From: Saururus chinensis | Taxonomy: Eukaryota; Streptophyta; Magnoliopsida; Piperales; Saururaceae | Direction: 5' to 3' | Assembly: GCA_035235625.1 (NCBI GenBank) | Contig: CP141147.1 | Span: 30,548,756 to 30,612,755 of the forward strand | Length of the DNA stretch: 64,000 bases | In this document: in pieces, positions 1-64,000 of the stretch | Layout of the letters: each line of letters opens with the position of its first letter | Position numbering within the stretch: the first letter of the stretch is position 1 | Translations under genes and position numbers: made by a program | Notes under the pieces: model-generated | The model's input: only the letters and a program-made list of their open reading frames with translations | Database searches by the model: none | What the model was told of the DNA's origin: nothing

Positions 1-46
1 GCAAGTGCCTTTTAAAGCATAAATTACTCACCTTTTTAACCATATA

Positions 47-149
47 CTCCCTCCATTTTAAAAAAAGTGTCCTATTTAATTTTTTAAATAAATTAAAATT
101 AATTTATTTTAAAAAATTAAATAAAATACTTATTTTAGGACAAAGAGAG
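47..149. mobile_element. Stowaway-like MITE, 103 bp
   Basis: The element begins CTCCCTCC and ends AAAGAGAG, and TA dinucleotides flank both ends (45-46 and 150-151). The interior folds back on itself around an A/T-rich core. This matches the known Stowaway (Tc1/mariner-type) pattern of short non-coding elements with TA target duplications. It is one of about ten copies in the window. Confidence 0.8.
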
Positions 150-1386
150 TATGTAAATAAGCACTAAACATCTTTAAAAGAACTTCAAATAAAATGGCAC
201 TGGCCTAGGTTATTTATGATTGAGCCTAATTGATCAAAGGGTTTTACCAATCCCTCCGTTGGATAGAGGAAGTGTTCGGTTCTGTAATTTCTTCACCACT
301 TCAAAAAAACGTTTGGATTCTAATTGAAGATGGCTACCTACCACTAATGAGCTAAAGCTTCCTGGTCATCGGATCATGGCTAAGTGTTTGTGATCTAAAT
401 GGCCATGGGGCTCTAGTTCACTACTCAACATTGAAGCTACAACGCTGGGCGAGTAGATTTCTCCATTCAAATTAGCTTTTAGTTCTAACATAATTTAATG
501 CTAGAGTGGAAGCATCTTTGGAGAGCCACAAAAAATTCTTTGCTTATACATTTAGTTTGTCATTGCTACAATTAGTCATGCTATCAAGTTGTTGTTACTT
601 GCTCTTGTTCAGACAGCGAGAAGATTTAAAGAGAATTTGAAGTTGGGAATTAAGCAGAAGATGATCAGTAGTTAATTTTGAATGACCATTTTGTTCTGCA
701 AAGGGAAGAACTTGATTCATGATGGGCTGTAAACGTGCCCAAAAATAGATGGGTCCCAGTAGTAATTGTAGCTGAGTGACCAAGATACAAAGATGGGCTT
801 GACTTCTTCATGCTTGACCAACATTCACGGATGCACACGTGAAGTGGGCTCTACTTGAGCCCTACTCATGTATTGGGTTTAATCTCCTCTGCTTGAACCC
901 AACCTTACTAGGCCAGATTATTGGAGGAAGCAATTGGGCCGTGGGCTGACCATGTTGTTGAGGAAAAATTTGGGCCTTACAGCTTCAGGAAGGAAAATAA
1001 TTTTTTTATTTTATTTTTTTGATATTTTAATCTTACTTCAGCTTTAATTCGGCTAAGAAAAGTGACCCTCTATTGTCCGGTGAGACTTACCTATATCAGT
1101 GTAATTGAAGGCTAAAGTAAGGTTTTAGTACAAGAAAATGGAATAGGACTACCGGCATGCCATCAACAGAATACTTAATCAGTTCTGTGTTCCATACAAG
1201 CAATTTCAGTAAATTGAGACAATAGTTAGTTTCTATAAACCATACCATCCATTTGCCAGCATCACTTCAAAAACTGATAGAAAGACTTCGTTAACAATGT
1301 TGTAGGAAATGGCCGCTCTTCCTGTGGAGGGAGATAGGGAGAGGTCTCGAGGTCGAATCCTTATGGGATTGAAAGCATATGTTATA

Positions 1387-1530
1387 CTCTCTATCCTCCT
1401 ATATTAATAGTTATGTTTAGAAAATAGTGATTTTCATTAAATGGTAAAATTTACATCTAAGAAAAAAGAAAATAAGTACCTAATCATTTAAATTAAATAA
1501 AATAATATTATTAATATAGAACACACTTTT
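1387..1530. mobile_element. Long-variant Stowaway-like MITE
   Basis: Starts CTCTCTATCC after TA and runs into an interior also found in part near 10313-10410, 11880-12056, 12667-12845 and 40715-40872: an ATTAATAGTT block, a middle block about accepting low nucleotide variety, and ATTAATATAG near the far end. The right border is not sharp. The family looks like a longer relative of the 103-bp MITEs with similar tips. Confidence 0.45.
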
Positions 1531-2439
1531 TTTTCTCTAAGTGAAGATATTAATTTGGGATAGAGTGCCAAGATTCAGGAGCCAAAGAAGATGTTGGCTC
1601 ATGCCAAAACTTGACAAAGCAAGAAATGATGCCCCTACCTGATATGGCCAAAGAGAAGGACAAGCGGGCCTGGGGAGTTGGTTCAAGACAACATTGGGGG
1701 CCTAGGGCCGGCCTAGGGCCAAAGTGCCAGTGACCGATTGGGCCGACAAAGGGGGAGGTGGTGTAGGTGTTGGTGCCAAAGCCACACACCACCATCGATG
1801 TCTCCACTTGTGACAGAGAAGAAGGGAGAAAGTGAAGATTCTCATGGTTAGGAAAAAAAACTTTTATGGGGCAGGACTTGCTCTACAATGAGTTAAGTAA
1901 TTAAGCAGTGGGAAAATGAGAAAAAGTTAAACGTTTTAATAGCATTCTATAGGAATATACTATTGTAAGAGTTCATTTGAATTTGCTCACCGAAGAAACT
2001 TCCTACAAATCTGCGTATTAATGCACTTGGATAATCGAGCACTCAAGTTCTATAGAAATTAATTAGTAGATGATCTCAGTCTGATTATCTAAAGTGCTCT
2101 TTTACTTTCACTCCAATGGCTATGAGACATAGGAAGCACTAATCATCAAATAAGAAGATGATTCATTTCACTCATTAAACACAATCTTATTAGGTGTTTG
2201 ATTACTCCTATGTTTTTGAAAGTGTGGAGAGTTCTGCCAAACAAGTAAGGACACCAAAGTACCAACAACAAAAATTTTATAAAAATTCAAAATATCACCA
2301 AATTTGTGAAAAAAGTTGCTAAAAAAAGAAGTTACAACCAAAGACTCCATTAGATTCTAAACATTAATCTTGCTTTAGTTCATTAGAGCATAAATATATG
2401 CAACATATACTAATTTTTTTAACTTATTTATATAATTAT

Positions 2440-2590
2440 CGCGATAACAAGGGGCGTACGATACGTTAGGACCCGATTAGAAGGACAACCGGGCTCTTAA
2501 AACATAGTATCCCACCATCAATTTCATTGAGCATATACAACACCCACACATCACACACACCAGCTAAGTCTTATGATAGATTAGCTTCCT
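2440..2590 (-). repeat. Dispersed repeat family C, copy 1
   Basis: Read on the minus strand, this shares a core with copies near 17455-17580 (minus), 30990-31135 (plus) and 35760-35915 (plus): a TGTGTGGGTGTTG-like start, an ATTGATGGTGGGAT-like middle and a CTAATCGGGTCCTAA-like end. No terminal repeats or target duplications could be fixed, so the type of element is unknown. A part copy lies near 40225-40290. Confidence 0.5.
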
Positions 2591-3675
2591 TAAAATGCAA
2601 CTTGAGTAGAGGTTGTCGGTGGATCATTGGGCTTAAGAGGTTTGCAAACACAATGTTTTCTTAATTTGAAAAGAAAAATGATTTCAAGCACAATTACTGA
2701 TTCATTCCTCTGTTTAGTGTTTTAAACCCATAAGACAAGGAAAAGGCCATGTGCAGCTACTCTCAAATTAGCCACATTAAACAAATGTGGAATCCTAGCT
2801 AACCAACCAACTTCTCCAAAACATGGTATTTTGCCTCTTTACAGCAACAATACCCACTGCATAACGTGCACGTTTTGTCCAAAATCACAAGCCACAAAGG
2901 CATCATTCTCTATGTGCATGTCCACAATTACGCCCATCATACTATACATGACATAGCCTTGAGCCCATGAGGCTCATGCATTCATACGCATGCATAAATA
3001 GGTTAAAGCGAGATTTGATTAAACTAATCACGCTACATAATGGTGCTTTCATGATCACATGGGGACTTGGGCAAAAGCCCCGGTGCTGCTGGTTAAAGCC
3101 ATCACACATGATTAGAATTAGCAGATGCTAATCGGAGTTGTCAATTGATCTTTTCTTATTTGTTTTCTCTTTATAGTAAGCTACAATGTGCACAATCGTG
3201 GAGACAGACAGAGAAGGGCTGGATAAAACATACATGCATCACATCAACGGAGCAAAAAGCACTGGGCTGGAATCTCCCATGTCAAGATCTAGGGTTTGAT
3301 ACCCTACTTTGCTTGCTCTATGCGAAGTCCTGGCACATGGACCCCAAGTGCATTCACATCACATAAATCATATTTTATCCTATATTTGTTATTGGTGATG
3401 TAAAGTATTTTATATACTTTTTTTTACATGTTGTTCCAATGTCCACTCCTAATTGACTTCTCATCTCTTACTCAATTCAAATGATTATAAGTATTTTTCT
3501 CTATTTAGAGTTGATTGACCTAGGCATCACGGGCACTCGGATCACAGGCTAGTTCAAATCGCCCGCTCACCCCCTTTATAAATGTCCCATCAGATTTGAT
3601 CGGATAACTCGCAATGTGCCATTGTGAGCTTGTGATATTTTTTTCCTTTCTCAAATAATTTTCTATTACTTATTA

Positions 3676-3779
3676 CTCTCTCCGTCTCACATTAATATCT
3701 CTATGTATTTTTTTTAAATAAATTTATTTTATTTTATTTTAAAAAACTAAATAGAACTATCAACAGAAGATGAAGGGAG
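3676..3779. mobile_element. Stowaway-like MITE, about 104 bp
   Basis: Starts CTCTCTCCGTC after TA and ends GAAGGGAG. The interior has the family's ATTAATATCTCTAT block and an AAAAAACTAAATAGA block. The right-hand TA has been lost (CA), so this copy is older than the one at 47-149. Confidence 0.7.
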
Positions 3780-4549
3780 CATTAAACAACCTTTACACCA
3801 AGCGATAGATAGAAAGTGATGATGTAGGAATGTAGGAGCCATTTTCCGCATTCTCATGTAGTAAAGAGAATAAACTCACTTTTTTTTCCTGCTAAAGAGA
3901 ATAAACTAGCCTGCCCATGTGACCATGTTACAATAATTTTCAAGGGAAAGAAGAAATCTTCAGTAAGCAAATCAAGATCACAAAGTCTATAGAGCAATTT
4001 TAGAGTTGATTCCTTTGACAATAAGGTGTAGGGTTATGGAATCCACATTCCTTTCACAATGACACATGATAACAATAACAAAAGAACAGCCTATGATCTG
4101 AGGCTAAGTATATGGGAACTGACAGCTCTTTCGATACTATATAAATGATGGGGATGTCGGTGCGTATTTTCGCAACATCCACTACCTTAGCCAGCTTGGC
4201 TTGCAATAGTCCTAATGCTGCAACCATTTGTTTATGTTTTGAAGAAAGTGTCAACATATGGGAAAATGATCTCATGCAAGTCATTCCATAGCATATATAT
4301 GTGATCATTTGCAAACCCACCTTATGTGGGCCCTATGGTGTCCCTCCTAGGTGGGACCATATTGGTTGTATAGAGACCCTCACATACTATATGTCAATCT
4401 CAATGAGATTAAACTTACCAAATTTGAAAATATTACGTTCACACCGAAATGCTCCTAGTGATGTGTATGCCCTAGAGTGGGTCCTTGCATATTCTTATAT
4501 ATGGGGCCCATGCAACATTGGGGCCCACACACCCTTAGACTTTATATGC

Positions 4550-4625
4550 CAATGGGATTCAAACTTGGGACCTCTTCCACTATTGGAAGCCATTCAATCA
4601 GTGCAACTAAGGCTGGATAGGTGCC
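4550..4625 (-). repeat. tRNA-like (possible SINE) segment
   Basis: On the minus strand there is a box-A-like stretch (TAGTTGCACTGATTG) about 35 bases ahead of a box-B-like stretch (AAGTTTGAATCCC). That spacing fits an internal RNA polymerase III promoter of the tRNA-derived SINE type. A similar but weaker segment lies at 5255-5335, beyond the (TA)n complex. No poly-A or simple tail could be fixed. Confidence 0.3.
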
Positions 4626-4806
4626 TACCGCTCATTTGAAGTCAAAAAAGGGCTTGAACTTTACATATTAAGATGGATGATGCGCCCCAATAGTTGGAAT
4701 ATGACCAAATTTGGTAAACAACTTTTTTGGGGGCCCACTTTCAATCCCAATTGGTCCCACTTTCATGGGACCACAAATGATCTCCCAGAGCTTAAGTTTT
4801 TTTTTA

Positions 4807-7888
<3,082 letters not shown>

Positions 7889-7991
7889 CTCTCTAAGTCC
7901 TAGATTAATATTTTTATTTAGTTTTTTAAAATAAATTAATTTAGTTTATTTTAAAAAACTAAATAAAGTTATTAATATGAGACATAAAGAG
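7889..7991. mobile_element. Stowaway-like MITE, 103 bp
   Basis: Starts CTCTCTAAG and ends ATAAAGAG between TA dinucleotides (7887-7888, 7992-7993). The A/T-rich interior has the same halves as the other copies. Confidence 0.75.
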
Positions 7992-8673
7992 TATTACTTA
8001 CGCTTAAAACCAAGCCAAGCTCAAACAAAGGATTTATACTTAAGGGCTCAAGGTTATCAATGTCCTTAATACAATTAGTAGAAGAGAATGCACTATGAGT
8101 TAGCTAACATCATCCCAATTCCCCAAACATATGATGATGTTGATGTTCCAGTATCTTCTCCTGAAAACCTATAATGCATTTCCATACCTCAAAGAAATAA
8201 TTATTTTTTGGTTGAAATTGTGTAACTATGACCTTAATCAGTATTTTTAGTCAATGGGAGCGCACCATAAGTTAGATCACATCATCATGAAATAATTACT
8301 AAGTCAATATTCCGAGCACTCATGATGTTGATGTCCCCCATCATCATCTAACATGGACCAATTAAATTTCTATTAAATTGGGACCCAGATTTTAATGAGA
8401 TGGCCGCAGGGTTAGCTTAGCACATTTAAAAAAGAGATGTAGATTAATACTTTTTATGTGAGGCTTAGATGAGAAGTGTTATACAAGTTGAAGATGATAA
8501 GTGGGGTCTTGAGTATATGCGTTTGGTGCACGTGTCGACATGAACAAGATGCTTTTGGGTTGCAAAACTTTAATCATATCCTATATTATTTAGGGAAGGA
8601 TTTTTTATGTTTCACTATAAAAGCGATAACAAGCTCACCAAAAAAAAAAGAATGTGAACTTATGATGTTTGAG

Positions 8674-8766
8674 ATCAACGATGTTGAATTGGTGCATGTT
8701 AGCACTAGTGATACTAGTGCTAATGTGTACTGGCAGTCTAGCATATACGCCGTCCATCTCATAGAT
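8674..8766. mobile_element. Small foldback element, GAGATC-tip family, copy 1
   Basis: Ends are near-complementary (GAGATCAACGATG against TACGCCGTCCATCTC). The centre is a perfect hairpin with 11-bp arms (8699-8709 and 8713-8723) and a 3-base loop. A second, shorter member lies at 63899-63956. No target duplication was fixed. Confidence 0.5.
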
Positions 8767-8916
8767 GAAGGGCCCCCATGTATTCCTTAAAATGGGCTCA
8801 TTGTCATAGTTGAGCATTAAAAACACTTCCATTACTTAGGGTCGTCATATCTTAATACAACAACGTTTAAGGTGCGAGACAAACTTTTTCCCTAAGCAAA
8901 AAAGTTTTATTATATA

Positions 8917-8993
8917 CCTTCTTTGTTTTAAAATAAGTGGTCTATTTAATTTTTGAAAATAAATTATTTTTAGTTTATTTTAAGAAATCAAAG
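8917..8993. mobile_element. Truncated Stowaway-like MITE
   Basis: The left half of the family is present (CCTTCTTTG tip, then AAATAAGTGGTCTATTTAAT), but the right end stops before the terminal repeat. It directly precedes another foldback at 9006. Confidence 0.55.
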
Positions 8994-9005
8994 ATTTTTG
9001 TCGCG

Positions 9006-9132
9006 TGTGAGCCCGATTTAATTGTTGTTAGATTTTGATCTGACAATGCATGTAACTCAGGGGATATATAGATTGTATGTCCCCTTGCACTGTTGGATTG
9101 AGATCTGACAACTCTCAAAACACGGGCTCATG
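9006..9132. mobile_element. Foldback MITE, about 127 bp
   Basis: Tips GTGAGCCCG and CGGGCTCAT are inverted. Inside them, GTTAGATTTTGATCTGACA faces GATTGAGATCTGACAAC, and a central GGGGATATAT/ATGTCCCC pair closes the dyad. The tip and the (C)GTCAGAT-like inner motif resemble the (TA)n-embedded element at 4910-5116, so they may be one wider family. It does not lie in a TA microsatellite. Confidence 0.5.
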
Positions 9133-10209
9133 TTAGTGCACGTAGGCCCATGGTAGAGGTGGAAAAGTGTCAGAATTAGGCTTGGACCTTTTTGACAAGG
9201 GCCATGTCAAGCCCAAGGTTTAAGGCCCTAGGTGCTCGGCCAGGTTGTGACACATGCCCAATTGAGGCATTTGAACCTTGGGCCTCCATTTATGAGTAAA
9301 TATTTAATTTTCTTTTTTAGGCGAGCATAAGGGCAAGCCCGGCTTATTCCAAGCACATTGAGCCCTGAGGCAATGTAGGACCTTCTTTTGGAGATGAAGG
9401 CCAAACCCGGCCTCCCCTACATCCAGGTCTCTAAAGGGCCAGCCACCTCTAGCCTCAGAGTCAATATTAACTTTTTTCATAATCAAATAAGACAATATAA
9501 AAATAAAAAAAGTTAGTGTTTTTATGGCTCAATGGTGACGACAAAAGAAGGAAAATCAATCCCAACATGACACATTGCTATGTAGGACCCAGTGGCACTG
9601 TAGGGTGACGTCTCGTGCAGCACACAGGTGGGTCCCTCCGTTGTTGAAGTGCGCCAGTGTTGCTCCTTTGCTTCCAATTCTGGCACTCTTTATGTGGACA
9701 CTATTTTCCCACTAAAAAATCACGTGCTTGAGCTGTGGGTCCGGTTGTTTCATTGTCACGAGATGTCAAATTGGGCTTCAAAACATGACAATTTTTTTTT
9801 GCTATAAAAGGAAAAAGAAAGAAAACGAAAAACTTGGTGAATATTGAACCAATATTTGAGAGTTCAAGGCTTGAACTTTTGGCTCAAAAAGTGTTTGAGT
9901 TGAGTCAACTCGGAGTCTCAAGAGAGTGAAAATGGAGTCACATATTCCAATGTTGAACATATTGATACCAAAACATACCAATTTTGGTTAAAATGAGAAT
10001 AAAAATAAATTTAGTTTGTTAAATATAAAAATATAAATATTTGTACAAAAAATTTATTTATTTCTTTAACAAATAAAAATATATAATGAATATAATATCA
10101 TCAAATCAACTAAGAGTATGATTTAAATCATAGTTGAACAACAGTAATTATACAATTGTATAAATATATAATGAACAGTCGATGAAGTCGCTCATGAAGT
10201 AAAATTATA
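9133..10209. other. Gene-free stretch
   Basis: Low-complexity AT-rich sequence with short open frames only. No RNA gene, element end or repeat could be supported. Confidence 0.5.
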
Positions 10210-10312
10210 CTCCCTCCATCCTAAATTAATAGCTCTATTTAAATAAAATAGTTTGTTTCATATTAATAACTTTGTTTTATTAAATTTAAATGATTAGGTA
10301 CTTCAAAAGGAG
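10210..10312. mobile_element. Stowaway-like MITE, 103 bp
   Basis: Starts CTCCCTCCATCC and ends TCAAAAGGAG, with TA on both sides. Its interior matches the long variant more than the 103-bp type, and the following 100 bp (ending near 10410 in ATTAATATAGGACATAAG) look like the second half of a long-variant copy. The unit may therefore extend to about 10410. Confidence 0.65.
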
Positions 10313-12666
10313 TATTATATGCTTATTTTTCCTTCTCTTACATATAGGTTTCACCCTTCAATAAAAATTACCAATTTTTCAAATATAGCTATTAATATAG
10401 GACATAAGAAATATTACTTTTAAGTGATCATTATAAAGTTTGAATCAAAAATTTATGGATAGTCACACAAAAAATTTAGTCAAAAAGGAATTTTAAAACT
10501 GCATATGCATTAAGCAAGAGAATTAAGATGTCTACGCTTTCATGCGCCACCAATTTAACCTAGATCTAGCCTGATTCTACTATGATTGGTTTGTTCTACT
10601 CTGATTTCCATCACAAGCCAACTTGAAAATCACCTAAGTTGGATAATCTGGCAATGAGTTAACCAAACCTAATTATTCCACTTAAACATGTTATATATGA
10701 GAGCAAGAAAAAACCTAATTTGTTAGCATGAACATTCATTTGTTTCCTGTGATCATATCTCTTTCGATCTTTCAAGTTTTTTTTTTCTTTTTGGTGTGTT
10801 CGAACTAGCCCTAATAAATCGAAAATGGAAAAAACAACATGAGCAGTTAGGTGGGCCTCTTAATCTTTGTTAAGATGATGGAGTTTTGAGTGTGGTTACC
10901 TCTCAAGCATGTTCTAGGTCTAAGATGGGCATGACTTTGGAGTAAATTTAGGTAGTGGCATATTTCCAAATTTCGTTTGTGGATTATTTTCTTTGGTTTG
11001 TTAACCATAAAAAATGCGTATTATACATATTTTTAGTGGTGAAGGATATTTTGGGCTTAAAACAAAAGAAAAGACTTGAAGATGTTCCCATATCATGCTT
11101 TCATACCTTAGGGGAAATGGGACAATGAAGTTACCTTTTAAATAGGAATGATAAGTATTTTTTTTATCAAAAGAGCATTCATCCTCCATTAAAATTTCCA
11201 CCACATGAACTCCCACACAAATTGTCAAACACCAAAAATACCCAACATGAACAAGTTCTCTCAAAGAAACCTAAAGTGAGAGAAAACTCATGCAAAGTAT
11301 GAAAAAGTTTAACATTGGATATACCAGTAAATTTATTCAACACCACATAATCATAGCACACAGCACATAATGGCCAACTTGGAAGATAGTGAAGAGATAC
11401 ACACAAGAATTATAGAAATGGTAAATGTGATTTTGAGGAAAGGAAAACACTAATATGTACCAGGTCAAATATCGAAAGATATATGCAGGTGTGATGCGAG
11501 CCATCAGATTATGATGTGAAACCTTATATTAAGTAAGGGGGCAGGGAGGTGATTCAAATTTGTTTACCCCTTAAATAATATAGGTCACATGATCAAAATT
11601 ATGTAACTTGAAAGCATTAGTACACGTGCGTTCGCATGCGTATGGGGCATATAAATAAGAGCTGAGATTTGTAGCAAGTGGGGAACCATGGACTGCCACT
11701 ATTGCCTAGTGATAGTGGGCCATGAAATTATGCTGATCTTATTAACACCATAGACCTAGGAATCTGGGTTAGTTCACCTTCAACCACATCAGTTGATTCC
11801 AACATAAAGGATATTTTAGTCATTTACTTTCTAGTTCTTAATACATGGTGCTTGCTTGATAATACTTCTGTGTCATAATGATTATATTTAAAAAAATAGT
11901 TATTTTTATTTAATGGTGAATCACACATGTAAGAAGGAAAAATAAGCTATTGATATTCTTTTCTGAAGTACCCAATTACGTAAATTTAACAAAAATAAAG
12001 TTATTAATATGGAACCAACTATTTTGTTAAATGGAGTTATTAATTTAAGAGGGAAGAGTATTTTTAATAAGGTGTTTAGGGATATGATTACGGCAAAGTT
12101 TAAAGTGACCATTTGGCTCAAAAACTCTGTGAATCGACTCCCCTCGTCTTGTCGAGCAAGATTCCATAGTGAGGCAAAATTAACATTATTTGACGTTTTA
12201 CTCTATATAGTTCCGGATTCCAACTACAAAAAGTTGTAAAACACCATTAGCTGATGTAACTCCAAATTGTCCACGTTACATTTTTTTCAAATTATACCAT
12301 ATAATAACAATAATAATATATATAAATATTCAATTATGATTTATATTTTACTTTTTATTGAATATAATATAATTACACTTGGCTAAATTTCTAACTATGT
12401 TTAAATTTTTGCGTATTTGTTAATTTTGACTGGAACTAACAAGGGCCCACTAGATCCCGAATTATGTAAAAGGGCAATGCCATTTTTCTGTCGCTAAGTT
12501 TGGAAAAGGAATGAAATTTGAGTTGAAGATTAAAGTTCCTAAAAAATCCTAAATATATTTTCCTTTTTTTTTAATAATTTTCCTCTTTCCCCTCCATTTT
12601 AACTATAGATTCACCAAAATGTGACTTCATATCAAAATGTTTCCAAAAGCTTCTCCATTGTTTATT
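10313..12666. other. Gene-free stretch with decayed MITE pieces
   Basis: Apart from long-variant MITE remnants near 10313-10410 and 11880-12056, there is nothing I can name. Short open frames at 11001-11406 (minus) and 11921-12239 overlap MITE remnants or AT-rich sequence and are not called. Confidence 0.5.
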
Positions 12667-12845
12667 TTCTCCATCTTATATTTAGCTTTATTTGAAAAAA
12701 AGATTACCCTACATTAATAGTTTCATTTAGCTTAATTTAAGTGGATGGGTACTAAAAACAAAGTCTAAGACTCTTATTTCCTATTTTCTCAGTTGTGGAT
12801 CCCACCATTCAACAAAATTCACGATTTTTCTATAAGACGGAGGTA
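12667..12845. mobile_element. Long-variant Stowaway-like MITE, about 180 bp
   Basis: Begins CTCCATCTTATATTTAGC and ends TATAAGACGGAGG next to TA. It has a middle block with GTGGATCCCACCATTCAA, absent from the 103-bp type. This is the most complete of the long-variant copies. Confidence 0.55.
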
Positions 12846-14450
12846 GTAACATGTTAAACAATAAAAATTTTACAAACCGATTTAAATCAACGTATGCACG
12901 CAAGATGAAATTTTAGTTTGACGAGATAAGAGGGCAGCCTCCTTTTTTGACTTATATATTAAGGAAGAGATCAACTTAAATTGCTTTGTGTTGAGGAGAA
13001 TAAAACAGCTTGAATTGTATTATGTGGTCCAAATTAATATCGAATGGAATCACTTTAAAATGACCCAAGACTTTAGTCTTTATAGCAATATCTATGGCCC
13101 GCTTATCACATCTGCTGGCGCGTGTACTTGGGGACCAAATTTCAATTCCATCATCTGTGGCAGTGCAATGGCCCAAATAAAGAGAAGATGCCTGCAGCAG
13201 ACCACTGCTAGTCATGTTTTGTTTCATCTTTACAAATGTGTTATTTGCTTCATATTTCATGTATCAATTTCTGCAAGAAATCTTTGCGTGGGGTTGGATG
13301 CTGCAACTCAACAAAGAAAGCCATGGACAAGTATAACAAGATGGTGTTAAATCAAGCCAATGCTTCTGCTATTTACTGCTGAGCTCAGTTTGCAGCACCA
13401 AAGACATGCAGTATTAATGTTTGATAGTGGAGAATCAAACATGACCATGGGGACACCTGTGCACTCTGCTAACCCTGGATGCGCAAGGAATGTAGTCCAT
13501 TTTAGGCAGATACAGTCTAAATTAAATGATTTACAGCAGAGGAGGGAAAAGGGGGGCCTGACCCTAATGACACTGGATGTTCCACTCTTCATGGCCAGAA
13601 TTACTTATTGTTGACCTTTGCTCCATCCCCTGCTGTCTCCTTCTTTCTCCCCCACAGCTTATTGTCAGTTGGTTTAATTCTACTGGGGTTCACAATCGAC
13701 AGAGATTATCATTGCCGACTGTGTTGCCATCTTAAATTTCCTCATCCAGTAAGTACCCTTTGTTGGCCTTTATTGCTTTTGGCCCAGTTGGTCTTATAAC
13801 AGCACAGAATGGGCATCTTGCCTGTTGGGTGAAATTTTTCATTAATAGTACTCAACAAACAAGCCGAAGTGGGCATTATTCTATTCACAGAATGGCCATC
13901 TCCATTGGGCTGCCCTGACCCCATCAACTTTCCTGTTCAAGCAATGGAATATTACTCTGATATAGGGTGGTTTTTGGCATATTTTAAGGTTTTGTCTGGC
14001 CAGCTGATAAGCATAATTGAATTTAGTTAATATTTTAATTAAAATTTGATTGCGGCTCAACATAGGGTTAGGTGTCTCATTCAACTGTCCGTGACAACTT
14101 TAGGTGGATGACCAAAAGATGTTTACCCCGAACTTCAAGATATTCCTAACAACATGACTTTCTTCATTACCCTGTGGGGGGTGACTTGCTTATAAAATTG
14201 CTCCATCATTGCATGGATCAATCAGGCATTAGTGTCTGAACAATGACAGGTGCTGTCATCTTCTTCCTATTTGGATAATTATGATGGTTAATCAGTTGTT
14301 CTCATCTTGACCTGCATGGTAAAAGAGCGGCACGTTCATGGATGAGGACAAATTAAAATTTTCCCAACTTTAGCCGTAAACGCATCAAGATAGACATTAC
14401 TACCTTTTTCAAATAACGGTGTTGTCATTATCTGTGTCATGTATCGAGCA
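12846..14450. other. Unassigned, more complex intergenic sequence
   Basis: Base composition is closer to balanced between about 13000 and 13950, and open frames of 80-120 codons overlap on both strands (12988-13350 plus, 13260-12976 minus, 13360-13614 plus, 13592-13347 minus). None resembles a known family, none has consistent splice partners, and the strands compete, so no gene is called. It could be unannotated single-copy sequence or an old element. Confidence 0.4.
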
Positions 14451-14588
14451 AAATAATGCAAATGGTTTACTATCATCTACACTCTAATAGTCTTTTTATA
14501 TAAAAAATAAAATTTTTATGTCACTGTTTTTACATTAAAATGATAGTCCAACCTTAGATTGGGGCAAGAAAAGTAAATCTTCCTATCA
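14451..14588 (+). repeat. Direct repeat R1 flanking a foldback/(TA)n unit
   Basis: The segment from AAATAATGCAAATGG to AAATCTTCCTATC recurs at 14840-14976 in the same orientation with scattered substitutions and small indels. The two copies bracket the (TA)n tract and foldback element at 14605-14838. Confidence 0.85.
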
Positions 14589-14600
14589 TCTCAAAGTTGA

Positions 14601-14604
<4 letters not shown>

Positions 14605-14636
<32 letters not shown>

Positions 14637-14838
14637 TTCTTTTTATATGAGCTTGGGCTCATATATAAGTGTAAGTTTTATGGGCCGTCAAATGTATATC
14701 AGGTGACCCATAGTATTTATAGGTTTAAATATGTATAAATATTATAAGCTACTAGATATAAATCTGAAAACTTATAAAGCTTTGGCTCACGCAGACGTAC
14801 ATGAGCATGAGCGCATGTAAATTTTTTCATATATATAT
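14605..14838. mobile_element. Foldback MITE with (TA)n borders, copy 2
   Basis: A (TA)n run (14605-14633) leads into a 195-bp unit with the same landmarks as 4910-5116: ATATGAGCTTGGGCTCATAT at the left tip, TATGGGCCGTCAAAT inside, ACTAGATATAAATCTGA near the right, then a short TA run to 14838. It is much more diverged than copy 1, and its right tip no longer pairs well. Two independent copies beside TA runs argue that the association is real. Confidence 0.7.
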
Positions 14839-14839
14839 T

Positions 14840-14976
14840 AAATAATGCAATGGTTTACTACCATCTTCACTCTAATAGTCTTTTTATATAGAAAATGAAA
14901 TTCTTATGTCATTTTTTTTACATTAAAATGATAGTCCAACCTTAGATTGGACTAAGAAAAATAAATCCTCCTATAT
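14840..14976 (+). repeat. Direct repeat R2
   Basis: Second copy of the sequence at 14451-14588. It is followed by a short GATA/AATAGATAG run to about 15010. Confidence 0.85.
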
Positions 14977-16193
14977 ATAAATAGATAGATGAATAAATAG
15001 ATAGATAGTATATATGTATATGTGTAATTGATCATTTATCTTTTGAAACGATTTCTTTCTCCAGAAGAGCAATGAACATGTTTCGTTGCATACAAGATGC
15101 ATAAAATACACAAATAACTAGTCTGTGAAAGTGTAGAAAGGCTACAATATTAAGATGGTGTCCAAGTGGTACCAGAGAATTGGATCCTACTGATGAAAGT
15201 GCCTTCGAAAGGCCACCTTTTGATTTCTATTCAATTTTGCTTCTTTTGGTTTTTTTAAGTATTCAATATATTATTTTATTGATATTGGGTTGAATAAACT
15301 TGCATTGAGCTGATGAGCAACCAGCCTTGTCTATTTCTGATTTTGCTCCTCTCTTGTGCCGTACATACTTATTCTCCTTTTTAGTAGTCCCTGTGAGAAG
15401 CATTTTAAGCATTTTCTTTGCTCTTACTGACAGTGAGCTTAGCATAAGGACATATGTGAGCCGTCCGATCCAGAAAATTGATGGCGTGATGCCAACTTGC
15501 TCTAACATATGCGCATTATCTTCTTCTATATCTTCTTTATAGAGCCATCTTTTTCAAACTAAAATAATAAATAAGAGCAGTCAAGCCTACATCAACTTTT
15601 CAATTGGCCAACATGTCCTCTCTTCTATTTAAACACAAAATTGTGGTCACTAAACTTACACACCACTATCAAACACTTTATCCTAAAACATATACTCAAA
15701 CCATGAGATAATATCACTTTTTTAATTATCTCAAAGGTAGGTTTTTCATTCGATGTTGAAATTATCTAGAGAGTTTGAAAAGGTGTTGAAAGCAGTGCAT
15801 AAAAAGTTTTTTTTTTTTATTAGAAAGTCTCTTTTAACCTTCTAAGAACGGATTGTATATTGGCATATGAAATTTTGGGCACATCTAATTGGAAGAGGAT
15901 GCAGCGAAGCATTGGGCTAGAGAACCTACAAGATTTCTCTTCATGCAACATTTGCAGGAAGAACCTACTACTTACTATGCCAAGATTATTCTATGCTATT
16001 ATACTAAGGAAGCATATATACGGATACAAATATGGAATATGGGTACAATACGATATAGATATAGGGCAATGCAATAATTTTCAAAAATCAAGATATGATA
16101 TAAGAGAATATGTATATTGAAATATTATATTTATATATATACTCACTATCCCATATTAATTGTCTAGATTAGAAAACTAAAATGACTAAATTT
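14977..16193. other. Gene-free stretch
   Basis: Open frames of up to 86 codons are present on both strands, with no recognisable domain. I see no element ends, RNA genes or clear repeats. Confidence 0.5.
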
Positions 16194-16783
16194 AAGTACA
16201 TTTTTGGTTAATTTTTGTATTAGTAGTTTAATTACAATGAAAATGTAATATGTCTGAAAAATAGTTACAAATGCCCAGTTTTTGTAGGTAAGTTATGCTT
16301 AAAAACATAATATATAGTTTTTGAACATTTCTACTTGATGTTTTGAACATAAATCAGATACTTCCAAGTCATAAGCATTTGTTTAATATTTATTTAAGTA
16401 AAGGGTATGAATAAATGATTTATATGTGGTGTGATATAATAAGTAGGAGACACAAACTATATACGATGTGTGCACAAATATGATACAAGTACATTTTAGG
16501 TTAATTTTTGCATTAGTAGTTTAATTACAATGAAAATGTTGTTATATGTCTGAAAAATAGTTACAAATGCCCAGTTTTTGTAGGTAAGTTATGCTTAAAA
16601 ACATAATATATAGTTTTGGAACATTTCTCCTTGATGTTTTGAACATAAATTTGATACTTCCAAGTCAGATAACATTTGTTTAATATTTATTTAACTAAAG
16701 GGTATGAATAAATGATTTATATGTGGTGTGATATAATAAGTATGAGACACAAACAATATACGATGTGTGCACAAATATGATAC
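16194..16783 (+). repeat. Two-copy tandem duplication, unit about 295 bp
   Basis: Copy one begins at 16194 and copy two at 16488, both with AAGTACATTTT(T/A)GGTTAATT. They stay aligned throughout, for example AATGCCCAGTTTTTGTAGG in both, with only a few substitutions and small indels. The second copy ends at about 16783. There is no open frame shared by the two copies that looks coding. The near-identity points to a recent local duplication. Confidence 0.9.
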
Positions 16784-17454
16784 AAGTATAGTGCTTGTTT
16801 TGGTGTATCTATAGATTATACATAAGGCTAAATAACATTTTCTAAGGAAAAGAGTAAAATTTATGAACATAGGCCAAAAAGGAGGCTTTAATCGACATCC
16901 ACCTAAAATACTAGGGGAAATATATATCTGGAATTTACTACACTTCAAATTGGCTTATATTAACAATTACTATAACTTTATATATACCTTTATTTTATTT
17001 TTACAAAGGCTCCATATATACCTTGGACACATAGGAGAGATTATACAGATGCTTACTGTGTAGTGTAGTGGGCCTTTTGTCATGTGACGTGTAAAAATTC
17101 CATTAAGATTTCCTCTAACGCAGCCAAGACCAACTTGCAAAGGCTGGCAGCAAGGGCCACGAGTGGAGATTCCTCCTCCGCCAGCATCACTCATCGTTGT
17201 TCTTCCTTTCTTTGGGCCCACCCTCCAACCAAGAGGGCTCAACATAAGGATATATGTGAAAAGGAGATAAATGCAAAGCCTAAAGATAAAAAGTAGATTA
17301 TATTTAAAGCCCTTATCTTTATTAAAACTAGGCATAAACCCTTTTATGTTAAAAAATATAATACATATACATCTTAGTTTTTTTTTAAAGTGAATATATT
17401 TTTATCATTCATTATTTTTATTATTTAAGTAAAATAGGTGGATACTTCTACATC
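16784..17454. other. Gene-free stretch
   Basis: An open frame of 121 codons on the minus strand (17335-16970) has no recognisable domain. I see nothing else to support. Confidence 0.45.
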
Positions 17455-17580
17455 TTAGTTCGATTCTTTATGACTCGACTAGAAGGGGCAGGGCAATCAG
17501 CCTCTTAGAGTATAAAATCCTACCATCAATCTCTTTGGACATATAGCAACCTCAAACTTCATACACAATGGGTAAATTGG
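17455..17580 (-). repeat. Dispersed repeat family C, copy 2
   Basis: Minus-strand match to the family described at 2440-2590, with the ATTGATGGTAGGAT block and the CTGATTGCCCTGCCCCTTCT block shared almost exactly with the copy at 35760-35915. Confidence 0.55.
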
Positions 17581-19674
17581 AATATAATCTCATGTTGACA
17601 GCTAACATAGTAGGAGTGTAACACCACAAAAATTTTCCCAAAATAAAAATATAAATTGGCAGGGCACCGATGCATTGGTGAGTGTGCCAATAAAAAACAT
17701 AGTCAACTGTCAGCAAAAAAGAAGAAACAAACAACCTTTAGCTAAGAGTGCATGACACTGACATGTTGGAGGAAGGAAAAATTAGAAGAATCGAGAAAGA
17801 ATTATCAGGAAAACACAAGTATAAATTGCTAGTTTTAAACCAAAAATTATGCTTTGGAGATTTGATATGAAATGTCTATGATAGTATGAGTTATTTTGAT
17901 GATTAAATATTGATCTTGTGTAGAAAATTATTAATGGGTAGTATTATAATCATGATTATATATTATTGTTGGTAAGCATAATTTATATAGTTATATGAGT
18001 ATTAATTGAAGTTTTTATTGATACAAATATTGTGGCTAAATATTTTTACAAAGGTAAAATAATTGAGCACTAGAACGAGAACTTTATTTCTTCTACTCTA
18101 ATCATTGACGTGTTCATTAACACATCGATGAGGTCGTCAATGGTTAGAAGAAGATGAACAAGACTCTCATCAACACACATGGGCGCGTTAGTATTGAACT
18201 CGGTAGTGAGATTGATGCATCGGTAATGATGTCAATAAATCAAAGTCTTCTTAGTCTATTCATTGTCAGAGATAGACACGATGATTGTGTAGATGGTCAT
18301 CGACACCTATAATGATACATCGATGGGTTGATTGATGGTACATCAGTTCATACTTTTCAAGTAAAGTTTTTACCAATGTTTACACTACTTTTGAAATGTA
18401 TATTAGTATAAGTTACTTGTATAATGAATATAGGTAAATATTGAAATACATGGTAGAATATATTCCTATGATTTAGGGGTAGGTAAATGCTATGTTTGGG
18501 CCTTTTAGAGAGTAAAAGACATCAAGTCATTGTATATGACAGTTAAAAACATATGGGTCAAGTCTTGGGTTATACTCTAAAAGTGGGTCCTTTAGCCATG
18601 TAGAGGAGCTTCATGGTAGCAAATATGACTATGACTTTCGACTCCCCTTAACATGTGAGTTTTTGTATATAGATTCTCTCTCCGAGGCCCTAGCGTGGGT
18701 TCAAATGGTTTGTAGAATTTAAATATACATGACCCCAACGCAGTAATTATGGAATATTGAGAATCTCAACCACTTGGGTCTCACACCCTCAATTTTTACA
18801 ACTATTTTAATGAAAATATTTGCCTTCAATTAAAAATTTATAATGCACACCCCTTCTTACCATGAAATGGATAAAATCATATTATACATTTACAAAATAT
18901 TGAAATATTAATTTGGGGACATGAGAACGATCTCTTTCACAAACACTTGTAGTGATAACATAATAAATAATTATTTAAATATTTAAAATATTAAAATATT
19001 CACATGAGCAATGGCTAAATATTTGTCTGTTACATATGCACAAGCTAAAGAAATGATAAATGATATTCTCTCATGCCTAAACATCAAATGTAAAGGGGAA
19101 AAATAAATCATCAAATTGAAAGTAGCTTCCTATTACCTCTAAGGTATTCTTCCTGGGAAACTTACACCACAAAGGATGTTGAGTATGCATGTGTACATAG
19201 TGGAATTACCATCCCAAAGAAAATAAATGGTTCGATAAATATACTAAGAGAGAATATGTTGTTAATATCAATACAAATGACATAGAGATCAAAGTTTACA
19301 CATATATCCCTTTATGTGATGAGTATATTTACAACATTGAAATCCACTTTAGGGTTCTCTAAACATGATAGCCTTATCTATGACTTCTCACTCAACTAGA
19401 TATTAGACTATCATGAATTTGACCTTAAGTCTTTGCCTGAAGTCTGCCTCACTTCATCAATGACATGAAGTAAAGGCTCACTAAAGCTCATAGACCATAA
19501 TATCGAGATCTTGACTGTCATGATCATTGGAACCTCATGTATTACATTACACAATATCAGTCATCTTTTTATACTCTAGTCCATTCTAACCTAACTCCCG
19601 AGCAAGGGGAACAGTTTTACATAACTCCTATCCTTATAGAGATAGAAGACCATGATCATTTTTTATACTATACC
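17581..19674. other. Older repeat sequence left of the solo LTR
   Basis: AT-rich sequence with recurring CATCGATG- and GGTCGTCAATG-like words, also seen beyond the solo LTR (22290-22470 and 23040-23115). At 23165-23195 the minus strand reads TGTGACACCTCGTG, a common Gypsy LTR start. I infer that 17.7-23.2 kb is one decayed, minus-oriented LTR-type element into which the solo LTR inserted. The left border and target duplication were not found. Confidence 0.35.
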
Positions 19675-21997
19675 TGAAACGACCCGACCCGAGCCGGGCC
19701 CACAAAATCACTGATAGGAATTTGAAATTTTCCTTAAGCCAGGAATCATCGTCTGTGTGCGAGAGGTACAACGTTCGTCTACGCACTACGGAGCTTTATG
19801 GCTTCCCCGTACGTAGACTTAGGTTGTAACGATCACATACACACAACGAAGCTTCATAGTTCGTCGTGTGTAAAACAGAATAAAACATATTATATATAAT
19901 AATTTGGATCGGGCCAACGTTGCCTTGCCGTTGGTTGCCTACGTACGTATTGGATATTATTCCAATACGATCGGATCCGAACGTAGTTCTGCCTAACGGC
20001 TACTACACACAACAAGCATCACAAAATCGTATAACATACGTATTTCCGAATATTTAATCGGAAGTATAAATCGGAGTCAGCGTAAGTTAATAAATTAACG
20101 GAATCATACGTCTCGCTCTACCATAGAGCGGGATTAAAATCACATACACATATCTCGCTCCATTACTGAATCGAGACTGAGCACAACAACCAGCTCGCTC
20201 TATCACTGAGCCGAGACCGGACACACACACACACACACGTCTTGCTCTACCCTAGAGCAAGACATCACACTTCACAGCCTATAAGCGTACATCATAGCAT
20301 ATAAGCTCACATCATGGCATAGCACACATCATGGCATAGCACACATCATGATATAACACACATCATGGCATATAAACACGTAACACGGCATAGCACGCAT
20401 CATGGCATGACACACATCATGATATAACACACATCATGGCATATAAACACGTAACACGGCATAACACGCATCATGGCATAGCACACATCATGATATAACA
20501 CACATCATGGCATATAAACACGTAACACGGCATAGCACGCATCATGGCATGACACACATCATGATATAACACACATCATGGCGTATAAACACGTAACACG
20601 GCATAGCACGCATCATGGCATGACACACATCATGATATAACACACATCATGGCATATAAACACGTAACACGGCATAGCACGCATCATGGCATGACACACA
20701 TCATGGCATAATTAAGACGGGAGATCAGAAATGCTTACTCCCCTCATGTCTTGCGAGGTAGTAGAATTCGGAGTTGCTCGTATGAGCATCCTCCCCTTCA
20801 GATCCGAAGATATAAAAGAAGCTTCCTCTAGTCTCCATACGTTCTTCGTCTTGTGTCGAAAGATTACGTATAACGTCTTTCCTCGTAGGAGACTCTTCTC
20901 GTTTTCTGTGCTATGAGCGGTGGACAGAACCTCCCATACTCTGGATTACTTCTCTTGATGTAGCCCGACAACTTTGGACAGAACCCTGTCTTGCTCTAGG
21001 CCCTTACTTCTTGTTCGGTGCTCGAAGATAACGGGCGGAACCTCTCCTTGTCTTGAGGCATTTCCTCCTTATACGGTTGCCAAATTAAAGAACGGACCTT
21101 TCTATCGTGTAGAACATACTCGATTTAGTCAAGAACGCCTCTTGGATGGACTAAATCGGAGTTAGGATGCTTAAGAACGGGGAGAAAGAAGTTTGTCGAT
21201 GCTCGGGCAGAACCTCTCCTTGTCTCGAGGCATTTCTTCCTTATACGGACTCCGAATCGAAGAAAGGACCATTCCATCGCGTAGAGCACACTCAATTTAG
21301 TAGGAAACGGGTCTTGAACGGCCTTAATCGGCCTCAGAACGGTCGTAAAGCAGGGCAAGAAGTTCTGACTGAAAATTGGAACGAAATGGGGTTTATAAAG
21401 ACCCCCGAGCCGCCGAAACTGCGGCACCGCGCCGCCAAAACCGGCGGCGCCCGCAGAAAATGCGCGCGGCTCGCGCCCGCGCGTTCCGGCTGGAATCATG
21501 TCGCACAGGAATCCGCGGTCCCGCGCGGGCGCGCATCGCGGTGAACGTGGCGCTGTCATACGCGCCATGTGGCCGGCCATGCGCAGCGTGTGCCAATCGC
21601 GCGCCGCCCGCGCCGGCTCACCCATTTTCCATTTTCTTATTATTATTTTTTAAATACTTATCTACTTCAAACGCGCGTATCTCCCCACCCCGGAATCATA
21701 TTCGCACGTTCTAGGTACCGTTGGACTCGTATCGACGAGCTCTTCAATACAAACCCACTTAAAGTAGCAAATCACACTATTTCTAAGTGGGTCCCGCCTA
21801 TTTTCTACACTTGTCGAGGTCATAACTTCCGGTCCCGACCTCCGTTTCGCTCGTTCTTCGAATCGTTACGCTCGTTTCTTTGAGCTCAACTTATATACAG
21901 AGGTTTCATCCTCTGAAATCCTCTAAAATTCATCACAAAATTATCCAATTAGGCCTAACCCTTGAGGTTAGACGTAATCGAAAAGCGAGTCGTTACA
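19675..21997. mobile_element. Solo LTR, 2323 bp, with 5-bp target duplication
   Basis: The segment begins TGAAACGACCCGACC and ends GCGAGTCGTTACA, so it has TG...CA ends and near-inverted tips. The five bases ATACC occur directly before (19670-19674) and after it (21998-22002), the classic integrase target duplication. There is no primer-binding site, gag or pol at either side, so this is a solo LTR, the usual product of recombination between two LTRs. Its style is that of Gypsy LTRs. Orientation is uncertain: TGTAACGACTCGC on the minus strand is the more usual LTR start. The interior has a 71-bp tandem array and a CpG-rich pocket. It sits inside older repeat DNA. Confidence 0.85.
20310..20716. 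repeat. 71-bp tandem array in the solo LTR
   Basis: The word TAACACGG recurs at 20381, 20452, 20523, 20594 and 20665, exactly 71 bases apart. Each unit is made of shorter CATCATGGCAT-type words with CACACATCATGATATAAC between. Units are almost identical, so the array is young or homogenised. The sequence before it (from about 20260) has the same short words in looser order. Confidence 0.9.
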
Positions 21998-22002
21998 ATA
22001 CC

Positions 22003-25000
22003 TTTCTGTTCTTCATTGCTAAATGACTCACTTGAAGAGCCAATAAGACAATAAAATTCTTATACCTTATGTACCAAATGTATAATAGTTTGGGGTGACC
22101 AAATCATCAACTCACATTGTTTCATAAACATGTATTAGGGTTTACTAACCCTTACTTACTATATGCTTACTCAACATTTTATACGCATCACACAATCTTT
22201 AAAAATCATGCAATTATATGTAATTGTTATATATACCTTATTCCTTGTTATAAAGCACATTAAAAATCTTTACTATGAGGTACCAACTGTAACCTAATTG
22301 ACAAATTAGTTAGACGTCAATGACCATCCGTAGATCCACCAATATGTTGAACACTAATGGATAGTAGGATGGCTTGATAAGTCTATTTCATCTACATGTC
22401 AAGTGGATCATCGATGACAATCGATAAATCCACCGATGGCTTACTGATGTGTTTGACTCATTGTCGATGACCAGTCAACATGTATGGTTCTACATTTACA
22501 CAAGAGCACCTTTCACTTGTGTCGTCACCGACATATTTGTGACCTCACCAATGGTCGAAAAAAACACGATCAGAGACTCCCCCTCCTTTACAAACACATT
22601 TTTCTTACATCAAAACTATTGGAAATCATTCCAAAATCAATTATAAACCATTTGAGTTACAAATAAAGTATTAAACTATTCATAATTTGAATTCACCATT
22701 AAAGCACTTTCATGCAAAACTCGGCTTAATGAACAACATAAACATGAGTTCATGATCATTAAGAACTTGAAGAAAATATGAAATTAGAATTCATTTCTTA
22801 AAATTCAAGAGGAGATTTTAATGCAACATGTATTAACATGATTTTTCCTTTCTTTAAAGCAAGTCTTCCTCCCGATTTGCACCTGAACACAAATCTTCCG
22901 CCACCAGGACTCCTATGAGACTCCCTTCTCTCTCCCAATTCTGGATTTTATTCTGTTTATATTGGGATAACTATTTATAGAGTCTTGTAACCACATAACT
23001 ACCATGTTTTCTTAGATAACTAATGAGTATATATAGTTATCATCGGTGGACCATCGATGCTTCGATGCATGTCAATAGTAAATTGTAATGTATTATTGGT
23101 AGCTCAGTGACATTTAGTATTTGTCGGTGATTAAGAATAAATTTTTAATTAAATAAAAAATAACTTTCTTCTTGAAAACACGAGGTGTCACATGGTTCTA
23201 TCAGGCCTTTCGGGTCTTAACTTCATAGTGTGAATGGAGTAGGTGATAGTCTTCAATAAGAATTTGAAGCTATTTTGTGGAGTGATATAAATTTCAAAGA
23301 GTCATGCAATTATCCTTGATATTGCCACAAATTTAGTGACCACTTTTATTTATTTTTTTATTTTTAAGCTTGAGTTCGAGCATGAAATATTAGAAATTGA
23401 TTCTTTTTTCCCTTGCATTGTTAATTTACTTTGGTTTTTGTATTGCCATTTCACTAGGTATGCAATATACTCAACATTTTTGTGGCGGAGTAGTTGTGCT
23501 GTAGGTAGAAGACATTTGCGACCGGGGTAGGGATGAACATAGTAAATAAATTTCATAAAATTCTTTTTGATCATTGATAGAAGGATAAATGTAGGCATGA
23601 GAATGTGTCAATTATTTTAACTTTTTTAAAATTGATGTAATGACAGACAAGTGCCCAACTAGTGGGTCATGTGTTATTTTTATTTTGATCGAGTTAATTA
23701 GCAATATAATTACTATAATAGTCAGTTGCATTGGATTGCGCAAATGGTTACTCATGGCCCCAATAGTTCATAAACCAAGATTTGACAATTTCTTTGAGAA
23801 ACATTTGTCTCCTCTTGATTTTATTCTGCGGCGTCATTTTAGAAAATGGAATATATTTTTCATGTAAAATTGGGGGCATGACAGAGTGGAGGTCCAAACT
23901 CATAATCTTGCTTCTTAAGGTGCATTATTCTTTGTTTCTATCTTTTTCCGTCATGATTTAGTCCTTCCTAGAGAAAACAAGAGCTCTCCCAACAAGGACA
24001 AACTAACCCCCTAGTATCTCCGTAGTAACATGAAGTTCCTACTTTGTGCCCTCACCCTGCAACCCATTTTCATCGTAGTGATAGATTGGCCATGGTCGAG
24101 GCCACCATAGGTGTCGGCACTAGGTGGTGGTAGAAAAAGAAGGGTAGCAATGACTTAGTGCACTTAACCACCTATGTCTTTAAAAAAACTAATAAAAAAG
24201 AGTATAAAAGCAATGGTTGAAACATAGGAGGGTCTATATACAATTACACAAAAACTAAGGAGTATGAATAAAATTCACCCCAAAAAAAACCCGGCCTATT
24301 TCGTCCAGACTCGGGCCCTCGTGGCGCGCGCAGTATTGCACATGGTCTCCAGTATTTTTCTCGCTACAGTCTGTCTGCTTATAACTTACCCACCGTATTA
24401 CCATTTATACCCCTACAATACACATCTATTTCCACATTCATCCAGTTGAAAAGGGCAGCAGGCCGGCAACTGCCAGGGCGGTATCTGTCATTACGCCACA
24501 ACAAGGGATAAGAGAGGAAGTGGGGGCAACTGTCGCCGCCCCTCTCGAGGGAGGAGACACCCAAGACGTGGCGGTGGCGATCGCCTCTGAGTCACTCTCT
24601 GAGTCACTGAAACCCTCGAAACGCCCTCCCTCTCCCCTCAGTCACTTCACCTCCTCCCCCCTCATGGTGGGAGCTGCGCATCCCTTCTCATCTCGCACAA
24701 CGTCCACACCAAGCAACATACAGAGTAGAAGAAGATGATGGAGATAATGGAAAGGGAGCTGATCAGAAATGATACAACATTATAGTACAATTGTCATACT
24801 AAGATTTAGCACTATATTTGCCTGTAACAAAAGAATAATGATCACTAGTTGGAACAAAAACAAAGGAGTTTATTAATTGCGTCTCCAGCTCAGGATTGCA
24901 TCTGGGTTTTCACTCGCCACCGCCGAAGAACTGTCGTTCGTTTGCTTCATCTTCCCTCCCTCCGTGGGAAGCGTTTTTTGTTACTTGTGTTTTTTAGCAA

Positions 25001-25299
25001 GATTTTCTTACTGGTTCACTGTTCATGGCCGCGAGCACTTATTCCCGGCGTGCGTTTCTTGTTGGGTTTGGACTTTGGAGAAGGATCTATTCTTATTCTG
25101 AAAACCAATCAAATAAATAGGTAAAAAGAAGAAAAAAAAGGATCGAAGCAAGACCCGACCCCGACCTGATCATGACACAATTTGGATCTCAACCTCGACC
25201 GAATGGACTCCAATACTCGCTTACTTCATCAAATAAAACCTTTAACCGAAATGACTGAGAATAAAGAAGAAGCAGAAAAATGAACTGAGAAAGAGTGGA
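22003..25299. other. Repeat remnant and unassigned sequence
   Basis: To about 23200 this continues the older element described at 17581-19674. From 23200 to 24240 nothing is recognisable. From 24290 to 24740 the sequence is richer in G+C and includes ACGTGGC at about 24565, a G-box/ABRE-like core, and a 72-codon plus-strand frame (24520-24738) without a known domain. It might be the promoter side of an unseen feature, but no gene is supported. 24750-25300 shows nothing I can name. Confidence 0.35.
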
Positions 25300-25533
25300 A
25301 ATTAGTAGTTTCTGGGGAGATGGGGGGATGAAGATTGATGGGCATGCAGCAGATTCAGCTCGACTTCTTCTTTCATGTCTTCTTCTTCCTTCCCCCCAGA
25401 GGGATATCTACTCAGAACATGGAGACATATTGTACAAGCAGAAAAGAGAAGGGAAGAGGAAGATGAAAATGCAATGAAGAGAGACTGAAAGACGGGGCTA
25501 ATGGGTGTGCGGATCGATGAACGAATTGCGATT

Positions 25534-25552
25534 TGTGTGTGTGTGTGTGTGT
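25534..25552. repeat. (TG)n run in the 3' UTR of the trihelix gene
   Basis: About nine TG units start only a few bases after the stop codon of the minus-strand gene (as CA repeats in the mRNA). The position makes it a useful length marker. No effect on expression can be read from the sequence. Confidence 0.9.
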
Positions 25553-25554
25553 TT

Positions 25555-28496
25555 TTACTGAACCATGGTCAAGAAAGAGTCGGCAGCACTAGCTGCTGCG
25601 GCAGCCACGCTGCCGCCGGCGTTTGATGAACCGGCATTTTGCCTTTGGAACTGGATCTCGTACCCCATCTTTCCGTCCACTTCTTCATCCTCGTCGTCGT
25701 CGTCTTCCTCGTCCTCCTCTAGGTTGTCGCTACAGTCTGGCTCGTCTAGCTTATCATACTCGTCCATGACAGCCTGATGCTGCCGGTGGCGCCCGACCAT
25801 CAGCTCCTTCACAATGTCTTCTGGCTTCAATCCAAAACCAGAATCAATTCAATGCTGACCCCAAAAAAGGTGATAATGGTGGACAAATGCATATCCTCAC
25901 ACTAAAGCTTACCTTCTTCGTGGTCGCTTCTTCCCCGAAGAAGCTCGGTGGAACACCGCCACCATTGCTGGTCGGCACCTGGGAACTCGAACATCCTCCG
26001 CCGCCACTGCCGTCGTTGCTTTCGCCGTCGTTGTCATCGTTCCCCTTGTTAGCTTCAGCCTGCGGCAGGGACTGGCCACCGACATCGCTCCCTTCCTTCA
26101 TATTGGTAATTGGGTTTTGAACCAATTCTTGCTCTTGTTTCTGCTGTGCCCCTGTGGAGCTGCTGCTTACTACTCCGCCGCCGCCACTACTTCCGCCGAG
26201 TATCTTCTTCCGATACAGCGCGTCAAGCTCATGGAAGTACGGGCAGGTTTTCGCGTCTTCCGGCCTCTTCTTGTTGCTCTCCTTCACCTTCTTGAAGTAC
26301 TTGTTGATGTTCTCCCACTTCTCCTTGCATCTCTTCGAGCTCCGTTTGTAGCCCATCCGCTGCATTCCGGCCGAGATCTCCTCCCACAAGGGTCCCTTGG
26401 GCCCCGCCTCCTGATACCTCGTCTCCAACCCACTTCTCAGCTTGATCAGCGCGAGCACCTCCGCCTTCGGCCACCGCGACGACGTCGAGTCGAAACCGCC
26501 GGTCGATGCCGCAATTTCCTGTTGCGACTGCTGTTGTTCAACTGTCACCACCTCCGACGACGAGGGTGCAGTTTGGTGCCGCCGGGCCATTTCGGTGATC
26601 TGAGTTTTCTGCTGCGGAGGCTGCTGTTGGTGGTGGGAATGCACAGGCTGAGGAGGCGGTGGCGTGGGGGCTGGCTGCGGAGGCGGGGCAGCTGGAATGG
26701 TGACGGCTGGAGGCAACTGGATGGTCTGACCGGTGATCTTTTGGAGGAAGGAGATGACTGCGGTATCGCGGGAGGCAGCCATGGCCCGCTCCTGGGCCAT
26801 GAGCTCGTGCTCCCGGGTGAGCCGCGACATCTCCTGCCGCCGCCAGGCCTCCTCCCGAATCATCCGGTCCTGCTCCCGCTTCTCGATCGCCTCCAGGAAG
26901 CGCTGCTGCATGGCCTCCTGCCTCTCCATCACCTGACTCATCACCCCCTCGAAGAATGCCTTCATCTTCTTGCTCATGCTGCCGCTCCGCCTGACGGCCC
27001 TCTTCCGCTTCCGGGCAGCCTCCTCGCCGCCCTCCTCCATCTCCTCCTCCGACTCTTCCTCCTCCTCGTCCTCCTCCTCCTCCTCAGAGTTGGACGAGAA
27101 GCTGATCCCAGCCTGCCCTCCAGCCGCCTGAGTCAGGTCGGGCATCCTGACGGGAGCAGGAGGGGCGGAGGAGACCGGCAGTGGAGCCTGTATCCTCACC
27201 GAGCTCGACCCTGCCACCACCGTGTTGGCGATGCCGACGGAGATGGGAGTCGCTGCCAGGGCGGCTGCCGGCGGCGTGGAAGACGGCCCAGCAGACGCAG
27301 CTCCGGCGTGGAGGGCCTCTAGCTGGGTGAAGAAGCGATAGCTCTTGCCGTCCTGGCGGCCGGCGCGGCCCTCCTTGGTGCGCTTGTAGTACTTGTGCAC
27401 GTTCTCAAACTTCTCCTTGCACTTCTTGGCGTTCCGGCTGTAGCCCAGCTCCGCCAGCTTCCTGCGACACACAGAGAGACAGCCACAAAGACGACGAGAA
27501 GCTCAATGCCAACGATCTGAATGATTGCGCCCTACTCTATGCGACTATTTATATCAGATCAAACCAAAACCAGCATTAAAATAAGCTGAAAAGAAAGCCC
27601 AAAAGCAGAACAGGACCAGCATCAGCATGCGAGTGTATCCATTTCTTTGAGAGCTTTATTCTAATGGAAGAAAGAAGGAATTGGGTTGGCTGGGCCATGA
27701 TGCAGTTGGATCCGGGCAGAGGCTACTGTAGCGGAATTGGGGACGGAAATGAGCTTGGGAGATGTCGTGTGAGAGAGGAAGAGAGTGTTCAGGAGAGGGG
27801 GGGACGGAGGATTGCGGGAAAGAAAAGCAGCAGAGACCCAACAAAGACAGCGTCACTAAACAGGCACTGCAGTTCTCTGCAAATCCGTGGTACGAGGCTC
27901 AGATCGTTAGCTGGGGTGTCTGCAATTTTGTTAAGGAGCTGAAAACCAAGCCAGACAAGCATTTGGGCATTCGACTCCACTGGCCTTTGCGTTGAGCTTA
28001 TACGGATCTGGCATGCCGACTCGAAGAGAGGGAGAATTGGGGAAGATGAGCAATCTGGGCTATGCATGATGATCCCAATTGTGAAGTGGTTCTGAGTTCT
28101 GTACCTGGAGACGTCCTCCCAGAGGGGGCCCTTGAGCGTGGCGTCGCGGAAGGCAGCGTCCATTTCCGACCGGATTTTCAGCAGCGCCAAAGTCTCCTGG
28201 CGGGGCCACCGGTTGCCGGGCGGCCCCCGTTCCGCCTCCTCAACCGCCAACGCTTCCTCTTCCTGGAACCCACCCGCCACCGGCACCAATTCCTCAAATC
28301 CCCGCTGCTGCGGCGCAGGCGGTCGGCTGCTAATGGGCGAGGCCGCCTCCGCCAGCACCCCAGCCTGCGGCAAGTGCTCAGAGCTCGGAATTCCCACCAT
28401 GCGTCCCCTGTCACCAGTCGACGCGGAAGCAAACTGCGCCATATCCGGCGACACCCCGTACTGCGCCCCACCCCCACCTCCGCCCCCTGGTTGCAT
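25555..28496 (-). CDS. GTL1: Trihelix transcription factor, GT-2/GTL1 type
   Basis: Nuclear DNA-binding factor of the plant trihelix family. Exons: 28496-28105, 27461-25913, 25824-25555. All junctions are GT-AG, and the joined frame gives 736 residues. An N-terminal trihelix (about 95-181) begins NRWPRQETLALLKIRSEMD and is split by intron 1 after the LWEDVSR turn. An acidic run (257-276) and a basic nuclear-import-like patch (RKRKRAVRR, 281-289) follow, then a long charged central helix (about 299-381), a Pro/Gln-rich linker and a C-terminal trihelix (about 459-550, SRWPKAEVLALIKLRSGLE). The tail has a second acidic run and ends SFLTMVQ. ASPISSRPPA before the first domain and the tail closely resemble Arabidopsis GTL1, known to curb cell growth and endoreduplication and to affect stomatal density. 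I take 28496 as the start because the upstream in-frame GTG is not a plant start. Orthology to GTL1 rather than a close paralogue is inference. Confidence 0.93.
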
Positions 28497-29020
28497 AATT
28501 GCCGAGCTCACAGTTCACTTCCTCTCAAAACCCACCTCCTCCTCTCGCCCTTACTCATGAGAGAAGGCTGGGAACCGGGGCGGGGGGAGGGGCGACTGGC
28601 TCAACGCAGACGCTGGAAATCGGAAACAGAAACCAGTACAAGAGAAGAAGGTGAAAAAAAAAAAGATGGAGACAACTGGAAAGAGAGACAGAGACAGAGA
28701 AAGCAAGAGAGAGAGAGGAGAAGCTGAGAGAAAGAGGGGCTGTACAAGTGCTTACTGGGAAATTTTATACACATGTAAACAAATGAATGAACTTAAAAAG
28801 AAGGTTGGGAAAAAGAGGAGTTAGAGAGAGAGGGAAGAAGATGGATGAGCTGAGGTGAGGAGGGGAGTGAAAGAGAGGAGATGGGATGATGGTGATGATG
28901 ATGATGGTGATGATGGGAATGATGTGATGATGATGGGTGTGATCATTATGGCCATGGCAAGAGGGGTGGGCTAAATAAATATATATGAGAAGTGGTTATA
29001 GGGAAGAGAATATATAAATT
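28497..29020 (-). promoter_or_regulatory. Leader and probable core promoter of the trihelix gene
   Basis: Read in the mRNA sense, 28740-28500 is a CT-rich tract (CTCTCTCTCT-type), typical of plant 5' leaders and core promoters. TATA-like stretches on the minus strand lie at about 28985-28973 and 29020-29011. A GAT-rich run at 28885-28925 (ATC repeats in the sense strand) separates them from the CT tract. The transcription start is not fixed by the sequence, and ATGs lie upstream of the CDS start if the distal TATA is used. Confidence 0.35.
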
Positions 29021-29103
29021 AAAAATGCAGATGTGTAAGGAGGTTTTTTAAATAAAAAAAAATTCTGGGATAGATGCTGCGTTGTCAGCTGCTAACTTTG
29101 CAG

Positions 29104-29240
29104 CTAATAATGGTTTAGAAGTTGGATGGGAGTGATGAGGCAAAGGGGGGGTGATGAAGTGGGGAATATCTTTGAGGGGTAAATCAACCTGGTTTCCTCC
29201 TTGTAGATGCTGTGAGATGCCCTTGAGACGCTTTGGAAAA
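29104..29240 (+). repeat. Duplicated segment A, copy 1
   Basis: The stretch with GGGGAATATCTTTGAGGGG, AAATCAAC and TTTCCTCCTTGTA matches 40276-40415 in the same order (AATATCTTGCAAGG, AAATCAAC, TTTCCTTCTTGTA). In both places segment B follows downstream in the same orientation. Confidence 0.6.
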
Positions 29241-30423
29241 GGAGATCATGTGAACAAACCGGTACATATAGGTCTTTGGAATATGATACATAAGAGGGCA
29301 ATTGTGCGTAAAAACCGTTTAGGCTAGATAAGCCCTGAGAGCGTTTGATTACAATTTTCTATTTTTTGTACTTTTTGGAAATATTATCACTAATTACATT
29401 TCTTCTCTCATATTTTAATTGTTGATTATTGATAAAATATGATATTTAAGGAAACTTATAATTTAATACTTAGTAAAAAATTTACTTTATCCTATAATTG
29501 CTATAAAAAAGAGTATGAAATGAGATCAATAATATGTGACAAATGTTTTATTATACATAAGCGGAAAATTTAACTAAATACAAAAGGTAAGTAAATGAAT
29601 GTTATTTAGAATCCTCGCAACATAAACAGGTGAGATTGAACTCTGTCCTCCTAAGCATTGCCTAATGCTTATTGTAGTTGAAATATTATATCCACTAATT
29701 GTTATGATGAGAAGGAGAATATAAATAGGACAATTAACTTGAGAGAATTATTTTATCAAAGACAAGAGCAAAAAATTTAATTAAATACAATCCCTTTCAA
29801 GTTCGTGCAGAAAGAAAAGCAAATGAATTTAGTAGAATCATAACAAATTGAAGTTAGTAGTCTTCCCAAACATGTATAAAGCTTCTTGTGATTGTGTTAC
29901 TTGCTTTACAAACACACTCATACTATCATCAACTTCATAAACATAATTTTCTAGAAATTTTATGTACGTGCATTGCTTCATACTTCCCTTTGGATTATGT
30001 AATAAAAAAATAAAGAAAAACGTCTCCATTCTCTTAATTCTTTTTGTTTTCCTCTTTCTATTAGCACTTGTATGATTTTAGAAAAATACTTTTGTGACGT
30101 TGAAAAATCAACGTTAAAAAGCTATTTCATCATTTCAAAATTGTTGATGACTGGGACTAATAAAAATAGGCCCCACCCATCAATAGTTTTGAGATGAACT
30201 CAACGTCAAAATAGCAGTACTCATAATTTTATTATATCTAATCTTATATATTAATATTTTATGTCATAAGCTTCTCACATGTTCCAAGTCTCAGTTGGCA
30301 GTTTACGGTTAGCGAAAGAAGCAGCACAAAATTAGGTTTCCGGCAGACAAGAACACAGTGTAACAACTGTAGAGTGGGCCCCGCACATGGGATAGGAGGG
30401 GAGGACCGGAACGTGCCTGGGCG
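29241..30423. other. Gene-free AT-rich stretch
   Basis: No coding region, RNA gene or element end could be supported. A short minus-strand frame at 30029-29838 has no recognisable domain. Confidence 0.5.
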
Positions 30424-30612
30424 GGTCCCACATACCCTAACCGCCATGCAACTCGGGGGAGGGCCCGGCCCAACGGCGCATTCTCGCCGTTTAATATACC
30501 GCGAGAAATCGTTGCATCTGCGATTGCCTTATTTCTCATGGTGTGTGGGTCCGACAGCTGCTTCTCTATTTCCGCAGTCACCATTGGCTCGTACCAGTGG
30601 AGCCCACGAGCC
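30424..30612 (+). repeat. Duplicated segment B, copy 1 (lacks the MITE)
   Basis: Shares GGTCCCACATACCCTAACC, CGTTTAATATA, GTTGCATCTGCGATTGCC, TGTGGGTCCGAC and GCAGTCACCATTGGCT with 41208-41525. Copy 2 carries a MITE at the TTTAATATA site; this copy does not. A 144-codon plus-strand frame (30374-30808) crosses it, but the equivalent frame is not kept in copy 2, so it is not called as a gene. The segment is clearly richer in G+C than its surroundings and extends to about 30790 without a partner. Confidence 0.75.
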
Positions 30613-30989
30613 ATATCCAATTGAACTTCTAATTTTGCCTGATGCGTCACGCAAGATGATGTTGGGGCATTCGAGAAGCTGGATCTTCTCGGGAAGGGAA
30701 AGTAAAAGACGGGATTTTGTCGTGGCCTCTTTAAAATTTAAACCCCGTCCAGGCCGACGTGCCGCCCTTCTCCGCCGCGTCAACAACTACTTCCATCGGA
30801 TGTGGTAATTTTTTATTTTTTGAACTAACTTGTCGTGATTGTGGTAAATGTAAATATGAGTGTAATAAAAGTTCAAATCAAGCTCTGACATGAATTCTAA
30901 GATAAAAAATGTTAAGACATGAATTAATTTTATATTAAGATAACAAAATTAACTTATTTATTAACCAATTGAGCGATGGCAGGATCCTC

Positions 30990-31135
30990 GAGGGATTATG
31001 TCACCGTTAACCATGATGTGTGGGTGTTACACGTACCCTAAAAGATTGATAACGAGATATTTTGTATAATACAGTGCTCTAAGATGTCCCCTTCAAGTTG
31101 GGTCCTAAGAACTTTAAGACATCCTTTCTGGAGAA
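30990..31135 (+). repeat. Dispersed repeat family C, copy 3
   Basis: Plus-strand copy of the family at 2440-2590. It is recognised by GATGTGTGGGTGTTACACG, then GTGCTCTAAGATG and CAAGTTGGGTCCTAAGAA. Confidence 0.5.
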
Positions 31136-32212
31136 AGTCACCTTTTTATTATATCTACTTCATAAATGAAAGAAAGAAATAATGGCTACAACTAGCCCAA
31201 GCTTAAATTCAACTCAAAGGTAACTTCTTTCTTTTTCTTTTCTCTTCTTTTTCTGCGTTATGAGAGAAGGCTTCCTTATGGGGACAGAATTAGATATAGA
31301 CTAGAATATACAAAATGCTTGTTATAAATAAATATATAAAAATTTGTGGGTGGCCTACTAAGGACCAATTATAATGCAACTTAATAGTGATCACAAACAT
31401 AAGATACAATTTTATTAGACTTCCTCTTTCCCGTGTTAATAGCTCTATTTTATTCTTTTAAAGGATGAAGAGTCTACTATCCTCTATCTTAGCTTGCCTA
31501 CCCGGCCTACGCAGAGTCGGTAGATATCTACTGTCTAAATATAAATAGAAGGTGGATATTTACCCACACTACAATAAAATATAATATTAGCAACGCATTT
31601 ATTAGCGATGCTTAGATAAGCATCACTAAAAATAATTATTGGTGATGCTTAGTTAAGCTTCGCTAATACTAATCATATTATATTAACGATGCTTTATTGT
31701 AAGCGTCGCTAATAGTGCCCCTATGTACAATGTTTTATACAACTGTCGCTAAAAGATATATATTTTAAATAAAAAAATATGACTATTAGCGACGCTTTTC
31801 GTAAGCGTCGCTAATAGCTTTCTTAATAGCGACGCTTATACGAAAGCATCGCTAATAATGCTACTATGTCACTAATAGTTATAATTTAAAAATAAAAAAA
31901 TTAAACTATTAACGACGCTTTTACATAAGCATTGCAAATACCATTTCTAATAGTGACATTTGTTGACATACGTCTCTAATAGCTTTATTAATTAATTTTA
32001 TTTAATAAATAAATATTAAAAAATTATAATAAACTTCCTAAATATAATATATTTTATTCAAAATTTACTATTTATATATACAATAAATAAATATTAAATT
32101 TTTAATAAAAACTAGTGTTAATAATAGATTAAATTTTCACTATTTATATATAATATATTTTATTTATTAAATTTTATTATTAATTTTAAAAGATAATTTA
32201 CACTAAAAGAAA

Positions 32213-32897
32213 GAGTGAAGAGAGTGCATGGAGAGAAAGAGTGAGAGTGAGAGTGAGGAGAGAGAGGGATTGAAGAGAGAGAGTGAGAGATGAAGGAGAG
32301 AGAGACAGGGGAGGGGAGAGAGAGAGAGGAAAGAGAGACGGAGGAGATAGAGGAATAAGGCGGAGAGAGAGGAAGAGGAGAGGGAGAGAGAGGTGAGGGA
32401 AGAGAGAGGAGAGAGAGAGGGGGGGGGGGAAGGAAGAGAGAGGAATTTTATTTTAATTTTTAAAATTTTTTTTATTAATTTTTTATTTTTAAAATAAAAT
32501 TAAAATTAAAATAAATACTAATAGCAACGTATGGTTTTATGCGTCGCTATTAGTATATGTATTAGCGATATATAAAATTATACATCGCTAATAAGGGACA
32601 TATTAGAGATGTATAATTTTATATGTCACTAATATTATTTATTTTAATTATTTTTTATTTTTTAAAATTAAATTTAAAGAATGAAAAATCTTAAAAAATT
32701 AAAATTAGAGGAGAGATAATGTGCAGGGAGAGAGGAGAGGGAAGAGAGAGAAAGGAGAGGGAAGAGAGAGGGGAGGGAAGAGAGAGAGGAATAAGACGGA
32801 GAGAGGAAGAGGAGAGAGATAGAGAGAGGAGAGGAAGAGAGAGAGGAGAGGGAGAGAGAGAGAGAGAGGAAGAGAGAAAGGAGAGGGAGAGAGAGAG

Positions 32898-32928
<31 letters not shown>

Positions 32929-34480
32929 AGAGAGAAGGGAGAAGAGAGGAGAAAGAGAGGAGAGGGAGAGAAGAGGGAGGAGAGAGATAGAGAGAGGAGA
33001 GAGAGAAGGGAGAAGAGAGGAGAAAGAGAGGAGAGGGAGGAGAGAGATAGAGAGAGGAGAGAGAGGGAAAGAGATGAGAGAGGGAGAAGAGAGAATAGAG
33101 GGAGAGTAATTTTTTTAATTTTGTTTAAATAAAAAATAAAAATATAATTTTTTTAATTCTTTTTTATTTTTGAAAATTAATTTTAATGAATACAAATCTT
33201 AAAAATTTGAAATTAGAGGAGAGAGAGAGAGAGGAGAGGGATAAGAGAGGGAGAGTAATTTTTAAATTTTTATTTATTTATTTATTTATTTAAAATTTAA
33301 TTAAAAAATAAAAAAAGTATTAGCGACATATAGGTACGTCGCTAATACCTTTGAGTAGTAGCGATGTATATGCATACACGTCACTAATACCCTTAAGTAT
33401 TAGCGACGTATAAGCCTATACGTCACTAATACCCTTAGTAGTAGCGACATATATACATATGTTTCGCTAATACAATTTCATTTGTTATTTTTTATTAATT
33501 TTTAAATAAAAAATATAAAATAGAGAAAGGAGAGAGGGAGATAGAGAGAGGGTAGAGAGAGAAGGGAGAGAGATAGAGGGGAGAGAGAAGGGTGAGAGAA
33601 AGAGAGAGAAGAGGGTGGAGGGAGGGAGGAGAGAGAGAGAGGGTAGAGAAAAGAGAGAGAGAGAGAGAGAGGGTAGAGAGAGAAGAGAGAGAGAGGAGAG
33701 AGAGAGGGGAGAGAGAAGGGAGAGAGGGAGGAGAGAAGGGAGAGAGGGAGGAGAGAGAGATGAGAGAGAGAGAGAAGAGAGGGAGAAGAGAGGGAGATAA
33801 TTTTTTTAATTTTTATATTTTATTTGTTTATTTAAAATTTGATTAAAACAATAAAAAAAGGTATTAGTGATGTATAGGCCTATACGTCGCCAATACCTTT
33901 GCGTATTAGCGACGTATATGCATATACGTCACTAATACCCTTGAGTAGTAGCGACGTATATACCTATATGTCACTAATATATTTTTATTTATTATTTTCA
34001 TTAATTTTTAAATAAAAAATATAAAATAGAGATAGGGGAAGAGAGAGAGGGAGATAGAGAGAAAGGGTAGAGAGAGAACGGTGAGAGAGAGAAGAGGGTG
34101 GAGGGAAGGAGGAGAGAGACGATAGAGAGAGAGGAGAGAGAGAGAGGGTAGAGAGGAGAGAGAGGGTAGAGAGAGAAGGGATAGGGAGAGGAGAGAGAGA
34201 AAAGGGAGAGATGGAGGAGAGAGAGAGGGTAGAGAGAGAAGAGACAGAGAGAGGGTAGAGAGAGAAGGGTGAGAGAGAAAGAGGAGAGAGAGAGAAGAGG
34301 GTGGAGGGAGGGAAGAGAGGGGGAGAGAGAGAGGGAGAGAGAGAAGGGAGAGAGGGAGGAGAGAGAGGAGATAGGAAGTGAGAGAGGAGAGAGAGAGGAT
34401 AGGGAAGAGAGAGAGAGATAGGAGATATGTTGAGAGAGGAGAGGGAAGAGAGAGATGGGGGAAGAGAGAGAGGGGAGGGA
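32213..34480. repeat. GA-rich blocks inside the CACTA element
   Basis: Five purine tracts on the plus strand (about 32213-32443, 32700-33115, 33205-33260, 33520-33800, 34025-34480) consist of irregular GAGAGA with GGGA interruptions. Each is bordered by A/T runs and by an inverted pair of the subterminal motif, so block plus border forms a repeated module. Such tracts can form triplex or bind GAGA-binding (BBR/BPC) proteins in plants; that they do so here is not shown. Confidence 0.85.
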
Positions 34481-34639
34481 TATGATTTTTTTAAAAAAAA
34501 TAGGAGTATTAGCGATGTATATCTTTTTACGTCACTAATATTATGTTGTATTAGCGACATATAAGTTTATATGGCACTAATGTTTGCTGTATTAGCGATA
34601 TATAATTTATACGTCGCTAATATAACTTTTTTTAAAAAA

Positions 34640-34865
34640 AACATACCGTAGGCAAAATTCCGCCCACGCGGGGAAATTTTGCATGTGAATGAAATTTCCC
34701 CACGTGGCCAAAATTTCTCCCACTGCCTATAAAGAACTCCGGCCCCCTCCCCCATTTTCCCCCCCTCCTCCTTGGCATCTCACCCCCGCCGCCCACGGCA
34801 CCCTGTCCCCCACCCCCTCCATTGCCCCCTCCTTCCTCTTTCGCTCTGCCCCGTTGCTATTTAAT
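34640..34865. other. Foreign-looking segment inside the CACTA element
   Basis: This segment differs sharply from the GA and TA-rich parts. It holds an inverted pair, GGGGAAATTT against AAATTTCCCC (about 34670-34701), then CCTATAAAGAAC (TATA-like), then a C-rich, G-poor tract to 34850. It looks like a short promoter-plus-leader picked up by the element. The donor gene is not recognisable and this is inference. Confidence 0.4.
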
Positions 34866-35759
34866 TTTTTTTAAAAAAAATTAATTTCTAGTGATGCTTA
34901 AATATTAAAAAGGGTCATTATTTGATTTTAAAAAAAAATTAATTACTAGCTACGCTTAAAAATTGTGGCTATTTATTTTTTTAAATAATTATTAGCGATG
35001 CTTTATATATATGTCGCTAATAAGTTATTTTTTAATTCTTTTAAAAAATATTTTTTTCTATTAGCGATGTATACATAAGTGTTATTAATAATTATTTATT
35101 AGCGACGTATACATAAGCATCATTAATAATTCTTTATTAGCGATGTTTATAATATACGTTGCTAATAATTTATTTTAAAAAAATTATTTTTCTTTTAGTA
35201 GCGATGCATAACTATACGTCGCTAATACACCTTATTAGCAATGCTTTTAGTTATATGTCACAAATTGGTAATAGCGACTGCAGTATTTTTTACGATGTTT
35301 ATTATATATCGATAGTAGTCATTTTTGTTGTAGTGCCACTATGTTAAGGGGGTCGGCTGGCTAAAAGAAAGGGTATGAGACTTCTCAACCTTGTTTAAAA
35401 TAAACTAATTTTAATATATTTTGAAAAAAAATAGAATTATTAAAATGAAATGGGTACTAAAGCCATGATTTGAGTAGAAGTTGCAATAAAACCACTATTG
35501 CAAAAGTGGACAATGGACCCAAATGCCATTGACCAATGTCTCCAAATTGGGGGTCTATCAAACGAGAACTGGATACACAAAAGTACTTCCACCAAGTATT
35601 GGAAGGCAACATTGGCCAAGGTGGGGCCTGGAAGGAGTAGCCATGGACGTTCCTTCAAGCCACACATATGACATGAACTAATTCATGAAACTTAACCAAC
35701 ATATTCTCGGCTGCATGTCTAGGACCATTACTTTGGAAGCCGAGGTCATGAACCCTCAC

Positions 35760-35915
35760 TTTGTTAGCCATCGACGTGTATTATATCCTAACTTACCCTA
35801 TACTAATGATGTTTCGGTGTTGCATATGTTCGAGGGAATAGGTGACAAGACACAATGCTCTAAGTGACTGATTGCCCTGCCCCTTTCAGTCGAATCCTAA
35901 GGATTTGGACACCAC
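35760..35915 (+). repeat. Dispersed repeat family C, copy 4
   Basis: Plus-strand copy. ATGCTCTAAGTGACTG, then ATTGCCCTGCCCCTTTC and GTCGAATCCTAAG, match the copy at 17455-17580 nearly base for base over the second half. Confidence 0.55.
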
Positions 35916-38257
35916 CTATATATGAAGCAATTAAAATAATCGAGAACAAATTCGAAAAACTTTTTTAGTCTACCATATTTGAAACATATAGGGATAAAAA
36001 GCTACAATTAGGTCAAAGAAAACCATTAAGAATGTACTTTTAACAACTGTAGCAAAGTCATATCTTGGATTGGAGCTTTTATTCAAGCCGAACTCACAAG
36101 TGAAAGCTACCTCGACTACTTGCATTTCCAATGCACATGCCATAGGTTGGACCTTAAACATGTCTCAATGTGCAACCGATTTAGGTGGATAAAAGAGGAC
36201 CACCGGATTAGGGGGCTGTCAAATTTAAGTTTTTGGCCCCTTTGATGTGCAATCTTGTTTCCGTCCCCCATCTCATATTTTCACCCTTATAATCTCAATA
36301 TTCAATGCTTTGAACTTTGAATTTAAGGGTCAAGGAATAAATTTTTTTTTTAATAAATTAATTAATTAATGAAGCTCATATGAAGGTGTATTCCCCTACA
36401 CATCAATAGTGGTCAAAATTTGGTGGGCCTCCATCAAAACGTTGATCCATCACCCCATGAGACCACTTCAAGCCCCACAGATGAAATTGATTGCGGAGAA
36501 CTTTACTAGTGGATGTACTTGTGATTGAGCCCCTCTAGCCAAATAGGCAAGGCGTGCCCGCCGGAGTAGAAGGGAGTGAGCCGTTCCATACTCGCCATCA
36601 CCATCGTCTTCTTCTACTTCTCTTTTTCCCCTGTGTGCAATACTTACGAAAAAATTATCAATAACGGGGGTGGTATTTTAAGAGTACCCCACCTCGCCTT
36701 GCCCCGCCCCGCCCTGCCCCGCCTCGCCTCGCCTCGCCTCGCCGTGCCTCGCCTGGACTCATTCATCTCCGATCTGATGGCCGTTTCCGCAAAAGTTCCA
36801 TAAGGAAATGTAGCGTCACTTAATTGCTTTCCTACCTTGGCATGCTAGGGCATTATCGTAAATTTAGGCACTGTATTGTCATTATCATCTTTAAATATGG
36901 GCTCCATGGGCCGTGGACGTGAATGGTTTGGCGCTTGGCAATGGCCCAACAACTTGTGACGGCTCAATTTTATGAATTAATCAAGAGAAAAGACTTGATT
37001 TATCCTCATGTAAATCATCCCTCTGCATTGTCTGCTGCCGTTAGGGATTACGACTACAAACTTGTTGCGTGTCCATTTCACAGCCCCAATTCCTTATCTT
37101 CATCATCTCTCTAAGGTTGGCCCAGTGCCGAAATTTTGCTTGGATTTTTCCCTGTCAATTGTTAATAATTGTTAATGGGTGTTAAAACACTACAGAAGAG
37201 ACTAAAGACGTTGGCTTGGACTTTGCTCTTTTTAGTTTTTACCACGCCTTATGAGACGAGGACATCTAGCCTGTGTAGTTGCGTATGCTAAATGGTACGC
37301 CTAATAGGGATGCGAGCCGTTAGATGAAGATCTGATGGCTTTCTCTCTGGCATTCTTGAATACCCCACGAGGCTCAGTGCTAAGCCGGAAAGATATCTTC
37401 TATAAAAGTAGCTATGTGTATAAATTATTATATTTTAATATATTTGATACTTGTGATTTTTGGCCATTGCCCAAAAGGGATGAGAGCAAGATATGGTGCT
37501 CTAATGGGCCCAGTTACCATGCCATTTCTAGTAAGGACCTAGACACTAAACACACCGAAAAAAATATATATTATTTTGCCATATATAACTATTAGTAAGA
37601 ATGCACATATATTATGCATTTATAGAATAAATAAAAGTTAGGTGAGGAAGAAAAGAAATTAGAGATAGGTATATATCAAACAAAAGTTAGCATTTCATGT
37701 TATAGCTATAATACATGTTTTTATTATCATTATAATTATAAATAATATACACATATAATTATAATTATTATACTAATCCAAATGCATTCCTAGTAAGCGA
37801 CTTTCACAATTATCACAAGCTTATTATTAAGCTATAAGTTGGTAACAACAATAGTGTCGAAAGACTTTGTGTCAATGACCAATGTGACCATGGGTCTTAG
37901 TTGATAGAGCTCATCAAGATTTTTTCAATAGTGTATAAATATATAAATACAAATATATATAATATAGGCACAAATACAAATTTCTTTTACCAAGATCTCG
38001 TTTAATAGTGTTGTATGAATCAAGTCTTATAAAAAAAATTTGAGAAATCCTACTCATATGAGATCTCATTTAATAGAGTTCATCAAGTGCTTCCAACAAT
38101 ATTAAGAATGCATAAATATGAGTTTAAAAGTACAAGAAATAACCTTATAAAGTTAAATTTTATATAACTAAAAAGTAAGGCCCATGTTGTGTCAGCTACC
38201 ACTATTTGGTTAACATAGAGAATTTTATTAAAATACACTTAAACTATAAGAGGGCAC
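35916..38257. other. Gene-free stretch with a C/G pentamer repeat
   Basis: No gene is supported. The only structured feature is the pentamer array at 36692-36754. Frames near 36576-36803 read through that array, and those at 37335-37595 have no recognisable domain. Confidence 0.45.
36692..36754. repeat. (CGCCT/CGCCC)n pentanucleotide minisatellite
   Basis: About a dozen pentamers of the form CGCCT, CGCCC or CGCCG are strung together without spacing changes. It is a GC-rich island in AT-rich surroundings. Confidence 0.85.
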
Positions 38258-38313
38258 TTGAGGTGAGAGCCTGGGCTCACGCAGCCGAGCGTGAGCCCAG
38301 GCTCTCACCTCAA
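38258..38313. repeat. Perfect 24-bp inverted repeat with 8-base loop
   Basis: Arms 38258-38281 and 38290-38313 are exactly complementary around the loop CAGCCGAG. The arm includes GAGCCTGGGCTCACG, close to the tip motif of the foldback elements at 4910 and 14634. There are no (TA)n tracts here, and outer sequences do not pair. It may be the collapsed remnant of such an element or a young two-ended foldback. Confidence 0.85.
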
Positions 38314-39012
38314 CTTTTTCCAAACTATATACCAACTCAGACTTGTATTAAAGAGTATTATAAAACATAAGTAAAATAAGAATTGCATGTGAAAAGCATA
38401 GGTAAAATAAGGAGAATTTGAAAATCTTAATCACTCAACTTACTTTATATGTAATACATGTAAAATTGGATCTTGAGAGTCAGATAATTTGTAAGATATA
38501 AGTGGGCTGAATTTGGTGGACTTCATCAGAGCCCACTTCACCCGGAACGGAACATGAATTTTATGCACTAGTTGGGACGATTACCCACTTGTCTGGTATG
38601 CAATATGACAACAATCATTCCTGGTATGCCATATTGCTCATTGAAACTTAGGAATTTTAATCAGACACTTTGTTTTGTTACAAATCAAACGCTTACTTAT
38701 AATCGCTATCAGACGTTATTATGCTTGACACTGATATCAGTTGATAGATGGGCTCTTTTTGTTAATAGCTACACATTCGACAATATCAGAAACCATTTGT
38801 CGTGTTGGCGAAGGAAATCCCAAAAATGGCAGATACCATTTATTTGCTTCTGTCTAAGATTAGATCTTTGATTGATTCATTAAAACAAAATTTCACGTTA
38901 CACATTGCTTGAGAACTGATTCAGCCACCATACAACTTTCTTTCTTTCCGTCTCTCTTTACGTGAACGATGTTGAATTGGGCTTCCCATGATCTCAGTTG
39001 CAGAAATCCCTA
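38314..39012. other. Gene-free stretch
   Basis: A 99-codon plus-strand frame (38572-38871) has no recognisable domain and no gene signals. I see nothing else. Confidence 0.45.
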
Positions 39013-39113
39013 TGTCTTGAAATAAGTGTGTTATTTTATTTTTAAAAATTAAATTAAAATTAGTTTATTTTAAAAAACTAAATAGGAAACTTATTTTAAG
39101 ACGGAGGAGGGAG
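39013..39113. mobile_element. Stowaway-like MITE, 101 bp
   Basis: Starts TGTCTTGAAATAAGTG after TA and ends AAGACGGAGGAGGGAG before TA. The right tip is the best-kept consensus end in the window, while the left tip has decayed. Confidence 0.7.
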
Positions 39114-39998
39114 TATAAAGGAAGCAAATGATTTCCTTCTTTAACATTTATAAATCAGTCATATTAGCCTTAATATTTCTTAGATAGCCTTCAATTTGGT
39201 ACTCATTTATATAACTAGACTAAACAATCGATACAATTTTTTTTTGCTACAAAATACCATAAACATGGCCTATGGAAGATCATGAACATTGGGGATGGAG
39301 AGACCAGGAAGGCCCCACCCGATTGGAAGGCCTCATATTAATATTCTATCATACGTGACCTTATAAACAAGAATATGTATAATATATGAGAGATGATAGA
39401 ACCTACATAATCCATTAAAAAAATATAGAGGCTCTATTAGAAATTTTATCCACTTCACGTCCCATCATCTTAACCCTTATATTGTTTATAAATTTTCAAG
39501 CCTATAAACTTATAATATATGATTTATAAGTTGTAACTTTTAAAAAATTTATAATATATGATTTATAAGTTGTAACTTTTAAAAAATAATAAAATAATAA
39601 ATGGGACAAGCAACAATTATTTACCTTTGCCAAAAATAAATCTAGTACTTACCAACTGAGGCTTTAATTAGCCATGAATATTTTATACATTAGCACATAA
39701 TATCCACTGAAGATAGTCTCCTTTCTCAATTTATCCCTACTACATGGCCATGATAAAATCAAGTTCTTTCCATTCCCCAGTAGTTTTTCATCTATTCTCA
39801 ATTCTACAAAACTAGATACACTCCCTCATCTCATTTTCTAAAGACAACACATTCTCATCTCTTAAGCTCTCTCTGAATTAGAAAAACCAAAAGTTGGTCA
39901 TATTATTCTTTTTAGAATTTAATCTATATACATTTTATTTAGCATAACCTTTACTTATCAAGGTTTTAAATTTTTTTTCAAATATTTTTGATAATATA

Positions 39999-40099
39999 CC
40001 CTTCATCCCATATTAATAGCTCTATTTGGTTTTTAAAATAAATTAAAATTAGTTCATTTTACAAAATTAAATGAAGCTATTTATGTTGGATATAGGGGG
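39999..40099. mobile_element. Stowaway-like MITE, 101 bp
   Basis: Starts CCCTTCATCCC and ends GGATATAGGGGG between TA dinucleotides. The interior has ATTAATAGCTCTATTTGG and its inverted partner. Confidence 0.7.
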
Positions 40100-40275
40100 T
40101 ATATATTTAACTTTTTTATGTGAAAAAGGAGTTAGGATATGAAAAACTTTTTAAAAGTAGATAAATTAATTCAATAGTTTTGTTACAAGTAATAAAATTT
40201 TTGCCTTAGGCTTCTACTTATTTCTAGCCGGCCCTGGGGAGACATCCCCTTCAAGTTTGCTCTACCCTAAAGATT

Positions 40276-40415
40276 TTAAATTGGTGCAATAGGTCCAAGG
40301 TTCATAGTATAAGGGCAATGGGTGCTCAAGTAGGAATATCTTGCAAGGTAAATCAACTTTGTTTCCTTCTTGTACATATAGGGAGATGCCTTTGAGTCAA
40401 GGGCAATGGGTGTTG
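40276..40415 (+). repeat. Duplicated segment A, copy 2
   Basis: Partner of 29104-29240; see there. A (TAA)n microsatellite follows from 40455. Confidence 0.6.
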
Positions 40416-40451
40416 GAGCATACGTTTTGTTTTCTAGTTTTATCCTTTTGA

Positions 40452-40454
<3 letters not shown>

Positions 40455-40544
<90 letters not shown>

Positions 40545-40581
40545 TAATAATAATAATAATAATTATTATTATTATTATTAT
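40455..40581. repeat. (TAA)n microsatellite with inverted end
   Basis: About 35 ATA/TAA units run to about 40560 and then switch to ATT units to 40579, so the last part can fold on the array. A MITE starts eight bases later (40589). Confidence 0.95.
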
Positions 40582-40588
40582 CAATATA

Positions 40589-40673
40589 CTCTCTCTATCT
40601 TAAATTAATAACTCCATTTAGTATTTTAGAATAAATTATTTGTAGTTAATTTTAAAAAATCAAATGGAGGGAG
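40589..40673. mobile_element. Stowaway-like MITE, 85 bp
   Basis: Starts CTCTCTCTATC and ends AAATGGAGGGAG between TA dinucleotides. It is shorter than the other copies because of an internal loss. A partial long-variant copy lies at about 40715-40872. Confidence 0.7.
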
Positions 40674-41207
40674 TATATTTTCTTGGATTAACAAGCTCCA
40701 CTAAACCAAAATGAAACAAAAGTGGAGAAAAAAGTTTATATACTCTCACATCTAAGAGAAGGGAAAATAAGCCTATGACACTTATTTTTTAAGAGTCCAA
40801 TCACTTATATTGAACAAAATGGAGTTATTAATATAGAACAAAGTTTTTTGTCAAATGGAGCTATTGATTTAGGACAGGGAGAATATTTATTTTGGCAATG
40901 TGCAAAAAGAAAAGTTTACTTATCCACATCAAGTTTGTAGTCCAATAGGAGTAATGTATCATTGTTTAAAAATACGAGTCATTCCTCCCATATATGCCTA
41001 AGAGATAATTAAGTTTTCGAGTCCCCTCATTACGAGTCTTCTCTCATGCTTGCCTACCCCAACTTGCTCTTTGTAGCAGCAAAATAAAGTTTTCAATATC
41101 TCTCAAGGAGAATTAATAGCACAAGATTTTATTCTCGCTTTGGACTCTTGGAGTAAATCCTAAGTCGTACCACACTTATTTCTCGTGTCTAGGCTTTTAT
41201 CACAGGT

Positions 41208-41525
41208 CCCACGTACCCTAACCCCACCCCAACATGCCCTAACTCCTTAGCAGGACCCAACCCAACCGAATGTCCTACTTTAGTCATTTAATATACTCCT
41301 TACATTCCAAAATAAGTGCCCTATTTAATTTTTTAAAATAAATTAAAATTAATTCAGTTTAACAACTAAATAGAGCACTTGCTTCGAGACAAAGGGAGTA
41401 TATCACAATAAATTGTTGCCTTTGCAATTGCCTTCTCATGGTATGCGGGTCCGACTGGACTTCCGATTTCCATCTCAGTTTTTGCAGTCACCGTTGGCTG
41501 CATAGCAGTGGAGGCCACATTCAGA
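41208..41525 (+). repeat. Duplicated segment B, copy 2 (carries a MITE)
   Basis: Partner of 30424-30612, interrupted at TTTAATATA by the MITE at 41296-41398. Matching words on both sides of the MITE show that the two halves were once joined. Confidence 0.75.
41296..41398. mobile_element. Stowaway-like MITE, 103 bp, with known empty site
   Basis: Starts CTCCTTACATTCC and ends GACAAAGGGAG, with TA on both sides (41294-41295, 41399-41400). The paralogous segment at about 30492-30502 has the uninterrupted TTTAATATA site, so the borders and the 2-bp TA duplication are confirmed within the window. Confidence 0.9.
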
Positions 41526-41562
41526 TAATTATCACAACTCCGGTCTCCATTTTAATTATATA

Positions 41563-41667
41563 ATTCGTTTGTCTGACATTGATAGCTCTGTTTGGTTTTT
41601 AAAATTGCACTAATTTTAGTTTATTTTTAAAAACCAAATGGAGTTTATTAACATGTGACACAGAGAG
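41563..41667. mobile_element. Stowaway-like MITE, about 105 bp
   Basis: The interior has ATAGCTCTGTTTGG and its inverted partner AACCAAATGGAGTT. It ends GACACAGAGAG before TA. The left tip is decayed (TTCGTTTGTC), so the left border is approximate. Confidence 0.6.
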
Positions 41668-43076
41668 TATATATTTGAGGACTGAGTGAGTAAAACAACC
41701 TTCGAAAATTATTTTGTGCATCTTATTCTAAGAAGGAATTTCCCCCAGAAATTTGGGTTGAAACTTTAAGGGAGCGTTGAGACAATTCGCCCATGAGGCT
41801 GCTGGTGGTGCTGCTGTTTGTTATTGTAAGGGACGATTTTTTGTTGCATTTTCTCCTCTCCATTCTACTCAGCTTCGTGTCTTGCTGAAGCTGCTGCTTG
41901 TTTGCTTGCTCTTGGCTATATGCAATTTCTAAGAAAGTCTTCAAGGCGACTCAAGACCATTGTCCAATTAATCAAGACGCCGTCTCAAGTTCCACGGAAG
42001 TGCACGGTTTCCTCCAAATACAAAACCTTCTATCAACGCAGCAAGTTAATAGGCTTCTATTATCCATATCTACCGGGAAGCCAATACAGTAGCATATACT
42101 CTAGCTAACTTTGCTATTGATAACTTATCATGTAATAGGTAAACATGCCACCTTCATTTATAAAACTTGTATTTTTACCCCCCCAAAAAACAAAAACAAA
42201 ATCATTCTACACGCTCAGCATACACCTAGCAAGCTGCTTCAGCACACACCACACAGCAGGTTGATTTTCAAATTTGTGAAATTACCAGTGTGCAATTACC
42301 AGACGTTACATTTCCCACAGATTAACAAATACAGGGAAGAACATAAGTAAGAACAGCCATATATGATAACGAAGAACCAGTCCTCTGGCTGCCAAAGTAA
42401 TAGCGAAGAACTAGTCCTGTGGCTGCCAATGTTTTATAGCTACTTCAAAATAACCAAGACGAGCCCGTTTCCTGACACTCATAAACGCCAACAATAACTA
42501 CAATACCATGCAGCTTCCAAATTCAGCTTCTTAGATGAAGAAAAATTAACTAAAAAATAAATAAATTTTCCCTCCCATATTTTCAAGAGAACCAAATAAG
42601 AAAAAGTGAATGATACCCAAGTCCTCCTTCCTTAACAATAGTGGCAGTTCCCTGCCAACGAAGTTGGTAACATCAACCAGTATCATATAAGGCAAACCGG
42701 AAACAAGCAGATAGTCTGGACTCTGGAATCCTTAATTATCGATCTCACAGCAACAATCTAACTGTTTCTAATAGTTTAAAATCCCGTACAAATCTAAAAG
42801 CAAACAAAAGTTTCTCTGGAAGAGACAGAGGAATTGTACAATTCTTTATGTTGCAACACAGCCATAATAAATAACACACCATAGCAAAAACGCCAAATGA
42901 ATTAAAGAAAGACAAACACTATCTTTTTTTCCTCAATGGAGAAAAATTAGATACGACTAAGACCAAAGAATGTAGAACCAACTAGATAACTTTTAATTGG
43001 CAACAAGCAGTCAAAATTTAAAATAATCATTGTAAATGACAAATATCATGTTAATATTCCTGCATCCTTAAATGAT
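41668..43076. other. Downstream side of the valyl-tRNA synthetase gene
   Basis: The part nearest 43076 should hold the 3' UTR of the minus-strand gene, but I found no convincing polyadenylation signal. Overlapping frames of 64-79 codons lie at 41898-42350 (plus) and of 73 codons at 41944-41723 (minus). None resembles a known family, and opposite strands compete, so none is called. Confidence 0.4.
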
Positions 43077-46000
43077 TCAGTACCTACCGGCCATAACACG
43101 CTCAAGGTTTTTGGCCTCTTCATCAACAATAACAAGTTCTTGCATAAGCTTCTCCAGCTTCAAAAGATTTTCCTGCTGAATATGACTTGGAACTTTCTCC
43201 TTATATGTGGAACTGCTCACCTTCTGTTTCAAGGTATCATGTTGCCTGCCAATACACGTGGAAGAAAAAGGATAAAACCTCTCAAAGACAAATGGAAACA
43301 ATCATCTCCAGAAACATAACGAAATATTTTTATGTACAATGATTCACACAGTTCTAAATATTGCAGCCATACTTAATGCACTGCTTTATAAATTAGTTAG
43401 CAAAACTATCAACTGCACTGCTATTGAACCTTGTAGCATAAACAATGCACTTTAATGTCCATGATTAGGTGCAAATCCATCCATGCACCGCAACGAACTA
43501 GATACAACATTGATGATAATCAGTAGTATGATGCAGACTGATAATCATCAGCTTACGACAGAACCATAAGGACAATTGAGAGGTCAAAATTCAGTCAATG
43601 GCCCAAAACCTTTAAGCACGTTATAAACCATGAGCAGTTTCCGTCTACCTATATAAAATTCACCCGCTAAAGTAAAAAAGCAATGAAATTTACAAGCACA
43701 GATGGAGCAGACTCGCATCAAAGTGAGTTTTTAAGTAAACAGCAATCTTCCAAGAATCTCCAGTCCCAGATCAGCATAATTTACTTCCAATCCACACCAT
43801 TTTCCATGTGTTTTAGCAATCCCAAGATCCCAATACATTGATTTCCAAAGAGACTGGCATCAGTTATATCATCATCATGACATTTGTTTGAAGTAAATAT
43901 TTTAAAACGCCCAAAGTTATTGCAAAGCCCCAGATTATGGAATGCCCAGTTAGACCCAGATGGGCAAACAGGTAAAATCCAGATCCAAACTAATGACCTG
44001 GCCCCCTGTGGCTGAACACGGTCAATCCAAAGCAATCATCCTCCTTTTCAGCACCAATTTTTTTACTTCTGTACCCAGTCAACCCAGTCCCCACAGGTGG
44101 CCCTCTCCAGAGTCCCATCTTCCATAGGTAACCCTCTAGAGAGAACCATGTCCGTTTATATCGACCATTAGCTTTGACAGATTTCACTCTCACTTTGGTC
44201 TGGACCGCTATATATGATCTGACCCCTCAGATTTGAGCACATAATCAGGGTTAGCACTGATAGCAAGATGACACTGACCAGCAAAGATTAAAGTAGTGGC
44301 AAATTAGTACAGAAACAGAGATTGGGTTGTTTCAAGGGACCCCAAGCAAACTTTAGGTATGTATTTTTGTTTCCTTACTACAGAAGACGAAATCTGCATC
44401 TAAAATTGAGGAACTTATCCACAATGTATGTTAAAATATTTTTTTCATAATCATAATCATGATCATAATGAATGAATGAGTATCTTTTCCCAACAATTTG
44501 GGGTCAGCGACATGGATCTTACACCTCCATTTTAGCATGTTTTGTGCCACCTCTTTCGTAAAGAGATAGCATAGTCATATCAATGTTTTATAACCCAGCC
44601 CGGTCACTGATATGGAATGGTGGCTGGGCCTATTCAACCAGGGGTCAACCCAGTTGATATAAATGTTTTTTTCTCCTCTCCCCTTCCTCCAACCCTAGCC
44701 ACCACTCCAATGGCCACTTGGCCCTTCCCTCCCTTCCTCCTCTCCCCCCGGCCTCACCCCAACTGTCGTCATCACCTCCGCCTCTCCTCCCTTCCTCCTT
44801 CCCCTCCGCCTTCCCCGGCCTCGCCCCAACTGCGGCCAACACCTCCCCCTCTCCTCCCTTCCTCCTTCCCTTTCGCCGCTCCCCTTGGCCTCGCCCTAGC
44901 CGCCGCCAACGCCTCTTTGCCTCTTCTCCCTTACCTGAGCCGTCTCCGAAAGAAGAACCCCACCAACAAAAATCATGGCTCCAAACCGACGTCCGGCGCC
45001 GGGGATTTGCGGCTTGGCTGCCCCTCTCTCCAATCGCCCCCTTCGGAATTTTTTTTCTTGCCAAAAGACTCAAAATTGGATTTGCCGGGTTGGCAGTTTG
45101 TTCGGGATGGGCGAGAGTGACCCGCCCAGCAGCCTAGAGAAACCGGTCTGGATTTTTTACCAGCCCAGTTGGACCCAGTCAAACCAGCCGGGCCTGTCCA
45201 GGTTTTAAAACACTTAGCCATATCCTTTCTTATTAACTCAAACCAAGTTCTCTTAAGTCTCCCTCTTTTGGTATATTTGGTATGCACCACATGATACTCC
45301 CGATGATGCCCACTATTTTGCCCACCCCACATTTATCCTATGTACTACATTATTATTAATATCTCCCTCTTTGCAGATAATGGAACCTAAATATTGGAAT
45401 TGCTTACATCTTGGCACTCCTTGCCTATCTATTTCGACTAAGGCTCTACTTATGCTTCTACTTACCTTAAATTTAAATTTCATATACACCACCTTAGTCC
45501 TGCTTATTTCAAAACATTTTGATTTTAGAGCTTCCCTCTACAATTCCAGTTCGGCATTTACCCCTCTATAGTCTCATCAGCTAAAATTACATCAATAAAC
45601 AAGCACCAAGGTATCCTATCTTGTATATGTGCAATTAGCTGATCTATAACCAAAGCAAAAAGATACAGGCTTAAGGCTGACCACTGGCGTAGATTTACTA
45701 TGACCAGGAACTTGGTTTCTCCCCAATTGTCCATGTACTAATCGCTACCCCATTATACATATCTTTAATAATATCAATATAACCTCTAATAAATCATTTC
45801 TTCTTCAAATATCAATATAACCTCTAATAACTCTTTTCTTCTTCAAGACACTCTAAATGAGCTCTTGAGACACTCTATCATAAACTTTTTCTAAATCTAT
45901 AAAGGTCATATAGAGGGTCTTGTCTCCTATCCATGTACTTCTACTAGTTGGAATAAAATTGGAAAACTTGCCCACAATGCACGTTAAAATGTTTTTACTC

Positions 46001-49000
46001 CAATAAAAAAGGTCAATTTGTATAAACATAGAAAAGATATCCTCATTGCGTTAATCAAGATTCTTTTAGTGAAGTATGTAATAGCCATATACCTTTGAAT
46101 GCCCGAAAGGTAGGGGTATAATAGCAGCAATTGATTCCTTGGTTTAGCTCATCTCTCTTGATTTCAAGATTCATTTACTTGTATCCAGCCAGGACAACTC
46201 ATCCGCATTGCAGAATGCCCTCTGACCAGTTAGGCCAGGTTGCATGGAAGGGTTCGAGTTTAGCCGTACAACCAGGTCAAACCAAATTCAAAGAACTTTT
46301 GATCTACTTCTTATGCAAACTAATTTGAAATCGTAACTCTAAACAGGAGGATTTAATGCGTAAGACTGAACATGAACATGTAAAAATATCAAATGTACAG
46401 GTAATCAATCCTTCAGCTTTTGTTTTTCCTTGTCTGAGTTTGTAGTTTTCCAATTTGAAAAATAGAGAAAAAATGCATGCTTATCTTGGTTAATTACATG
46501 TATCCAGGAACTGATAGAAAATCTGTTTTAACTATAACTTACTTCATATACTGGAGAAGACAATATAGCTCCTCTTCTGGCTACTATAATTAACTTCATT
46601 TTCTAATAGTTTAGTTTACTTTGTATTTCTCTTCCGTATACTAAAACTAAATTTTCTAATGGTTTAATTCACTTTGTATGTATTTCCAATCTTTCAAAAA
46701 CAGACCCTGCAAATAAAAAGAAAAAAGAAAACCGACCCCGGCACCACCCATTTTTGTGGTTGGGTTGGGTCAACAGGCCGGGCCAACTCAAGAGAACATT
46801 ATGATGATGTCATCCTTCATCTTCCTCCATCATCGCCCACCTCCTCCTCCTCCTTCCAGCTGTCTTTTTCTTTCTTTCTTTTTTGTTTGGCCTGATAGAC
46901 CTAACCTGGCTGCATTACCAGGCCAACCGGCCAGGCTGTTACAGGTCTCAAAAGGTCAAAATCCCGGACGTACCAACCTGAAAGCAGGCAGGCACTGATT
47001 GGACCCATTAGCCAGCTGGGTCAGTCCGGCTTTTAAGAAGGCAAGTCACATTGCCTGGTTGACACAGACAGGTCACTGGTCAACAAGGGTCAACCAGCCA
47101 AGCTATACTGAAGTTAACATAAAATATAATAAAAAAACATAAAACACAATCTGAAGAGAAGCTTTTCATATAAAGCAGCAAAACCCTATATTTAAATATT
47201 AATTCACTAATGACATATGACTAGTTCAATAACTCACTTTCGCAGCTCCTCTTTCTTTTTTCTTAGCTTATCAAGCTCAGTGTCAGCATTGAGGGTCCCT
47301 TGTAGCTGTAGATAGACTGATAGATTTTCATTTACAACTGACACTGCACACCCAGGTGGAGCAATATCCATTTCATTCAGAACCTGCATAATTTTTCAGT
47401 CCAATCATCAAAACTGAACTCATGCATGCTGAAGAAACAGAAAACAAAAAGAATGCACAGCATTGGTCATCCATCTAGAGGAAGTAGACTATAAGCACTC
47501 ACTTCACAATTTAATATCACCACAAATTTAAAACTTCTCACAATTAGCAAAGTTTGTATTATGTAAAACACAAATATACATGAATCAACCAACTCAGCCT
47601 TGTATAGGATAACTGATACAAGACAGAAAAACTCTGGACAAGGCAATTTCCAGTACTAACATCATCTAAGCCAAAACAATAAAATCAGAGAAAATCAATC
47701 TTACCTTTAATGAAGATAATGAAGCCAAAGTAAGAATTTCTAATTCATGGCTCCTGATTAACTCAGAGACAGCTTGTGTACGAGAAAGCACAAATGCAGG
47801 CCGCCTGTAGTGGAAAAAAAAAGTTAAAATTCTCTTTTTAAAGCACATAAGATCTTCAAAATGCTGTGAGTTTGATGGCCTATAAAAGCCATTCATCCGT
47901 CTCCAAGAAATATGTGAATTGTACCTCTCATTCCTTTGATTTGGAGGCAATGATGTGCGTAGAGATCTAATGGATTTCACTGTGGACTCAACCACATCCA
48001 TTTCATACTCGGACTCTTCATTCGTCCATTCCTGTTGATCACAAAATTGAGGATCATGAGCAAATTTATTGTCATGCCTAAAGGGAAAAGTAAGTTTTCT
48101 TCCACATAACAAAGAGATTCTGACCTCTACTATTGATGGATAATCTGATATCATAATTGACGCTTTCTTAGTACAGTTTTCAGCAGGTTGAGGTAGCCTC
48201 TGCCAGAGTTCCTCAGTTACAAATGGCATAAATGGATGTAGTAAACGTAAACCATTGTCCAGACAGACCCAAAGTGTGTCTCTAGCAGCTCTTTTCAAAG
48301 ACTCATTCTCAAAATTAGCAGAAAAATAAGGCTTGATAGCTTCAATAAAGACATCACAAAGTTGGAACTGCCACCAGGCATAAACAGCAGTAGCTGCATC
48401 TGAGAATTCATAAGATTCTAGAGATGATATTGTCCTTGAAATGGCTTTGTTCAAAACTGAAAGGATCCACTTGCATATAAACGGCATTGATTCCACAATC
48501 AAATGTGATGGAGCAACATAATCGTCTCCAAGTTTGCTCATGGCAAAGTGTATGGCATTCCACAATTTGTTACACCACTGGCGATAGCCAACAACCCTCT
48601 GAATGTCCAAATTTATCTTATCAGACTGGCCAAAATCAAAAGAAAACAGTAAGTGATAAGGAAGGAAGAAGGGAGAGAGAGTGGCGAGAGAAATAGTTTC
48701 ACGAAGAAGACCTGAGCAGTGTAAGAGACAAGAGCAAAGCGAAGAGCATCAGCCCCACATTCAGCAATCCCATCAGGAAAGTCCTTAACCTGTCCTTCCT
48801 TAGCAACGCGCAACTCTTTGGGATCTAAATTGCCCTCCTCCAGCCTTTTTTGAAGGCCTTCCAAGGATATACCATTTATCACTTCTAGGGGATCAATCAC
48901 ATTGCCAAGTGATTTCGACATTTTCCGACCATGGGCATCTCTGATAATTGGATGAAGATATACCTGAAGATGATACACAGAAAATCCACTTCTAACAGCT

Positions 49001-52000
49001 TCAAGTACAATTTTAATGAAGTTATGTTATGGGACTTACCACTGTAAAGGTTACTATACATAAAGATTACCTTTTTAAATGGAACATCACCTCCAAGCTT
49101 CATCCCAAGCATCACCATTCGAGCAACCCAGAAAAACAAAATATCATGACCAGTTTCAAGGACAGACGTTGGGTAAAACGTCTTAAAGTCCACTGTATCA
49201 TCTGGCCAGCCAAGCACAGATAATGGGAAGAGGCCAGATGAGAACCAAGTATCCAAAACATCAGGATCTTGTTCCATACGAAATCTCATTCCGTGGAACT
49301 TCTTGTTGACCTCAGCTAAAGCTTCTTCTTCATTTCTTCCAACAACCCAGTGATCATTGTATATACCAAATTCCTTGCACTCATCATCCTCCAGAGTCAC
49401 GTACCATGCAGGAATTTGGTGGCCCCACCAAAGTTGCCTCGAAATGCACCAATCACGAATATTTTCCATCCATCTGTAACAATCAGGAAACAAACAAAAA
49501 GATAACAGTCGAATTGCAATCATCAGAAGAGAAGTTGTATTTTCATTTATCAGCTATGCATTCTAATCCTGCTATTCTGCACTATTACTGGCCATTTTTC
49601 TATAACTGGGCATCTACCCTTTGTAGCGCACCACAGCCTAGTTCCCTTCAGCTTAACCTTTCAGGTATACAATCCCCAGACACATACATGGTTTAGAAAA
49701 AAGTCTTTTCATTAGGAGAACTCGCATGGTATCTTTTTTTTTTTACTCGCACTTTCTCATGCACCTCGACATGCACCGCAAAACAGCATAACTTGGCACT
49801 GTTAAAGTTCATCCAAAAACGCTGCTCACTTTCTCTCCAAAGGCCCAAAAGACCCACATCAATTCAAAAGTAGCACAACTCATCACAGCAGTTCTAATTT
49901 GTTAAACATAGGAACATCTATAAAAACCAAAACAAATTTACTCATCTAACTCTCAGAGAGAAGTGAAAACCTCTTCCATTCAGCAGCATATTGTTTTGGG
50001 ATGATCTCAATCTTAGGATTACTCTCATTCATTACAGCATCAAGAGCTTCTTTGGCAATATCATTGCAGTTAACAAACCATTGCAGTTTGATCATTGGTT
50101 CCACAACGTCACCACTTCGCGAACAAGTGCCCAACCGCATTTCGTTGTTCTGAGAACCTCTATAAAGATCCTGGTAGCAATCATCAAAAACTTAGTAGAT
50201 ATGTACTGAAAAAAATAATAGGAAAACATAAACCACCACGCATTCAAGAATTAAATGGGAGTAAACACCAACATATTTTTTGACATGGACTATCATTGTT
50301 TGGCAGCTATTAAGAGATAAAGTTCCTTAATTAGTAATAACTAAAGGCGAAGATATGACAAAATTTACAGAAATTTAAAACAAAAAAAGGAAAAAAACAT
50401 GGTAAAATAATGATGCACATTTTCTTGAATTACTCTCAAAACAAATATAATCAGTAAGATATACATACACAAGAATAACAGGATATTTAAACTGAAGTCG
50501 GTAAACACACAAATCTTTTCTCCTCAAATGACAAAGAGCAAGACACTTAATTTCTTTTTGCTCTCTCGCATTCTTCAGTGTCCATTGATGCAATACAAAA
50601 TTTTGAAATCACAACGGCTAAAAAATTGGTATAGTATATGACTCTTGCTGAATTGAAGACTCACCAGTAACAGCTTACAGCTCGGAAAAAAAACACTAAA
50701 AATGCCTTTAATAATGTCTAAACCATATAAGAAACTGTCAAACAACTAACTTGCTTTATAAAGATAATAATTCACTTGTTTAACAATATGTGAAGTGCCA
50801 TAATCGATTAAAAGCTATAAAAAAGGTAAACTATCTGTCTAAACCTTCTTCAGCAATGCTTCAATGACAGCCACACGAGCTTGAAATCGGGGCATGTCTT
50901 TAAATTCAGTTCCTCCATTGCCATTTATCTTCCCATCATTGGTAAAGATGTTGATAAATTCAAGATTGTGACGCTTCCCAACTTCAAAATCATTTGGGTC
51001 ATGTGCTGGAGTAATCTGTGTTAGTCATGGAATAAACAGCTAGCTTTATGGTACTGATATATACGGGAAGTAAAATTTAAGGCTGATGATTACTCACCTT
51101 CACTGCACCAGTCCCAAACTCGGGATCCACAAGTTTGGCATCACATATTATTGGCAGCCTCCTTCCATTGAACGGATGAATAGCAAATTTTCCATGAAAG
51201 TGAGTATATCTCTTGTCTTCAGGATGAACTGCAATTGCTGTATCACCAAGCATTGTCTCTACTCTGGTTGTTGCAACAACAATTTCGCCTAAATTCTCTT
51301 CAAGTGGGTAAGCAAATGAGGTCAATACCCCAAACTCCACAGGATTATCGTAGCCAGGAACCTTAAGTAAAGTTCTTTCCTTTATGTCCTTGTAATCAAC
51401 CTGAATTGTCGAAAGCAATTTGATAAGTGGGGTAAAGTAAACTCAATTAGTGACCATTCATATTCCATGTGTTTTTTTAATCAATGTAATATACAATCAA
51501 TCCTTTCTTTGAAGCTTCAAAATTTTTCCTAAACTACAATCGCTATGAGCTAATAACATACCTCAATATCAGAAATTGCTGTTCGCAAGATGCAATCCCA
51601 GTTGACCAATCTGCTATCTCTGCAGAAAAAGAAAAAGATAAACTGAATCGTGTGATCCTTGTATTAAAAAGTCAAAGCAAAAATATAGGCTTAGAAGCAT
51701 ATGTATGTATGACAGTAACAAACAAAACATTTGGTTATCAGCCAGTGTAAATTAAAATTTGGCCATTCCTATTTGAGCATACCTATATATAAGACCTTCC
51801 CTGTACAGACGAACAAAAGCCTCTATTACAGCCTTCGATCTTTGCTCATCCATTGTAAAGCACTAAGAAAAGATAACATAACTAGATTCATTAAACTTAT
51901 ATTGTCAGGGGAAAGCTTCGCCAAATTGTTAGTCATCAAAACAGAAGAATGAAATAATAATTCATTCTTAATAAAGATACCAACCTCACGAGACCAGTCA

Positions 52001-54231
52001 AGTGATGCTCCCAAACGACGCTCCTGCTGTAATATTTTGCCTCCATAATCTTCCTTCCATTTCCAAACCTATGAGCAGTGGCAGATGGATATACAAATTG
52101 TACAACAATTATAGCACAGGAAAACAAGCAATTTGGTGAGTATGATTTCAAAGACAAAAAACAAGCTATTACAGATGGAACTGGGTTGAATGTAAATTTA
52201 CTTTTTTGACAAACTCAACTCGGCCGACATCATGCCTTGTCTGTCCATTTTCACGCATAATTTTCTTCTCCACAACCACCTGAAAGTACAACAATCCAGA
52301 CACATGTAAACATCAGAAATAGATAGTAAAAGAATCCAGCAACACTTCATAACAAAAAACTTATTCTAGTAACAAAATGCATATATGATATTGTTTTTAT
52401 CGTTAAGCTTGGGGCAGGGCCCCAATTTCATTACTGATTACATAAGACTAATGAAGAAAAGAAAAAATAAAAAATTCAAATTCTCATTTCTCTGGGTGCA
52501 AAATGAACTAACTACTTCAACAAGCAAATACCTAGACAGCTAGACTTCAACAGAAAACAGAGTCAGCTATTCATAGTAAGAACCTGTGTTGCTATTCCTG
52601 CATGGTCCATTCCCGGTATCCACAAAGTATTGTAACCAGACATTCTTCGCCACCGTATTATTGTATCCTGCAAAACGAAAAAAATTTGGAGATTGACATG
52701 GATAGGATTGCCTATAATATTATTAAACTAAAAAGTGAATCATTTGAGCACCTGTATGGCAGCAGTAAGTGCATGACCTATGTGCAAGGCCCCAGTCACA
52801 TTTGGTGGAGGAAGAACCTGATGAAGACAGACACATTATGCATTGTGTCAGAAATTCCTGATACCCAGAAGCAGTAGAGGATGGGAAGTCAAAATAATTT
52901 TCTGATGGTAAACAGATAACGTAACAGTGACAGGGAGAATTTTAATTTAAAGAAGCACAGGAATGTGTTCCTAAAGACAACAAACATGTCTTCCATCCCT
53001 TGGAATTGAACCCAATACACAATACCTTCTAACAGGAGTATCAGAACATGACAAATAGTCAGGATTTTTAACTGTGGGATAAAAAAAACAGAGCCCTAAT
53101 TCAATCTGCATGCACTTGTAGATATAATAATTCAATCAGATGGTAGAAGAATACCATTATTATAATTTGCACACAAAAAGAATATCACTACCATATAGAA
53201 AAAGAAAAATGAAAATAACAGATGCACAGGTATTTCTTACAAACTTTAACTTACAATAGCAAAAGGAGGCTTAGAGCTGCTTGAATCAGCAATGAAGAAG
53301 CCCGCATTCTCCCACCATTCATACCATCTCCAAACCAATAGCATTCCAAAGAGAATATAAAATTAAGTACAAGAGGGAAAAAGAGCCCCTATAAACAGTC
53401 AAAAGTCAGAACTTACGATTTCTCCACTGCACATGGAGAATATTGTTTTGCCATTTGAGAAGAAAGTTTCTTTTTCTCTCCAAGAGGAGTTTCTGGATCC
53501 AAGAAGTCGACAGCATTTTCCTCCTCTTCGACTCGCTTCAAGCTCTTCTTCTCTGGTTTTTTTACTTTTTGAGCCTGTGCAGAACCATCACTCATGATGA
53601 TGAAATAGCAATTATAATTCTGGAAGAAATAAGACTACTTGCAGCCTTACCTGCAACTTGGCCGCCTCTGCTTTTTGTGCAGCCTTCAATTTTTTGAGCT
53701 CTTTTTCTCGAGCCTGAAAGTAAAAGAGAGATATTCTTTTTGCCTTTAATTTAAATAGTTTTAAGAGTCTATAAACTTCAATACGTGTTATAAAAAATAA
53801 CTAACCTTTTCCTCCTTCTTTTTCTTTCTTTCAGGATCTTCTTCCTCCACCTGGACCAATAGAATACATGGATTCCATGTTAAAGTCACCGCAAAGACGA
53901 TTGCATATATGTAAGTAGTTGTACAATCATAAGTAATTAGAAAAGGGATATGACAAGGCATATGATGATAATAATGGAATAAAAATGGTGCGGGACCATG
54001 TTCACAATAGAGTGATAATAAATATAGTTGCAGAAAATACCACCACTTTATTTCCCTGTTATTTGGGGGCCAGCTACATGGATGCTGCTCCAACATCCAT
54101 TTACATTACAGTCAGTTGGATTAATAATAGCAGGAGGCCTAAAAACTAAGTATCTTACAGATGCATAAACCATACGGAAGCAAATATAAAAAAAAACTGA
54201 AGATAAAGTTGAAGAGTCTTACAGGAGGCAT
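43077..54231 (-). CDS. VALRS: Valyl-tRNA synthetase, 21 exons, 1049 residues
   Basis: Class I synthetase that attaches valine to tRNA-Val. Exons (high to low): 54231-54223, 53850-53806, 53713-53651, 53574-53417, 53327-53255, 52817-52752, 52667-52584, 52279-52202, 52068-51985, 51862-51783, 51619-51562, 51400-51098, 51015-50845, 50170-49971, 49473-49071, 48963-48712, 48625-48125, 48031-47925, 47804-47705, 47383-47238, 43245-43077. All introns are GT-AG and the sum is 3150 bases. HIGH is at 128-131 and KMSKS at 639-643. The editing domain includes [14 protein letters not shown] (exon 12). [13 protein letters not shown] and [17 protein letters not shown] (exon 15) precede KMSKS; the anticodon-binding part is exon 17, and a C-terminal coiled coil is in exons 20-21. 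The order matches Arabidopsis ValRS (TWN2), slightly shorter at the N-terminus. An in-frame ATG at 54264 would add 11 residues (MVVAWFFIKRS), possibly part of an organelle signal. The gene looks intact. Confidence 0.96.
44446..45955 (-). mobile_element. 5'-truncated RTE-type LINE fragment
   Basis: On the minus strand from 45955, conceptual reading finds reverse-transcriptase landmarks in order: [11 protein letters not shown], then [12 protein letters not shown] where active elements have a catalytic FADD-type motif, then SRTK..YM, and [15 protein letters not shown] near 45240. Many stops and frame breaks separate them. Below the nested element, 44560-44446 matches the 3' end of plant RTE elements (a stretch equivalent to CCCAAATTGTTGGGAAAAG) and a tail of ATGATTATGATT-type repeats. 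A 42-bp near-direct repeat flanks the insertion (44402-44443, 45955-45996). It is inactive. Confidence 0.8.
44582..45215. mobile_element. Mutator-like element, 634 bp, nested in the RTE
   Basis: Nine bases AGTCATATC (44573-44581) precede it and AGCCATATC (45216-45224) follow it, an 8-of-9 match of the length expected for Mutator-like elements. Tips are imperfectly inverted: AATGTTTTATAACCC against GGTTTTAAAACACTT. The interior is C-rich, with a repeat of 67-70 bp starting at 44750, 44817 and 44887. A GC-rich non-transposase interior is typical of Pack-MULEs, but no captured gene is recognisable. It splits the RTE sequence, so it arrived later. Confidence 0.75.
54040..54100 (-). repeat. RTE 3'-end-like remnant in intron 1
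   Basis: TTATTTGGGGGCCAGC and TACATGGATGC resemble the RTE 3' segment at 44490-44530 (CAATTTGGGGTCAGC, then GACATGGATC). The remnant is short, and no tail or target duplication was found. It could also be a SINE sharing the RTE tail. Confidence 0.4.
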
Positions 54232-54371
54232 GCTGCGCTTTATGAAAAACCAAGCAACCACCATGCAACACAACAAAGAAAGAAGTAATCAATATATAAA
54301 AATAATATAAAAAAGTTTTTCTACATATTATTAAAAAAAAAGTGGCTTAGACCATTGATGCATAATCTATA

Positions 54372-54430
54372 TCTATACTACTATTAAAACCAAAAGAGAG
54401 TCCTAAAACCAAAAGAGAGGACTCAGACAA
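54372..54430 (+). mobile_element. Possible Helitron 5' end
   Basis: After an A at 54371, the sequence TCTATACTACTATTAAAAC is close to the common plant Helitron 5' start. A short repeat, CCTAAAACCAAAAGAGAG, follows. I could not find the required 3' hairpin with CTAG/CTRR before T, so the extent is unknown and only the putative end is annotated. It lies 140 bp upstream of the synthetase start codon at 54231 (108 bp upstream of the alternative ATG at 54264). Confidence 0.4.
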
Positions 54431-55494
54431 TTTCGAGCTCAGGCCAAATATGCCCTTCATACTAATTATCAACTACCTATTACATTGAAGGGTAAATAAT
54501 AAACAATATTTTCTTCTCTCAACCTTTTTGTTTGCTAGCTTGGCACGGTTTCTCATCTCAGGACAATTTCATTACTCTACTGACTCCCACCAAAGGTTCC
54601 TCCATTTCTCACTTTCTACTTCTCCTCGCTGCCTGTTTTGGCCAGTTGAAGGCCCCCACTTTTCAGCTGTACATCTTTTCTTTTCTTTTTTTTCCTATGT
54701 TTCTATTCAAGCTGCAACTCGTGTTATCATGTCTGCATTTGTTTCTTTTCAATTCAATTCTAGTTCTTAACTATAACTTCTGCTATGACTAAGAGACGTA
54801 GCTCACTATCATGAAGACATCCTCCTTATTCTTTGTCTTCTGGGTTGACAGCTACAGTCTAGATTCCTGCAACAGTATCAAGTGCATTCACACATTCCCT
54901 GTCAATGGGTGCCAATCGGGTGAATTTTTTTCTAATTTTCCTTGATTGAGCTTCTCACTCAAAATCAAATATTTTCATGTAAATTTCTAAAAGTTTGAAT
55001 TGCATATTGGATTTTTTTATGTGGCACTTTGTTTTACGCCAGCATTGTGGTGGAAGTGTAGAGTGGACACCAGATAACCAGGGGCAACAACATGGATACT
55101 GCTTTGTTTTAACTAAGAGATGGCATGAGAGTCTCTAACTTCATGTTCAAGATAAAAGATTACCCCAGATGCCACGTTATTGAGATAAAGGTGGAACCCA
55201 GCCTTTGGCCAATTCCCTCCCGGATTTTTACATGGTTATACCTAGTGCACACGGTTGACCAACTCAAGACACTCTCGCATCAGTGCAAACCACAAATCAC
55301 ATAGTTGTCTCTCTTTGAGGTTTAAGGGGGAATGGGCTGTTCATGTTATTCATTCAAATGTTATCTTATATCATGGCATTCATATTATGGATAGGTACAA
55401 AATTGTTGTGCATTGAATGACATATGTATGAATTATTGCTACTTTGTAAGTCTTGTGATTTCGTCAATATATGTTTTGCTTGAGTTATTATTTC
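54431..55494. other. Upstream side of the synthetase gene
   Basis: Two overlapping plus-strand frames of 80-86 codons (54528-54792) lie in different phases and have no recognisable domain. If the Helitron end is real, this is element interior. No clear promoter for the minus-strand gene was seen. Confidence 0.35.
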
Positions 55495-55925
55495 AGAAAG
55501 CTATGAGATGAAATAGAATAATTACATCCGTGATTGGTAATCATCCTGTTAAGCATAATTAGTCTTTTGCTTAGTCTGTGTGCATGCTAGATTAGTTGAA
55601 TAGTTAATGACGCACTTTACATAGTATCATGCTAGGGCATACACAACTACGTATGGATTAGATCCCGTTCTACCTTTAAGAGGTAAGCAGGCAGTTGACA
55701 GAAAGCTATGAGATGAAATTGAACATGTGTGATTGGTAATCATCCTGTTGAGCATGACTAGTTGACAGAAAGCTATGAGATGAAATTGAATAATTGCATG
55801 TGTGATTGGTAATCATCCTGTTAAGTATGATTAGTCTTTGTTTAGTATGTGTGCATGCTAGATTAGTTGACTAGTTAAATTATGCATTTCACGTAGTATC
55901 ATGCTGGGGCATACACAACTAAGAC
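55495..55925 (+). repeat. Local two-and-a-half-copy duplication
   Basis: The unit AGAAAGCTATGAGATGAAAT ... GGTAATCATCCTGTT ... GCATGCTAGATTAGTTGA ... GGGGCATACACAACTA starts at about 55495 and again at 55764. A partial copy (first 65 bases) starts at 55699 directly before the second full one. Differences are few, so the duplication is fairly recent. No coding content is seen. Confidence 0.85.
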
Positions 55926-56179
55926 CTCTTCTACCTTAAAATGGTATGTAGGATCAAGTCATAGGTTGCTTATCTTTTCTTAAAAGTTGCATGTGTTTAC
56001 ACATCTTCATGATTCAGTTCGCCAGAGCATGGTAATCATCCTAACCAAAGGTCACGAAAAATGAATGGCCATATTCTCTTGAGGAATGTTGTGCATTAAA
56101 ATTATTTTAGTATGAATTGTACTTTATTTCAATACGGCAAGACATTTTATTTATGAAAAAAAATCCTCTAAAAAATCAG

Positions 56180-56710
56180 GTCGTTACAAAAACGGGTTGC
56201 AAAAAATGCATGAACAGTTAGTGTCCGACGTAACATCGGAAATAATGCAGAATCTAGAAGAATTCTAGCATGAGATGAAGCAGATTTTCAAGGAATATAG
56301 AGACCAATTGTATCAGACCCAATGAGCCATACTTGACAGGATTAACCACGGTTTACAAAGGCTGCAGCGAATTTCCGGTCGAACCTGGCGGAAATCCGGA
56401 GACGAACACAGCCTATGCGTCAGAGGAGGCGATTGTCCGGCAGGCGAGAGCTCGGCCGGCCGGTAGGCGAACGACAGTGGCGGCGGCACAGCTTCAGAAG
56501 GTGATAGGAGTAGGACTTTACAGAAATGCGGAACGACGAAGAAAACCTGAATATGGAGGGTCTAAAGCGGGTCTAAGCGGACCCGGATACTGCCCGCGGC
56601 CAGTTGGGGGCCTTGGGGCTATGCACACAATGTTGGCGCACTCTGATGGTACTCCACCCTGGAGACAACGCATCAGAATAGTGCTTTTGAGTGGTGGATT
56701 ACACTAACTT
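56180..56710 (+). pseudogene. Decayed GC-rich open-frame region of unknown origin
   Basis: From 56190 one frame reads a helical-looking stretch (KMHEQLVSDVTSEIMQNLEE, a stop, then EMKQIFKEYRDQLYQTQ and another stop). From 56333 another frame runs 124 codons to 56707 in clearly GC-richer sequence. This is the pattern of a broken coding region, perhaps a transposon gag or transposase part, but I recognise no domain. There are no matching terminal repeats. Treat it as unassigned. Confidence 0.3.
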
Positions 56711-57792
56711 AATGCGCCAAAAGGGGATGCAACGCACACCTAAAAAATTTTCGGTTTTTTTTTATACCTAACCCCACTCGATTTGAATTGGGTTTGATAT
56801 TTTTAGTTATACGGTAAATTGAGCGGGTTTGGCTTTTAAACATTTATCGCCAAGTTGAGTTGCGTTTAGGTTTTACTTGACCCGACCCAAAACCGACTTG
56901 AGTAGGGTATAACGTTTTTTTATAAAGAGGTAGGTCATAATCAATATTTTTATTTTTGCTAGAAACTATATATTATTTTTATTATATACATGATTTATGT
57001 GAAAAATCTTGAGTCAATAAGATAAGTAGATTTTATTATGAATGTGTCTATATGGAAAACCCCAAAGTACTATGTAAGTGAGGAAATTATGAGTATTTTC
57101 CTATTTCTCCTGCATCCCATTTACCCCATGAAATTTCCCATCTCATTACCCAATTAAACCCATAATAAAATAGTGTCTCTCCTCCCCTGTATCTCATTTC
57201 GCGACTTCAAAGCTTCATAGAGGTGTTTTTCCTCCCCTAATCTCATTCTAAAGTGCTAGCAACATATTTGTGGAGGATTTGTTAGAACGAATCCAGGTCA
57301 AACCCAAAAAAATCAATGCCACTTTAAAGATTTTTTGCTTAGAAAAACCATAATGCTTTGAAGATTTTGATTACATGTGCCCAAAAAAACCCAAAAAACT
57401 TTGAAAGTTTTTGTATGCGTTATTTGCATCATTAATTAGGTATTCGCATTCACCTTTTTTCTCTTGTTGTTTGTAGAAAGTTTTTAGCTTTTATAGAAAT
57501 GGGTGTGGTCATAGTATTTATTCTTTAGTTCTTGAGTTTTAGTCACATTCTTGATCAAATGTTAATGCTCACAATATTTTTTTATGACCAATAAGAAACT
57601 CAGTGTAATTTATCTTATGGAACTTAAGTTCTTTGTCTTTTTTTTTCTATCTTGTATCCTATGATGTGTAATCTTATAAATTTTATTAAGTACCGGGTCC
57701 TTCAATTTTTGATGTAAAATTTTAGCTCATAAAGCATTTGTGGAATAATAAGAGACTCTACAGTATCATGAGCATGATAATTTCAACGTAAG
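56711..57792. other. Gene-free AT-rich stretch
   Basis: Contains CCCGACCC- and GGGTTTGG-like words around 56770-56910, as also seen at 63670-63790, common in decayed plant LTR sequence. Nothing else is supported. Confidence 0.4.
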
Positions 57793-58412
57793 AACTTTTG
57801 GAATGGCATTCACGGTGGGCACCCCTCGACAAAGTATGAAGTTTTATATGATGGACGCCCATCGTAAGGGAGTAAGGCCTTTGCATTACATAGGATAACT
57901 TCTGGAATGACTCTCACGATGGGCACCCTCAACAACGTATAAAGTTATATACAGGCGATGCCCACCGCGAGGAAGTAAGGCCTCTATGTGAACCACAAAG
58001 AAACTTCTAGACTATAGCTCATAGTAGGCGCCCCCCGATAATGTATGAACTTATATATGGGGGGTGCCCATTGGAGGGGGTAAGGTCTCTATGTAGGCCA
58101 TGAGAGTACTTCTGAAACAGCTTTTACGGTGGGTACCTTGACAAAGTATGAAGTTATATATGGTGAGTGCCCACTGTAAAGGAGTAAAGCCTCTATGAAT
58201 CACTAGAAAACTTCTAAAATTACACTCACATAGGCACCCCACCCCCCAACAAAATATAAATTTATATACGATGGGTGCCACTGTGAGGGTGTAAGACCTC
58301 TACACATTGCACAAAATAACTTCTAAAATGGCTCTTATGATGCCCCCCTCCTACAATAATATATAAAGTTATATAAGGGGGTACCCACAACAAAAGAATA
58401 AGGACTCTACAG
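57793..58412. repeat. Six-unit hairpin satellite, about 105 bp per unit
   Basis: Units start with (A/T)ACTTCT at about 57793, 57897, 58002, 58107, 58209 and 58318 (spacing 102-109). Each has CTCACGGTGGGCACC-like sequence, a spacer with AAAGTATGAAGTTATATA, then GGGTGCCCACCGTGAGG-like sequence and AGTAAGGCCTCTATG. The two flanking blocks are inverted, so nearly every unit can fold into a stem with a loop of 35-40 bases. Units differ at many positions, so the array is old. The sixth unit pairs poorly. No open frame of note crosses it; the 76-codon minus-strand frame is the repeat itself. Confidence 0.85.
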
Positions 58413-59445
58413 GGGTAAACAATGAGTAAGAGGGGGGTTTAAAAAGTAAAAATAAAATAAATTTTTAGTTTAGTGTATATTAAGAAAATTTTGTTAAATG
58501 CAATAGGGTAAAAGAGATAGGGGGTATTAAAGGGTTTTCCAAGGTATTATAGCCGCATTTTTTTATTATATGATGAGATTTATCTTTTATAAAATACAAA
58601 AGATATGTTAGAAGGAACTTAAACTTGTTTGATTCAGCAAGTTCCAGTAAGATAAAAACCCTATCCAACCCAACTTAAAATAGGTATAACTTGAATATTG
58701 ATAGGATTTTTCTAAATGATAATGGGTTTAAATTTACCAAAACTTGATCCGGTGGCAACGGTATCCGCAATGCCCATTCACTTTGTTTTCCTTTCTTTGG
58801 TCAACCCAAGATGGGCTACAGGTTGGGCCATAATAGGTTCGTTTAGAGTGTCCTAGACTGGTTCTAGTCAGACAAAACCAAGCCCGGTTGGATTTTATGC
58901 AGGCCTCTTGGCACTCGGACAGTATAATTATTACAATCATCCTGAAGTAATAAAGCAACTAAAAATTACCAACTTCAGCTACCATGGTTTCTCTCATACG
59001 TGTTATTCATCTTGCTCTCAGCTCTCGACATTAAGCATCCGTAGACTTGAAGATATATACGAGTACGAGTACATGTAATGAAAAATCTATGTAGAAGAAA
59101 AATTATATGTGAGTTAATACCTAAATAGAATTTTTTTATATTACCTGACTAAAGAACCTAATATTCCATATTCCTTGAATTTTAAACATAAATGTTATAT
59201 TACTTATTTATAGATGAAACTGCATTTAAGTTTTAAATAAATCCACTACTTATACATATTAAAATAAATAAATATTAGAATAGTATGGTGTCATTCTAGT
59301 GGGGAGGATTCATCAGCGGTAGTAGATAGTCACCGGTGGGAAGTGACATGTGATGACTCACCAGTGAGTGTTGTTCTTCAATAAAAACTCATTTTTTTAC
59401 TCCATAAGTTGTTTAGGGCTCCAAATGATTCATTTCGACATAATT
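58413..59445. other. Gene-free stretch before the Gypsy LTR
   Basis: AT-rich sequence with short frames only (minus 58668-58480 and 58958-58734). Nothing further is supported. Confidence 0.45.
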
Positions 59446-62400
59446 TGTAAGGACCCTTATTTCTAAATCGGTTTTGGTTTTCTTTAATTATTAATTATCG
59501 TGAGATTTACGCGTTTTCTGATCTTATTCGATGATTTCGTAAATAAATAGTGTTTGTGATGGTTTTAACCAAAATTAACTTCAATATTAGTGGTTTTAAG
59601 TAATTTTAAAATAAATATAAATTTTTGGGATTTTTTGGAATTTTTACTATTTTCCCAAAAATTAGGGTTTTGGCGAGACCCCTGTGGGCCCCACTGTCGA
59701 AAATTTTACTATTGTGTCAAATAAACTTAGACATCTACCTAAGGTTATACAAAAATTTTTAGAATTTTATTAGGCTTAATTAGTACTTAAATTTGTAAAA
59801 TATTCATTTTTAGCCTACTTTTCCTATTTACACCCCAAAACTTACCCATGCATACCCCAACCCTTACTATAAAAGGGCAGACCTGAGCCATTTTCATTTT
59901 TGGGAATAGGCTAAGGAATGAGGGCTGGCCTAATCCCCACTTAGGCTCGAATTAGAAGCCAATTAAGGTAAGCTTACTTTAATTAAGCATAATCCATGGT
60001 TTTCTTCTTAATCTCTTCTAAATCTACCCTTTCCCCCTTGTTTCAATTCATTTTTAGACCTCAAAAGCTATTGATTTGTGTTTTACTACAAACCCTAATA
60101 TTCAAATTTTAATTTTTACTACCAACAAGCCCTAGATCTAAGATTTAATTAGGGATTTCTTGGGTAAATCGATTTCTATTAGGGTTTAATTCAAACTTAT
60201 TGTGTTTTCAAGGATTTCAAGAAGGATGACTCTTCAATCCGAGCTTAATCAAGTGCTGAGGTAATGGGTCTTCAAAATCTCTGTTTATCCATGGTAAAAC
60301 TCTTCATTTTTGGCTTATTTCGAAATGAGTTGCTTGATTTAGTGTGTTAATGGTAAGATTAGAAAATAGAATTATTTAATCCCGATTTCTTAGGGTTTTG
60401 CATTATTATGATATGGTTTGATGTTTTGGAAGTAAAGAAGGACTTTTGATGATGATTAGGGTGTTAGATGTGGATTTGGAGTGTTATCAATGGTGTTTCG
60501 GTTTGGATTTGCGAAAGGAAGAAGATGGACTGTTCTGCCTTGTTGGCGTTCGAACGACAACATTGCCGGAACGACACTTTTCCAGTTCAGCCGATTGAAC
60601 GGCCTGCTGGGCATTCGAATGACATAACTATGAATTTCAAATTTTTACGTTTAACCGATCGAACAGCCTGAAGGGCGTTCGAACGGCTACACAACAGATT
60701 GGTTTTCCAATGCATGATGTTTATTTTGATAATTCCACTTTAGCTTGCCAATTTCATATGAATGTGGTGTGTTTTAAGCTATGCTATATTACTGGAAAGG
60801 CATGCTATTGAGGTTATGGAATTGAGATATATGCTTAAAAATTTGTGGAATGACTTATGTTTGTGGCATGATGTTGGAATCGTTATCTTAAAATTATGAA
60901 TGGTTGATTCCCTTTAGTTAAGCATATTTTCAGTAGGACTACAACCTATTATTGGACTGATTTGTCATGATAGATTGTGGTTAGTTGTGTGTGGATGTTG
61001 GTGAATGTCATGACTCAAGGATGAAATGAATGATCTTATATGTGTTTAGCCTTTGTGGTCGAGATTTGAATTGGGATACGATTTTAACGATTCTTCTTCT
61101 ATGATTTCCGCTGGAATTTATGTTTAGATGGAAATTCACATGTGTAGTGTGGTAGTGAGTCTAATTCCAAGCATGTTGGCATGCATTATATGAAATGCTT
61201 CGACTAGTTACACACACACATGTGGGGGTTTAATGATGATGATGTTGAAGCTTGATATTGTGATTATAAATGATGCATTAGGGGCTGATGAAAGCACTTA
61301 TCATGGATTAGGATTCATGTATGCTTTGCCCATGTATGTACCATGCTGCATGCATCATGAACATGGATTTCCAATTGAGGCTTTATTGAGGTTAATCGAA
61401 TTTGACCGATTGGATGAAATGTGGTGAAATTGTGTGCCAGATTGATCGGTCGTGGATTAATCGAAAGTTGATTGGTCCGAAAGGACATGTTTTGATTTGA
61501 AGTTCCTGGGTGGAACGAGTGCACTCCCTGGGTTGAGTCTTGTTAAATGGAATGATGTGGGGACGAGTTGTGTACTTGTCTTGCGGATTGTGAGAATGTT
61601 ATTATATGTGTCATCTGGACCCTGAGAATCCAGTGTAGTATGTCGTGTGCACCCCACTACCATGTGTTCTAGGGTTCTATGTGTGAGAACTCGGGCTCTT
61701 CCCTCCACAGGAGATGTCCCTGGGCGAACACCCCTGCTCTAGATTCTATGTGTGAGAATGGGACATCCTTGGCCAGGATCGTCCAGGGCGAGCAGTATTA
61801 GGGGTTGACAACCCCAATCTTTCTTTAATTCTTGTGTAGAATTTTGGACCATGACACGCCTTCGTGGCCTTGTCTATGCTCCCGTCTGTGTGACATTAAT
61901 GTGTGATTACTCCTTGATGGAGGTTGTGATGATACAATGCATGATGAAATATGTATGTTAGCGATACATTCATGTAGGTTGTGATGATATAATGCATAAT
62001 GAAATATGTATGTTAGAGATACATTCATGCAGGTTGATTATGATATAATGCATGTGGGAATATGTATGTTAGAGATACATCCATGCAGGTTGATTATGAT
62101 ATAATGCACGTGGGAATATATATGTTAGAGATACATTTATGCAGTTTGATTTTGATATAATGCATGTGGGAATATGTATGTTAGAGATACATCCATGCAG
62201 ATTGTTATGATATAATGCATGTTGGAATGTGTATATTGGAGATACATCCATGCAAGTTGATTTTACACCATGATGCAGTGTTAGGTGATATGTATTGTGT
62301 GATCAGAAAATGATGCATCATGTTAATCTTTGATCTAAACGACTATATTGCTATGTTATTGTATTTTCAATGTTGCTAGTGATATTAAAAACCATTGTTG

Positions 62401-62891
62401 AGTTTGTTAAACTCACCCCTCTTTCTTGTGTTTTGATTTGGGGCTGCGTGGTGTGACACACAGACAAACAAGATCTCCTCTTTGACGAAAGGTCGGAGAT
62501 GGCATGGATGTGATCGTGGAGATCTTTGTGTGGTTTATTTTCCTTAGTTATGTTGTTATTTGGAACCTTTGTGTAGGGTTCTTGTTTTGGATTTATGTCA
62601 CATTTTACAATTGTGATGCTTATGACCTATTTTGAGCCGGTGTGGGCTTTACTTAAACTAAGCTTGTGTGTTTGAGATTGTTGTTTACTTTGTGATAAGC
62701 AACACTTTTCTTTCCTTCTTATTTACTCTTGCTCAAAAGATTGTGCGTACTCCGTAATTTCTGTTAATCGCCCGTGGTTAGGGTTAAGTCTTCCACTAGA
62801 TCGTTTCTCAATTTTCCCTTCATCGCCCCCGCACGCTTGACCAGCCCTTGGACCGGGTTCGGCTCGAGTCGGGCATCGCCGGGGCGTGACA
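59446..62891 (+). mobile_element. Gypsy-type 5' LTR, 3446 bp
   Basis: Starts TGTAAGGACCC and ends GGGGCGTGACA, with TG...CA ends typical of Gypsy elements. A primer-binding site follows 7 bases after the LTR. A TATA box (TATAAAAG, 59868-59875) sits about 420 bp in and is a plausible start for element RNA. A 55-56-bp tandem array lies at 61921-62258. Short frames inside are not genes. The matching 3' LTR is not in the window, and the inner part stops soon after gag begins, so the target duplication could not be tested. Confidence 0.8.
61921..62258 (+). repeat. 55-56-bp tandem array in the Gypsy LTR
   Basis: About six units start at 61921, 61976, 62031, 62087, 62143 and 62199. Each has GATATAATGCATG, AATATGTATGTTAGAGATAC and ATCCATGCAGGTTG. 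The solo LTR at 19675-21997 has a different array (71 bp) made of similar ATGATATAAC/CATCATG words in a comparable part of the LTR. Confidence 0.9.
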
Positions 62892-62898
62892 AAGTTTT

Positions 62899-62910
62899 TG
62901 GTATCGGAGC
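62899..62910 (+). other. Primer-binding site, initiator tRNA-Met
   Basis: TGGTATCGGAGC differs by one base from TGGTATCAGAGC, the usual complement of the 3' end of plant initiator tRNA-Met. It lies 7 bases after the LTR end and fixes the element as plus-oriented. Confidence 0.85.
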
Positions 62911-63043
62911 ACATCTTTGTCCAAGAGTAAATAGGGTTTGTGTGACAAGTCTTGCTTGTTTGCTTGTTTGTGTGTTTTCTGATTGTTTGGCTGTGTGCTT
63001 TCGTGTTATTAGGTTGTACGATTTATGTCTGGTCGTTGTGTAG

Positions 63044-63405
63044 ATAGCTGGTCCTAATCATGCAGGCGCTAATAACCATCGCGGTGCTCGTGACCCAAGG
63101 GTGGACGATGTGTTGACTTCTATTGAAGGGTTGACACAGGTGTTCCAGGCTAAGCACGCGAGTGGTAGCAGTTTTGAGTCTCTTTCACTCGAGGGATTCA
63201 AGAAGCTTAATCCCCCTAGCTTCAAGGGTGGATTTGATACTTCTGTGGCGGATAATTGGAGGCTTCATATGGAGAAGATTGCTCGGACGAGGAGAAGACT
63301 AGACTTGCAGTCTTCACGTTCGAGGGTGAAGCTCAGAGGTGGTGGTTATCGATGGAGCATCAGAGGTTCCATGGCCGAGCGGACATTCCTTGACTTGACC
63401 TCAAC
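63044..63405 (+). pseudogene. Gypsy gag N-terminal fragment, broken
   Basis: The frame from 63044 begins with ATA where the gag start codon is expected (directly before codons for AGPNHAGANN). It then reads a typical plant Gypsy gag opening, with GFKKLNPPSFKGGFDTSVA and a following W..HMEKI stretch. A frame break of one base near 63285 shifts the reading; the next frame carries the expected GEAQRWW motif and meets a stop near 63400. Element similarity ends there, so pol and the 3' LTR are absent from this window. The product cannot be functional. Confidence 0.75.
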
Positions 63406-64000
63406 CCTATTATTTAATGATGTAAGATAGAGAGATTCAAAAGAAATTTTATGATAATTATTTTTTAGATTTTTTTATATTTAATAGTAAGTTAATATTT
63501 TTATGGGATTTTTATAGTTTTGGATGTGTATCTAATAAATGTTGAAATGCTCTCTCTCCAAACTCTCACTTTCTCAAATAATATGGAAAATGTTTAACAT
63601 TTATTTATAATGTGGCAATGTATATCTAAAAATTCTTTATATTTGGCCCATGTAAAGATAATGTATAAAAAGTAGGGTTAGGGTTTGGGTTTTCAACGCG
63701 ATTAACAAATAAGGTCAGGTCAAGACCCGACCAAATTTAAGCGTATGTCAAGGCTAACCCGGCCCTATTTGGCCTAACCCAACCTGATTTCTAGCCCTAC
63801 TTAAAGGAAATGACTTAGGCCACATTTAGGGAAGAGTTTTGATGTTTTATTATAACAATGAGCTCAACGTAAGAAATGCATAGCAATCTTTGATATTTGA
63901 GATCGATGGTGCATATGCTAGCACTAATTTGCGTTAATATGTGCATTGTTGATCTTAAGGATGAAGAGTTTTTATGCGTTTTTTACATTAGGCTTATTGT
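63406..64000. other. Right end of the window, no gene
   Basis: AT-rich sequence after the truncated Gypsy element. 63899-63956 is a small foldback of the GAGATC-tip family listed separately. Nothing else is seen. Confidence 0.5.
63899..63956. mobile_element. Small foldback element, GAGATC-tip family, copy 2
   Basis: AGATCGATGGTGCATATGC faces GTGCATTGTTGATCT, and the centre has GCTAGCACTAATTTGCG. It shares the tips and the TAGCACTA core with 8674-8766 but lacks the extra right-hand part. Confidence 0.5.

Follow-up and report, generated by a model that had tools for sequence, protein, structure and literature searches.

Mutator-like elements (MULEs) with tandem terminal repeats are the subject of Ferguson and Jiang (2012), and the VANDAL elements also belong to the Mutator superfamily. 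According to excerpts of PMC3310237, a target duplication of 9–11 bp sets Mutator-like elements apart from other DNA transposons, their terminal inverted repeats are typically 100–500 bp long, and in MULEs with tandem terminal repeats the tandem duplications spread along with the element. Excerpts of PMC5735166 and PMC10398659 describe VANC targets as tandem repeats in the non-coding parts of VANDAL elements and the target arrays as evolving synchronously. Tetris of Drosophila virilis, in the extract of PMC4079207, is a DNA transposon with satellite-like tandem repeats inside it; its ~220-bp repeats lie in the terminal inverted repeats and also form kilobase-size satellite-like arrays.

The locus analysed here lies in a 64,000-nucleotide stretch of Saururus chinensis DNA (the window) and is an array of six ~105-bp units, very probably a tandem repeat internal to an old Mutator-like transposon of the non-autonomous kind, an ancestral array that spread with its element and is now decaying neutrally without homogenisation. 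Plant non-autonomous MULEs are similar in having a 9-bp target duplication, terminal inverted repeats, many dispersed copies and no coding capacity seen, but the present element differs in its short terminal repeat (~44 bp, below the typical Mutator-like range) and in its internal array of hairpin-forming units. It shares with the excerpted MULEs with tandem terminal repeats (PMC3310237) a Mutator-like character and tandem duplications that travel with the element; those MULEs duplicate the terminal repeat itself, whereas here an internal unit is repeated, four to eight times in 35 of 40 places. The likeness to the VANC targets, as excerpted (PMC5735166, PMC10398659), lies in tandem repeats within the non-coding part of a Mutator-superfamily element; in contrast to VANDAL elements, no VANC-like gene was seen in the present element, its unit is a ~105-bp dyad and there was no within-copy homogenisation. 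The extract on Tetris (PMC4079207) likewise describes satellite-like repeats inside a DNA transposon, although the arrays studied here are short and internal. No title describing this transposon family was found in the part of the title listings covered.

The array occupied 57794–58418, each unit being anchored at ACTTYT. Units 1 to 6 measured 104, 105, 105, 102, 109 and 100 bp and were located on the forward strand at 57794–57897, 57898–58002, 58003–58107, 58108–58209, 58210–58318 and 58319–58418, respectively. Pairwise identities were 60–73 % and self-comparison of the array gave E values as low as 2e-28; the array was absent from the Tandem Repeats Finder list for the window. A sequence-only reading of the window had described six drifted units, spaced near 105 bp, with inverted blocks facing each other in units 1–5 and a hairpin in almost every unit. 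The units and the place of the array were borne out, although the whole feature is wider (57040–58560), and the facing blocks were confirmed as arms of 18 columns (18 bp) separated by 27–33 nt in the window units. These arms were found at 57807–57824 and 57853–57870 in unit 1, 57911–57927 and 57956–57973 in unit 2, 58016–58033 and 58062–58078 in unit 3, 58121–58137 and 58165–58182 in unit 4, and 58223–58239 and 58273–58289 in unit 5, with remnants at 58332–58348 and 58379–58396 in unit 6.

Stem-loop z-scores relative to shuffles were −2.2, −3.8, −3.8, −5.0, −3.7 and −1.0 for units 1 to 6 as plus-strand RNA, and −2.2, −5.4, −2.6, −1.8, −3.8 and −1.9 as minus-strand RNA. On these values the hairpin of unit 6 is largely lost and that of unit 1 is marginal, so that the hairpins proposed for nearly every unit were clear, as plus-strand RNA, in units 2–5. 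Folding of the unit stem-loops as DNA was weaker than as RNA, and the fold of the whole array was 3.9 (plus strand) and 3.7 (minus strand) standard deviations below shuffles (20 per strand). At its gathering threshold Rfam gave no match for the array; a single loose-threshold match within 56900–58700, to a snoRNA, was rejected (E 0.67, 23 bits against a cut-off of 50).

The carrier of the array is an element of 1,521 bp (57040–58560) lying between exact 9-bp direct repeats, TTTTATTAT, at 57031–57039 and 58561–58569, which were located by an anchored search of the window alone and later supported by the genome copies. The anchored search, which required inverted termini bordered by a 9-bp direct repeat, returned these positions with the termini AATGNGNCTATA and TGGAAAACCC; it was equalled by 12 of 1000 shuffles, which makes it only a lead since the test was devised once the candidate had been seen. 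With a looser joint test (inverted 10-mer plus 9-mer direct repeat) 86 of 2000 shuffles were as good, and a long local alignment of the two flanks was uninformative. To judge from where homology with the window stops, the genome copies support the ends first inferred from the window alone: where the left end is preserved, the limit on that side fell between 57016 and 57131, and on the right it fell between 58497 and 58570. Matches past 59,000 in four places (L016, L033, L040 and L041) belong to other repeats.

Within these borders, the left terminus (57040–57062, forward strand) is a terminal inverted repeat of ~44 bp in the family consensus, degraded in the window copy. It opens a conserved left end (57040–57172, forward strand), for which the equivalent stretch of L050 gave at least 40 genome matches. 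Next comes an internal, non-coding segment (57173–57793, forward strand) that the long form of the element has and the short form lacks, followed, beyond the array, by a conserved right end (58413–58560, forward strand; at least 42 genome matches with the equivalent stretch of L017), whose inverted repeat runs on the minus strand from 58560. The consensus termini, GAACGTGTCTATCTGCACCCCGAAAAACCCCTCAATACCCCATA on the left (from 30 ends) and GAACGCGGCTATATACACCCTGAAAAACCCCTCAGTACCCCGTA on the right (from 23 ends), were identical at 37 of 44 positions, with seven mismatches.

A fuzzy end search located both ends in sixteen places including the window, and 14 copies were compared for target duplications after L024 and L032, whose flanks are shared with L021, had been dropped; lengths of 7–11 bp were tried. 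A 9-bp duplication matching at eight or more bases was present in six of the 14 copies and in none of 182 cross pairings. It was exact in three (the window, L017 and L050) and matched at eight of nine bases in L030, L033 and L049; the remaining eight copies fell short of this, two of them (L012 and L029) at seven of nine bases and six at 0–6. Flank identity at length 9 was 0.627 for own flanks against 0.375 for cross pairings, and at length 7 it was 0.500 against 0.358, some excess at this length arising through overlap, whilst at lengths 8, 10 and 11 own identity was near the cross value. Going by the flanks and ends of the copies, the 9-bp duplications together with the inverted termini are the signature of a Mutator-like element.

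The genome that holds the window comprises 516 Mb in 11 contigs. The genome search proposed by the sequence-only reading revealed many dispersed copies of the unit, with at least 54 array matches on 10 of the 11 contigs among the matches listed; these counts are lower bounds, scoring having covered 40 of the 82 first-look candidates. With the left end of L050 as a query free of the array, 57 candidates, 40 of them scored, and at least 40 places were obtained, whilst the right-end query from L017 gave 68 candidates, of which 40 were scored, and at least 42 matches. Among the 40 left-end matches listed, 28 had at least one unit within 1.8 kb (nine of 18 newly read places and 19 of 22 others, the window included) and 12 had none within that distance; at L068 the units were mostly inverted. 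A profile detected 238 units in 40 places including the window, with two to 12 units per place, four to eight in 35 of the 40 and the maximum of 12 in L043. The label of satellite given by the reading is therefore inapt, the array being carried by dispersed copies of a transposon; likewise, the array proved to be an internal repeat of a DNA transposon and not of an LTR element, the outcome that the reading had set against its own idea.

When 5.5 kb was read at each of 39 places, both ends were matched in the right orientation in 16, the left end only in six and the right end only in seven; in L026 the right end was inverted, and neither end was matched in nine (L027, L034, L035, L038, L039, L042, L043, L044 and L045). 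Three forms were distinguished. The long form consists of the left end, a ~620-bp segment, the array and the right end (the window, L012, L029 and others), in the short form the left end joins the array directly (L017, L030, L033, L036, L046, L049, L050 and others), and the third form has another segment to the right of the array (L019, L022, L025, L027, L028, L034 and L044). The span between ends was 0.46–2.5 kb in the places measured, except for one 11-kb span with nested sequence. The element exists as multiple dispersed copies with different flanks, some places being segmental duplicates of one another.

Four places on contig 3 (L022, L025, L027 and L034) were clustered at 33.5–33.8 Mb and had long right flanks in common, which suggests a local segmental duplication, to go by the shared flanks; L019, on contig 7, had ~2.4 kb of this cluster flank in common with L025. 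A ~900-bp segment without a long open frame followed the array in the unlinked L028 (from 3125) and L044 (from 3101), and part of it recurred in L019 and the contig 3 cluster. A longer parent element may have had this segment as its interior. In L028, L044, L034 and L025, the frames inspected on the right side of the array were interrupted by stops throughout. In scans of viral contigs with four patterns, the first matched three loci, each with only 18–19 bases in common with the unit, and the other three gave no locus.

Several other repeats were seen in the window. The sequence from 59445, which begins TGTAAGGACC, is probably a long terminal repeat; sequence with the same start lies immediately, or almost immediately, to the left of the array in L016 and L041 in the opposite orientation and lies to its right in L040 in the same orientation. 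A gag-like open frame was noted by eye at 63044–63430, without a Pfam hit, and 59445–63430 resembles the 5' portion of a retrotransposon; inside it, a 56-bp tandem repeat of 6.2 copies (61917–62262) was found that also occurs in L035. In the stretch 31599–35335, motifs resembling TTAGCGACG / CGTCGCTAA recur in inverted orientation alongside purine-rich tracts, with a terminal CACTACAACAAAA (35323–35335, minus strand); these features suggest a CACTA transposon, and a CACTA-like end (CACTACAACAAAA) abuts the array in L027 and L034. A 71-bp minisatellite of 5.9 copies with 94 % matches, built of shorter ACATCATGGCAT-like pieces, was located at 20289–20705, and the open frames of the window included class-I tRNA ligase and Myb/SANT-like domains, as would be expected in a plant nuclear genome.

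The sequence-only reading had raised two explanations for the pairing that persists in spite of drift, namely that the fold matters or that both arms came from one ancestor. In the six window units, 78.4 % of 102 pair cells held standard pairs, a value reached in 142 of 500 shuffles of the 3' letters between units. Double changes occupied six cells where shuffling gave 3.6 on average (a count reached in 52 of 500 shuffles), the covariation score was reached by 33 of 500 shuffles, and swaps of whole arms among the six units paired as well as observed in fractions of 0.17–0.29. When neutral change was simulated at a single rate for each base, double changes had p ~0.03 and Watson–Crick pairing 0.05. 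Six units are too few to decide on maintenance of the fold.

Arms were then swapped among 207 of the 238 units, those with both arms, 31 with incomplete arms being dropped; they came from 40 places, a sample that is smaller than 40 independent copies because it includes duplicated places. Watson–Crick pairing was 0.619 for own arms, 0.620 for arms swapped within the same place, 0.616 for neighbours and 0.622 for other places. With G–U pairs included, own arms scored 0.747 against 0.753 and 0.754 for swapped arms on the plus strand, and 0.760 against 0.755 and 0.761 on the minus strand. The own-minus-swapped difference in Watson–Crick pairing had a mean per place of 0.0025 (standard error 0.0058), own pairing being higher in 19 of the 40 places. 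The compensatory changes by which the reading had proposed to check its idea showed no excess in the 207 units (113 double changes observed against 118.4 expected from independent columns); among single column pairs, 23/66 had 12 against 6.1 and 27/62 had four against 14.3. Since own-arm pairing equalled swapped-arm pairing and double changes were not in excess, nothing shows maintenance of the fold after insertion. The hint of double changes in six units was gone with 207 units, and the descent of both arms from one ancestor was the explanation supported. Independent decay of a unit's two arms means that the pairing still present descends from an ancestral inverted repeat that was nearly perfect.

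Units differed from the consensus by a mean of 20.0 %, and C>T plus G>A made up 57.6 % of 4,309 changes. The rates of these two changes were 0.314 in CG, 0.252 in CHG and 0.154 in CHH contexts, the order expected from decay of methylated cytosines. Differences at G/C sites amounted to 0.266 in the 5' arm and 0.211 in the 3' arm, the lowest value, compared with 0.271 before, 0.322 between and 0.257 after the arms; greater conservation of the arms than of other G/C sites was not clear. In a set of seven short and 12 long places chosen for comparison, units at the same position in different copies had a similarity of 0.74–0.77 against 0.68–0.71 for different units of one copy. Because same-position units are more alike across copies, the array predates the spread of the element and was not homogenised later. 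Nine position-wise consensus units (five long, four short) kept 12–16 of 18 Watson–Crick pairs, figures which are an upper estimate since the calling rule favoured C and G where both states were common and so leans towards C/G pairs. These inferred ancestral units folded at −28 to −47 kcal/mol, as strong hairpins, and the differences among them were, by eye, mostly one-sided.

Maintenance of the hairpins through a working fold, whether as a small-RNA precursor, a structured RNA or a cruciform, is extremely unlikely on these results. The better folding of several window units than of their shuffles, the six double-change cells with p ~0.03 in one neutral simulation and the strong hairpins of the ancestral units would all fit a working fold; the window hint was not significant under site-specific shuffles, however, 207 units from 40 places had no excess of pairing or of double changes, the ancestral unit types differ mostly on one side, and Rfam offered one match far below its threshold. 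An independent satellite or foldback element, later invaded by other transposons, is very improbable too. The nine places in which neither end was matched and the 12 units of L043 are what such an origin might leave, but both ends were matched in the window and in 16 of the 39 places, several of them with 9-bp duplications, and same-position units correspond between copies. Even among the end-less places, L042 and L045 keep the internal segment of the long form and L027, L034 and L044 the right segment of the third form. The arms of each window unit, 27–33 nt apart, are also unlike long foldback termini.

A former use of the array, by analogy with VANC, is unlikely but less so: its dyads could have served as clustered binding sites for a protein encoded by the element (a transposase accessory or anti-silencing, VANC-like factor), the array now being dead. 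The array is kept in both the long and the short form though the ~620-bp internal segment is missing from the latter, all nine inferred ancestral unit types keep 12–16 of their 18 pairs, and VANC targets, as excerpted above, are tandem repeats in non-coding parts too. Against this, no encoded protein was found, 12 of the 40 left ends listed had no nearby unit, and the excerpted VANC target arrays evolve synchronously (PMC5735166, PMC10398659), whereas the present units do not homogenise after insertion. The more specific proposal that the tandem dyads of the active element formed a putative docking array for an element-encoded DNA-binding factor, of which the present copies would be decayed remains, is distinctly unlikely; if true, a short-terminus Mutator-like lineage would have used hairpins as a platform of VANC-like or accessory-transposase type.

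Under the preferred reading, a neutrally decaying internal repeat of a non-autonomous Mutator-like transposon, the inverted repeat would first have arisen inside such an element and the unit would then have been amplified in tandem within the ancestral element. The element with its ready-made array would have been mobilised in trans by the transposase of a related element, the array presumably being carried along passively, and the inserted copies would decay under cytosine methylation or silencing. No transposase was found inside the element at 57040–58560. Around 87 element places, taken from the array, left-end and right-end match lists, the nearest MURA-type Mutator transposase domain (PF10551) was 36.9 kb away among the 150 that were scored of 2,831 candidates. 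The open frames of two longer end-to-end spans, of 5 kb (L051 with L014) and 11 kb (L052 with L053), inspected by eye and not with Pfam, included no obvious transposase. The latter span contained purine-rich low-complexity sequence, which suggests a nested insertion.

Surviving hairpins in old repeats need not be maintained, own and swapped pairing being within a percent of each other in 207 units, and the arm-swap test by which this was established is cheap and usable on other hairpin satellites. The transposon family is now defined by its ends and its target duplication, and it suggests where element proteins that target repeats might be sought in plants outside Arabidopsis.
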